Shown here: positions 1 to 64,000 of the stretch, one piece after another
Numbering within the stretch: position 1 is the stretch's first letter
Layout of the letters: every line of letters starts with the position of its first letter
Assembly: GCF_000165425.1 (NCBI RefSeq)
Contig: NW_001799533.1
Location: 3,127-67,126 of the forward strand
DNA: 64,000 bases
Source of the DNA: Paramecium tetraurelia
Lineage: Eukaryota; Ciliophora; Oligohymenophorea; Peniculida; Parameciidae
Direction: 5' to 3'
Notes under the pieces: generated by a model
Told to the model about the DNA's origin: nothing
The model's database searches: none
The model's input: the letters and a program-made list of their open reading frames with translations, nothing else
Program-made: the position numbers and the translations under genes

Positions 1-37
1 CAAACCCAAAACCCAAACCCAAACCCAAACCCAAACC
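1..37. repeat. Telomeric C3A3 repeats (chromosome end)
   Basis: The first 37 bases are tandem CCCAAA units, C-rich strand 5'->3' inward, with one CCCAAAA variant near position 7-13, followed by unique sequence from about position 38. Hexanucleotide repeats of this class (G3T3/G4T2 on the other strand) are the telomeres of Paramecium macronuclear chromosomes. Only about six units are present, so the assembly probably stops within a longer telomere. Confidence 0.95.
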
Positions 38-370
38 GCAGGATTAATTTGTGTTTTGTTAATAAAGGATTATATTATAAGATTTTCCCAACCATTTAAA
101 CCCAAAGATAATGATATTTCCATTCATTTGAATTTTTCACAATTTAATCATATATTACCTCAACACGTAAAATTATTTCGTCTAGATCTTAAAATCTTTC
201 ATTGTTAAAATAACTTATTATCTCCCATTGCAACATATCTATTGTAAAATAAACTTCAAACTATTTTCTATTTTTATCAACAACATATGAATAATAAAGA
301 TAACAAGCTCCCTTGAACAATGATTCAAGCAATTGTTCATTTGGCCTCATTTAAATCATCGAAACAATGA

Positions 371-987
371 TCCCACTTAAAAATCCTTCTAAAATTTCTT
401 TCCTTTGATTACTATTATTTGGTGATATCTAGAAAGAAGTTTTTGTTAAAAAAAGAAAGAGTTCCATTTGATTTTGAATTAAATCATTCTTCTCTATTTT
501 CACATGTTATCCTAATTCATCAGAGATGTCCAAAAATTCCTGTTATAAATCACATTTCATAAATCTCTCCTCATTCATCACATGAAAGCTAAATACAACT
601 TTAGATAGAGACGCTGTTGTCTATAATATGTATAAACATTTAAATGAATCTGTTCTAATGTAGATCAAACAACTTTTCAACAACTTTTTAATACCCTCTA
701 AAATTAAGTTGTAAGATTCCGCTACGCTTTAAGCATTCTTGTTAAGTTTGTAAATTTTTTCTTCTTAATAAGTAAACCATTACAGAGCTATCATTATTTC
801 TTAATTCTCTGACTAATCAACAGCAATAACAGCCTTAGTGCAAATTATCTCAACATAAAAATTAAATTTATTAAAGAAATTATAAAGATCTTAATTATCT
901 GACTTTGAGATTTCTGATGATAGAGGGTTTATTTTTGAAGTTCCGCAACCACCTCCACGTAAAATGGAATCCATTTAAGACATTTGA
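371..987 (+). pseudogene. Coding-like fragment, unknown protein, frame break near 545-585
   Basis: Two overlapping + strand reading frames look translated: one from about 371 to 545, and another from 586 to a TGA at 985-987 ending in an acidic and then proline-rich tail (FIFEVPQPPPRKMES). The first frame must move back by one base to reach the second, which needs an intron of 3n+2 length. No GT...AG pair of 18-40 nt gives this shift. Either the gene is frame-broken or the true exon structure is different. The family is not recognised; the middle part is leucine-rich and probably helical. Confidence 0.35.
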
Positions 988-2263
988 GATAACATTTTAT
1001 CAAATTTTAAATAATAAATCTACATCGGTATAAATACAAAATAAACTTAAGTTGATATATTTGAGACTGATGTAATGAAACATTTTATTTTTATTAGAAA
1101 TATTTAATTTTAGATGTAGATTTTGACCTGCTTTTACATTTAAGAGTTAATTCTATCTTGAATAATTTCTCAAATATTATTGGAAATTATTTTTCTTGAT
1201 ATATTAGAAATTGTTAATTTCTTTGCCTAATGGAAATTGGAATGCTACATATAGCCATGTTCATTAATTTCTTTAAATCATATTATGGCAGTCGATGGAT
1301 AATTAATTAGCCTTAATCATCAATTTAAAGAATATTAGTGAAGAAAAATATCTGAATAATTTGTTTCAATCAGCACCTACAATCGATAACTTGTATTAGA
1401 GAAATAATTGATCAGTTTTTGTGATTCTTTTCTTATTTAATTGGTTTTATTGATAGGGTTAATCATTTTCATATTCAATTTAAGATTATTAATCTTACTG
1501 ATCATCAATAATTAATAGAGCAATTAGCTTTACATAACAAGATTTTGAATTTACATGATTTAAACCTCACACACATTTTCAGAGGCAATTACTGATTCAA
1601 GTATAAAGGTTTGATAAAACCTCAGGGTAGTCATAATAATTACACAAATCGCGTATCCACTAGTTAATATAAATCACGCTATAAATGGATTAGGCGTTAT
1701 CAATAGAAAGACAAATATTGTTTCTTAAGAATTTATCTAAAAGCTGATTTATTTACTCAGTAACACTCTTCTCATTAGCGTCGCGAAAACAAGCAGCGTT
1801 TATGTAAATCATGTACAAGCAAGTAAAATTTTCATAATTGCTTGTTATGAAAACAGTTTTTGCCAACTGAATCTCCATCACAATGTGTGCACGAAGCGGA
1901 CGATCAAAATTAACAATAGAATGAAATTCAAAGAAGCATTGAATACAATTATTATTCTCAATTCATAAAGTCATTTGTCAGGGTGTCAGAGCCTTAACCC
2001 TAATTTGCACTTCTCTCATATCTAGATAATAATATCGATTAAGCAACTATCTTAATTTAGTTGGCTATAATGAACACAACTGTGAGCTCAAGGTCTTCTT
2101 TAGAGATTAAACCAATACTACACTAACAGCCTGTGTGCTGCTAACAGCAGTCTTTTTTGTGAGTACAATTATCTGACCAAGCAGTGCAGTAGCATTCACA
2201 TTCATTTGAGAAGTGTGCATAGTTTTGCTTTATGGTTATAAGGAGAATTTACTAAATATATGA

Positions 2264-2867
2264 ACCTCTCGTATTTAATACCTTGATACAAGCGATAAAG
2301 TATTTTAAAGCACAAACTTCATTTCCATATAAGCTTCAAATAATTAGCTAGCAAATACTATGCAAAGAGAAGGAAGGTTCTTAGAAAATTTGGATACTCA
2401 CATACCAGCAGATAACTCTGTAAATTGCCTGTACGCTATTCAAAGACTGCACAAAAATATCAACGACTAAGCTATGGTATTGCATTTTACATCCTTGAGC
2501 AAAGAACCAGAATTGTTATAATATATATTACTCAACAGTTAGTTATATAATGACATTAAAAACAGTTTAACTTTATAATGATGAAATTTCAGTATTAAAT
2601 AGAAATTGTAGGATGATCCTAGAAGGCAAATTTTTGTAAAAAAAGCAACACCCAAGGAAGTAGAAACAAAACAAAATCTATTGTCCAAAACTAAAATTTT
2701 AAATTCAAATAGGTAGAAGAATTTGAACTTGAATAATTAGAAAATTGACTGAATTTGAGAGTTTGCTCAAATCGTTTTACAGAAATTACATTTTTATTAA
2801 TTAAACAACATTTCTAGTACCTTATACAATTTTTTTAATCAAATATGAAATTAAAACTTATTACTGA
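2264..2867 (+). pseudogene. Coding-like fragment, helical protein, one good intron
   Basis: One frame is open from 2264 (first ATG at 2360) and again from 2585, interrupted by TGA TGA at 2579-2584. Downstream a 28-nt GTA...TAG intron at 2713-2740 joins exons seamlessly, which argues that this was a real gene. The protein is helix-rich and polar, then basic (KKATPKEVETKQ), ending at TGA 2865-2867. No intron of suitable length removes the internal stops. The family is not recognised. Confidence 0.35.
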
Positions 2868-2910
2868 CCAATAACAAAATATTGGTATTAATATATAATA
2901 TTTCCTACAG

Positions 2911-3216
2911 CCAAAGCGTGTATTTCCAATAGAGCAAATCTTCAGTGAAGGATTAGATTAATTTCTTGATCACTAAAGATATTCTATGCTTAGTCATCTT
3001 TATTATAAAAGTGAAGGAAGACTATAATTTAAGAATTCGTAAATATAGACATTAGAAATACACAAGGTATATCTAAAATATAAAAAATAGAAAACAAAAA
3101 TTAAAAACACATATAGAAACAATAAAACAACAAAGCCTCTTTCTTAAATCGTAAATTTTATCCTGAATAAAATTGAAATAAACAGAGATATAAAACTGTT
3201 TGATTAAATTCCTTGA
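2911..3216 (+). pseudogene. Coding-like fragment after an apparent intron acceptor
   Basis: Starting after a 26-nt GTA...CAG segment (2885-2910) a frame reads PKRVFPIEQIFSEG and continues, lysine/glutamine-rich, to TGA 3214-3216. The in-frame sequence upstream of the intron-like segment contains a TGA and no ATG, so the fragment has no start unless it begins at the internal ATG near 2986. It may be a 3' exon of the preceding fragment. No family is recognised. Confidence 0.25.
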
Positions 3217-4160
3217 AATTTTCTACAATAAGCCTTTCTGAGATTCAAAAATTCAGTTTTATATTAACAGAGATGATTAAATTAATATCCAATAATTTCA
3301 CCAATAATTTAGTTTATTATTATGTCTTTAAAATATGTGAACTTGAAAAACATTGGAAGTAGTATTTTTAAACATTCTATTTATTAGATAATATAGAAGT
3401 TCTCTCAAAATTAATTTTATGACGAATTTCTATTTTATTTGATGAATAAGCAATTCCTTCTTGTAATTTGGGTATCTGCTTATTCTTTCAAATTAATTTT
3501 TTTAACATTTTTTAATTTTTATCAACATTTGGAATTCAAATCAAAATTGAGACAAAACAATTATTTAAGGGGTCTAATTTCCAAATAATATTGAAAACAC
3601 TTATCTCATCATTCAATAAGATGTTGCATTTCAAAATGGACTAGAAAATCAAGCATAAAATATATGAAAACGTTTTAATTGCAATATTTTACGGATGAAA
3701 TCCAATAGTGTTTGTAGGGGATAAAAGACAAGGTCTATTGCAATTGCCAATAACCAAAGTGTTGTGGTTGAGAATTATGTAAAAATTTTGTTAATTTTTA
3801 TAAACTTATGTACTGAAATGCTCCCAAGATAGGCGATATTGTATAAATTATGTGTCAATATTAATAAATCATCTTCTTTTAATCGATATTGATACATAAT
3901 GACATTCACCAATTCGTCTCAATTCTAGAATTAATTTTGTATTCTCTCTGGTTATAATAATATATAATTAAATAATCAATATTGCTACTACTTTAAATTA
4001 ACAATTTCTGATTATAACATTGCGATCTATTGGAGTAATTTTTTTTCTTTTTTTTTCTTTTAATCTAATACCTTTTTCATCCTTTCAAATATTGATTAAA
4101 ATTATGGATTATTTCTTGTAATTATCGGAGTTCTCTTTTTATTTGATTTAGTTGATTTCG

Positions 4161-4494
4161 TTTACAGATCAGCATAATCTATAGATTTTGAAATGTATGC
4201 TGAATCATTAATTTTGCCAAATGCACTTGAAGCCAATTAAGGTGGTTAATTTGAATTGTTTATTCTAGGCTTATAATGAATAAAATATAAATACTTTCAG
4301 CTTGAATTTAAGAAATGCTTGCTTATAAGAATCATAAAAAGATGCTGTTGCCTGTTTTTAAATTTTAGAGATGGTACAATACTATGATTTTGCTCTTGGC
4401 TTTGGTACTCTCTCTGATTCGATAGTTTTTTTTGACATCCAATCTGATAAAGTTTCATGCCTTTGTTTCAATACAAACCTGTGATCATCATCTG
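4161..4494 (+). pseudogene. Coding-like fragment, beta-propeller-like flavour
   Basis: An open stretch ending at TGA 4492-4494 reads like a real protein near its end (FGTLSDSIVFFDIQSDKVSC), reminiscent of a blade of a WD-like propeller. A 27-nt GTGG...CTAG segment near 4232-4258 may be an intron. No start codon or upstream exon could be assigned. It could be the 3' end of a gene whose 5' exons are degenerate. Confidence 0.25.
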
Positions 4495-4886
4495 AATGCT
4501 TTATTTAAGACTTTCCTTGTTTACTTTTTTTCAGATTCAAATAACAATTATTTAGATTATACATTTTTTCCATTAAGAAAAATAGTTTAGCAATTATTCC
4601 ATGATGTAAAAGTTATGTAAATTCTAATCATTACAATTATTTACTATAACTTTCGAAACATTAGAAGCAAAATGAAAGAACCATACAATAATGAAATGAA
4701 TGTTGTTCAAATATGTGTTTCAATAAAAGAGATACTTCTAAGTAACTAGTTTAAATTTAATCTTTCTAACATTGAATATATATATTAAACCCAAAATATA
4801 TAATAATAATCTTATTCTAATCTCAAAAATTTCCAACATTTCTTCATTATTTATTATAGAATTCACAAAAACTAGTTTCATATTTA

Positions 4887-6473
4887 ATGTATTCCCATTC
4901 AAATAGCGGAATTGATCCTACCATGCTAACATCAACCCATGTTGAAACAGATGCGAATCAACAGTAAGAAAATCTGGAAGAAATTGAAAATTTAAATTAA
5001 ATCAAAAAAGAATTTGATGATTCACAACTTGTAACCAATTTTGATTTGAATCTTGCTAACTTAGTTCAAAGAAGATGTATATTAAGTTCATTAATGAAAG
5101 GTTATGTATTTGAGGATCAAATCATGAAATACGAGAAAATATTAGAAAAAAATCCAACATGTGTGGAAGCCTTAATTGAAAAAGGTAGAATAACATTATT
5201 GATGTCTAGCAAAAAATTTAGTTAGCCTTTAAAAAATTGAGGAGGCCTTAGAATGCTGTAATTAAGCTATATCTATTGACGGTAGCTTTACTTAGGCATA
5301 TTTTGAAAAAGGTATTTTTATTTTATTGAATTAAGCAAAAATATTGTGTAAATAATAAAAGATCGAAGATGCCATTAAAGCTTATGAAGCTATTTTATCA
5401 AAGAATTCAAAAAATAATGATGCAATTCAAGAATTATGTATTAAAGATTATATTAATCAGCTTAACTTCAAAATTAAATTCAATAAATATCGAAGGCACT
5501 TAAATATTATGACTAACTATTGGCTTTTGATCGAAAAAATAAATTTATCTATGTAGAAAAAGCCAAACTATTATAAAAATAAAACAAATTTGAATTGGCT
5601 CTTAAATGTTGCGACTAATTATTGAGCTTTGATCCTTATGAAAAGTATGCGTATTTACAAAAAGGTATCTTCTTTGAGTATTGATAGCTTTATTATTTTC
5701 ATAAATTAACGAGCCACAATCGGCTATAGAATGTTATAAGAAAGTAATCGAAATTGACTCTACGAATAAATATGCTTATTTAGCAAAAGGTTTTAGATAA
5801 ATTAAATAAATAGTTAAGTTGTTAATAGAGTTAAAAAATTATGAAAAGGCTCTCAAGTGTTGTGACAAGATTTTAAATTTTGAACCAAAAGAAATTTATG
5901 CTCAGATATAGAAAGGTATAAGAACATCTAATATGAAAAAAGCCAGAACTCTAGAATTTCTTCAAAGATATGATCAGGCTGTTAAATGTTGGGATGAAAT
6001 AATTACTTAAGAATAAAACAAGGCAGAGCCAAGTGTGGAAAAAGGTATATTTTTGCTTTTGATTTTTAGCTCGAGTTTTAGTCAAGCAAAATAAAATTAA
6101 GGAAGCTGTAAAATGTTTAGACATAATTCTGTCTAATAATAAAGCAAATAGAGATGTGAATGTACAGAAAGGTAAAAATTAGAATAAATTTTAGCCTAAA
6201 TCTTAATGTAGTAAGGATTATTGGAATAAGCTGTTTAATGTTGCTAATAAATCTTGAGTTAAGATTCAGGATCTGAAAGAGCATGGCATTATTGCGGTAA
6301 GAATTTAATTGACATTTGAAGGCCAAGCATTTAAGTTCTTAAATTAATTGAATGATGCCTTAAAATGTTATGAGGAAATATTGAAAACAAACAGCAATGA
6401 TTGGTATTCTTAATACTAAGTCAAGGAAATAAAAGAATAAATAAAAAAGTAAAGATTAGTAAAAAATGATTGA
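4887..6473 (+). CDS. TPR-repeat protein, 455 aa, nine tiny introns
   Basis: The ATG at 4887 opens a frame that, after removing nine introns of 23-27 nt, encodes about 455 aa and ends at TGA 6471-6473; the spliced length is a multiple of three. From about residue 75 the protein consists of roughly ten tetratricopeptide repeats of the form ALKCCDQLLSFDP...YLQKG, typical of protein-protein scaffolds. The N-terminus is acidic and unstructured. Eight of the nine introns sit in phase 1 immediately after the repeat's KG dipeptide (CG in the last), so exon boundaries coincide with repeat boundaries. Two introns (5312-5335 and 5790-5813) are 24 nt and contain no TGA in frame. The partner is unknown; TPR genes of this kind are numerous in Paramecium. 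Confidence 0.85.
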
Positions 6474-6891
6474 GATTTATTTTATCTTATTCAAATGGAT
6501 AGAATCATTCTTTAAAATCTTATTCTGTTTGAAACTCATTAACAATACATCAGACTTATATCTAAGTTTAAATCTGCTAAATTCTGTTAGTATGTTAATA
6601 AAATAGCGTATATATGGAACATCAATTTATATTTAACATATTTTTTCATCATTTTCCAATAAGCATTTTCAATTAATTATTGTAACAAATAAGCAAAATT
6701 AAATTTGAAATATACAAAAAATCAGCGATTGTAGAAATTAGCTTCAGTTTTTTGATTTTAATTCGTTTAATAGAAGTAAAAAATAGGAGAGAGCTTAAAT
6801 ATAATATCAAACTTCAATGTAATATCATAAAATAATATTTTCTCTAATTTCAAATTTTTCTATTAATTTCTTCGATTTCTAAACTGATTGA
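6474..6891. other. Intergenic, between two convergent stops
   Basis: AT-rich 418-bp spacer between the stop of the TPR gene (+) and the stop of the Kelch-like gene (-). No coding frame, RNA gene or repeat is apparent. Confidence 0.6.
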
Positions 6892-8819
6892 TCATTATCC
6901 TAATATTAATATATTCTAACTAGTTATATATGTTTTAAATTTACACTGACTATTTGTAAGATCAATTTTTAGGAGTTAAGTGATACTTTGAATTTTTTGT
7001 TGGGATTTATTTTCACTCTGAGTGTGAAATATTGTATAATAATTCCCATAGGCAATGCATCCTTCAAAGTCTTCCACTGGCTAAAATGATCCTTATTATC
7101 TACTCGCTTTAACTATTGTAAGAAGTTATTGAAGAGGTTCTAGTGAAAATATTTCATTTAACTTAAATCTCCCATTTTCCCAATCAAGAGTATATATCTC
7201 TCTCTTTCCAAATTTTGAATCTGCATTCAGTGGTTTCTTGAGATTTTCTCCTGACAAAATCAATTGGTTTCTACCATAATATGAACAAGAGAAAAGAGGA
7301 GAGCATAGAACTTTTTATTAATATTAATCTTCAGGCTTTTTCGAAAATTCAGGTTCAAAATATTTTTATTAATTTCCTAATAAATTTTCTTCCTTGCAAG
7401 AAAATATTTAGATTCTGTTTTATTATGTACAAAGTTGGTTAGGTATTCCATCAGGATAATGAGATATACCTCCATAAAATATTACTAATTTATCAAAAAT
7501 TGGGTCTTGAGATATGAAAAAACTTCCATCAAATCTATTTTCTAATAGAATATCAAGTTTTTCCCATTTATTACTTCTAAAAGCATAGGTAGTATTCAAT
7601 AGTTCATTAATAATCACATCATTAATTACTTTTCTTGTTTAGCCATAGAAGACATATATTTTTCTAGAATTGTACAAATTATTAATACCCTTTATATTAT
7701 GTGCCCATAAAATTATACCCTTCTATGGGTAAATTTGGTAAAATCTCTAACTAAGCTTCTTTTTTCTCATATGGATTACTTGGAAATTGAATTCTTAAAA
7801 ACTATGAACTCTATTTGAATCTATCCGTAGTATATATTCCTCCTATTATATATAATTAATGATCTTTTCCTTCACCAAATTCTTTAATGCATAATTGTTG
7901 TTCTAAAATATCAATAGGATTTGAATTATATTCTAAATTGTATTCCTGCCAAACATCATAATACACGTAATATACAATTAACTAGATTGAAATCAATATT
8001 TACAAGTGATTTAATTCTATTTGCTAATCCTTATATTGTTTTTAATGCAAAAATGAAATCATTTTTTAAAGATTTTTTTCCTAATGAAATTAATTTAATA
8101 GAATTTTTGAATAAATTCCGAACTTCATTTTTCTTAGGGTATATTAACTATTGTAACTTTGTTATTGATCTTTCCTTTGAAAGAAAATACAATTTTCGAT
8201 TGAAATACTGGGACAATTTTTCAATGGTTTGGGCTATTTCATCATGAATTTTTTTTTTTTGAATTGTTTGGTTTGTAATTTGAAGAAGATGTCTTTTTTA
8301 AATCCCAAAAATAGGATAAGTTCCTGGAATAATTACTTTTTCAAAATCTAGTGCTTTTTTGTTATTCTTAACTTTAACTTTATAAACTGGGTTGGAGTAA
8401 GATGCTTAATAAAATAGTTCATTCTATTCAATATATTTATTGGGATTCATTCTTCTATATTATATCTTAAATAATTTAAAAGCTTCCAAAGCATGGTAGA
8501 GTTTGTAATCTACACCATAATCAGTTGAAATTATTTATTTTTTGCATCCAGGACAAACCATCATCCTATTTAATCAAAACTAAATAGAATACATTTCACC
8601 TCTTTTGTATTTTTGGCAATATTCTAACCAAATGTTTAAATCGAATATACATTTAATTAATGCAAAGTTGGAATGTCTTACAGGTATATCAATAATACAT
8701 TTTGACAATTAGCATAAAATAGGTAGTTAAACTTCTTCTCCTTGCATATTTTTTTGTATGAATATATCCACAAAGTCACTAATATTCTTTGATTTCAACT
8801 TTAATTCATTAGATTTCAT
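6892..8819 (-). CDS. Kelch-like beta-propeller protein, 627 aa
   Basis: ATG at 8819-8817, TGA at 6894-6892. Two introns, one of 19 nt (GTATT...GCAG, near 7943) and one of 25 nt (GTATT...CTAG, near 7680), give a frame of 627 codons. The first 300 residues are basic and helical with one short CPGC element. The C-terminal half contains propeller-like strands of Kelch type, for example LYIIGGIY and KIYVFYG with spaced glycine pairs. Such domains bind partner proteins; no catalytic motif is seen. It is divergent from the TM/RING gene at 8968 with 148 bp between the starts. Assignment to Kelch rests on the repeated [YV]-hydrophobic-GG pattern only. Confidence 0.65.
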
Positions 8820-8967
8820 AATAAATAAGAATTATATATTGATTATTTTTAAAATTAGTTTTCAAATTATTATATAGTTGGTGGGTATATTGGAGAGTGA
8901 ATTAAACAGATATGATGATAAAGAAAATTGATTTTGATAATAAACAAATTGAATATTTTATATTTTA

Positions 8968-10247
8968 ATGAACTTAGGATATCTCTTTTTGCTGGTTGGA
9001 GTTTAATGCATTCTGTACTAATTTAATGCAACAAATCAATATTTGTTAGTAGAGAATGAAGCAGAGGAATGGGTATAAATGAAAATTCAGATCTATGAAC
9101 ATAATGTAAAATAGAGCGAAGCCATTGAAAATTATGAAAAATACCTACAACTTTATTATAAATTGAAATTAGGATCATACTACGAATTAGAAATAGTTAT
9201 AATACCTGAGACGAATTTCAAAATCCAATAAATAAATTAAAAAGTATGTCCTAAGTAATGCTCTAAGAATGGAAATTGCATCAATAATAGTTGCCAGTGT
9301 TATGAATCATTTTTTGGGTATAAGATCTAGTTATGAATTTATTAGATCAAGATGCTAATTTGAAATAGAAAGCTATTATAACATTCAATAATATAACATT
9401 GAATTACATTAATTTGAAACTTCGTATTTATTACTGCAGTATCAATAGTCAGATTTGATCAATGACCAAGGGTAATTTCTATTAATTAAGATAGAGATAG
9501 ACAAAAAATATGATTTTGTCAAGTAATCATGCTATTGAAATTCAGCTCTATCTAGTTTTACCATATCAAAACATATCCACAAGTATTCAAAATCAAAATA
9601 TCCTTTATAACAATTCCTTAAATGGATCTACTACAATTGATTTTTCACCATTTTATTAATCTTATAGCAGTTCTTAGGTTAGCTATTCCTTCTTTTTTAT
9701 TTTTACAAATAACTATACAAATTAAGAAAGATATTCAATGACTTTTGATTTAAAAAGTCAAGAGATCACATTTTAAGACTTCATATTAGTGACTATTCTT
9801 AGCGTAGTAGCCTTTATAATTTTATTAATTGTAATATTTATAGTAAGGAGGAGATGCTAATATATTTAGATAAGCAAGTTAAAATATTCAATTGATCATC
9901 AACCAAAAATGGATATTGTTGGGTAACTGGCAATTGTGACTCCTGCAAAAGATGAAGAATGTATAGTGTGTTTAGATTTACTGGAAAATTAGTAATGCAG
10001 ATAAACTTCTTGTAAGCATATTTTTCATGAATAATGTTTGAATGAATGGTTACAAAAATAACAAACTTGTCCACTCTGCAGGGAGAATTTGTTTGAGGAA
10101 GAAGGAGCACAAATAATGAAGGTCAGAAATTTAAGTTCCTCTTCAATAGTTGCGGGCTAATTTTCAATTATATAAAGTGAAAGACAACCAATTTAATAAA
10201 TTATACTTTCAAGATCAATGAATAATAGACTGGCTGCGTTCTAATGA
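8968..10247 (+). CDS. Type I membrane RING-H2 ubiquitin ligase with EGF-like module
   Basis: ATG 8968, TGA 10245-10247, two 28-nt introns (9318-9345 and near 9519-9546), 407 aa. The order is: signal peptide (NLGYLFLLVGVQCIL), lumenal region, an EGF-like cysteine cluster (CPKQCSKNGNCIN followed by CQC) at about residues 95-115, a serine-rich lumenal stretch, one long TM segment (ILVTILSVVAFIILLIVIF) near residue 265, a basic stop-transfer (VRRRC), and a cytosolic RING-H2 finger with CIVC, CKHIFHEQC and CPLC. The family (PA-TM-RING-like and relatives) ubiquitinates membrane or endosomal cargo. An EGF module on the lumenal side in place of a PA domain is unusual. The C-terminal tail is serine-rich. 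Confidence 0.85.
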
Positions 10248-10433
10248 GTCTTTTAATATAATTATATTCATTTGTTATTTTAATCAGTCTATGGCCTAAA
10301 ATTACAAAATAGTGGATTCTAAATTAATTTAGGTTTTATTCTTTTCAGTGAGGTGTTTAGAGCAATCAGACCAACAAATTTTAATTATTTGCTTTTTTGA
10401 TTAGAGAGGATTATTTTAATAATTATTTATTTA

Positions 10434-11172
10434 TCAAAATTTGCTTAAATTTTAAATCATTAAATTCATTTGAGATTCAAGTATATTCCTCAGGACTGTT
10501 ACTTTCTCCGAGGTATTCATATTTTCATATTCTAATTGATTTAACCCACAAGACTCAATGTAATGATAATCTAGTTGTCGTTTTTAAAAGTACTTTTTTA
10601 TCTTTTTCCATTTTAAACTATGTTTTGGTTTTAAAGCTGATTTACTGATATCTTAAAATTCTGTTATATTTAGTGTTTGAAATTGTTTCTTAAGTTCTTC
10701 CTTTTGATTCTAATCTTTTATGATTAATGAAAGTTTAGATTCATTCTCCTTAAAAAATTTAATGGAGTTCTCATGAGTCTTATCTTCTAGAATCTCAAGA
10801 TCATTATTATTCTTAATTTGATCACTTTTTGTTGATTTGACTGCCATCAATTAGATGGTATTAGTGCTAAAAATTAGGTAATTCTTACGCCTCGTCAATC
10901 AAACAAATAGCAAAATTTTAGATAACTTTAACAAGCTGATCTCTTTTTTCTTTCTTCCACATTCTACCTTCCTATTTGTAGACTCGGTATATGGCCTTTA
11001 TTGTCGAGAGATTATACCCTGTTAGATCTGATACCTTTTGGAATCATGTTTATTTTACTTAAGAAGGACTCATTTTACTATTGACTAAAGCCTTTACAAT
11101 CTAAATGCGTTCATTTCCTGGTATTGGTTTGTACTTAGTTGTTGAATGAGTGTAGGTTTCTTGATTATTCAT
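10434..11172 (-). CDS. Helix-turn-helix (homeodomain-like) protein, 230 aa
   Basis: ATG 11172-11170, TGA 10436-10434, introns of 24 nt (near 11042-11065) and 22 nt (near 10869-10890), 230 codons. Residues 15-60 form a compact helix-turn-helix: NERIQIVKALVNSKMS then PSQVSDLTGYNLSTIKAIYR, the pattern of transposase-derived and Pax-type DNA-binding modules. The remainder is charged, rich in lysine and glutamate, with a probable coiled coil. The phrase AIYRV recurs in a second HTH protein of this window (54991-55561). Role unknown; a nuclear DNA-binding function is inferred only from the fold. Confidence 0.65.
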
Positions 11173-11502
11173 GTTTAAGATTTAATTAAAATTATTGTTC
11201 ATGAACTTTCAGCGATTAATAATGACCAATAGTAATTAGACTTTATATAATTTATTAACAAAGTAAGTTTTTTCTGGATTTGAAATATTCAAGAATCAAA
11301 TAGAATCTTTTCAAAAGCTCAAAAGTAGTCGAAAACCTAAACTTTCTTGATAATTTTATTTTTTTGCAAAATATAATGATTAAATCATAAAGGTTATATT
11401 TTATTTTATAACTAATAAATTTAAAAAACTCTAAAAAATACTAATAATATAATGTTAAACAATTCATAATAGATCAAAACTATATTAAAGTGATATACTG
11501 AA
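11173..11502. other. Intergenic spacer
   Basis: About 330 bp of AT-rich sequence between the start of the HTH gene and the stop of the next minus-strand gene. It holds the presumed promoter of the HTH gene and nothing else recognisable. Confidence 0.5.
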
Positions 11503-12300
11503 TCAAAATTTTATGGTGTTGTTTTATCCTGTCTCGCTGAAAATTACCAAATATATATTTAATATGACATATTTTAAAATATCTGCAATCAGTAATATAA
11601 ATATCAAACTCGAGTTTTTCAAATTTATATACCCAGATAAACCATCATGTAATGACATTAATATAAGTAGAGGTGCGTCATAAATTATTACCTCTATGCT
11701 CTTCAAAATGTAGCTGCTAATCATTATGGTATTAGTAATATTTTTTATCTACTTTTTGGGAATGCAGAGAAAACAAAATTCTACTGGCAATAATACAAAT
11801 AGGATTGTTCGACAACTCAAAATATTATTTTTATAATTTAGAGGTTTCAAATCACATTCTCTAGGTTCTTCCTCTGTAATGAAGTTTTTTCTATACAAAT
11901 GACTAATTGGAATAAAAGATCTATTCTATAAATTAAATTAATCCATAAATAACAGCTTAATAGTACAACACATATGGAATACTCTCGAAATTTGGAATAA
12001 TGTAATAAAGTAGATTGTAATTTTAGTATGCGTTGATAATTTTAAGCAAAGCAAAGTAAATATGGCAATTCTTAAAACTACATCCAATACCACATTTGCG
12101 AAAAGAAATTTTCGAACTAAGGATTTGTTTTCTTTAAGAAACTGCAAAAACAGGAAAGTAATATTGATGGCTGTTTCTTAATGGAAGTTAAAATAACTAT
12201 CTTTTCTCTTCGCTTCTCTAAAAAGTAATCGAGGATTCAATTTAGATTGATTACTAGAATAAATGTCGTATTCATAATATTATAGTTCAATATTATGCAT
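11503..12300 (-). CDS. Multi-pass membrane protein, 265 aa, unknown family
   Basis: A single open frame from ATG 12300-12298 to TGA 11505-11503, no intron needed. The N-terminal 45 residues are polar. Hydrophobic segments follow at about residues 45-85 (VVLDVVLRIAIFTLLCL), 85-110, 145-165 (RTILFVLLPVEFCFLCIP), 175-200 and 225-255 (IFILLIADILKYVILNIYL), giving four to six predicted TM helices with short loops. I do not recognise the family. It is flanked by other minus-strand genes without overlap. Confidence 0.6.
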
Positions 12301-13146
12301 AGTTGCAGAAGTAAAATCGCTTTATGTATGTTCTTAAAGTGGTTGTAATAATTACAACTTAGAATCAAGCATCAAACCAGATTTGCTATAATTTCTGAGC
12401 TAAGACCTCATATTTCTGTATATATTATTATATCCGATTTAATAACACAAAAATATCATCTTATTGGTTTGATTGGATAACTAGCAAGAAGTCGATTGTT
12501 TACTTAAGAATAAAGGAATAATAAAATAAAGAAAGTGAATTTGATGTTAATTTAGATCTTCTCAAGTTTTAAATAACTACATTTCTATTTTAAACAAAAT
12601 TTTAAAACCAAAGAAAGAAATATTGATCACATGATCAGAATGGCAATATTCTCATATTTTGAACATTATCTGTTTTCTCCTATTTTTTAAGTACATAAGC
12701 TTTGATTTATCTCAGATCAATTGCGTGTAATTTTTTCTATTTATTTTTTGAAGTATAACCATCTTTAACAAAGCTCTAGAATAATTAATTTTAGAAAAGG
12801 AAAGCTTAAGTTATCGTTTGAGTAGATCAAATTTAATCAGATAGTTTCAGAGGAATCAAAGTAAAGAATTATAATATAAAAACAAATTGACATTAATACA
12901 TTTACAACTTGTGATGGATGACATAAAGATGAAAATGTTTTAATTATTAAAATAATAATATTATGAAATACTCAGGCTATTTAATAATATTCTTAAGTAA
13001 TTTAGATTATTAATTCTTTTTTTACCTAATGAAACCAATTTAACAACCTTTTTTATCCTCTAAGTTTATTTTTAAGTGTTTATATAAGGATTGGATTAAT
13101 TATAAATACTAAATATTAGTTTTAATATGATTTATGAAAATTATTA
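12301..13146. other. Long intergenic region, nothing identified
   Basis: 846 bp, unusually long for this compact genome. Both strands were scanned for TGA-free stretches with coding-like composition; none is convincing. A non-coding RNA or a strongly decayed gene cannot be excluded. Confidence 0.4.
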
Positions 13147-15817
13147 TCATATATTGTTGCATATCTATGGGTAGATTTCTTTGGAATTACTTGGTCTTTA
13201 TAATTTATTTGGATTAGCTTAATAAGTCCAAAATTAAGCTGGTGATTTTTATGAAATGTCACCTATGCTTCCATCTACACAAAGGACTAACCAAGTCAGA
13301 TTAGGCTCATTCTTAAGATTGCTAACTTAAGGTAATTAGTATCTAATAATGGGTCTTTCTTGTTCAGATGCATAAAGAGTTATGACAGGTTTGATTTCTT
13401 TAAAAATTGGATCATTATCAATAGCTGATGTGTCAATAGAATGTCCTTGTTATTTTTTAATATTTAATTCTTTTAGTTTTGGATCTATTGGGTCAAATGC
13501 AACAAAGAAAGTGTATTTTCTTTCGGCCAATTGATTGACATAGATTGCTTGAGCATTCTCACTTCCATAGAATTTCAAACCCCCACAATTTTCATTGAAA
13601 AAACCAACTGTACATTCTGTGTATGAAGCACCTAGTAGCAGTTCAAATTTATTATGCTTTGGAGTTTCCAATACAACAGTAAACTAACCCTTTATTGTGG
13701 ATCTTGGAATCATTGTCACTTCCAAGCTTTTGGTTTCCTGAGTGTTTTTGAATTTATTACAATATAAATAATACCCTTTTTTCTCAGCTCCAAAATAGTA
13801 TTCTTTGACAACCATATTATATAAAACACTGTCCTAATCTACAGTAACTAAAATAATCTTAAATAAATATTACTCAATCTTGATGGGATAGGTTTAACTC
13901 TTCCGCAATCGTCTTCGTTTTTATAGAAATATAAAATGACATCATTTAATTCTTAACCAGTTTAAATATCCACTATATTGACCTAAAGATTTGTAAATTT
14001 AAGATTATTAATATATTCTTTCTGATTTTAAGAGAATTTCTTTTCTTCTTCATGTGTTCTATGTCTTTGCCACAATAACCTAGTATTTTTTGCCGTTTCA
14101 ATTTCATAAATATCGATTTGTATCTTTTTTTCTCCTTCACTGCAAATTTGTACATGATTTTATAAGATGTTTTTAATTTCATCTTTATTACCTTAAACTC
14201 CGAACATGCCATCTGTGTTTTCATTTGCTTAAGGATATAGAATATTCTTTATCATCAATTTAGGAATGTATGATACATTGGGAGAATTTACATATTCAGT
14301 GACCACGACTTGCATTTTTGGAGCCAAGATCGTAACTCTAGAGTTTCCTTTTAGATCGATATCTTTGTTATTGTTTTACTATTTGAAAACATTAATCAAT
14401 GGTTCACATCCTGTTACATTCTCAATTCCTGTAGGATACACAAGAGGACTTTTATTTTCTTTGATTACCTTTTAGTTTTCAATAATGATATTATCCATCT
14501 AAGGGGGTAATGTTGGTACAGAAAACACTAATAAAAATGAAAAGATGAAAATTATTATCGCTAATAAAACAAATATCCAATCTAAAGTTCTATTTGGGAT
14601 TTATTAAGTTTTCACACTTGTATCAACCTGCAATAAAGCCATAGACAAGGCAAATCCACTGATTACAAGTAATAAGATTGAGAAGCCAGCTTTGAATAAA
14701 TTTTATGACATCGAATCAGAAAATGCATTACAACAAGATATGTTCAGGCATTTCTAAGTTGAATCTGTTTCCCATGATATTGCTTAATTCTGAGGTTCAC
14801 ATTATATTTTTTCTAAATATTTTTTGCATTAGGCATTTTCTTACATCCAACTCTCATGAGTATTTCTCATTTATTGAGTGCAATCATTGATATAAGTTGT
14901 TCTGACTTATTCACTGAGTCTGATGACATGAAATGAACAAGCAGCAATCAAAAAGATTATGATAAGATTAGCATAACCTACTGTTTCAAAAAGATCATTC
15001 CTGTATATAAATGTCAATAAAAAAGATATTAATGCTGTGATTATTGCTCCAACAGCTAAAATATAAAAGATTGTGAATGCACGATTAGGTGCAATAGGAG
15101 AGTATGGAGTTGCCAAATCTGCTAACACTTAATTTGAATAAAGGAGTGCAAATGAAGCTATGATGATTGTTGTTAAAGAAAAAACATAGATGCACACTCT
15201 CAACTAATTCTTCTATTGAATTGTGATATAACTAGTAAATGCTACGTACATTAACATTAAACTAATTAAGATCACAATTGGAATTGCTATGTATAATCCA
15301 TAAGTGTAATAACTCATGTATTATGTGGGAGTTGTTTAACTATCATAATGTCTTGCTAAATAAAAATCTTTCCCAATCCTATACCAAAATACTATGAACA
15401 CTAATAAAAAACAGTTAAATAAAATGTTTAAGAATGATCCCAAAAATACTACAATGGAGAATCTTTAATCCACATCCAAGACTTCATGTGTTTACTAATG
15501 ATCATCTTATGTTCTTACTGTTGTTGTATTAAACCAATAAAAAATGATACCCTAAATTCAAATTAACATAGATTCTTACACATAAAATCAATGAGAATAT
15601 TGCTGACATTAACAAAAGTATCATTATAGTGAAAGAATATTGATTGAAAAACACTAAGGAAACTACGATTAATCCTATTGCGAAAAGCAAAGTTAAAATT
15701 GTTAATCTGGTCGACAATTCTTAAAGTAAAAATTATATTCATACTTTGTTTAGCTAATAATTCTCTTTCAGACCATCCTTCGTTATATTTATGGCATTTC
15801 TAATTGATCAACTCCAT
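13147..15817 (-). CDS. Large polytopic membrane protein, 860 aa, nine TM helices
   Basis: ATG 15817-15815, TGA 13149-13147. Introns of 25 nt (near 15721-15745), about 37 nt (near 15474-15510) and 26 nt (near 13858-13883) yield 860 codons. After a short cytosolic N-terminus come nine hydrophobic segments in the first 430 residues, for example TILTLLFAIGLIVVSLVFF, TTIIIASFALLYS and WIFVLLAIIIFIFSFLL. The C-terminal 430 residues are soluble, strand-rich and cysteine-poor. The family is not recognised; a transporter or receptor role would be guesswork. The second intron is longer than most in the window and is needed to avoid a TGA, so this join is less sure. The gene lies 98 bp downstream of SYF1. 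Confidence 0.65.
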
Positions 15818-15915
15818 ATTAACTGTAAATTTTATATTATTATTTATATCAAATATTTGCTACTAATTCTTTTATTTATATTAAAATAAAATATGAATAT
15901 AAAATTGATATTCTT

Positions 15916-18342
15916 TCATACTTACCCTAATTATCCCTTCTCTACTCTCTCTTTAATCTTTTTTGGATCCGGAGGCATTAAACTGAATTTGGCCACCACA
16001 CTTTTTGATATTCTTCTGAATTCTTTATAAGTATCTTCATTTCCATGATGCAATTCAAAATTCTCCCAAGTTTTCCATAATCCAAAATCATCGAATCTTG
16101 GATCACTGAATTAAGAAATATGTATATAGACTGCTCTTGCTCTGTCTATTTCCCCAAATTTTCTCTCCAATTAAGCTAATCTTAATCCCATTTGAATTAA
16201 TTCTGCCTCTTATAAATTTTCAATTGCACTCTCAAATACAGGTCTAGTTTTCGTAATACCCAAATATAATGCTACCTTGGCTATATAAATATTATAACTA
16301 AATAAATGATATATCTTACGCTTCCATTTTATCCTGGTATTCAACATTAAATACCATTCTATCATAAATTTCAATAGCATGATTTAATAATCCATATTGT
16401 TCCTCAAATTCTCCATACATTAAATAAAATATTCGATTTTTCTAATATCATAATAAATATTACATCTTTTGGCACTTATTCGATAACAGTTTCAAAGAGG
16501 TTTCTAGTTCTTTCTATTTTTTGACCCCTATACCTTTAAATAAATTTAGTTATGTAAACAATCCATAAGTCATACAAAGCTGGCCAATCGAATAATTAGA
16601 CTCCAGCCTCAAAAACCTTAAAGGACTCCTCATAGAATGCATTATCTTCCAAAAGTTGAGCATAATTAATGATAATAAAAGGAGTCACAACTTTTAATTC
16701 GACCATGCGTTTATAAGCTGCACGCAATGATTTAAAATTTCCAAAGTTCCTCTCTAAATCTAGATAGAGTTGCCATAATTGTAATGAATAGGGCACCATT
16801 TCTGATGGAGTCATTTTATCTAATTTCTTTACATACTTTTTAAATAACCCTTACTTAATTACAGTAAGAGAATCATTCACAAATCCATCTATAAGTAATG
16901 TTTCAACCCATTATGACCATAGATTGACATGTTCTTCAATATTTTTGAATTCTATTTTTGATCCCTTATGGAAGATTTAATTGCAAGTTTTCCAATCACC
17001 CTTATCTCTATAATATTTAGCATAAGCTATCCAAATATCACTCAACTTTCCATTATCTGCTAGATTAGGTTCAACAATTTCAAGTGCTTCAGTGAAGGTT
17101 TTCAAAGCCATTCTTTCATCTCCTTTGACTAATACAATTCTTTTTAACCATTCCTCAACATTATATTTGTTTTATCTCAATATACATGAATTCAAAAGTA
17201 TGGGTCTTCTTTCCAAAAGTTCATCCAATCTGTCCATTTTTAATAATAACTCATCTTCTATTTAGACTTCATCATCTTATGATGACTTTATTTTTAGTAA
17301 TTAATCCAATTTAGTTGATAATATTGTATCATCAATATCATCCTGATTTTCATCATTCTCATCAAAATCTTCCAGCATTTAGATAATTGTTTCTTCATAT
17401 TTGACATATGCATTAAAAACCAAACTAAAATCTTTAACTGTTAACACATTATTGACTGCATCTTCAAATGTATCTCTAGCTTATTCAAATTAACCTGTTT
17501 TTATGTAATAGTCAGCTAATTTTATCCATAATTATCCAATCTCATCTGAATATTTCTTAATTCCAAATTTCATTATTGATGCTGCATCAATTGGTAAATC
17601 ATTAGGATGTCTAGCAATGATTTCGCATAAATATTTCATAAAGTCATATTTGGTTTTTCCACTTGCAGAATTAAATTGATCATCATTTAAGATATCTACT
17701 AAAATTTAGCATGCCTTTCCCCACAATTGCTTTGATACTAAGTAATCTAAATATTCTTCTTTATAATCTGGATTTATCTTAATATATCTATTATATATAG
17801 AAATTGCAGTCGTTATTGATTCTGTTTTCGATATCTGTAAATTTAATTATAATTCATACCCATTAACAATAAGCTTTCCAAATTCTATGATGTTGAGTGA
17901 CTGGTAATGATTAAAGGGCTCGATCATACACATTTCTAGTTTGTGTATATTTCTACAATGATGCGCAATATTCAGCATACATCAACCAGATATTAGGCAT
18001 TTTGTGCATATATACTAGTGCTTTTTCAAAATAGGTAATCATTTCCTCAAATTTATTTGATAAGAATGTGCTTCTACCTCCCAAATCTTCTAGTTATTCC
18101 TTCAAATAATTGAACCATAATTTATAACAATTTGGAATGTATTTAAAGGCCCTTTCATACAAATCTATTCTAGTTGCATATGGTTTATCTCGATGCGCCT
18201 ATAATACAATCCACCATGCCCTCAATGTATATCTTGAATATTATTCTTGTTGGGTATCAGGGGCAGCAAAAACGACTTCGAATTTTGAACTACCCTTGAC
18301 TTCCAACTATTCCAATTTATAGTGAAGCAATTATGCATTCAT
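15916..18342 (-). CDS. SYF1: Pre-mRNA splicing factor SYF1 (XAB2), HAT-repeat protein
   Basis: ATG 18342-18340, TGA 15918-15916. Three introns (25, 22 and 22 nt) give 785 aa, close to the 850 aa typical of SYF1/XAB2. The protein is built of HAT helical repeats throughout. Diagnostic stretches are RAWWIVLQAH and MHKMPNIWLMYAEY near the N-terminus, QLWQLYLDLERNFG and ESFKVFEAG in the middle, and the end block FGLWKTWENFELHHGNED followed by the RRI motif. SYF1 is a scaffold of the Prp19-associated (NTC) complex acting in spliceosome activation and, in animals, in transcription-coupled repair. It lies head-to-tail 45 bp behind the TRAPPC2L-like gene. A second NTC-associated factor, PRL1, is at 24663. 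Confidence 0.93.
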
Positions 18343-18387
18343 TAATTTTTATAAAAATTCAATTATTTTAATAAATATTACTTTCTC

Positions 18388-18786
18388 TCACTCATCATTA
18401 TAATTATAAGAATTAACACAATCATCAATTTTTTTCAATAGGTCTTAGAGATTCTTTTCTTCGAAAAAAGGATTCAAAATATAAGATTTATACAAATCAT
18501 AGATCTATTTCAACAGATCCTTGGGTCTCTTTTCCTCCTTTGTACAAATCATTATTATCTTGTTCTCGGTCATACTCATGAATCCAAATATTTTCAATTC
18601 ATTCAAAATTCCGATTTATCCCATATAACCATTATTAGGCGAAATTTGATAAGCAAGCTCAATCAAATCGCATTATGTATTGATAATCAATTCTATAAAG
18701 GCTTCATCAAAGTTTTCATAATTCCTACAAATAATAGGAACATTTTTTGAATCAAGCAAACATATATATTTTATCGTATTTTTCAT
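18388..18786 (-). CDS. TRAPP complex subunit 2-like (sedlin family), 132 aa
   Basis: An intronless frame from ATG 18786-18784 to TGA 18390-18388, 132 codons, matching the usual 135-140 aa. It shows the longin/sedlin fold signature: a first strand (IKYICLLDSKNVPIIC), helix 1 with FDEAFIELIINTQCDLIEL, the strand block LKIFGFMSMTENKIIMIC, and the C-terminal helix LLKQIYDLYKSYILNPFF with the family's NPF element. TRAPPC2L is a small subunit of the TRAPP Rab-activating tethering complexes in ER-Golgi and endosomal traffic. Only 45 bp separate it from SYF1 downstream, so 3' UTR and promoter must be very short. Confidence 0.8.
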
Positions 18787-18992
18787 TGTATAATTATTAT
18801 ATAATTAATGATTTATTACTCAAACAAATAATTATATTATAGAAATTTTGAAACAGTGAATAAATTGGAAAAAGATAGGTTTTCCATTTAAATACATTCA
18901 GAAAAAGGTGACCCCCTTCGTTTGGCTAATTTTTTTTTTTATAAATTTGATTTAGTTCAGATAGATTTTATATAATAAAATTATTAAGTAAA

Positions 18993-19978
18993 ATGTCGAG
19001 CAATTCTGATTCTCAGGTTCAGTTTAATAGCGAAGATTCAGAGATCAAGCCTGAAAGTTTATCTTCCATAAGCAAAAAATCAAAAAAAATCAAGAATAAG
19101 GTACAAAAGCAAACTAATTGGAATCCTGGAAGACCAGGGAAACCCTCGATTTCCTAATTACCTATTGATCAATTTCAAGTTATCAAGAGCAGTATGAAAA
19201 ACATATGGTTTTGTACTGATATTTCTATGAGATGTTTGATATACCTTTGCAAAAAAGGAAACATGATCCTTAAAGTAAAAACAGGAAAACCAGCAGAAAC
19301 GGTTAAAAAGGAGTTTCTAGATCTTTTTGGAAAGACTAATCTCAAATCCTATAAAAAATTTAAGAAGGAATTCAAGAAAAAACTTAAGGTATCATTATCA
19401 TATTCAACTAAGGAAAAAAATGCTGCCATCTTGTAGCACTTAGGGTACTCAGAATAAACAACCTATCTATTTCTATCTAATAATGATGGAGATCAAATAG
19501 ACCTAAAGTTGGAATGTGTTACAAATGAGACAAAATAAGGCCTCTTGTCACTCATAAGGTATTTATCTCCCTAATTCACCTATACATATAAAGTAATTGT
19601 TGAATGTTTCTATTCCCTCTTGGCCATGAGCTAATAAGAGGAAGATAATTAATTCAATATCAACAATATTGTTGAATCTATCGTTGAGAAATTAAAGTCT
19701 GACAAAAAAAATCATAAGATGATCTTTGATATGCAATTGATATAAGAACTTTTATTGGGTGATTATGTACTTATGAATGAAATTGTAATAAAGTATTTAT
19801 ATGTTAGGAAAATGAGCCCGAATAAGCTGTTTTACATCTGAGATCAAACGAAGGTGTTAACCTTCCCAATTTCACCGCTAACTCCTATAAAGATTAAGTA
19901 GAGTCTATTGAATAATATTCAAATTGGATCAATACCTTCATTCGGGAATTTGTTGAGATTTTAAAATAATATTAATGA
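18993..19978 (+). CDS. Basic protein with GRPGKP motif, 320 aa, function unknown
   Basis: ATG 18993, one 23-nt intron (GTAATAAAG...TTAG, near 19784-19806) that avoids a premature TGA, stop TGA 19976-19978, 320 aa. The N-terminus is serine/acidic then lysine-rich, followed by NPGRPGKPS, a GRP element as found in AT-hooks and in linkers of HTH proteins. A dense lysine stretch follows at residues 105-140 (KFKKEFKKKLKV). The second half is mixed alpha/beta without recognised motifs. Nuclear location is plausible from the basic segments, by inference only. The next gene begins 33 bp downstream on the same strand. Confidence 0.6.
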
Positions 19979-20011
19979 ATTATATTACAAATTAATAGTT
20001 CATAAAAATAA

Positions 20012-22685
20012 ATGATGAAAAATTAACTGCTCCATCAATCCGTTAGTATAATCATCCAACTCCATCAAGAATTGAAAGCAAATTCAACCATCTCATCGTA
20101 ACTTGCCTAATCACTTATTGATACAGCATAATAAATCGAAAGAGTTCAAAAATAAGAATAATAATAATTCAAATATGTGGATTACTCTAAAGATGAAAGT
20201 GTCTAAAAAACAATTAAAAATAAAAGGACTTCCAGCTAGATCGTTGTGAAAGTCTAGTCTCCCTAATGCAAAGAGATATTTTCTAGAGATTGCCTATAAG
20301 AGGTATTCATTATTGTTAATTAGTTAATATTACCATACCTGAATTTAAAAGATCTAATATCTTTCAGAGGTGTGAACTCAGTAATCTAAGAATCAATAAA
20401 GCAATATGTCAAGTAATATTTAGTGAAAGAGGAAAAGTCATTGGCACATCATCTCTTCTCTTCATATTACCTTGCATCTTTAAAAGATTATTTATATTCA
20501 TTCTTGCCCAAAGCCAAATGGTTTGAGTTTGATCATATTTAAGCAAAAAAGAATATCTCAAAGTATTATAGAGATTTTGAAGTCTTAAAGAAGGTTCGCT
20601 CAATACCCCAATAATATGAATATATATTTGATGTGTTGTTGCTTATCTTCTAAGGATAAAGAAAAGCTAATATTTCAAGTTTTGAGCAATTTAAAAAAGT
20701 AAATCTCAAACAAGGTTTAAAATATGAGAATATCATTCAAAATATTGATTAGTTTAGTCGAATCGATGAAAAAATAGCTAAGAAATTCTCAACTGAATTA
20801 CATAATACAATACTTCTATGTTAATCATTAATCTCATTGTATTACTTAGAAAATATCTTTACAATTGGAAGTGCTGCTTAAAGTGAACAACATTAGTTTA
20901 ATTAGATTTCATATTATTACAAATATCATTCAGATTTAATTAATTTTTGGAAAAGAGTAATTCATTAAGATTAAAAATTTCAACTATTTCTTAATTTTTC
21001 TGCAAACAAAGCAAGTTTAGAATCATAAAGTTTATCAGATAGTAAATGTTATATGGATAGAATAAACATTTTGATACTTTGTTTGAGTTATTGTGATGAT
21101 TAAACATTATTACAAAATCGATTAATCAACAAATAGTTTAAGGCGGAATGCGAGCTTTAATTAGAGGATAGGCTTGTTTTCAGCATATAAGCTTTTGAAT
21201 TTGCCAAACTTTATTAGAATCGATAATTTTAGAGAGATAAATATCTTTAAAATGAATTAGGATTCTTTAATCCTTTATTTGATATGGCCTATACATTTTT
21301 AATTGATAAACATTAAGAACTAGTTCAATTTAACAATTTTGAATATATTAAGTAATGTGATGATGAATTTACTTTCTATATCAATACTGCTTATACATAA
21401 TTACATAATTTAAACACTCTTAGAAGCGTTTTAGCGTAAAAACAATTAATAAGAGTCACGAAAGCTCATTTGAATCCTTTTAACAAAAAAAAATAATAAA
21501 TTTAATTGGCAGCTCATGCATTATAAAATCTAAGCACACTTGTCCAAAATAATCCAAAAATTTCATATAATTTCCAAATCCTTTATCCTCTCTACTTATA
21601 TTTAAAACTATTTATTATCATTTAACATACAATATTACCAACTTAATTTGATTCTAATGAAACTGTTGTGTATTTATACAATGAGTGTATTAAATACTTA
21701 AATATTCTTTTTACATTGGGTAAGCTATCAACATTAAATATGAGAAATATAATCAATTAATCTTTAGAGTACTTTGATTAAAATTAAAAGTCAGAAATAG
21801 CATAAAGGCTGAATTAATAATTTTTTTAGGTTTACTCAAATTTTAAGGGTAGTCTTGATTCAAGAGAAAAGACTCTAGAAATATTAACTGAAATAACAGC
21901 CATATTTGAAAGCATGAACATATATTAAATTGAGAAAATACCAGAATATGACTTCTTATAATTTGATACCATCTTTACTACTAAAATTTTAAATTACTTA
22001 AATTATTCTGATTTAATCAACTTTGCTTGTACATCTTCATAATCGAAGAAACTCTATATTACTCATCTATAATTAAGAATAGAAAATGAAGCAAATATCA
22101 TAAGAGCTTTTGAAAAATAAAATAAATAAACTCTTCAAAGTATACAAAAATTGAGACCAAAACTAGGGTTACAAAAGGATAAAGCTGTCTAATTAGTTCA
22201 ATAATTTACAATTAGTGACTTTAGTGAATTGAAAGCATTTAATCATCCAACATAAGCATTTGAAATTTTTTGCAAACCTTTTTTAATTTTATTTGACATT
22301 CCTTAAAAAAACAATACTAATTATTGGGCTACACTAAAATCTTTCCTGCTTTAGTCAAATTCATGGTCACAAATTTCAGAATTTCCCCCTGAAACGTTAT
22401 CAAGACAAAAAGTGAATTTAATCAAATAAATTCTAAAAAGCCCAAAGTTTGATTTAGTAGTATTAGCAAAACTTAGTTCACCTTTATTAAAATTTGTCAA
22501 TTGGCTTTAAGGTAAAAGAATTGTAATAATTAGGTATTTTAATACTACATAGTTATTTGAGATAATATTGTTTGGGAGAAAAGGAAGAGAATCTGTCAGA
22601 AGAATAATAATCACTATTTACTGTCTTAGATATTAAATAATGCATTTTATATAAAGCAATAAGATATATCAACTAAAATAAATGA
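20012..22685 (+). CDS. F-box-like plus dynein-stalk/MTBD-like protein, 883 aa, no AAA motor
   Basis: ATG 20012, TGA 22683-22685, one 22-nt intron near 22511-22532, 883 aa. Two leucine-rich F-box-like segments occur: ILPYLNLKDLISF at about residues 106-118 and ILNYLNYSDLINFACTSS at about 660. The middle is a long helical, glutamine-rich region. From about residue 705 to 840 the protein follows the order of the dynein heavy-chain stalk: a CC1-like helix, DFSELKAFNHPTQAFEI (compare the family's VK.M..PP..V), a spaced NYWATLKSFLL and ISEFPPETLS block, then SPKFD and a CC2-like helix ending FVNWLQG. No P-loop or AAA module is present. Substrate-adaptor and microtubule-binding roles are inferences from these motifs. 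It starts 33 bp after the preceding stop. Confidence 0.6.
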
Positions 22686-23322
22686 TTAAATAAATTTATG
22701 TTAAATTAATAAATAAAATAAGCATATATTTGGCAGTTTAAGATTCAATTTTAATGATACTTCTATCAAATAGTTGAAGGATTGGACGGTTGATGTATAA
22801 TAATTCTTCGGTTTTAAGTGAAAATTGTTAAAATATCCTAGCATTATAATTTTCGATAGATTTATCATTAATTTACAATCTATTTAATGTTATTTGTTAA
22901 AATTGACATATAGTCAATATCTAGTGTTAATTTTCTGGCTCTTAAACGGAAATTAAAAATTGAAATAGAATAGATATAGAATCCACTATATTTTAGTTTC
23001 AATTTATATATGGAGCTAGAGTATAAACTTGATTTTTATCGGCTTATCCTTGCCTTAAACACAAATAAGAGATTGATTTCATGATTAAAATAATTAATAT
23101 TAGTAATACATAATTAGTAAAAACACTTTATGAATTACCGCATAATTTTAGATCAATTTGTTTATTATTCTGTATTGATTCTAAAATTTTATAAATATCA
23201 TCTATAAAAGTGAAGAAATTAATGTTATAATTGTATATTAAAAATAATACATTCTTGATATGGCTGTTTTATCAGCTGTAACTATTTTAAAGGATCTTAA
23301 ATTATTAATAAAAGTATTATAT
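22686..23322. other. Intergenic between convergent genes
   Basis: 637 bp of highly AT-rich sequence between the stops of the F-box/stalk-like gene (+) and the coiled-coil gene (-). No coding frame or structured RNA is evident. Confidence 0.5.
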
Positions 23323-24330
23323 TCAATTGCATAATTATTTCATATAGTTTTCCCACTCTGTATTTGGCACTCCTTTTTTTATTATGTCATCATACAATGA
23401 GCTTATCATCATTGAATGTATTTTATTGTTTTCGGGTACTTGGCTTTTGATTTTGATTACTAAATCATAGAATTCTCTTTTCGAAGTATTATTCTAAGAT
23501 TATTCTTAAACTAGAGATCTTAGATAACAAGCTTTAACTAATTTCTTAACTTCTGGATCTTCAAATTATTTGGAGAGCTATCGTAGTAATTTAAAGGTTT
23601 CCATATTATCAGAACTATTCAAGATTTCTTAAGCGTAATGAGTTATTCTCTAATACTGATCATTTTATGATAATTATTAAATCAAAGAAGAGATCTTATT
23701 ATTTAAAGCACTTAATGTTTTATTACTAGCTATAGTGCTTTCATCCGATTCACAAGAGTTATTGCTTAATTGTTATTATTGTTATAATTATTATGATGGA
23801 AATAATCTTTATTTTTGATAGCAATCATAAGAATGACCTTAGAAAGTATTCGCTCTTATGGGACCCCTTTATAATTTTTCTGACATTGTTTTTGAATATT
23901 ATATGTCTCTTTTTTCATTCTATTTAAAACTCATTTTCTCTAAAAACTCTCCTACCAATTTAATTATCATCTGAACTTCATTTGATATTGATTCAACTTC
24001 ATCAACAATTTATAATAATTCCTAATATTCTTCATTGATTATTTGTAAATCATTTTTAATAACTTTCTTTATAGAATTATCTTTGCTAGTTAGCATTTTC
24101 GAATAATTTTCTAATGAGTTAATCACTTTTTTTTTCAGTTATCTGGCATGCTTTACTACATCTTCATCATTGTCTTTTTCTCTGATAGCTTCTTATGATT
24201 ACAAAATCATTAACTATTAATGAATGAGTTCATCATCCAGATGATCCTCCTTTAAAGGTATTGCTGAAATATCAAGTAACATAGTCTTTTCATTAGACTG
24301 AATTCCTGAGATGTCCAAAAATCCTTACAT
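23323..24330 (-). CDS. Coiled-coil protein with polyglutamine stretch, 335 aa
   Basis: Intronless frame, ATG 24330-24328 to TGA 23325-23323, 335 aa. An acidic N-terminus is followed by two helical heptad regions (about residues 40-85 and 90-140), a low-complexity central part with a short glutamine run (QQLQQQQQL) and serine cluster, and a helical C-terminal 120 residues. No catalytic signature. Family not recognised; an adaptor or structural role is only a guess. Its start is 332 bp from the divergent PRL1 gene. Confidence 0.6.
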
Positions 24331-24662
24331 ATGTAAAATATCGATGAGATTAAAAAGAATAATTTATTATATTATTTTATTGTAATAAAACGGAATATTG
24401 ATTCCCAAATAAACTTGTAAAGACTTAGTTAATTATATGATATCAGTAATCTTAATTAATTTAAATATGAAAGGCAATCATTTAAACAATATTTCTTTTG
24501 AAGATCATATATACCTTAAAATTTCATGAAAGGAGGATATTAAATGAATTAAAACAAATCTTGATCTATGCTATTTAGATTGAAAACACCGATATTTAAC
24601 CATTTGTCTGCCTATTTATAATATTTGCTTGATTTATATTATAGTTAATTATAATATAAATA
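24331..24662. other. Shared promoter region of divergent genes
   Basis: 332 bp, very AT-rich, between the start of the coiled-coil gene (-) and PRL1 (+). It must hold both promoters. No defined element could be recognised by eye. Confidence 0.4.
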
Positions 24663-26190
24663 ATGATTGAAGAATTGAAGACTCTTTACCCAACTTTGGA
24701 ATCTAATTGTGAAGATTTGGTTTTGAGCTCGAAAAAGTTATTTTAGGCTTAATAAGGTAAAGGAGTACCAGAATTTTATGAAACATTGAAACTCAAAATA
24801 AACACAAAAGTAAATTATGAATATTCAAATGTCACTAAAAGTAATGAGTTGGCTGATTCTTTGCATTAGGAATTTGAGAATATACAAACTGAAATAAAAG
24901 ACTAAAAAAAACCTGAGAATAAAAGATAAATTGACAAAATCATAGAAGATTATTAAAAAGACAAGTAGAAGGAAACTAAATTATCTAAATTACCACAATA
25001 ATTTTTAAAATTTGATGAAAAGACTTCAGCAACTCAAACCAATAACACTTATATTTAAAATGATAAATAATAAGCTTAAAATAAATCATTAGTTGCTGTA
25101 AATCCAAATGAGCATCAATTATCTGTAATTGAGCCAGCCAGATTGGGAACAGTGATGGTTTAAAAAATAAAGAAAATAATTAAACCAGAATGGCATGCTC
25201 CTTGGAAATTAATGAGAGTTATAAGTGGACATCATGGATGGGTAAGATGCATAGCTGTGGATCCTGGAAATTAGTTTTTTGTTACAGGTTCAAGTGATCG
25301 AACTATTAAGTTTTGGGATTTGGCAACAGGAAATTTAAAATTAACCTTCACGGGTCATATCTCAACTATAAGATCTGTGATAGTTAGTGCTAGACATCCA
25401 TATTTGTTTAGTTGTGCAGAAGATAAAACTGTGAAATGTTGGGATCTAGAATAAAATAAGATGATCAGAGATTATCATGGACATTTGTCAGGAGTGTATA
25501 GTTTAGCTTTGCATCCAACTTTAGATGTATTAGTAAGTGGTGGAAGAGATTCTGTATGCAGAGTATGGGATATTAGAGCCAGATAATAAATACATGTGTT
25601 AGAAGGACACACAAACACAATTGATTCAATAATTTGTTAAGAATTTGAACCTTAAATTGTAAGTGGATCTTAAGATTCCATGATCAAATTATGGGATATG
25701 ACTTCTGGAAAATGCATATCTACTTTAACTAATCATAAGAAATCAGTTAGAGCCATGGCTTTCCATCCATTAGAATATACATTTTGTTCAGCAGCATCTG
25801 ACAATCTCAAGGTTTGGAAATGTCCTGAAGGTACATTTTTGAGGAATATATCTGGTCATAATGCCATGATCAATTCGGTAGCTATAAATAGAAATAATGT
25901 ATTGGCAAGTGCTGCAGACAATGGATCGTTGTATTTCTGGGATTGGAAATCAGGATACAACTTCTAATAGATTAATACTATCGCTTAACCTGGTTCTATT
26001 GCAGCTGAAAATGGTATATTTTGTTGTACATTTGATCAGAGTTAAATGAGGTAATATCTGAATATATTTTAGATTTTTGACTGGTGAATGTGACAAATCT
26101 ATTAAGATGTACAAGGAAGATGAAACAGCCACTCCTGAAACCCATCCAATTGATGATATAAGAATTGAATATGCAAATCAAAATTATTGA
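24663..26190 (+). CDS. PRL1: Pleiotropic regulator 1 / Prp46, WD40 splicing factor
   Basis: ATG 24663, one 22-nt intron near 26049-26070, TGA 26188-26190, 501 aa (human PLRG1 is 514). After a charged 170-residue N-terminus comes the family hallmark [17 protein letters not shown], then seven WD40 blades: [71 protein letters not shown] and [16 protein letters not shown] are all near-identical to PLRG1. The end [13 protein letters not shown] is also typical. PRL1 is part of the Prp19/CDC5L complex required for spliceosome activation, in the nucleus. It is a functional partner of SYF1, encoded 6 kb upstream on the other strand. Confidence 0.96.
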
Positions 26191-26348
26191 TAATTGTTTA
26201 TATTGCAATTAATAAATGTATCATTTATGAAGAATTTAGTTCACTTTCGGTGCTCTAAAGTTTTATTTCTGAATTTATTTCTTCTGCCCATAGTTATAAT
26301 TTAAAATTTATTATTTTCATCCTTAAATCGTCATTATGTAAGAAAATA

Positions 26349-26652
26349 TCACTAAATACAACTTTGCATATTTATATTTTTCTAAATACATCTGAGGGAC
26401 ATTAAATATTTAGCTGATTTATTCCTGAGCTCCTCTATATTAGGATATATTTTTCTTTGTTGATAATAAAATTCCTCCTTTTCAAGAACCTCATAGAAGT
26501 TATTTTACGGTCTGTATAACTAAGCATTTTTGGTTTAATTATTATGATTATATATAAAAGGATCTGGCTGTTAACACATTAGCTTTACTGTAATATTAAA
26601 ACTCCTTACACGCATCCATATATTAAAATAAAGATTTATATAAAAGATTCAT
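26349..26652 (-). CDS. Small hypothetical protein, about 93 aa, 5' end uncertain
   Basis: Reading from ATG 26652-26650 with one 22-nt intron (GTAAGG...TACAG, near 26571-26592) gives 93 codons to TGA 26351-26349. The protein is aromatic- and charge-rich (NNFYEVLEKEEFYYQQRK). A coding-like stretch upstream, starting at an ATG at 26847-26845 with MKKKKSSKIP, probably belongs to the same gene, but joining it leaves the frame two bases out with every intron I tried. The gene may therefore be longer. It is convergent with PRL1, 158 bp from its stop. No family recognised. Confidence 0.4.
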
Positions 26653-27078
26653 CTTGCTTAGATATTAGCATTAGGATTTTTTAATTGATAACAAAATGCA
26701 TCAATATCAATCTCCTTATTTTCCTTATTTAATTTAATTCATCCTAATCATTACTTTTTCTAATATTAATCTTAAGTATTGAGTTTATTATTGAATATTT
26801 AAGAATTTATTAGCCAAAGGTATTTTGCTAGATTTCTTTTTCTTCATAATATTAAGCTTAATAACCAGGTATACAATTTTTCTAAATTTCTAATTTTATT
26901 TTTTATTAAATCTTAATTATTAATAATAAATTATTAAGTTATTTTAATTTATTTAATAAGTTATTAATAATTCATAAGTGATTTTGAAAGTGAAAACATT
27001 ATTAATATTATTTTCTAAATCAATGTAGATTATAGAATTTAGAATAAATAAATGAAAGGAGAATATAAAATTTAGTTA

Positions 27079-27874
27079 TCAATGTTTAATAGATCTTGAT
27101 CCATCGGTTCTTTATCCATTTTCTAATTAGTATCTTTTCTCTTCTTTTCTTCCTCCATTATCTATTGTTTCAACTACTTCTGTGGTTCCGTCAGCCTTTG
27201 TAGTGGTCTTTCTTGTAACTGTGACTTTACGACCATTTCTAAGTCATTTAATATTTATTCATACTGAATTGTTGTTGAAGTAGAGACGGAAGTTGATCCT
27301 CCAAATCCACCTCCGAAGTTTGAAGATGAAAATGATGAAAATGAACCTCCTCCCATGCCCATAAAGTCATCATCACCAAAACCTCCAAATCCACCAAACC
27401 CAAATGGACTTCTTTGAGAATTGTTACTGTTCTTTTTGTTGCCTTTTCTTCCAAAGAAAAACCCAAAATCATCATCATCCATTCCAAAGTTTTAAAAGAA
27501 ACTCTCAAATTACTTGAAGGCGTCAAATCCATCTCCAAAACCACCAAAACCATGAAATCCTTTAAATGAACCGGCACCGCCACCATTTTTTAAACTAAAA
27601 ATATAAGATTAGATTGCCATACCCATCATGACCATAGATATCATAAATAGCTCGTTTATCCTTATCTGATAATACTGAATAGGCTTCCCCAATTTTCTTA
27701 AACTTCTCTTAGGCTTCTTCTTTATTATTAGGGTTTTTATCCTAAAATTGTTATTAAAAAACATACTGGATGCCACTTGATGGCTAATTTTCTATAAGCC
27801 TTTTTAATTTCTTCGTCAGAAGCTGTTTTGCTTACTCCTAAAATCTCATAATAGTCTTGTTCTTTATTTGACAT
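27079..27874 (-). CDS. DNAJB6/B2-type J-domain co-chaperone
   Basis: ATG 27874-27872, TGA 27081-27079, three introns (25, 28 and 26 nt), 238 aa. The J-domain is at residues 6-72 ([20 protein letters not shown], then the HPD motif split by the first intron after HP). A glycine/phenylalanine-rich region follows with GFGGFGGFG and an SF/S-rich block ([16 protein letters not shown]), and a C-terminal strand-rich part ([12 protein letters not shown]) with the family's ...NGQ..DG end. This architecture is that of class B DNAJB6/B2 proteins, which present misfolded, aggregation-prone clients to Hsp70 in cytosol and nucleus. The lack of a cysteine-rich zinc region rules out class A. Confidence 0.9.
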
Positions 27875-28235
27875 GCTGGTATTTTATAGATTATTATATT
27901 TATTTAGAACCAGAGAGGAAGTTAAAAATCTAAGGAAAATTCTAGAATTTTATTTAAATAAATTAATCATTTATCTTAAATTCTGATATGTTCTATACTC
28001 ATTATAAGTAGCACTAACACTACTTCAACATTACTATTAATTCAGAACATAAAGATATCAATAGATAAATAAATTAACTTATTAATTTCTTTTATCTCTC
28101 AGAAAGGTAATCAGAAACCTATGTAAATGATTGAATCTAAAATCTTATGGTCTCTCTTCTTAGATATAAGGTTGGACATCACAATGGTGTAGAAAGTAAA
28201 AGAGTTTATAAAATTATTATTTAATATAAATATTT
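27875..28235. other. Intergenic, divergent promoter region
   Basis: 361 bp between the DNAJB-type gene (-) and NDUFS8 (+). AT-rich; no further gene seen. Confidence 0.4.
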
Positions 28236-29074
<839 letters not shown>

Positions 29075-30072
29075 TTAAATAAAATTCAATATTCGCAAAT
29101 CAAAAGATATAAATACATAACAAAATCAATTTTGAAGTTTAATATCTTATTATAAAAAAGCTTAAAATATAAGCATTTTCGAGTAATCTTTCCAAAGGAA
29201 CTAGAGTTTGCAGTGATATGCTTTTTTAATAATGCTATAGAATATCTCATTGAGATAAAAATTCATCAATAAAGCCGAAAACACTACCAAATGATGTCTA
29301 TTGTTGTTGTGCTGTCTTCTACTGATTTCTTTATTTGGTTAGTCAAGGTTGAAACTATTAAGAAATTCATTGAATCATATAGTCTTTCGATTTAAGATGC
29401 AGCAAAACATCAATCAGACCGAATCATTTAAACATTTTACATACTTTTTTAAATTATTCCTTTCCAAACTTTATGGTTTTATCCAAAATAGAAATTTGAT
29501 TATCTGTGAAAGCTTATGCAGTGACCATTTCGAATTTTTCTTCACTTGTATTTTCCTTTTTGAATTTGGTGGTGTTCATAAGTTCGTATCAATGAAGAGA
29601 AAGTTACGTATTGTTCTTATTAAATGAGGAATCTAGAGATTGAATTGAAATTTCTTATTTATCCTTTTTTAAGCATTAACCATCTAACATTCCAAGATCT
29701 AAGAATATTACAATTATATATAATACACTAATTAAATATTAATTTAATAGTAATTCATTATTGATGTTGTTATAATATATCCACATTTATATTACTGATA
29801 TTCAGAATTTTATATTTATTTAATCTATTTAATTAATTTAAATTAATTCATATATTTAAACTATATGGTAGTGGATATTTGAGACGGCTGAAATGTAATT
29901 TATTCTATAAAATTAATTGACAAATTAATAGTGCGAATTGAAAAATACTAATTAATTAATAATTTAGCTATACAATTTAGTATAAATAATACAATCGAAA
30001 TATGAGTCACATGACATATTATAAAAATACCATTAAAATACCTACAATGATGACACTCTTATAATAATCGAA
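29075..30072. other. Long intergenic region with a possible small minus-strand gene
   Basis: Nearly 1 kb. On the minus strand a frame starting near 29590 reads MNTTKFKKENTSEEKFEM and continues for about 50 codons; a second coding-like piece ending near 29260 reads QQTSFGSVFGFIDEF. They cannot be joined by a short intron, so a gene is not claimed. The part from 29700 to 30060 is extremely AT-rich and holds the promoter of the transporter gene. Confidence 0.35.
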
Positions 30073-31629
30073 ATGTAGTAGGATCCTTTGTTAGATAAAA
30101 AAGAAGCCTTAGATGCATTAAACAACGCGAAATTTGGATGGTTCCATATCAAAGCATGCTTGGTTTCAGGAATCGGATTTTTCACAGATGCTTATGACTT
30201 ATTCATAATCCAATTAGCTGTAATAATGATAGGAATGGTTTATTATCACGATGAAGTAAGGGATGGAGATACAATAATAAAAAAAGCTGATAAATTGTAT
30301 CCTGTATCTGAAACTTTATTAAAACAGTCTGCCTTGATTGGAACTTTGATTGGATAGTTATTATTTGGATACTTAGCAGACTTATTGGGAAGGAAGAAGA
30401 TGTATGGAACTGAATTGCTAATCATAGTGTTCACAACGATCACTTCTGCATTTGCATCTAATACAGCTTCACCTAATGGATTGACAGTAGTAGGGATGCT
30501 TATCATTTGGAGATTCTTTTTAGGTATTGGGATTGGAGGAGATTACCCTTTATCTGCAATTATAACTTCTGAATTTGCAAATACTAAAAATAGAGGAGCT
30601 ATGATAGCAGCTGTGTTTGCAATGTAAGGATTCGGAATTTTGACAGGGAGTATTGTTTCCTTAATAGTTCTGTTCTCCTTTAACAATTAGTTGAATAATG
30701 GGGATCCATTGAATTATCTTTAGGTGGATCATATTTGGAGAATAATAGTAGCTTTTGGAGCAGTACCAGGCTTAGTGGCTATATATTTTCGAATGACGAT
30801 TCCTGAGACACCAAGGTTCACAATGGACATTAAAGGGGATGTTGAAAAAGGAGCAAGAAATATTTAATAGGTTTTATAGAAAGATGATACTTTGTATGCT
30901 GATTCAAGTTAAGAAGAAAAGACATCAAAGGAGCAGAAACCATCTTTTAGAGAATTAAAATAGTATTTATCTAAGTGGAGAAATGGCAAAGTGTTATTGG
31001 GTACTGCTATGGCTTGGTTTGCATTGGATGTTGGATTTTATGGAATCAATCTAAATTAATCAACAATTTTAAAATAGATAGGATTTGGAGGAGGATCTAA
31101 TCTTAGCCAATATGAGATTTTGAAATAGGCAATATATGGGAATCTGATTACTTCAGCCTTAGGAACTGTTCCTGGATATTGGTTGACAGTTCTTTTTGTG
31201 GATAAATGGGGAAGAAAGAAGATTTAGATTATGGGATTTGTGGCATTGACAATTTTATTTTTTGTAATGGGTTTGTGTAAGGATATACTGGGACAATTTT
31301 TATTTATTACACTTTATACTTTAGCGAATCTTTTTAACAATTTTGGTCCAAATGCTACTACTTTTATTATACCTGGAGAAGTGTTTCCGACTAGATATCG
31401 TTCTACTTGTCATGGAATATCTGCTGCGGCTGGTAAATTAGGAGCAATAATCTCTTAAGTGTGGTTTTTAGGATTAGGAGCTGACAGTTTCAAAGCAATT
31501 ATGCTAACATTTGCAATCTTCATGATGATTGGATTAGCATTTACATTTCTAATACCAGAAACAAAAGGAAAGAGTTTGGAAGAAATTAGTTAGGAACATG
31601 AAAAAAGTAATTAAGTTATACCTCATTGA
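30073..31629 (+). CDS. Phosphate:H+ symporter of the PHO84 type (MFS), 518 aa
   Basis: Single open frame, ATG 30073 to TGA 31627-31629, 518 aa, no introns. Twelve TM segments in two bundles around a charged central loop. Family motifs are clear: [18 protein letters not shown] in TM1, [18 protein letters not shown] (MFS signature A), [15 protein letters not shown] in TM4, TIPETPRFT before the loop, [19 protein letters not shown], and [20 protein letters not shown] plus [10 protein letters not shown] at the end. These are the hallmarks of fungal and plant high-affinity phosphate transporters (Pht1/PHO84). It is expected at the plasma membrane. The long AT-rich upstream region may carry regulation; no element is recognised. 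Confidence 0.93.
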
Positions 31630-31677
31630 GTTATTGAGGAATTATTAATTAATATTAATCAATTTATATAATTGAAA

Positions 31678-32347
31678 ATGTAAAAATCAACTATCTCAAA
31701 TCATTTCCAATCCATTTCACCTCCTTTTCTTTTATCTAAGCGTTTGAAATCTGAAGGACCAGATTTTTTAACTTAGTTGGATTAGAATGCTTAACGATCC
31801 ATCTTGAAAAGGATGCAACGAAGCGAAATACAAATGACAGAGCCGGATTAAAAACCTACCTTAAGTAAATTCTGAATGTATGTTACAAGAATAGAAGCAG
31901 AACATTAAAGTACGTCCCAAAGTTATTCGAACCAAGTAGCCATCTCTTCCTTATCTTAAGTTAGATGATAAGCAGTATTATGATAAATGGTATGTCCCTT
32001 ATGATCAGAGGTATATTCAAAAGGTTACTATGACTTAAGAATCTTATTCAGGTAAGCTAAGTCTCTTACTTTAGACCCATTGCACTTCTATAAAAACATG
32101 CATATTGGAAATGCTTAATATGACCCATTTGAAATTAAATTACCAAAAGAAATTTAGAGAAGCATTGAATATAAATAGAGATCAGAAATCTTAAGAGATC
32201 TGTTAAGAGGTTAGAAAATGATTATTGAATTCAAGAAGTATTTAGTACATAATGTTAAGAACTTTGGAGCAAAATTAATAACGTATTCCATAATTCTTAA
32301 AGAAGATCTTAGAAGATAAAAATTAACAATAATCTAAAAAATAATGA
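31678..32347 (+). CDS. Hypothetical basic protein, 199 aa
   Basis: ATG 31678 (48 bp after the transporter stop), three introns of 25, 23 and 22 nt, TGA 32345-32347, 199 codons. The protein is basic and glutamine/lysine-rich with proline-containing segments (RTKQPSLPYLKLDD, WYVPYDQRYIQK) and a lysine-rich end (LKKILEDKNQQQSKKQ). No TM segment or known domain. The final intron is supported because only with it does the frame end in a typical charged tail. Family not recognised. Confidence 0.55.
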
Positions 32348-32394
32348 TAATATAATTGATCAAATTTCATATATATCACTACACTATCTGCCAC

Positions 32395-32660
32395 TCAAAC
32401 TTGATTTCCTGTTTCATTTGAAGGATTATGTTTTAAAAAATATTCCAATACTTTTTCATTAGAATAAACATTTAACATTAGTTAGTTCCAATTGATTATG
32501 ATTTTATCGAATTAATTCTTAATTCTGTAAGCATTATAACCATATGATCCTCTAATATCAAAAAGCAATTATTATTAAAGTAGTTAATTTTATAGTTATT
32601 TTAGATTATATTATATTACCACTGAATCTAAATTAAATTTTCTAAATCCTCTAAGGAATC
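32395..32660 (-). pseudogene. 3' coding fragment, unknown protein
   Basis: A coding-like frame runs from about 32660 to TGA 32397-32395 and reads like a genuine C-terminus (LLFDIRGSYGYNAYRIKNQ ... YFLKHNPSNETGNQV). No start or upstream exon could be connected; between 32660 and 33000 all frames are broken by TGA. It may be the last exon of a gene whose 5' part is the decayed FAH sequence, or of an independent broken gene. It lies 47 bp from the convergent hypothetical gene. Confidence 0.35.
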
Positions 32661-33004
32661 ATTAGTTCAGAGTAATCAACAAAAATCAAATTCAAATTAT
32701 TTTAAATTTGATAAAATTCATGAATCTACATGTTTATAAAACAAATCGATTAACTTTTCTTAGAGACAGTAATAACACCTTATCCATATAATTCTAATTT
32801 CAATCAATCTAATCACAAGAATAAAGAAATTACCAAGTCTATTCCTTTACTCCTTACTTTTTAAATTTACCCTAAATCCTTCTAATTACACAGCTCAAGA
32901 ATAAGCATTCCTTAATCATTTTTGATTTTGAAATAGATTTTCTTCAAAATTGTTCAAAGGCTCAAAATAAAATCAAAAGAATTGCTTTCATCAAATACAA
33001 TAAT

Positions 33005-33445
33005 AAAAGATTATTTGGATCCTTAACTTTTACTTTTTGCAATTAAATCTGTAATTGGGATAAAAATTGTCTTAACCCTTAGCCAAATCCCATGGAAAAC
33101 CTTATTTTTTGAAATGAGCTTTCATTTCAGTTAAATCAAATGCCAAGAAATAGCCTCCTATATATTCTGCCATTTTTCCTTTTGGCTATTCTTTCCATTC
33201 TTGGCAACCATAAATCCAAGCTGGACAGTATAAATATGAATGCTTCGATTTCATGATTATGCTTAGGCAATTGCCATTTCCATCTGGAAGGTACAAAGAG
33301 GGAGGTAAATGGTTTTTAGAATATGACTGGTTTTTTGAGTGGTTCATCACCACCCATTTCTTTAATATGTGTAACATAGTTTATAGCAATGGCTACTATT
33401 TTTGATTGCTTGGATTGACAACCTATCTAAAGAGGAGATTCATAT
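33005..33445 (-). pseudogene. Decayed fumarylacetoacetate-hydrolase family gene
   Basis: Pieces of the FAH/FAHD1 domain follow in the right order on the minus strand but in different frames: KIVAIAINYVTHIKEMG, then HNHEIE, then LGFMVAKNGKNSQKEK, then MAEYIGGYFLAFDLTEM and GFPWDLAKG. The family is metal-dependent (oxaloacetate decarboxylase, acylpyruvase), with the HxxE...E metal motif; here NHEIE is visible. Moving between pieces needs single-base shifts, for example within an A-run near 33160, and at least two more near 33020-33060, which introns do not explain. The C-terminal third of the domain is missing. I interpret it as a recent pseudogene; an assembly error would give a similar picture. 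Confidence 0.65.
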
Positions 33446-33482
33446 TTGTTTAACACAATAGAAATTATTTATAATTTAATAT

Positions 33483-34340
33483 TCATTAATAAGTAATCTG
33501 ATTAAGTTCATTCACTACTTTATCTGCAGTCCATCTTCTTTCTGCATTCTTGTCTAGACAGGACAATAGAATTCTTTACAATGGTCCACATATGGAATTT
33601 GATATTTTGTGATTCTTTGGGAATTCTCCAACTAATAATTAATGCAATACAACTCCACATGCCCAGATGTCTGCTGCAAATGGATTGTATGGTTATTTGA
33701 TTAGCAACTCAGGAGCCATATAATTTGGAGTTCCACATTAAACTGAACATAACTTATCTGTTTGAATGGCAAATCCGAAGTCAATCAAAACTATTTGTTA
33801 ACTATATAGAATATTTTCCAATTTTATATCTCTATGTGATATACTCTTTGAGTGCAAATATTGTACAGCCAACATCAACTACTTGAATATAATTTTAATT
33901 TGTTATTCTGATAACTACCTGTCTTTGGTAAATTCTGCTAGTGATACAGATGAAGCAAAATTAAGCATGAGGTAAATCTAAATATAATAATTTAGTACAC
34001 ATTTATCATCTTCTAAAGAATTATGTATTTTAACGATATTCTGATGTTCCAACTATTTAAGAATTGCAATCTCTCTGTGAATTCCATTCAAGGTTTTCTG
34101 ATCTAACTTACTCTTCTAATATATTTTCATGGCAAAACGCTGTCCATTGTCTTTCGATCGACAAATTCGAACTTAAGCAAATTACCCTTGTCCAATCTAA
34201 GCTTCTAATTTATATTCATTAAGTAAAGATGGTTCTGGGTTTTGATTATTGGTCTGAGCCTTGTTTTTTAGCAGTCTCGTTATATTAGAGAGTGTTTTGG
34301 TGGGAACAGAATCGTTTTCTTTAGCAGATTTTAAAATCAT
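33483..34340 (-). CDS. Serine/threonine protein kinase, 278 aa
   Basis: ATG 34340-34338, TGA 33485-33483, one 21-nt intron (33978-33998), 278 aa. All catalytic motifs are present: glycine loop GQGQFAQVRI, lysine in FAMKIYQ, HRDIKLENIL, DFGFA, CGTPNYMAPEL, DIWACGVVL, and the final arginine in ERRWTADKV. The short insert-free form, with the helix-loop YLMLNFAS hinge, resembles CAMK/AMPK-like kinases of ciliates. Regulatory domains are absent apart from a 50-residue N-terminus. The intron is 3n in length and lacks TGA in frame, so an unspliced mRNA would still be translated. The start is only 15 bp from the divergent start at 34356. Confidence 0.9.
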
Positions 34341-34355
34341 TAATATTAACAGTAA

Positions 34356-34706
34356 ATGGAGACCAATGAACAATCTTCGATCTTTAGATATATTTTGATT
34401 ATATCATTTACCATTGCTCTTGTGATTTATTTTAGAAAGAAAAATTAACCAACTGGTGAATCAATCTAAGTATGGTTATGATTCGGCTACTTAAAGGATG
34501 GAATATGGAGAAAAATCGTGTTCGCTTATTAGGATATGTTACACACTTTCAATTAGGCTGAGAAAGAACTACTTAAGCACACATACCACAACACAATCTT
34601 TAATAGCAAGGGAGTTAAAGTCTCAAATGATAAACGCAAAGAAAACAAGAAGAAAAGCTCCAATGTACAATTCAATTTGAACCAAAACGAAACTCTATAT
34701 TATTGA
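34356..34706 (+). CDS. Small single-TM protein, 107 aa
   Basis: ATG 34356, one 27-nt intron (near 34471-34497), TGA 34704-34706, 107 aa. A polar start is followed by one TM helix (YILIISFTIALVIYF) at residues 10-26, a basic stop-transfer (RKKN) and a hydrophilic, lysine-rich tail. The topology suggests a tail facing the cytosol. No family is recognised. The two start codons of this gene and the kinase gene on the other strand are separated by only 15 bp. Confidence 0.6.
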
Positions 34707-34859
34707 TATAAAATAATATAATAAGTAACGAATAGATGATGCTCCCATTTCTTACAAGGAACCTTGACAGATCGTTTCAATTCAACCCGATGGCTTTGCA
34801 GCAGCATTTCCAGTATTTAAGAAAAGTACATCTTAGATAATCAATATTCTATTCTTCCG

Positions 34860-35053
34860 ATGAAACACCAATCTAAACTATTTGGCCTTCTTGAGAGTGA
34901 CATCACAAATCAAATTAAAATCCAGAAGTTCTAAACAAATGCAGAGGAGTTACAAAAATCTAAATGGATATCAAATTTTCAAAGCAGCTTAACGTGGATA
35001 TTTTCCATTCGAGAGAATTTTCCACCTTGAAAAACAATATGCATTAATAATGA
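34860..35053 (+). CDS. Short hypothetical ORF, about 57 aa, 5' end uncertain
   Basis: From ATG 34860 the frame reads MKHQSKLFGLLESDITNQ; a 20-nt GTGG...CGAG intron near 34994-35013 removes a downstream TGA and the frame ends at 35051-35053 with KNNMHQQ. An upstream ATG at 34752 opens another coding-like frame but cannot be joined by an intron of normal size. The gene may have a different 5' exon. Function unknown. Confidence 0.35.
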
Positions 35054-35075
35054 TATATTATATATAATAACAATT

Positions 35076-36272
35076 ATGCGAAAAAATATAAGATTATCAA
35101 CAGATTTGGAAAGATAAAGGATTGCCTCAAATATCTCAATAAAATCAATAAATTCTACTACTATTAATACAATTAATACGACAAATGATGGTACTCTTCC
35201 TCGTTTAGAATCAAATCACTTCATAAAAAGTAGAGTTAAAAGAAGTAGTCATCAAATTCGATTTAAACGATCACCTATGAAAATGTCATAGCCAAATAAT
35301 ATGCTTGAAAGTCAATCCATTAAGTAATCTTCTAAAATCTTACTCAACTCTGTTGTCTTTGAACTAGATAAGTTGGCGATTGCAGCTAAACATAAGTCAA
35401 CCAAAAGTCAAGATATCCTAAATCTGTCAATAGATTTGATGAATATGTTAGGATCGGATTATGATCGAATTGAAATATATCTTATAGTTCTCTAGAATAA
35501 ATGTAAATCGCAGTGTGTTTCTTTAGGATTACTGTTTACTTTTCTCATAGCGATAATTCAAGAAACCTATGGACACAACAGAGGATCTTTGCAACAATAT
35601 AGATATATGAATGATATGGCAAATAAACATTAGCTATTTTAATGTAAAATGATGGTGTATTATAGAATTGGATTGCTTTTGAACAGATTGAGATAGTTCG
35701 AAAAGTTATTAGTGATTGGTAAGAAATTGTTAAAACTAAGTTGGTATTACTCGGAACAAGAATATGAATTGAAAGCTTATTATTTGATTTCGAAGGGATA
35801 CAATGGAATCTAAGATATGGAAATGTCTGTAATATTTATGAACAGATACCTTGATGGAGTCTTGTAGTAGAATGATCACATCAAAAATATTGGGATGCAA
35901 TAAATCACATTGTATCACCGAAGAACTCAGGAACCGAGACACAAAAGTCCTTCATCGGATGACTTCAATTTGGAGATGTTCAGATAAAAAATTGAAAGGA
36001 ATTACATCAAGATGAAAATGATTGGGGGCAAGTTATCATTTAAGTTGTAATCATCAGAATGCGATATCTGTGCTTAATATGGCAAGAATTGTGAAAGAAT
36101 CTAAACTGAAGATGAACACCCATACAAAAAGAATATGATTTTGCATACTGATAGTAGGAATAGAGATTTGATTGGGTACTTTGATTCAGAATAAATCTAA
36201 TAGATGTACATTCCAGCCAAAACATTGCCCATTCTAAAATAATTAATATTAAAATTCATTTCATATATATGA
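35076..36272 (+). CDS. Helical (TPR-like) protein with Cys pair motif, 398 aa
   Basis: Intronless frame, ATG 35076, TGA 36270-36272, 398 aa. The N-terminal 90 residues are basic and low in complexity. The centre consists of amphipathic helices of TPR-like spacing (YYRIGLLLNRLRQFEKLLVI, then KLLKLSWYYSEQEYELKAYY and ISKGYN), a pattern common in ciliate scaffold proteins. Near the C-terminus is CDICAQYGKNC, a possible zinc-binding turn. The stop overlaps the next ATG in an ATGA tetranucleotide. No functional assignment is possible beyond a scaffold. Confidence 0.65.
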
Positions 36273-36750
36273 AACAATCAAATTAATTAAATGATAGTAT
36301 GTATTAAGCCTACTTTCTCGGACACATGAATGCATTAAAGGCGATTAAGTGCAGGAAGAATCAAAAAATGCAAGAATCCAAGGTTTTAGTTAAATTATGT
36401 ATTCAGTTTTATCAATTGTAGCACAATCCGTGAAACTGCAAAAACAAAGGGTTAATCACTTTGAACAATTGCAATATAAATAGTAATTGGCCATTTCGAA
36501 CCATAAGATAAAAGAAACCATTGAGAAAATTCATTAGAGTCCCTCCATTGATAAGACGAATGTTTCTTTGCCCAGATTGAAGAAAAGAAATCAAGAGGGG
36601 GACGATATCAAAAAAGAGAATGCTAGAATCAAATTGAAACTTGAGAATCTGAAGGGAAGCATCAGTAATAGACAGTTGAAATATGAGAAACCAAAACGAT
36701 ATGAAGATGTATTATAAGAATATTTTAAATAAAAATTATAACAATAATGA
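36269..36750 (+). CDS. CFAP97/hemingway-like ciliary protein, 152 aa
   Basis: The ATG at 36269 overlaps the preceding stop (an in-frame ATG at 36299 is an alternative). One 23-nt intron (GTATTC...TGTAG, near 36399-36421) and TGA 36748-36750 give 152 aa. The sequence is a single basic helix with a middle block SIDKTNVSLPRLKKRNQ followed by KKENARIKLKLENLKG, which resembles the KIAA1430/CFAP97 pattern in which an IDxK..P box precedes a charged IExENxxLLxKL helix. CFAP97/hemingway proteins are needed for motile cilia. The match is by pattern only. Confidence 0.5.
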
Positions 36751-38900
36751 ATATCGTATCTGAAGAAGACTCTTTTGTCACCCAACACTACGAAGAAATC
36801 TATAGATAAATAAGAGACATGAAATTGTGTGAAAGACTCTGCAGGTATTACTCTTTAAAAATCAGGTCTTAAACCTATTGAAGAAAAACAAATGGACTTG
36901 TTGCAATTTTTAAATCTCTACAAATAGCTGAAAATATCATTATAAATTCATTTGCTGGTTATTCACAATCCCAAAGAATTGATTGTAATTTATTCTTGTA
37001 GTAATATAGAATATAAGTAATTTGCACAAAGAGGTATTTGGAGACACATAGTTGCAACATCTAAATGTAGTATTAAAGTCTTTGAATCTTTGTCCAGTCG
37101 TGTTTGACATTAACATTAACGAATTAATAAGTCACGCCAAAGTCCAATCGAGAATAAGTAGAATTTGTCAATATATTTAAAATATCATTTGTTGCAAACC
37201 TTGAATATATTAATATTATTTAAATTTTAAATTTGGTGCCATTTGATGAGCATTGATCTCTCATTTAAGAACCTTGAAATGCTGGATTAGTCCTTGAATC
37301 TAAACAATTACGTAATCACATAATTCAATACTAATTAGACAATAATAAATTTGCAGGGTAACAATTTCAAGGGCGAATAAACATACATTCAATAGCTGAA
37401 AGTTTAGCATCTAAATTTATCATTCAATAATATCGAATAGATGTGGTTATTGCCATCCTCCCTTATAACTTTGGAAATCAATAATAATTTGCTTCAGAAT
37501 TTGTCAAGTATTGAAGAAATCTTAATATATTTAGATATCTCCCATCTCAAAAATCTGAAACAGATTGATTTATCCAACAATTTATTGCAGAGTGTCCATT
37601 GGTTTAGTAATCTGACACAATTAACTCATATATTTCTGAAAAATAACAAGGTAAGAATAAAGATATTCTAGATTAAAACAATTGAATAACTTAAGAACTT
37701 ACCTCAATTGGTAGAAGTTGATTTAGAATGTAATGAGTTAAAAAATGTGGCTGAAGTGCATTATCTAGAAACATAAACTAAAATTAATATCATTAATTTG
37801 TTTGGCAATCCAGTGTTTGAAGGATTACAATTAAAAATATTGAATGTAGTTGAGAGTACATATCATTCAAATAATTAGAAAATTGTCATTGCAGATCAGA
37901 ACAAACATACAGTCAATCGGAAATATGCAAAAAGCGAAATCAATAAATCGATGATATTGATTTGTTTGATGAAAAGGCAAGTGAAAAGTAATCCGATCTT
38001 CAACCTTAAACAATGACTCAAAAAAAATACACAAAATCTCTATCTCCTCTGAATAAGCAATTGCCATAATTCTATGATCCTAAGTCTAGCAAATATGTCA
38101 CTTTTCATGATGTGTTAAGGCAAAAGCAACGCAATAATACTAATGCAAATTATGATGTCAAATAATAAAATGTTACAACTACAAATACTAATACAACCAT
38201 CAATAACAGATAAACTATGGATTAATTGAAGTAATAAAATGAAAACTTAAAGAAAGATTATATGAAATTAAAATAAAAGTTTGAATAATCATAAAAATAG
38301 AATTAGAGCTTTTTTTAAGAAATAGAGAGTTACAAAGAATAGTTAAATGGCCTATTATTATAATTCAATATTCCAATTTAAGAAGAGGAAGCATCAGTCA
38401 GATCTTTGTTGGATTAGTTGGAATTGGGTTTGACAACTTTCATAAAGGATATGAGAAAATAAAATGTAGAATAAATAAATAGTATGATGACAAGAATGGG
38501 AAATAAGGTTAAAGTGATGAGTAGTTAAATTGAAATTACTACTCTAAAAAAATGCTGCGAATACACAGAGAAAATAAAAAATATCGAATTAGCATTGTCT
38601 AAACTTGCTGATGTGGTTGTTGAATAGTAATATATTCTTATTAATCATTTTAGAAAACAATAAATAATAAAGCTTTAGAGGCAGAGGGTTCATTCACCAT
38701 TACAGAGGTAATGTTTGACTTCAAGAGTTCATGGAAAGAATCCTAGTGAACTTGATTAGATGAAATTGAAAACTTTATTCTTTAAATCTCCGAATGTTCA
38801 ATAATTAGACAAACCTCTCAAAACTCAAGGGTCTTAAAGTACCAGTTTGTCACAATAGGTGTTAGAAACTTAATAGAAACCAAAGATTTATAAGAAATGA
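36747..38900 (+). CDS. Leucine-rich repeat and coiled-coil protein, about 680 aa
   Basis: ATG 36747 overlaps the previous TGA. Introns of 30 nt (near 37107-37136), 21 nt (near 37651-37671) and 23 nt (near 37912-37934) are well supported; a fourth near 36829-36865 is needed for frame (37 nt) and is uncertain. Stop TGA 38898-38900. Residues 150-370 carry LRRs (LNLSFNNIEQM, LEINNNLLQNLSS, IDLSNNLLQSVHW, VDLECNELKNV) closed by an LRR cap (NLFGNPVFEG). A charged, glutamine-rich coiled coil follows to the end. This LRR-then-coiled-coil layout is common among centrosomal and axonemal proteins (for example LRRCC1 and LRRC-family members). Convergent with the EF-hand gene, 23 bp between stops. Confidence 0.65.
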
Positions 38901-38923
38901 CATTTTTTAATAGTGTATATTTA

Positions 38924-39589
38924 TCATTGTATTGGATTCATACCTGAAATAAAGCTTCCGTAACTCACTCTTGATTCTTTTTTGGTATAAATTGAAATCA
39001 GAGATTCTATTTCTTAGTTTGTAATTTGTATATTGTAGGATTCAAATACTTCTCTAAACTCGTCTATTGTAATTGTTCCTACTTTCAATTTGTCAAAAAA
39101 CAAGAAGGCCAATTCTAGACTGAATTCAGAATTTTCTGCTAATCTCTCTTTAACTAATTATATTTTTTCCTCGGTTAACAGTATTTACGCAATCAATTCT
39201 TTAAACTTTGCCATTGTTTTGACACTTATCTTGGTTACAATTCTGACAAGAGGATCGTTACTACACGAAATAACATTAACGAATTCTTAATATGTAAGAA
39301 ATGAATTATCCTCTGAAAACCTTTAAAACAACAAATTTATTTATGATTTCTTAGCTTTTATCCCTAAAGACATACATCCTAGCTCAAAATCTAGTCTTGT
39401 TATCTTTCTCTAATTAAAAGTATCAAAGAATGCATAAAATTGATTCAAATCAAAATCATCATTTTGTTCTAATTGTATTTTTCTCTCTTCCAATTGTTTA
39501 TTCAAATACATCATTTCATACAATGCATTAACTAGCTTTGCTTCTTAGTTTTATTTCAAAACAATTACTTTGCTGTTATTTTATTACAT
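38924..39589 (-). CDS. EF-hand domain protein, 221 aa
   Basis: Intronless, ATG 39589-39587, TGA 38926-38924, 221 aa. Four EF-hand-like helix-loop-helix units can be laid out at about residues 45-80 (FYAFFDTFNQRKITRLDFE), 82-115 (FQRFSEDNSFLTYQEFVNVI), 145-180 (AFLFFDKLKVGTITIDEF) and 183-215. Loop residues are degenerate: aspartates at positions 1, 3 and 5 are mostly replaced, so most sites probably do not bind calcium. The organisation resembles calcineurin B/calmodulin-like proteins of ciliates. Localisation unknown; neighbours are of ciliary type. Confidence 0.7.
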
Positions 39590-39905
39590 AATTATTTATT
39601 CATAATTATTGTTTTAAATAATAAATAACCCCAATAGCAATTATCGTACTCTATCTAATGTGTTCCCACATTTACATATACACATCTTCTTCATAGCCTT
39701 TCCAATAAGACTTCAATAATTTAGAGTAATAGTTCAACAATACAAAGAGTTATCTAAACCCTCTTAAAGTTGATTGTTTCTTATTGATCTATTTATTCTT
39801 GTTTATGGCTACTTGTGCTTAGAAATAATTTGTAAGTTGTGGTTTTATGAGTTGAAGTTATTAAATTTAAGAAACTGTGATTATATCGTTAATTATTTTA
39901 AAATT
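39590..39905. other. Divergent promoter region
   Basis: 316 bp between the EF-hand gene (-) and a coiled-coil gene (+). No additional gene seen. Confidence 0.4.
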
Positions 39906-40861
39906 ATGTCACTCAACGATTGGAAAAGTGAAAAAGCCATGCTTGAATAGAGGAATCAGTTTCTATTTATGTAGATCCAAGAAATCAAAGAAAGAGAAGA
40001 ACATTAGAAGAAGTTTAATGATACTATAATGCAAGCATGGAGTTAAGGGGAGGGAAGAACCAATGTAATTAGATTAAATTAATTATACTTTAGTGTAAAG
40101 TATATAAAGAAATCTAAAGCACTCTGGAAGAGTATTCAAGAGAACTGATTGAAGCTAAGAAGAAGAGTTCCATGGCGATGATGAAATTGGAGAATGAAAA
40201 TACCGAACTAAAATATTAAATCCAATAGTTAGAATCCATTTATCAATAAAAAAACCAATTGCATTAAGTCAAGGTGATGGAGTTGAGAAAAAGGATTGAA
40301 TGCTAAACCAATAAGGAAAATGTTGGGGATAATTAATTTGGCTGTATTGTAAGTGTGAAGAGCAGAACTTGCAGTCAGAATACTAGCAGAGAAATCAACA
40401 AATAAAGATCAAAAACTTAGAACAAACCGGAATTATTGAATTGTAGAAATTCCAATGTGATGGAAATTAATACTGATTTCTTGAAAGATTATAGTATGCA
40501 AATAGAGAGTGTTTCACCGCAAGAGAGATAAAATTTAGCCATCTAATTGAAATAATTAACCAAAGAATTAAAAACTACAAAAGTAAAAATCCTTATATAT
40601 ATCTAGAATGAAATCGAAAATACCAATTTATAAACAGCAAATGAATTGAAAACTGAAATCAAATCCATGCTGAACAAATTGTTAAAGGCTAAGGGCAAGA
40701 TGACTGAAAGTATTGTAGGGAGTGGAAAGGAATCAGTGCTGGTTTTGAGGGGGAGCCAATACAAACCCACATTAGCAGATTTTGCAAAGTAATTAAATGC
40801 TGTTAGATCTATTGAAACCTTTAATATTTTGAATCCAGGAAAAGCCATAAACAATTATTGA
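39906..40861 (+). CDS. Coiled-coil protein, about 300 aa
   Basis: ATG 39906, a 29-nt intron near 40061-40089 and a probable 24-nt in-frame intron near 40590-40613, TGA 40859-40861, 300 aa. Residues 10-145 are continuous heptad coiled coil (KSEKAMLEQRNQFLFM, KSSMAMMKLENENTELK). A basic linker precedes a second coiled coil, then a short globular tail (LRGSQYKPTLADFAKQ). No family identified; likely structural, perhaps cytoskeletal or basal-body associated given neighbours. It is convergent with the Mei2-like gene, 132 bp between stops. Confidence 0.6.
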
Positions 40862-40993
40862 TTAGTTAATTATATATATATATAAAAACACCAAAAAGAT
40901 GTGAAAAAAATAGATATCATCTGTATCATTATTTTTAACGCTTAAAAGATAGTTTAGTGACTTACTTAAATTAATTGGTGAATTCTTGATAAT

Positions 40994-41956
40994 TCACTTT
41001 GGGGCACTATTACTGGTTTGAGTTTCTTGTCCTTAAATAATTAATTGGAATAGAACCTTTTAGTTCATCACGCTTGAAAATTAAAAATGCTAAACCAAGG
41101 CTTAACGTCCCTAAATTCTGGCATATCTTAATTCGCAGATCTATAATCAATAATTGGGAACTCTACCTTCTCGCTGTTGAAATGAGGCCATCCATTATCA
41201 TGAAAATCCTTATAAAATTAAATTATGTAAAAAGGATGCACAAAGTTGATAAATGCATAGCCCATGTTGCACTTATTCTATATGCATACTAATCTTATTA
41301 AATACCTTGAAGTCTATTGGAAGATATAAAAAGTCATAATAATTCCTGTGACTATGATCAATTAAATCTTAAAGCATTTGCACTGTATATTTATTAGGAA
41401 TATTTTTTATCATTATTGTGGTTCTTTCATCCATTTAATTCATTACTTTGTCAATTCTCACAACAAAATAATGGGATTCTTCATCTGGTATGGTTTTCCT
41501 CTTCCTTCTTTCAGTTTCAGAACCACTTGTTAACAATGATTGGCAAGAGGATCCCAATTGCAAACAAGCCTCATTCGAAATTTCTGTTGATAGATTTGAA
41601 CCCACTTTTTAGTCAAACGACTTATTTTTAAAAACCTCAGAAATCTGCTCCATCATTTGGTCCGATGACAAATTATCTTCTTTTGCATACAATATTACTT
41701 TAGGTTCTATTGATATTTCATGTTTAATGACATTACCTGTAAACATTTGGATGGCCCTGTCTATTTAATCACTGTAAGATTTGCTCTCTTAACTTTGTTT
41801 ACTTTCATTCGATTAGTTCATTGTCGCCTTGTCAATGTCATCAAATAATTCCTGTGAACTGTGATCTTTTTATTTTGTCAAGATTTCATTCAAATCTCGA
41901 TGATTTCGAATACATTTCAGAATCTGTTCCTAATTTAAACGAGACTGCTTGTCCAT
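40994..41956 (-). CDS. Mei2-like RNA-binding protein (RRM_2 domain), 302 aa
   Basis: ATG 41956-41954, TGA 40996-40994, introns of 28 and 26 nt, 302 aa. The N-terminal 165 residues are polar and unstructured. The C-terminal 120 residues are the Mei2 RRM3: ERTTIMIKNIPNKYTVQMLQ (RNP2), LIDHSHRNYYDFLYLPIDFK, NKCNMGYAFINF (RNP1), FYKDFHDNGWPHFNSEKICE and RYARIQGRQALVQHFQFSS. This C-terminal RRM is the defining domain of Mei2, the S. pombe meiosis master regulator, and of plant AMLs; it binds RNA. Ciliates pass through meiosis at conjugation/autogamy, so a role there is a reasonable inference. The second intron falls inside the RRM. Confidence 0.88.
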
Positions 41957-42076
41957 TTATTATAATAATTTTTATTTTCTTCTTTTGCTTTTTCTCAACT
42001 TATAGATTTCATGCACTTTCAACCTTTGCATTAGCAGACAATAAATGAATAACAAATTAGCAAACATAATTCAATA

Positions 42077-42812
42077 ATGATCAAAGACACATTGGGGTTT
42101 TTAAAAAAACATCATTTGATTCACAGACTAAACCACAATGAAGCCTATCGCAAAAAGGGATAACCAACAATACTACATCTATTAGAGTAAATTTATAGAG
42201 CAAATCCAAGGATTCTTTAATATTTTTATTAAATTTATAGTTCAAATTAGAAAGGAAGTCAGCTTAAAGAAAAGACATAGTTTTTCAATTACAATGAACA
42301 TCTTTCATTCAAATTTTACTTTACCTATAAACTAAAGGATATACTAACAATTCTAAATAGTTAATTGAAAAATATTTTAGCGTAAATTGCATAATAAAAT
42401 GTTTCAACTGAATTCTTATATCGTCTCAAATTTTGTGATCAAAATTAATCCGCTTTAAGCATTTTAATTGAAAAAAATTAAGTCTAAGAGAAATTTTAAG
42501 CAAAATATTAATAATAAGCTAAATTATTTTGTATTTTAACTGTTTAATACTAAAAAAATACTTCAAATAAATAAAATAGAAAAATCAGTTTAATTAGTAA
42601 ATAAGTACTTTATACAATATGAGAGAGCAGATCATGGAATAAAAGAAAAGAGATTCAGCAATAAAATTTCAAATTTTAGAGATCGTTTTAGTGAGAATGA
42701 AATTAATGTAGTTGATAAAGTTTAGTCTTCGAGTTTTAAGAAGATTAATTTACAAATTAAATATTTCAAGAAATAAAATCTTAATAATTAGATTTTGAGT
42801 TTTTTGTTTTGA
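42077..42812 (+). CDS. Hypothetical helical protein, 238 aa
   Basis: ATG 42077, one 19-nt intron (GTCTAAG...TTTAAG, near 42481-42499), TGA 42810-42812, 238 aa. The spliced frame reads smoothly on both sides of the intron. Composition is rich in N, Q, K, I, F with predicted helices (FKFYFTYKLKDILTILNSQ; KNILAQIAQQNVSTEFLYR). No TM segment, signal peptide or known motif. It lies just downstream of the divergent Mei2-like gene (120 bp between starts). Function unknown. Confidence 0.5.
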
Positions 42813-42861
42813 TATTTTGATTAAAGAATGTTTTTATTATTAATATTAAAAATTAACCGAC

Positions 42862-44730
42862 ATGAGTGGATACAAACAGTATGATGATGTTGAACCCTAT
42901 AGACAACGAATTCGAGATCTTGAGGCTTAATTATAGAGAATGGATGTTAGATTTAGCAATGTTCTTACTCACTCTGGGAAGGCGGACACATAATTTAATA
43001 ACGATTTACATGTAGAATTAGAGAAAATGACGAAATAAATGATATAAAAGAGAAGTGAGGCTGAATTATGGAAATAGAAATATGAACAACAGCTATCCTC
43101 GAGTATGTAGATGAGAAACAATTATGAGTTGGAATTACAACAATTATCAAAGGAAGTTCAAAGGTTGCTAGATAAGATAGATCAATTTGAATATGAGAAA
43201 AGATTGAATGATAAGTAATTAGTTAGAGAAACTTTGCAAGACAAGGATTTAGAGATTGATGATTTAGTGAGTAAATTACAGAGAATGAGATTAGAACATG
43301 AGAATGAATCACAAAGACTTCTGAGTGAGAATGATAATTTGAGACATAAGATAAATCAGATTGAATTGGATAGATAAAAGTATCATATTATTATATTTAA
43401 TAGAGAGTTGGAACAGATGAGATTTAAGATAGAGACATTTCATTCTTAAAATTTGGATAATCTAAGAAAAACTCATTCTAGTTAGATTTCAGTTGTTGAA
43501 TCAGAGATTGATAAATTAAGAGGATTGTTGGAAATTAAAAATAATGAAATTGAAACATTGCTTCAATAAAATATGAAATTGAAAGCATCTTATGAAAATT
43601 AGATCAATGAACTTAATGTTTAATTTGATAGTTAGAAATCTAAGTATTAGAAGCAAGAGATCATCCATAGAGATTAAATGACTTAATTATAGCAGTAGTT
43701 GTTGGATGAATAAAAGTTTAGTTTGCAATCTCTAAGTAAGAATTACGAATAAAGTATATTTACTTTGGAAAAAGAAATAGTAACTTATTAAAAGAAAAAT
43801 GAAAATTTATCAAAGGAAATCTAAGAATTAATTGTTGAAAGAACTTAATTAAGAGACAATTATGAGAGACAATTAGAATTATTAAAAAAGGATAATGAGA
43901 TTTTAAAATAGAGATCGGCATAAATTGAATAAACGAAGTAAAAGGATTTGTAATAAGTGGAATCAGAATTGTTTAAAACAAAATAATCTTCATTAGAAAT
44001 TGAAAATGTTTATAAACAATAAGTGGTTAAGTTAGAAAATGAATTATAACTCTAAGCAGAGAAAGAGGTAGTAAAGAATAAGGAAGTGGAGACTCAGATT
44101 TAATAATTTATTTTAATAAAATAAGCTTTGGAGGAAGATTTATAACATTTAAGATAATAAAACTAAACTTTAAACGAGCAAATAAAGGAGTTAGAAAAGA
44201 TAGCTTCATTTGAATAGGAAGAATGGAAAGTCAAATGGCAATAAAATGAATTTATTTTCAAAGATAAAATCAGAAATCTGGAAAATAAGGTTGATATTTT
44301 GCATTAAGAGTTGAGAAAACAAAAAGAATTGGCCGATTCTTAGATTAGATAGATTCCAGAAAGAGAGTTCAAAGCTTTAATCGACGAGATTGAATAATTA
44401 AAGACTAGATTGGTTTTGCAAGAAAGAGATAAATTGAAAGAACGCGAAGATTTGAGAGCAAAGCTTGAATAATCGCACCATTATCAAATAGAAAATTTGA
44501 AAGCAGCCTTCAATACTTAAATCAGAATTCTTGAATAGGAAAATAGAGATTCCATAAATATCATCACATAAAAAGAGAATACAATTTAAGAATTATTGCA
44601 CAAATATCAGAACTTAGAAACCGCATATAGTGGATAAACTATTGGACCACAAGAATAAGCATCTAAAAATATATATTAAGCATATATTCGTTCATCAAAT
44701 AGACAGTCATCATTACGTAAATAATAATGA
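42862..44730 (+). CDS. Long coiled-coil protein, 622 aa
   Basis: Intronless frame, ATG 42862 (49 bp after the preceding stop), TGA 44728-44730, 622 aa. Apart from the first 40 residues the protein is continuous heptad coiled coil rich in E, K, Q and L (LEIDDLVSKLQRMRLEHENE; EIDKLRGLLEIKNNEIETLL). It starts with YRQRIRDLEAQLQRMDVRF. The C-terminal 35 residues are basic and serine-rich. Rod proteins of this type serve in centrosome/basal body or cortical cytoskeleton. Exact family not assignable by eye; CEP/CCDC-type is the best description. Confidence 0.7.
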
Positions 44731-44834
44731 ATTATACTATCTTATAAAAAATAACATAAATTATTATTATTATAGTTGTCTAAATGTAAAAAAATCAATT
44801 TTCAAATGTGTTTTGGAGAAAGGTGAGGGAGGAT

Positions 44835-46563
44835 ATGAGGATGGAAATTCTCTTAGAGAAGATGCCATTGAAACAATTTAAATTGTATGAGTTGACTGAA
44901 GATGAAATGAATATCAATTTAGATTAAGTTACACAATGGTAATTAATAGGTGAAAATGTAGGTCTCCAGATAATGAGAAGATTTATAAAAACATATCTGA
45001 GAATGGATTTGCTGATTTTATTTGCAATAAAGAATATATGATTGAAACTTATACAAATATAGTATTTGATTCTGAAGATATAACATAAATGGATAACCAA
45101 TTGTTACAATTCAAAAATTTGCTACTATTAAGATTAAATCATAACAAAATTGAAGTTGTTCAACATCTTCCTTAATAATTAGTAGAACTACATCTCTTTA
45201 ACAATCCAATTACAACTTTGAATTTATTGAAGCATAACTTATAGTATCTAGGTTTAGGGTATTGTTTGTTGAATGATGATGCAATCCAAACTATTCCTAA
45301 GTTCTTGCCTTAATTGATAGGTTTGGATCTGTCTCACAACTAGTTATGTGATTTAGAATATTCAGTAGAGGCTTGTAAAAAGATTTCTAATTTAAAAATG
45401 CTTTCCCTTTATGGAAATCCTTTAGTTTTGATGCCTCAATACTTTATTTACATTGTTGACAACCTTCTGAATTTGAGAAGCTTTGATGAATAGAGTTTCT
45501 TGGAAATCAAAAATAGATTGGAATAAGCAGAGAAAGAAAAGCAAGCTAAAAAATAAGAAGCCTTGAGAAAATAATAGGAAGAGTTTGAACAATAGCAAAA
45601 ATTGTTGGCTGATAAAAATAAAAAAGGAGGAAAACCAGGAAAATAACCAGATCCAGTTGTAGTTCAATAACCTTAAGTTATTATTCCTATTGAGGAACCT
45701 AAAATCAATTTAAATGAATTAAGATAATTCAAAATTACATTAAAAATATAGACTTTAGAAAATCTGGAAGGAATTTTATTGGATAAATACTCCTACCCTT
45801 TAATGGAACAAAATAGTAAATTATTTTAAAGTAAGTATGCTATTACAGCAAACTTATTTGGAATTGAACTAAAAACCAAAGAATTATTATATGAGACTGC
45901 AACGATTGAAAATGAAATAGGAAGAATTGATTTTGAATTTTCTTTTGAATAACTTTTTAATCCTGATGTTGATATAAGAGATGCAGTTGAACAAGGGTTT
46001 TTAGTTTCTGTTTCAGTTGAGGAACCAAAGATGTTTATTGTAACAATTCATATTCTACCTAAAATTAGGCTGATGACGGGGAAAAAAGGCCAGTCTTAGG
46101 CTAAGATGAATTGCCTGAACAAACTATAAAGGTATTAGGAGTTTGTAAAATTACATGTGATTGGTTGAGAGGTTACAATAAGCAATTTAATAAAAAATAC
46201 AGATTATTTAAGGAGGAAACCAAAAACTCAGCTGAACATTGGTTTCCACTGGAAAATGAATAGGATTTAGTTTAAGCTAAGATGGAAATGATTCAAAAAG
46301 AAAAAGATGCAGAGTTGGAGGAGAAAAAAGCCTAGTAAGCTTTGATTGAATAAAAAAAGGAGTAGAGTAAAGGGAAGGGAAAGGATGTTAAAAAAAAGGA
46401 TGATAAGAAAAATGTGAAGAAAGGTAAAGATGAACCTGCTCAAAAATTGGTAGGGTAATTAGATTGGGAGGTTGATACCAGATAATATATATATGTAAAT
46501 GAAAAGAAAGTGCATAGAGCAACTGACATGTTATTAGCAATAGCTTTGGATCTAGGATATTGA
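44835..46563 (+). CDS. LRRC43-like leucine-rich repeat protein, 559 aa
   Basis: ATG 44835, introns of 20 nt (near 44950-44969) and 29 nt (near 46038-46066), TGA 46561-46563, 559 aa. LRRs span about residues 85-215 (LLLRLNHNKIEVVQ, LPQQLVELHLFNNPITTL, LIGLDLSHNQLCDLE, LKMLSLYGNPLVLMPQY), with the NPL..MP.Y cap typical of LRRC43. A lysine/glutamate-rich linker follows, then a strand-rich region, and a KKGK-rich basic stretch before the conserved-looking end (ATDMLLAIALDLGY). LRRC43 proteins are restricted to ciliated organisms. The gene fits the surrounding group of ciliary-type genes. Confidence 0.65.
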
Positions 46564-46899
46564 TTTTCTTTGTCTTACATACAATTTCACAGCCTAATTA
46601 AATTTTAAATTTAACAATAAAAATAAGATGTATTAAAAACAAGGATTTTTACAAAAAGATAAGTTAACGAAAATTGTATTGTCATTCCATGCTTCCCTTT
46701 CTTGTTTATGCTGTATTCTTGAATAGAGGAATAACAATTTTAGGGCCTTCATGGAATTTTAAGCATGTGGCTGTTTCTTTCATTTTTTCTTAGTAAATTT
46801 TCTCAGCTAAGTATCTAATAATTTTGTATATTTTAGGATGTATACATATGCAAACAACAATTTCTAGGTTGTGATTTCTTTGACTTTTATTTATATTAT

Positions 46900-47362
46900 T
46901 CAATCAAATTCAAATACACTTATTTCTACGCATTTCGAAGTATTTGCTATTTCAGTTTGAGATCCCTCGAATACTAAATTTAGATTTACCTGAGAATTAA
47001 ATGGACATTGGAGATATAAGGTTCTACTTGTGAATTTTCTAAATTTTTCGTTTGATGTCTCATAGGTTTAACTAATTTCTCTGCCTAATTTTTATTGTAA
47101 GAGATGATTTCTGAAACATTTTGATCTGGATTTTCCGGCATTCGAAAGATGACTTGATTTACTTCTATAAAACATTATAGAAATATTTATACTTCTTCGC
47201 GCTTTTGCTTATTTAAGAAATCTAGCAGTTCTACCTTCTTTTGATTTTGTAGCACAATCTAAATTAGTAGTCAATATCATTACATTCATTTATATCTTGC
47301 ACCAAATGGTAAAATGTGGTAACAAACTCTTAATATTCTGAATCGCTTTCTTAAGAACTCAT
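46900..47362 (-). CDS. Hypothetical protein, about 144 aa, 3' structure uncertain
   Basis: ATG 47362-47360 with a 28-nt intron (GTATAA...TATAG, near 47160-47187) gives 144 codons to TGA 46902-46900. The first 30 residues are acidic (MSSQESDSEYQEF), the middle is basic and serine-rich, and the end strand-rich. Further downstream on the same strand (46682-46870) another coding-like piece ends at TGA 46684-46682 with CLKFHEGPKIVIPLFKN; it may be the true 3' exon through an intron I could not place. No family recognised. Confidence 0.35.
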
Positions 47363-47649
47363 ATATATTAATTTAATTAAATATAGTTCATAAATATGAA
47401 TATCATTTACTAATCTTTTTTTAAACATTTAATAAGAATATCCTTTTTTTACAATGCTTATTTTTAACTGTATTCGTCATCATCGAGCACTTAAAATTTA
47501 AACTATATTCTTCTAATTTTACAACTGACACTAGATATGATACAATTAACAAGTGAGTTAGGGACCTTCATTAATTTGGTAGGACACATATTTTTATTTC
47601 CTTTTCTCTAAAAAAAAATATTCATTTAAATGATAAATTAATTTATTTA

Positions 47650-49059
47650 ATGGAATTAGAAAAAACATTGCACCGAGTTTAAGAAAGAATTTTGACTCAT
47701 GAATAAGCACCTAAAGTGACTAGCATTTGCAGTAAGATCTTGTTGTGCATAGTGTCAATAAACTTGCTTATAATTTGGGGATTGAGTAATAGAACTATTA
47801 ATTAAATCTAATTTGATCCAGATGCTAAAGATAACATCTATCATTTTTCAATAACAGACGAGGATAATACAATATTAATGATGAAGTATTCTAGCATTTA
47901 AGAATTATTGCACTTAAAAACAGAATAGCTCCAAGCACACAATTTCACAATAATTAACATTTCTATAGATTATAACAACTACTTCGATAGTAGTCTCTAA
48001 AAGTTACTCTCATTTACTACAAACTTAGAAACTTTATTCTTGCATGATGTTGCCTACTCAGTCTATTCAGATATTTATGTGATAAATAACGCAACAAATC
48101 AAACATTCATTTGGAAGGAAAGGGAAGTCCCTTAAAATTACTTAGCGAAAACTGTAAAACATTTATGGAAGTTTACAATTATAACATTGGGAGTGTTCAT
48201 TTCTTCAGCAATTTCGTCACTCTACATTAAAATTACAATTATTTGTGCTCCAGTCATCATAATCATTATGCGTATCAATTATTTTCAATATTATATTTAG
48301 TTGAAGTATCCTATCTCATAGGAAACAGACAAATATTCCCAATCTTTTTGGCCCGTGCATTCCCTTGGATTGGATTATATCTAAATATTCTAGATAGAAC
48401 ATAAAAATCAAAGAAATAACTAATCTTAGCTTTTGCATTTATGCTGTTTTTAACATACTTCATCTACTTGTCCTCAGTGATAATAGGAAGCTACTTATTA
48501 TTCAAAAATCAGGTTCCATTCGGTTTGGAAGACAACTTTTTTGGGTATCATTTAATTACAATCTAAAGGTTAGTTACAGTGAATGAGTTTGCTTCATTAT
48601 TATTTTTGAGAACGAGATCCTCCATTTACTTTGTACCCAAATTCACCATTATTTTTTATTACTTATTCCTTTGGTATGTTAGATCAACAAGTAGAAAATA
48701 CATTAATTAATATTAGGTTATGGTTTCTATTCACTTGCAATGCAGACCTTATCATATGCATGTTTGGGTACATTTTTTCTATTCATTTCCCTTTATGAAA
48801 TTCCGAGTTTGGGATGGAATCCGCTTTCATATTACACACCAACTATTGATAGACCACGATGTTACTATTTGCCAGTATTTTCATTGAGTTGGGTCAATGA
48901 TTTACCATAGTTATGGTCAATGTTTTACCCTCTGCATGGAAGAAGGTAATTACATAAATCATGATTAGATATTTTCAAATTGAAAATTTAGCCTTAGTAG
49001 ATAGAAACTTCCCACTACTTAACAATCTCTTAGATATTGAAATGTAAGAATAATAATGA
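47650..49059 (+). CDS. Membralin (TMEM259) homologue, 443 aa
   Basis: ATG 47650, three introns (29 nt near 48271-48299, 26 nt near 48693-48718, 23 nt near 48949-48971), TGA 49057-49059, 443 aa. After a TM near residue 30 (ILLCIVSINLLIIWG) comes a 130-residue lumenal region, then a membrane part with about six TM helices. Membralin-type sequence is clear in SYLIGNRQIFPIFLARAFPW, FASLLFLRTRSSIYFVPKF, and YGFYSLAMQTLSYACLGTFF ending in a YEIP motif. Membralin is an ER membrane protein tied to ER-associated degradation in animals. Tail-to-tail with cyclin H, only 12 bp between stop codons. Confidence 0.75.
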
Positions 49060-49071
49060 TTTATATAATAT

Positions 49072-50041
49072 TCAATTATAGGCTACTTATTTTTTCACAT
49101 CCAAGAATTCTACGCTCATTGGGAGTGAAAAAACAGCCTACCTTTATTACTTGTATCGTTCATAATTCTTCTCAAACTCTTTTGAAGTGTCTTTGATTTC
49201 CTGAAGCAAATGAACCACCTCCTGAATTTACTAACAATGATTCGCTATCGATATATCTCTTTAATCTATCTATTCGATTATCAAAGTGCCATTCTATTTA
49301 TTTTCTTAGCAATATTTCTTTATTTTTTCGAATGTCAGTTGTTTTAAAGGCTTGATACCGCCTAAAGATAAGGATATATGTGGTGATAGAATTTCTTAAA
49401 AGATTGATTGCAGACTGCATTCTACAATTGCAAAAGCAATCTCGCTTTCCTTATAAGTAAATATCGTAAAACCCTACAGTGATTTCAAAAAGTATTCTTC
49501 TATTTTCTTCTCATATCTAATGAATAGAGATTATTCTAAAAGATCTTTTATTTGATAAATAAAGATTGCAGATTAAATTATGGGATAAATTGGTTTTACA
49601 TCAATGTCATAGCCCAAAGCTTGAACTATCAAAATTTCATATTTAGCATAAAACTCATCTCCATAATGATGAAAACGTTCATGTTTTGGTTTCCTTTTGA
49701 GTTATTGTGCCTGAATTGCAATTGATTGTTATGAAAGCTAAAATGTATTATTATATTACTCCATTCAACTTCATTCCTAAATAACTGCAACATAATAGCA
49801 TTTAATGCATTCCAGATTATTCAAATATTGTTTTTATCATATAATATCGCTTAAATAGTACTGCAGCATAGGAAATAAGAGTCAACTATGAGTTCTTTTC
49901 ATTCTTAAATAAAGTTGCCAGCAAACTGCAGCAATAATGATTTATGATATTCATTTCTTCATTTTATGTGTATCCATCTGGCAATTGCTGTTAACGATAA
50001 TGAACAAAATCAGCTATTTGGCTTTTTGTAAATCTCCACAT
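49072..50041 (-). CDS. Cyclin H-like regulator (CDK-activating kinase/TFIIH), 315 aa
   Basis: ATG 50041-50039, TGA 49074-49072, one 22-nt intron near 49741-49762, 315 aa (human cyclin H 323). The N-terminus MWRFTKSQIADF parallels the FWTFSS start of cyclin H. The first cyclin box spans NEEMNIINHYCCSLLATLF, AAVLFKRYYMIKTIFEQ and LLCCSYLGMKLNG; then ERFHHYGDEFYAKYEILIVQ with LGYDIDVKPIYP, and a second box with ESEIAFAIVECSLQ. A basic, glutamine-rich tail ends the protein. Cyclin H activates CDK7 in the CAK/TFIIH complex. Cyclin K/T is an alternative, but the N-terminal match favours H. Stops of this gene and membralin are 12 bp apart. Confidence 0.75.
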
Positions 50042-50290
50042 TTTATTTGTAAACTATATAATTATTTCTTAAAAAAAATCTATTTTATTGTTTAAAAATT
50101 TCTTTATTTGTTATTTTTGAATACTTCTTTTAGAATATTCATTATTTATGCTTTTAAAACAATTATTTGTGTGATTTACTAACATTAAAAGAAGATAATA
50201 AACTTATTTTGGTTATATATTTTAATCTAATTTTAAGTATATTTTTAAATAAAAGATGTGATATAAAAGAGAGAGCATATAGTAAATATC
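50042..50290. other. Intergenic upstream of 5S rRNA
   Basis: 249 bp, T- and A-rich, shared by the cyclin promoter (minus strand) and the 5' flank of the 5S gene. No further feature is seen. Confidence 0.4.
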
Positions 50291-50410
50291 GTTGTCGGCC
50301 ATACTAAGCCTAAAGCACCGGATCCCATTCGAACTCCGAAGTTAAGCGGCTTAAGGCGAGGTTAGTACTAAGGTGGGGGACCGCTTGGGAAGTCCTCGTG
50401 TTGACAACCC
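50291..50410 (+). rRNA. 5S ribosomal RNA
   Basis: A GC-rich 120-nt island in AT-rich surroundings. The 5' end GTTGTC pairs with GACAAC at the 3' end (helix I). The universally conserved loop B/C stretch with GGATCCCATTCGAACTCCGAAG and the following GTTAAGCGGC, plus the 3' GGGAAGTCC, are present. The internal A- and C-boxes used by TFIIIA lie inside. 5S rRNA is transcribed by RNA polymerase III and joins the large ribosomal subunit. It stands alone here, not in a tandem array, between two protein genes. Confidence 0.96.
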
Positions 50411-50418
50411 TTTTTTTT
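50411..50418 (+). terminator. RNA polymerase III terminator (T8)
   Basis: A run of eight T on the coding strand follows directly after the 5S 3' end, the standard pol III termination signal. Confidence 0.85.
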
Positions 50419-50512
50419 GGCAATTAAATAAAATTTATTTAATTATAAGAATAGCAACAACAAAGATTAAACATTTTTGTGTTATAGCAATATTATATAT
50501 TAAAATTTGAAG

Positions 50513-52161
50513 ATGTTTCAACCCAATCAAAGTTAAATTAAGTACCACAATTAATTTGGTGCCACATCTGCTGTGTATTTCTCACAACAACAAACATCAA
50601 GAGACAAAGTATAAAATTGCCAAACATCATGTAGACATTATAGACAAGGGATGCTTCAGAAAATAAACAAATGCTTTAATACCCAGCTTCTCAAATAGTC
50701 TACGGCCCATCAATGAAATTCAATTCACCAGTGCATAGCAACATTGCATTTCGTAAAACATCTAAAGAATTGAACATTACTATAGAAGATCCTTAGGTGT
50801 GTTAATAAATACGCTAGCCATCTCCGAACGTCAAAAAGCAAAGGGAATAAATGGAAAAGGATTGGAATAAATTAATTGACAAATCTAAGACTCTCTAAGA
50901 AAACTTAGTATTGCTGAAAAACAATATCAGTATGAACTTAAACAAAAAGTAACCTGAACAACGCTCAACTAAAGAGTCAACCTCTACAACTGCTGGTTTA
51001 TCATCCAGGATGAAATTACAGAAAGTAAATGTCACTTGTAAACTGAATTCTCCATTCAAGGCTCAACCTAAATTAGAAGCTTGTAAGAGTTTGAGCCAAA
51101 ATGCATTTGGTAATCTCAAATTTGGTTCAAATGCTCTTAAAAACCCAACAATAATAAACAACACAAGTTCTATTAATTACGTGAGTATGAACAATAATTA
51201 TGCTAAAAAGCTATTAGATGAACTTCAATCAAAAAAAGCTAACTCTCAAAGTCAAATCCAAAAATAAACCAACCCACTCTATATCTAAATAGAAAATAAA
51301 TTGAAATTAAAAATAAGTTCATTTTTAGGAAGAGGAAAATTTAGTGATGTTCACATGGCAATAGATAATAGAACTGGTCTGATTTTTGCATTGAAAATTA
51401 TAAAAAAATAAACAGTTATTGATCATGAAATGCAGTAATAATTAGCAAGAGAAATTACTATCCAATCTAAATTATCACATCCTAATATAGTCAAAATGTT
51501 TGGATAGAGTTATGATTAACAATACATTTACATGATGTTAGAATTTTGCAATAATGGCGAATTATTCCAACATCAATATAAACAACCTAATAAAAGATTC
51601 AGTGAGAAGGAAGCCAGTAATTTTATAATGTAAATTCTGTCAGCTATTTAATATATGCACAATTAGGGATTTATGCATAGAGATTTAAAAACAGAAAATA
51701 TTTTATTGTCTCTAGTACTTATTTATAACAAACATTTAGAATTACATTAAACTGTGTGATTTGGGTTGTGTTCGAGAAATACCTAAGTATGAAGATAGAA
51801 GAAATACCTTCTGTGGAACCGTAGATTACATTGCCCCAGAAGTCATAAAAGATGAAGGCTACGATGAAAGATGTGATGCTTGGTAAATTGCTATTCTAGC
51901 TTACGAACTGGTAGCTGGAAACACTCCATTTTCAGAATTTCCAAGAGATGATGATACTATTATGGAAAATATATTAAAAGTATTGTTATTTTCTTATATT
52001 AGAATAAATTTGACCTCCCTAATTTCTTTTCTCCAGCTTTGAAAGATTTTGTAATAAGAGGATTACAGTAGAGTCCAGATCATAGAATATCTATAGACTA
52101 AATGTTACTACATAAGTGGATTGTTGACAATATTAAGACAGATAGAGAATACGCATTTTGA
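50513..52161 (+). CDS. Aurora/PLK-like Ser/Thr kinase with DLG motif, 524 aa
   Basis: ATG 50513 (about 100 bp after 5S), introns of 26, 25 and 23 nt, possibly a fourth of 21 nt near 50797-50817, TGA 52159-52161, about 524 aa. The N-terminal 260 residues are low-complexity, basic, with a short coiled coil. The kinase domain has the glycine loop GRGKFSDVHM, catalytic lysine in FALKII, MHRDLKTENILL, then CDLGCV where most kinases have DFG, FCGTVDYIAPEVI and DAWQIAILAYEL. Aurora-type features are the PEV segment and the long N-terminus. DFG to DLG keeps the metal-binding aspartate, so activity is expected. A cell-cycle or ciliary role is inferred from class only. Confidence 0.85.
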
Positions 52162-52352
52162 TCAAGTTTTGTGATCAAAAGCTATAGAATGATCTCATAT
52201 GTATATCTAATCTAATGTGATTAATTTTTTTGGTTCTTGCATTCTTTTATATTGACTTTGCGTCTGATTAATTAATTGATTTCAAAATAATCCAAAATCG
52301 TAGAAAAATTTAGTAAAGTATTTGTGATATTTAGTCATATAATAATCATTAC

Positions 52353-52595
52353 TCAGCTTATTTCACAACATTTTGATTGATCTTTTCTAGCATCATTATA
52401 ATTATGATGTTTCCAACAGTCAACAAGATATGTCTGATGAACAGCAGTTCCTGCAACTACATCATCAATAAATGTAATTGAATGCAACTTAAATCCTCTC
52501 AAGATTGGATGACCATATCTATCAATTCTAAATCTCAAACTTAACTTTTTTGTGCTTAATCTTGTTTATGATATACTGGGAATTTCCACTTACAT
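52353..52595 (-). CDS. Small basic protein, 80 aa
   Basis: Intronless frame, ATG 52595-52593, TGA 52355-52353, 80 aa. The core RFRIDRYGHPILRGFK followed by HSITFIDDVV and VDCWKHHNY resembles a short motif I associate, with limited certainty, with several ciliate proteins (RxDxxGxxIxKG...VxFxD). It is convergent with the Aurora-like kinase, 191 bp between stops. No enzymatic motif. Confidence 0.5.
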
Positions 52596-52695
52596 TATTA
52601 TATATAAAAATTTAAATTATAATCATCAACATCAAGTACCCAAATAATTAATTAGTTATAATGAATATATTAATAAATGATGTGCAAAGTATAGT

Positions 52696-54661
52696 TCATT
52701 CAAATTTTTCTAATTCTTTTTGATGTTTATTATCTAATAATGCTAGTCGATCTTATGTTTGAGCTCTTTCAAATTCTAATATTTTTTCAAGTCGCATTCT
52801 TTCGATTGGATCATCAACTTGCTTTAATAATTTTTATCTATCAAGTTCTTTATTATCTTCTTCTTACAAAAGCTAAATTTAATTTATTTAAATAGTTACA
52901 TTTAACAATTCATGATTTTATTTAATTTTTAATTCTTATATTTGTTTCTCTTTAGTCACAATATCAAAGGGAGCCATAACAATAGGTTTATTTTTATGTT
53001 ACTAATCATTTTATCCTTTATTTTTAGAAGGGGCACTTTCAGGTCTTTTCCTTTGTTATACACCTGGGTGATTAGGTTCTTATTGTTATTGCTCTTTTAA
53101 TAGTTCCGCCAAATCTTTCTTAAGCTTTTCTTTTTCCATAATTTGAGCTTTTTTGTACTATTACTTTTGTTTCTCATATGCTATTTTTTCTTTAATTAAT
53201 TGGTCTCTTCTTTAAGATTTCTCCTCAACTTTCTTTTTCAATTACGCTCTTTCAAAGTCTCTCATTCTCATCATTCTTTCCTAAGCTTCTTCTTATTCTT
53301 GTTTTTTTAGCTATTCTTTAAGATGTTTTTCTTTAATCATCTCATCTCTTTCTTTCAATACTTTGAGTGCTTATAGTTCTTTTGCTTCTCTTTCCATACT
53401 AATCTTTTCACACTTTTTTTCTAATTCCTATTCATTTTTTATTAATAGCTAAAATTATTTTACTCAGTATTACTTATTATCTATAGTGTTCTCTCTCCTC
53501 TTAAAGTTATCTCTTTTAATGTAATGTTAATTCTCTATCCATTTCATTAATTCTAAATCTATCTTCAATTGCTTTGAATTTGATAATCAAATCCCCTTTC
53601 CTTTTATCTTGCTATTCTATATTCTTTTTTTACATTTCTTCTCTTTTTAATTTTTGGAAATCTCGTTTCATATCCAATTCCTTATTCAATTGTTCAATCT
53701 CCTTTTATTTAGCTATCAATTTTTCTTCAGCAACCAATTGTTTTTATTAAAAGTTCAAATAAACTTGATTTTACTAATGCTAAACCCTTCTTTTATTTTC
53801 ATCCCTTCTATAATTTGCTTCCTCCTATTTTTCTTAAATCAATTGTTATCTAAGTTCTTTCTCTTCTTCTAATAAGACTTGACGTCTAGCTTCTCTTTAT
53901 TCCATTTTTAATAGTTTTGCTTCATACAATTATTCAAGCATTTATTGATGCACTCTCTCCTTTTCTTCTCTCTCTAACTACGCTTTCTTTAGTTATTTAT
54001 CCCTTTTATTCTTTTACTTCTTGAGTTCTTTCTCTTATAAGATTCTCTGCAATGGTGTTGTTTAATGACTGGTTTCATATTTCAATCTATCTTATTCTGC
54101 AAATTATTTCTATTTTCTTTGATTTTCTTGATACTCTATTTATTATTTCTTAAATTATTGATCAATCTTTTTATCCTTCCTTCTTTGTTCCATTTCATAC
54201 CGTTACTCTTCTTGTCTCTCTTTCAAATCCAAATCTTTTTTAAGTATTTGTTGCTACAATTCTTAAGTTTTCATTTCCTAATTCAAGGCCTTTTGTATTT
54301 ATTTCTATCTTCTATTTTTATTCATCTCCATTCTCTTTCTTTCTTTTTCTTCATCACTCATCTCAAACTTTTCATCCTCATATTCATCCTTCTATTGTTA
54401 AATAATCTCTTCTCTCTCTGCTATTACTACTGAAACTCTGGCTTATCTTTTATCTTCTTCATGCTAAAGGAATATTTTCCAACCTTGCTCATCCAAATTT
54501 AAATTTTTTTCTCTTTTCAATTCTTTTAAGCCTTTCTTAACCAGTTATTCAGGCCTAATTCCTTACCTTCTACAAGCCTCAATTGATCTTGGGGAGTCGA
54601 TTATAGGATCTCTGACTTAAGTCTAATCAAAATTTAATAGAGAAATTGGAGTGCTATGCAT
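52696..54661 (-). CDS. Trichohyalin-like (TPH) coiled-coil protein, CCDC177-like, 646 aa
   Basis: ATG 54661-54659, TGA 52698-52696, one 25-nt intron near 53457-53481, 646 aa. The N-terminal 60 residues include SPRSIEACRRQGIRPEQLV, a motif that also opens CCDC177-type proteins. From residue 70 almost to the end runs a single, highly charged E/K/R/Q helix (for example MSDEEKERKRMEMNKNRR), the trichohyalin-plectin-homology type found in axonemal inner proteins such as CFAP45, CFAP53 and MNS1. A short proline/serine gap interrupts it near residue 530. A microtubule-associated structural role is inferred. Antisense frames on the + strand are long only because the helix codons lack TGA on the other strand. 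Confidence 0.75.
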
Positions 54662-54990
54662 AAGTTAAAATTTATTAATTAAAACATTTATTAATTTACA
54701 AAATTATACTTAGTGTGTATTCATATTTCCATGTTATTACTTCACAGATTATGAAAATAGTTCATATATGAATTATTGACATAATAATTTCTAGTATTAA
54801 TATAAATTAGGTTGCACATAGAAGATAATTGACTTTAGAGTGAGAATCAATTATATAACCATAGCAGTATTTATAAAATTTATGATTATATTCTCTTAAA
54901 ACATATATATATATAATTAATTTTACCATAATTAGATTTCTTCATTTAATGAACAATCAAGCACAATCTCAAATTTGATTAAAAATTTTA
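54662..54990. other. Divergent promoter region
   Basis: 329 bp between the TPH coiled-coil gene (-) and the HTH gene (+), AT-rich with a TATA-alternating tract near 54904-54916. No gene seen. Confidence 0.4.
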
Positions 54991-55561
54991 ATGAGAAATA
55001 AATAAACCCGCCCGTTATTTATACCTAAGCCAGAAAACGGGGATTTTCCTTTTGACATCAAAAACGCGAATACTCAAGATATAAAAGCCATAGACTTCTA
55101 TAGAATGTACAATTCAATGCAAATGTTTATAGAGTAATTAATACCAGATCAGGTAAAATACATTTTTATTAAAACAGACTCTCCAACAAAAAGTACAAAC
55201 TAATGTTGATGCCATTTACAGGGTCTTTATTGAAAAAGACTTAAATCCTCCTCCGCCTCAAAAACTAGTGGGGAGAAGAAGTTCTCCTTATACATATTAA
55301 AAACAAGAGTTTTGGCAATTGGTTGAGCACTTAAATTCTCTAGGCTTCTCTTATCGTCAAATATCAGAGAGATTGCAAGTGCATTATGTTTAAATTTCAA
55401 CGCATCATCGAAGCACAGTTGATTACGATGACGAAGATTCTGAATAGGAGTCAGTCTCTGTAAAGAAAGTAAGCAAAGAATAAGTTAAATAACATTTGGT
55501 TGTTCAAAAATAATAACAACATGACGTTTTTTATTCAGATGATGAAAAAGGACAGAAATGA
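54991..55561 (+). CDS. Bipartite helix-turn-helix protein, 181 aa
   Basis: ATG 54991, one 25-nt intron near 55153-55177, TGA 55559-55561, 181 aa. Two helical segments are joined by a proline linker: the first ends NVDAIYRVFIEKD, then LNPPPPQKLVGRRSS, then QEFWQLVEHLNSLGFSYRQ with ISERLQVHYVQIS, a helix-turn-helix. The arrangement HTH - Pro/basic linker - HTH recalls the two subdomains of paired/transposase-type DNA-binding regions. The tail is acidic with SDDEKGQK. The AIYRV helix is shared with the HTH protein at 10434-11172. Function unknown; DNA binding is inferred. Confidence 0.55.
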
Positions 55562-55725
55562 AATTCATACATTAATCGATGCTTTTTCCTTTTATATTCA
55601 AAATGTCTTTATTCTTAACAATTGCACTCGACTTTGTTATAAATATCTTAACAAGGAACATCTAATTTAAACAGAATAGAATGTGAATTGTAAAATTATG
55701 GAATAATTAATTTCAAATTTGTTAG

Positions 55726-57405
55726 TCACTTCTTCAAAACCTTCCCTTTTACTTCCTCTCTCAATTAATTCAATAGATTATCTTCTTCTTGTTCCTCTTA
55801 TTCTTCATCTTTGCTCGGCAATTCATTAAAAATTTCATCATCATTAGGTAAAACCGAATAATCTTAAGAGTTATTTGAATGCAAATGAGAATTCTATTGT
55901 TTTGGTTTGATCCTGACATTTCTTTTTAAAAATTCCTAGTCATTCAATTCTAAGACAGAACTGAATATAGATTTATTTAGTAATTCTTATTATTACTATA
56001 CAATAAAATCTTAAATTTACAGTTTATGATAAATTAAGTAATTTTTCCTTGATAGCATCAATAATGCCTTGAAACCCTTTATCTTTGCGTTATGCTAACT
56101 TCTTCAAGTTTCTAGCAATCCAAGTATTCAATTTATTTTGAAGCAGTCCTGAAATTGTTGCTTTTTCTTCTACTTCTATGACCATTTTATCTTAATCAGT
56201 TTGTTCATTTCTTTGTTTATTGTTTTCAACTGAGAATTCTTTGTCCAAGTCGTTGTATTCTTGTTTTAAATGAGTAAAATTGTTTCTTAAGTCTTAATTT
56301 TCCTATTTTAAATTATTTATTTTCTTTTCATAATCTGATATAGATATCAGTAAATGAGAGTATGTTTATTCTCTGCCGATAAATTTCTAAACAATTTCAT
56401 TGGCATCTGAAATGCCTGTTGAAGCCTTTATTTTTTAGAAGGCTATTTCTAAATGATGATATTAAGCTATTCCTCTTTGCATTTTACTTTTCAGGAATGA
56501 ATTCAAGAATTTGTGAACTAATAATAACTTTCTCCATTTTTTTAATGCTCCATCTCTAATATCATTAGCAGCAACCTCTGCAATCTCTTGTTGTCTTTTA
56601 ATTCTCTCATCTCTTTTGTGTTCAACATCTTATTTTTATTTTAGTTCATTTTTGAATCTAGAAATATTTTTTTCCCTATTTCTATTTTATTGTTTAATTC
56701 CATCAGCCACTTCTTTCAGGGCCAACATTGTTTTTTAATGCAAAACCTAAATTTCTAAAGCTCTATAAATGTATATATGTTCTAATACTTTTAACTCGAT
56801 GATTAACATGCTAAAAATGCTTATCTAAGATGTCTTTCATATTGATTTGCTCTTAATTAATAATTTACTTAATCTGTTTTCATTCTTGTCAACATGTGTT
56901 CAAAAATCTTCTTATCATAATTGCTTTGACTTAATAATTTTTATTATTCTTATAATTTAGATGAGTAATCATTTTCTTATCTCTCTAATTCCTTTTATCT
57001 TTGATTATACTATTCAATTTGATAACTCATTTGATCTATATCCTTTCTCATTTTATCAATATCTTTGTCTTTATTGTTTCCAGACATTTTCATGTAATCG
57101 CAACTTTTTTTTAATTCTGTCAAATTAGCATGCACTTCTTAAGCTTCATCAACTTTCTATTGAGAATATATTCAATAAGAGCTACTTTTTGATCTTCCAA
57201 TTGTTTAGGATAATAGTCGCTGTCTTAGCCTAAAACTGAGCACAGACTATTATGTTTAATCAATTTGTCAACAGATTTGAGGACAGCTGAGTTACGATAT
57301 TTCTCGAAATCGCTCTTTTTAGATCTGGTACGAGATTTGTGTGAATAGAGTCTAATCTTATTAATAATTGTAAGTAATTACATCTGGAAGTTCCACTACG
57401 GACAT
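55726..57405 (-). CDS. Outer dynein arm docking complex subunit (ODAD1/ODAD3 family), 521 aa
   Basis: ATG 57405-57403, TGA 55728-55726, introns of 25, 29, 35 and 25 nt, 521 aa. The protein is a continuous coiled coil after a 60-residue basic start. The family signature is HLEIAFQKIKASTGISDANE followed by IVQKFIGREQTYSHLL, closely matching the (F)E.AF..I...TG.SD..E.V..F motif of CCDC151/CCDC114/CCDC63 and Chlamydomonas ODA1/ODA5-type proteins. These anchor outer dynein arms on ciliary doublets. The end is acidic. Which member (ODAD1 or ODAD3) cannot be decided by eye. The 35-nt intron is at the long end for this genome but gives an unbroken frame. Confidence 0.82.
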
Positions 57406-57546
57406 TATTGATAATAAATAAAATATATTTCATTGTATATATTAAAAATAATTATATAATTATTGAACTATAATGTGATAAGAAACAACTAGTCAAATAG
57501 AATAGAGAAGTTTTGTGTAATATTAATAGATAATTTGCTAATTATG

Positions 57547-58328
57547 TCAATCATGAAGTACAGCCTTGGATTTCAAATAAATTTCATTTAGAACTTGCTC
57601 TTTTTATAGTTGAATATGTTGTACAAATTGAGCAAGTTCTGAATCTATTTCAAAAGTCTTTAAGTAATTCAACATTTCCTGTTATATCTTTGTTTATTAT
57701 CAAATATTGTACAGATTCATCGATGAGATGATTGCTTCCATTATAATCTTCCAATCCTCTACATTCTCTAGATATTTGTTTATGTTCTTCGATGTCATCA
57801 ATAATCGAAATCATTTCAATTGTTATCTACTTTTACCATATTGTTTTACCTTCCCATTGAGGGCCAGACATTCATAACACGAGATGATTCCATTTCCTTT
57901 GGTCAGATAAATACTAAATGGAGATGAGGTTCTTTATAAAGAACTAAGGGAGATTTCTGAAGAACCTTGAATTTGGACTATTTAACTATCAATAATGTCT
58001 GTCTCGATTGATTATTATCTGTTTTAGAAATCAATACAAATTAAAATTTAAACATTTTCTACATTTTTACTTAGTTCTATTCTTAATTGGTCTTCAAAAT
58101 CTTTGAATTTGAAACCATTCCATCTCAGTTATTCACATAATTAGGGATTATTGTTTATTGTAACGGTTTCAAACAAATTTTCCTTTTCTTTAAGTTAAAG
58201 TAGCTGATCTTTAAATAAACATTCCTTATACTTATTTCAATTAATGATTGTGGAAGACTGATTTGAGATCCAGGAAGGTTCAAGGGAAACAAGGTTCTTG
58301 CAATTCTCAAGGGCATTTTTGTAATCAT
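57547..58328 (-). CDS. Mitochondrial p32/MAM33 family protein, 233 aa
   Basis: ATG 58328-58326, TGA 57549-57547, introns of 23, 23 and 34 nt, 233 aa, a usual length for MAM33/C1QBP. The N-terminus MITKMPLRIARTLFPLNLPG is a good mitochondrial presequence. The p32 fold is seen in order: helix (QLLQLKEKENLFETV), strand region (WNGFKFKDFEDQLRIELSK), the acidic loop, and the C-terminal helices (EMLNYLKTFEIDSELAQFVQ, then HIQLQKEQVLNEIYLKS), which correspond to the family's LDE.L..YL..RGI...LA.FL motif and final KE..Y..WL helix. p32 is a trimeric acidic matrix protein involved in mitochondrial translation. Conservation is modest, so confidence is not full. Confidence 0.72.
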
Positions 58329-58840
58329 AGATGTTTTGAATGTGTATTTAATGAAATTATAATTAAAATAAAGTTCATATGGGAGTGGCAGTATGTAAAT
58401 AAGAGAATCAATCAACTGGAGAAGAAGTCATTTAGGATTATGTTTAGCCTTATCCAATGGCTTCTGCGAATTGCTAAGCTTCCAAATTGGATGGTTCCAA
58501 TCTTACACATCCAAGTTTAAAAAAGAAAACTATCGCTTAGGTGACAGGGAAGTTACCAGACGACCCCATAAGTATGATGAATTCAATAGTATATTTCCTA
58601 GATTTGAGCGAAAATTAATCAAGTCTTCTCTTAGAGGAAAAATAAGAACCTACAACTCCTGCACTTCCAACTTAGTAAATAATACATAACAATTAGCGAT
58701 ATTATCTAATAGAATGGAGATATGCCGAACTTCCAGAACATTTAATTGTTTACGAAGGAAGTATTTTAATCGGTAAAGCTGAATTCATCATAAAGATTAG
58801 TTTCTTCTCAACATGATAAAATCCTTCAATGTATCTATAA
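58329..58840 (+). CDS. Probable coding region, exon structure unresolved
   Basis: The + strand is TGA-free from about 58267, with possible starts at ATG 58351 or 58393, and reads SMQIRESINWRRS and later KKENYRLGDREVTRRPHKYD. Downstream a second frame reads well (YYLIEWRYAELPEHLIVYEG, near 58690-58770), but the join requires an intron I could not fix. The end is also unclear (TGA at 58816 in one frame). No family recognised. The coding strand is chosen on composition only. Confidence 0.3.
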
Positions 58841-59692
58841 ATAATGAGATTTAGATTAGAGTTCTAAGAATAATAATCGCAATATTCAAAAGTGTGCAAC
58901 GATGACAACAAATAAAATCTATTAAAAATAAATGTAGTTGAGGATAATGTAATGATTTCAATTTATCCTAGCTTGACGACTACATTTTTTTTGATTGGAA
59001 GAACACAAACTTTTAGTTAACTAGCATCAATGAATAAAATTTATTGAAGAAAGCAAGTTCTATTAGACCTACATCGAAACAAGTCAAAAAAAACTATTGA
59101 TCTTCATAGAATATTTATACAGTTTAACTAAAACATTAATATCACACCCCATCATTTTGAAATAGAGTAATTAAATTCACAATTTCTTTTTTATTTGATG
59201 ATAGTTTTTGAGGTTTTTAAAAATTTCAACTTATTATCTCAAAACATTAAAAATACTTTTGATATCTAAAATTCTAGGCATTATGGATGGCTAAGATTTC
59301 ATTACCAGAATATTAAAATTAATTATGTTAAATTCTTCAATTTAAAAATCTAAAAATTTCCATTAATTTTTACCAAAATAGTTTTAAAAAATGGTGTGTA
59401 ATTTCCTTTTACTTTTCAAAATCAAAGTGTCTTAATTATGGTTTTCTCCCTCAAAAGATAATATGAATCATTTATTATAATTTTATTAATTTAAACCAAC
59501 TAAGATTCTAAAGAGTTAAATTAAAACTGTAAATAAAGATATATTTTCAATTTAAATTTTAATATAGACTATTTTTAAAGTAATCAGTAGAAGTAATTTA
59601 CATTGAATGATCCTCAGAAAAGGAATAAATTAAACTTAATACTAATTTTATAATAAATTTAAGGTTCAATTTGTTAATTATATATTTATCAG
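58841..59692. other. Long AT-rich intergenic region
   Basis: About 850 bp with no convincing frame on either strand; homopolymeric A/T tracts dominate. It contains the promoter of the following membrane protein gene. Confidence 0.4.
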
Positions 59693-61169
59693 ATGAATAA
59701 ATATGGCACTCGATTTAAAGATCGACTTTTAGAAAAATAATATTTAATCCATAAAGTTAAGGTTATATAGTTTCCTGTACTAACATATTTGACTATTGGC
59801 GGCTGTATATTATTACTTGCAAATACAATTGTGAATCTGGTAGATGTCAATTACACAAATGCATTAATTACAGGAGGCGTTATGACATATTTATTATTCC
59901 AATATATGGTTTTGAGAAAATATGAAGCACTTAAATTGAGCTATTGCAATTTGGCATTAATGATGACAAATTTCGCTTCATTGGTTTTTGAAATCATAAT
60001 CTATCCATCCTATGATTATTACGATGGTTATTTACTTGGATCTAATCAAATGCTGGTGCATACAATTCTGATGTTTGCTTGTAATTTGGAATTAGGTATC
60101 TTTAGCAATATGGTATTAACAATTGTAAGAGTTGTCATAGTTGTTGAAGATTCGGACAACCTTTCTGCCTAATAATACTTTTATTCCATTATTGTGACAT
60201 TGAGTTTCATGGTCATTTAATATCAAATTGAAAAACAATATCGACAATCATTTCTTCTACAATTCAAAGACAACAGTTGGGGTATTAATAATTATAAATA
60301 ATCAAATAGAGATCCTAGTTCCACTACTGCTGAAAAAGCCATTTTTCATTTTCACTTTCAATCGTGATACTTATATGTATGAAACCATAATGAGTTCCTA
60401 AAAGGAATTCTTTAACTCCGAAAAACCTCTTAGTACTTTCTTGTTTAAATCAAGAGTAAAATAGCAGACGCTCGAGCAATATTTAATTAAAAAAACTATT
60501 ACAACGGAACATAAGAAGTAATCCTCATGTTTATTTAACAATCAGATGGATATTGAATATTAGATGAAGAAACTGAAGGTTTCTATAGTGTGTTGTAAGT
60601 TTGAACAGTTGATTTACACTATTACTATAGACTCAGAAGATCCACTCATAAATCAAACCAATATTAAATTAAACTAAGCTTTATAAAATTGTAGAACCTT
60701 ACTTAATACTTAGATTTTGCAAATCAATAAAGTTCTAGGTGTTTATTTATAAGATACCTTTAGCCCTTTACTAAGGGATCTTAGAATATCCCTTTATGAA
60801 GTATATTATAAATAATTATCAAATCAAAAATTATAATTAGTAAAAATGAAAAAATTATTACTCAAATGTTCAAAAATATTCGAAAATCCTACTACTAAAA
60901 TAAAGATTGATTGCTGTGAATAAATTCGATTTGTTACTATAAAACCCACTTTAATCTTATTTCTATTTGAATTATTTAAATTGGTTGAGAAGAATTAACA
61001 AGTATAGATATGCATAAATCAAAAAAATACTACGACTATGTTTATCTATGGTTTAAAGCAGATTCCCAAAACTGAACAATTTAAGGAATGCTAATAAACC
61101 CTAATAGATAGCACTCATTTTGAGACTTAATGTAATATTTTCTTACGAAAACTTAGATTTTTCATTTGA
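59693..61169 (+). CDS. Membrane sensor with degenerate histidine-kinase-like region, 482 aa
   Basis: ATG 59693, one 28-nt intron near 60280-60307, TGA 61167-61169, 482 aa. Residues 25-180 contain about six TM helices (LTIGGCILLLANTIVNL; ITGGVMTYLLFQYMVL; MVLTIVRVVIVVE). After QYRQSFLLQFKDNSWEIL and LKKPFFIFTFNRD, a linker resembling that of ciliate sensor histidine kinases, comes a helical region and a stretch (RFVTIKPTLILFLFELFKLVEKN) that has the shape of an ATPase N-box but lacks the key asparagine. No phospho-accepting H-box histidine was recognised. I read it as a kinase-dead or strongly diverged relative. Coding-like sequence continues to about 61470, so a further 3' exon is possible. 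Confidence 0.5.
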
Positions 61170-61487
61170 ATTTTAAAAGTCTCCATCTTCTCATTTTAAT
61201 TTTGAGAATTAGCATAAATACTAACAATTGGATTGATTAATTTAATATTATCTATAATTATATATATATACTGAGACTCCTTATTAGCCAGAGGTATGAT
61301 CAAGATATTTTTGTTGTACGAAGATTTAATGACATAATGTAGAAATTCGAAATTCAAAATTTAAAGAATATAAGATTAAACTATCAGCTGTAGATTGTAA
61401 AAAAAGGGAAAGATATATTTCAGTATTAATTCAAATACTCAACTAATATAAATTAACTAAAATAATATTAAATAAAATATTAAAATA

Positions 61488-61972
61488 ATGTAATACTCAA
61501 ACACTTACGAGTCAGTTGTTAAGACTTAGGTAGTTAGTGGATAGGATCAAAAACCACTAAATTTAGGATTGACTGATGTTGAAGGAGCCAAGGTTAGTTT
61601 GTCAATATAGAATATAGGCTGTTGCAAGAAGACTGTTTGATACTTACGATAGAGATAGGAATGGATAAATTGATAATGTTGAAGTAGTTCCAATGATTGT
61701 GGATGTCTATAAATCATTTAATCGAATTTTCTCACCAGCCAGAGGAGATATTGACTCTTTTTATAAGTTGAAAATGATTGATATATTTTTATAGAGTGTT
61801 AGATAGAAATCAAGATGGAAAGATAACCTATTAAGATCTTGAAGATTTATGCATCAGATATCTAACTAACTAAACACCAACAAATATTAGAGCATCTGAG
61901 GGTCCTCGTTAAAGTGGTATCCAATAGACATCACAAACAGTCACTTCACAATACAGAAGAACCTAATTTTGA
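61488..61972 (+). CDS. EF-hand calcium-binding protein, 143 aa
   Basis: ATG 61488, introns of 25 nt (near 61594-61618) and 28 nt (near 61767-61794), TGA 61970-61972, 143 aa. Two canonical EF-hand loops are visible: DTYDRDRNGQIDNVEV and DRNQDGKITYQDLE, with all calcium-coordinating positions filled by acidic or polar residues. A 40-residue N-terminus precedes them, and a serine/threonine/glutamine-rich tail follows. Such small two-EF proteins are frequent in ciliates and act as calcium sensors; no target is known. It ends 48 bp before the convergent stop at 62021. Confidence 0.85.
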
Positions 61973-62020
61973 TTGTGATTGGTATATAAAAACGAATTGC
62001 CAAAATAATAAAATTCATTC

Positions 62021-64000
62021 TCAATACTATCTGCTTGTAATACTACCAAAAACCAATTGGATATGGGGTTCATCTTGGATATCAACTCTTTCAGTATTAT
62101 TTTTCATGAATATTTGAGACGATTAAAGATTTTAGCATAGCATTTCCAATTAATTGGAGTATATTCTAGAAAACAATCGTTTAATGTCATCATCCATAAA
62201 TTATAGTATGGCCTCATCAGTTTAAGTGAGTTCTTGCTTTTTAATTAATTTTGAATAGGCCTCATAAGCATCATCCAATCTGAGTACATCTGGTTTTTCA
62301 TTTTCCAAAATGAATTTATATTCTTGCTTTTATTCTAATTCCTTTATTTTTTTTTCGAAATTATCATCAAACATATCATAAGGTATCATAGGTTTTGGTA
62401 TATAATTAAATAGAGCCAATTGATCTTTGTTTAATAAGATATGTTTCAACTTATCCAATTCATTGAATTTTGTGATCAACTAACAAATATCTAATTTATT
62501 AATTATTTTATTCATAGCATATTTTAATTGTCGTTATTTGTCCTTTTTGAAACCCAATAAGAATTTGAGATTGTCAATTAGAGTAAAATTTAACGAAGAC
62601 TTTTTTTTTCTTAAGAATTTTTTGATTTCCTATTAAGTTTTTGAGAATTCAGCAAAAGACTTTCTAATTTAAATGTTTTCTGATTTCTGAACATCCCCAG
62701 GGTAATCTTTGACATCGCTTTTATTTAATTGATTTCCAATCGGAACCGATTTGGCCACTGACAATATATCTAGATCAAGGGATTCCTTGCTTTCAAATCT
62801 AAAGATTTTGTTGGCCATAGCTAGATTCATTGAAGAGAACAAGACAGGATAGAATAGACAATTGAAAAAAATGATCGTGATTTACCACAGACCTCCAATT
62901 TATCCCAACAGAGTGTAGAGTTTAAGATAACTCCTTTGATATTGATTTCTTCTCTGTTCTAAGAAGATAGAATTTTGGACCAGATATTACTGATTATAAG
63001 GTACATTGTCCTCTTTGATGGTGGATTGCATAATGGCAGTATCCAAAAGATTGTCAGTCTGCAAAATACCATAATCGGTAGTAGTTTCAGTGACTTTGAA
63101 GGTGGAATGTATGGACTTTGAGTTGGTTAAGGAAAATGGGGAATATTAAATGGAGATGACATCTTCATATGGTTTAGAGGGAGAGTGCATTTGGATTAAG
63201 GTGTCGCTTAAATACATGACCTAAGAGTATGATTTGGATGTACTTACAAAAAAGCCTGTTTACATCTAGCTGTTGATTTCTTCCAAAGGAGCACAGCCTT
63301 AATAATTGGTAGTATTTTTGCATATGCTAAAAGTTACTGTCAAAAATTAAAATCGATCTTCCTGACTATATCCTTGGAGTTGCTACAACCATACTATTAA
63401 TTGATACCAAAGGGTATTATTGCCAATAGTCGATGGATGGACAATACATATATTGAAGTTTAAATTTTTGAAAATAGTCCTGCTGATATTGTGATGAAAA
63501 GTGCTTTTCCATTTGACATGGCTCTAATGGTATATTGGAGCAGCTGATTAATACTTTAGGGATCATACTTATAATCTATTTGGGAAACTCCTTCTGCATT
63601 TAAATAACGATTTCTTAGACAATTTTGTACATTCAAAGTGAAATATTTGTTTAACGTTTGCAACGAACTTAATTGTGGATTTGCGATTGTCAACACAAAT
63701 GTAAAATTATTATTCCCAAAGTACAAGGGCTAAATACATTATTGATTCATACAGACGTGTTTGATGGTTGAAGTTCTGAGAATACTACCCGAGGGTTATC
63801 TCGATTTGACAAATCTAATAATTCATGGGCGATGTAATATAAATAAGCGAAGCAAATTAATATGGTTAGAATTTAGCCTAAGGGAGTAGAGAACTTTTGC
63901 CTCTTCAAAATTCTAAATTGAGGAAGGATTCCAAAAAAATCGAAGCGCTCTATTACTTATGTGGTTAGATGTTTTGTGCAAGTTTAAGGTTTTTGAAATT
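62021..64000 (-). CDS. Ciliate-type two-TM membrane protein, 5' end beyond window
   Basis: The frame enters from the right edge and ends at TGA 62023-62021. One clear 27-nt intron (near 63221-63247) and at least one more near 63400-63450 are needed. A lumenal, cysteine-containing region (FSICKNTTNYQGCAPLEEIN) with alternating strands is followed by RSYLKLYTLLGQIGGLWQIT and a TM segment (ITIIFFNCLFYPVLFSSM), then a cytosolic tail of about 270 residues with charged helices (INKLDICQLITKFNELDKLK and LLNKDQLALFNYIPKP). The pattern YxKxxxLLGQIGG before the last TM is one I recall from a large ciliate family of two-TM proteins of unknown function. Partial. Confidence 0.6.

Follow-up and report, generated by a model that had tools for sequence, protein, structure and literature searches.

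A motorless protein family joining an F-box to a dynein stalk tip in Paramecium, and its long member in P. tetraurelia as a candidate microtubule-directed SCF adaptor

The MTBD of dynein is known from inside giant motors. The stretch of Paramecium tetraurelia DNA analysed here (64,000 nucleotides, hereafter the window) contains a gene for which a very different setting was originally predicted, with F-box-like motifs placed ahead of a dynein-type stalk tip in a protein of modest length that has no motor. Is the stalk tip genuinely related to that of dynein? If so, is it joined to true F-boxes, and could such a protein take an SCF ligase to microtubules? Or is it a structural protein, a receptor for some other substrate, a relic, or a chance resemblance?

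The gene was translated with the ciliate code, in which TAA and TAG are read as Q, and its features are collected in Table 1. The protein had been given as 883 aa, a length that is corrected here to 876 aa since the 21-nt intron 1 had been read through. The seven residues added by read-through are taken to be intron-derived because they are lacking from both orthologues, P0002 of P. primaurelia (876 aa, with 810 of 876 positions identical to the spliced window protein) and P0003 of P. sonneborni (875 aa). The window protein aligns with these two at 92% and 86%, the only gaps being the intron columns. The read-through translation, with intron 1 retained, is referred to as P0001. In the 69 Mb of genome searched the gene is present as a single copy (contig C192). 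Its neighbours are housekeeping genes with no visible connection to it: a SYF1-type splicing factor (window 16404-18387, - strand), a sedlin-type TRAPP subunit (18388-18819, - strand), a WD40 protein that is PLRG1-like by eye (24633-26087, + strand) and a gene that is DnaJ-like by eye (27523-28024, - strand). The gene immediately upstream (18951-19841, + strand; about 283 aa) has no Pfam match above cut-off.

Table 1. Features of the window gene, in window coordinates
Feature	Coordinates	Strand	Content and basis
Whole gene	20012..22685	+	Start codon to TGA stop; 876 aa; spliced reading open, single terminal stop
Exon 1	20012..20302	+	N-terminal helix and beginning of F-box-like segment 1; orthologue alignment, splice check
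F-box-like segment 1	20279..20407	+	Residues about 90-125, split by intron 1; short-family F-box HMM
Intron 1	20303..20323	+	21 nt, GT...AG; VFIIVNQ missing in both orthologues
Exon 2	20324..22511	+	
Faint MTBD-like copy 1	20537..20803	+	Residues about 169-257; dynein HMM
F-box-like segment 2	21044..21169	+	Residues 338-379; short-family F-box HMM
F-box-like segment 3	21980..22105	+	Residues 650-691; Pfam F-box and short-family F-box HMM
Dynein-type stalk tip (end of CC1, MTBD, start of CC2)	22178..22610	+	Residues 716-852; own-genome dynein MTBD HMM
Intron 2	22512..22533	+	22 nt, GT...AG; splicing restores C-terminal reading of both orthologues
Exon 3	22534..22685	+	C-terminal helix, about 49 residues

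The motifs on which the stalk-tip reading was built are located where they had been placed, with SELKAFN at residue 731, FPPETLS at 784, SPKFD at 803 and NWLQG at 823. An HMM of dynein MTBDs was made from the organism's own genome, in which PF12777 has 50 matches; 30 were fetched as loci and 34 pieces were used. The stalk-tip reading holds on the spliced window protein itself, which scores 37.1 bits (E 6.4e-10) over residues 716-852, well above the best of its shuffles at 15.9 bits (4902 scored of 5000). P0002 scores 41.8 bits (E 2.5e-11), P0003 39.0 and the read-through P0001 33.4, and the top score among the other window ORFs of at least 80 aa is 6.3 bits. The claim that there is no P-loop also stands, [AG]xxxxGK[ST] being absent from P0001-P0004, and no AAA family appears in Pfam scans of the window protein and its orthologues. 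The same C-terminus might owe its likeness to chance or to coiled-coil convergence, with no true relation to dynein. This would fit with the Pfam MT search (PF12777), which leaves the window protein unmatched, and with the weakness of single-sequence matches in the PDB, where a phmmer search with 175 aa from the end of exon 2 has a best E of 0.014; all five hits of that search at E<=10 fall on the stalk tips of dynein heavy chains. Set beside the profile scores, we give this explanation next to no likelihood.

Is the window protein alone in its domain combination? The weakest PF12777 match in the genome (C23:36879-37124) sits just behind an F-box match (C23:36678-36767). The 14 regions fetched around F-box matches cover 15 of the 16 in the genome, the omitted one being the window's own. 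Three C23 ORFs (36510-37334, 14978-15802 and 13513-14337), intronless and 275 aa each, contain an F-box and a dynein MTBD, the latter scoring 52.3, 50.2 and 40.3 bits, respectively; the remaining 12 F-box regions gave nothing above 8.9 bits with the dynein MTBD profile. The C23:36510 protein is above both Pfam cut-offs (MT, 26.0 against 24; F-box, 21.1 against 20.5) and has PDB matches to dynein MTBDs at E 4.5e-7. A fourth whole member, diverged and of 276 aa, is on C12, and relatives were found in P. octaurelia, P. pentaurelia and P. primaurelia. The Pfam F-box cut-off is passed by seven of the eight short members scanned, with P0011 (14.3 bits) below it. For Pfam MT, three of these eight are above cut-off (L049, P0006 and P0008), three are below and two are unlisted; the three above are also above the F-box cut-off. 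When ten short relatives and the window module were combined in a profile, 42 PDB sequences were matched at E<=0.01 (best E 1.1e-11), all of them dynein stalk tips by name, length and position, including one of 4583 residues that is labelled a radial spoke protein.

In a short member the dynein-type MTBD lies about 78 residues behind a single F-box and is carried by an antiparallel stalk of reduced length. For one paralogue the predicted fold is the one that the original prediction called for, an antiparallel stalk capped by the MTBD helix bundle. In the P0004 model helices 50-53, 56-63 and 68-74 lie ahead of CC1, in a block with pLDDT 63-74; the full-length predicted model of the window protein's orthologue is uninformative (pLDDT 34). 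Public databases, under names of their own, label single members as either F-box or dynein-stalk, and precomputed annotation gives both Pfam domains for P0008. The public gene models for the two L048 paralogues, P0009 and P0010, have 223 aa and omit the start of the F-box, while the genomic ORFs are 275 aa with a full F-box. There is also an MTBD-only piece of the family at C4:308844-309191 (L063:618-965), which scores 36.5 bits with the dynein profile and 57.0 with the profile that combines the short family and the window module. It has a TGA within the longer match and no F-box was found upstream; it is probably a broken copy.

The long and short proteins can be linked directly. A profile built from 11 short proteins, and not from the window gene, finds P0002 at 35.2 bits (E 2.3e-9) in a single alignment over 650-852 that spans the F-box, CC1 and MTBD, and none of 5000 P0002 shuffles is found at E<=10. 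The spliced window protein scores 35.3 bits (650-854) with this profile, against 14.7 for its best shuffle. Counted by eye, the F-box Leu and the Glu of ELK are 76 residues apart in module 3, against 80 in module 1 and 78 in P0004. These profile matches and spacings show that the two parts of the short members recur in the last module of the window protein, in the same order and at near-equal spacing. A motorless family with this order of domains, matched by the last module of the long protein, is established through comparison of sequences and folds. Whether the long and short members go back to one shared fusion is not settled by the MTBD tree, in which support for the dynein group is 45/0 and there is a long branch of 3.44.

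The F-box side of the window protein is fainter. Both F-box-like motifs that had been claimed, at about residues 106 and 660, are present, but the segments number three. The short-family F-box HMM matches residues 34-135 with 7.5 bits, 338-379 with 7.1 and 650-691 with 5.9. Among 4995 shuffles the best score is 9.8 bits, and a single hit of at least 5.9 occurs in 39 but two such hits in none; each segment taken singly is within reach of shuffles. In the orthologues segment 1 is matched by 0 of 2000 shuffles for P0002 and 2 of 2000 for P0003, and segment 2 by 1 and 0 of 2000, respectively. Pfam F-box gives the window protein 15.4 bits (E 0.018) at 651-673, a match that falls short of the 20.5 cut-off. 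P0002, at 23.8 bits over three stretches, is above the cut-off and P0003, at 15.3, is below; of the P0002 pieces searched alone, segment 1 is unmatched and segments 2 (E 0.028) and 3 are under cut-off. The F-box reading of the window protein, weak alone, is supported through the short paralogues, in whose sequences a Pfam-grade F-box and a dynein MTBD occur together.

Traces of repetition extend to the MTBD. With the dynein HMM the first module scores 13.3 bits in P0003 (0 of 2000 shuffles), 7.0 in P0002 (10 of 2000) and 8.4 in the window protein, and with a profile of the family plus module 3 it scores 10.1 bits in P0002 (0 of 2000 shuffles), P0003 being equalled by 390 of 2000. The hhalign comparison of modules 1 and 3 is collinear (P 0.0018), with a probability of only 15%. 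A module 1 profile finds module 3 above 2000 shuffles, and the reverse search is equalled by 28 of 2000. The middle module has no significant MTBD, as 50 and 37 of 2000 shuffles score as well. By these alignments the window protein repeats the F-box/MTBD theme, with the F-box part matched three times.

Might the family be structural, with the MTBD on the lattice and the F-box vestigial or retained only as a contact for Skp1, and with no ligase activity? The marginal F-box scores of the window protein are in keeping with this, and three F-box-like segments per chain would be unusual in an SCF adaptor. Against it, all but one of the eight short members scanned score above the Pfam F-box cut-off, and in the C23 paralogues no other part is as well conserved as the F-box, so that we consider a structural role improbable.

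The three C23 paralogues (L048: 13513-14337 and 14978-15802; L049: 36510-37334) have dN/dS values of 0.30, 0.29 and 0.33 and are under purifying selection. Their pN is 0.17-0.22 in the MTBD parts, compared with 0.01-0.07 in the F-box parts. Between C23a and C23b, pS is 0.10 in the N-terminal helix and 0.03 in the F-box, compared with 0.48 in the MTBD and 0.58 in CC2. The low F-box divergence therefore looks in part like gene conversion, of which there is a sign, confined to the F-box half of this pair. That the genes are decaying relics without function is suggested by the apparently broken copy on C4; the dN/dS values near 0.3 argue against this, as do the 876 open codons of the window gene and the near-gapless orthologue alignments, and we judge decay very unlikely.

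A more serious alternative is that the stalk-tip fold has been reused to recognise a substrate other than the lattice, such as a dynein regulator or a free protein, which would make these ordinary F-box adaptors with an unusual receptor domain. Within the MTBD core (columns 24-131), dynein has 17 columns with a conservation of at least 70%, of which only 8 are kept in module 3 of P0002 and 8 in P0004. The faster divergence of the C23 MTBD parts is also what would be expected of a domain that changes partners, an argument weakened by the signs of gene conversion in the F-box half. Yet all 11 short rows and all three module-3 rows retain the core Pro and Trp, and the Lys of ELK is retained in 9 of the 11 and in all three, respectively. 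Overall, recognition of another substrate seems doubtful, though less so than a structural role. The residue aligned to P0004 139, which is Lys in mouse dynein, is basic in all 11 short rows (8 K, 3 R) and Ile in the three module-3 rows; microtubule binding by the window protein may therefore be weak or lost.

Compared with dynein heavy chains (PF12777; PDB 5ayh, 8i3j, 2rr7 and 6rzb), the family has in common the MTBD on an antiparallel stalk, and differs in having no P-loop or AAA family, a shortened stalk and, in the window protein, a length of 876 aa. It differs also at the prolines that border the MTBD, which one account describes as universally conserved in dynein (PMC6629372). They are present in 27 and 28 of 30 dyneins of the genome, against none of the family rows with a letter at the position (0 of 8 and 0 of 10, respectively). 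At the first site the window module has no letter in the family alignment, and this proline may be kept, as phmmer sets LRPKL against the dynein Pro; at the second, P0002 and P0003 read D.

We give an even chance to the reading in which the window gene is the long, three-module member of this motorless family and its F-box docks a ligase at microtubules through the MTBD; as judged from sequence, a microtubule-directed SCF adaptor is a candidate role. The F-box would bind Skp1 and hence a cullin ligase, the MTBD would dock the ligase on microtubules, and ubiquitin would be delivered there to tubulin, axonemal or microtubule-associated proteins. The genome has 2 matches to PF01466 (Skp1) and 16 to PF00888 (cullin), counted as pieces and not genes, which makes an SCF role possible; a Skp1 locus lies on contig C181. 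Because the short-paralogue model starts the stalk helix just behind the F-box, we estimate that the ligase would be held about 8 nm from the lattice. In dynein the sliding of CC1 and CC2 is controlled by the AAA ring, and this sliding of CC1 against CC2 is reported to change the grip (PMC7042235). Since no AAA ring is there to slide the stalk, affinity would be constitutive rather than ATP-cycled, and we infer a fixed grip from the missing ring together with the loss of the border prolines from short members. The repeated modules of the window protein could increase avidity or bridge adjacent sites on the lattice. More tentatively, the stalk tip could have been captured from dynein, stripped of the motor, as a targeting arm that makes these Paramecium proteins constitutively microtubule-docked SCF adaptors, the long tandem form arraying ligase sites along the lattice.

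In F-box proteins the second domain is typically WD40, LRR or Kelch. Like SCF F-box proteins (PF00646), the family has predicted F-box helices with a second domain behind them that could select the target; that domain is here a dynein stalk tip, and the long member repeats the F-box-like segment. FBXL13/DRC6 is an axonemal or microtubule-linked F-box protein and, like Fbxw5, works at cilia or on microtubule proteins; to our knowledge both reach microtubules through other domains or partners, never through a dynein MTBD. Fbxw5 is reported to act on kinesin-13 (PMC8441365). Our literature search returned no published description of an F-box fused to a dynein MTBD. Each domain is known already; the novelty lies in their combination and in the tandem form. 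An MTBD that occurs in nature on a short stalk and lacks a motor would reveal how this domain behaves when no ATP drives the sliding of the stalk, and would give E3 ligases a natural route onto microtubules. In an organism that bears thousands of cilia, it would also clearly exemplify the recruitment of a motor component into protein turnover.
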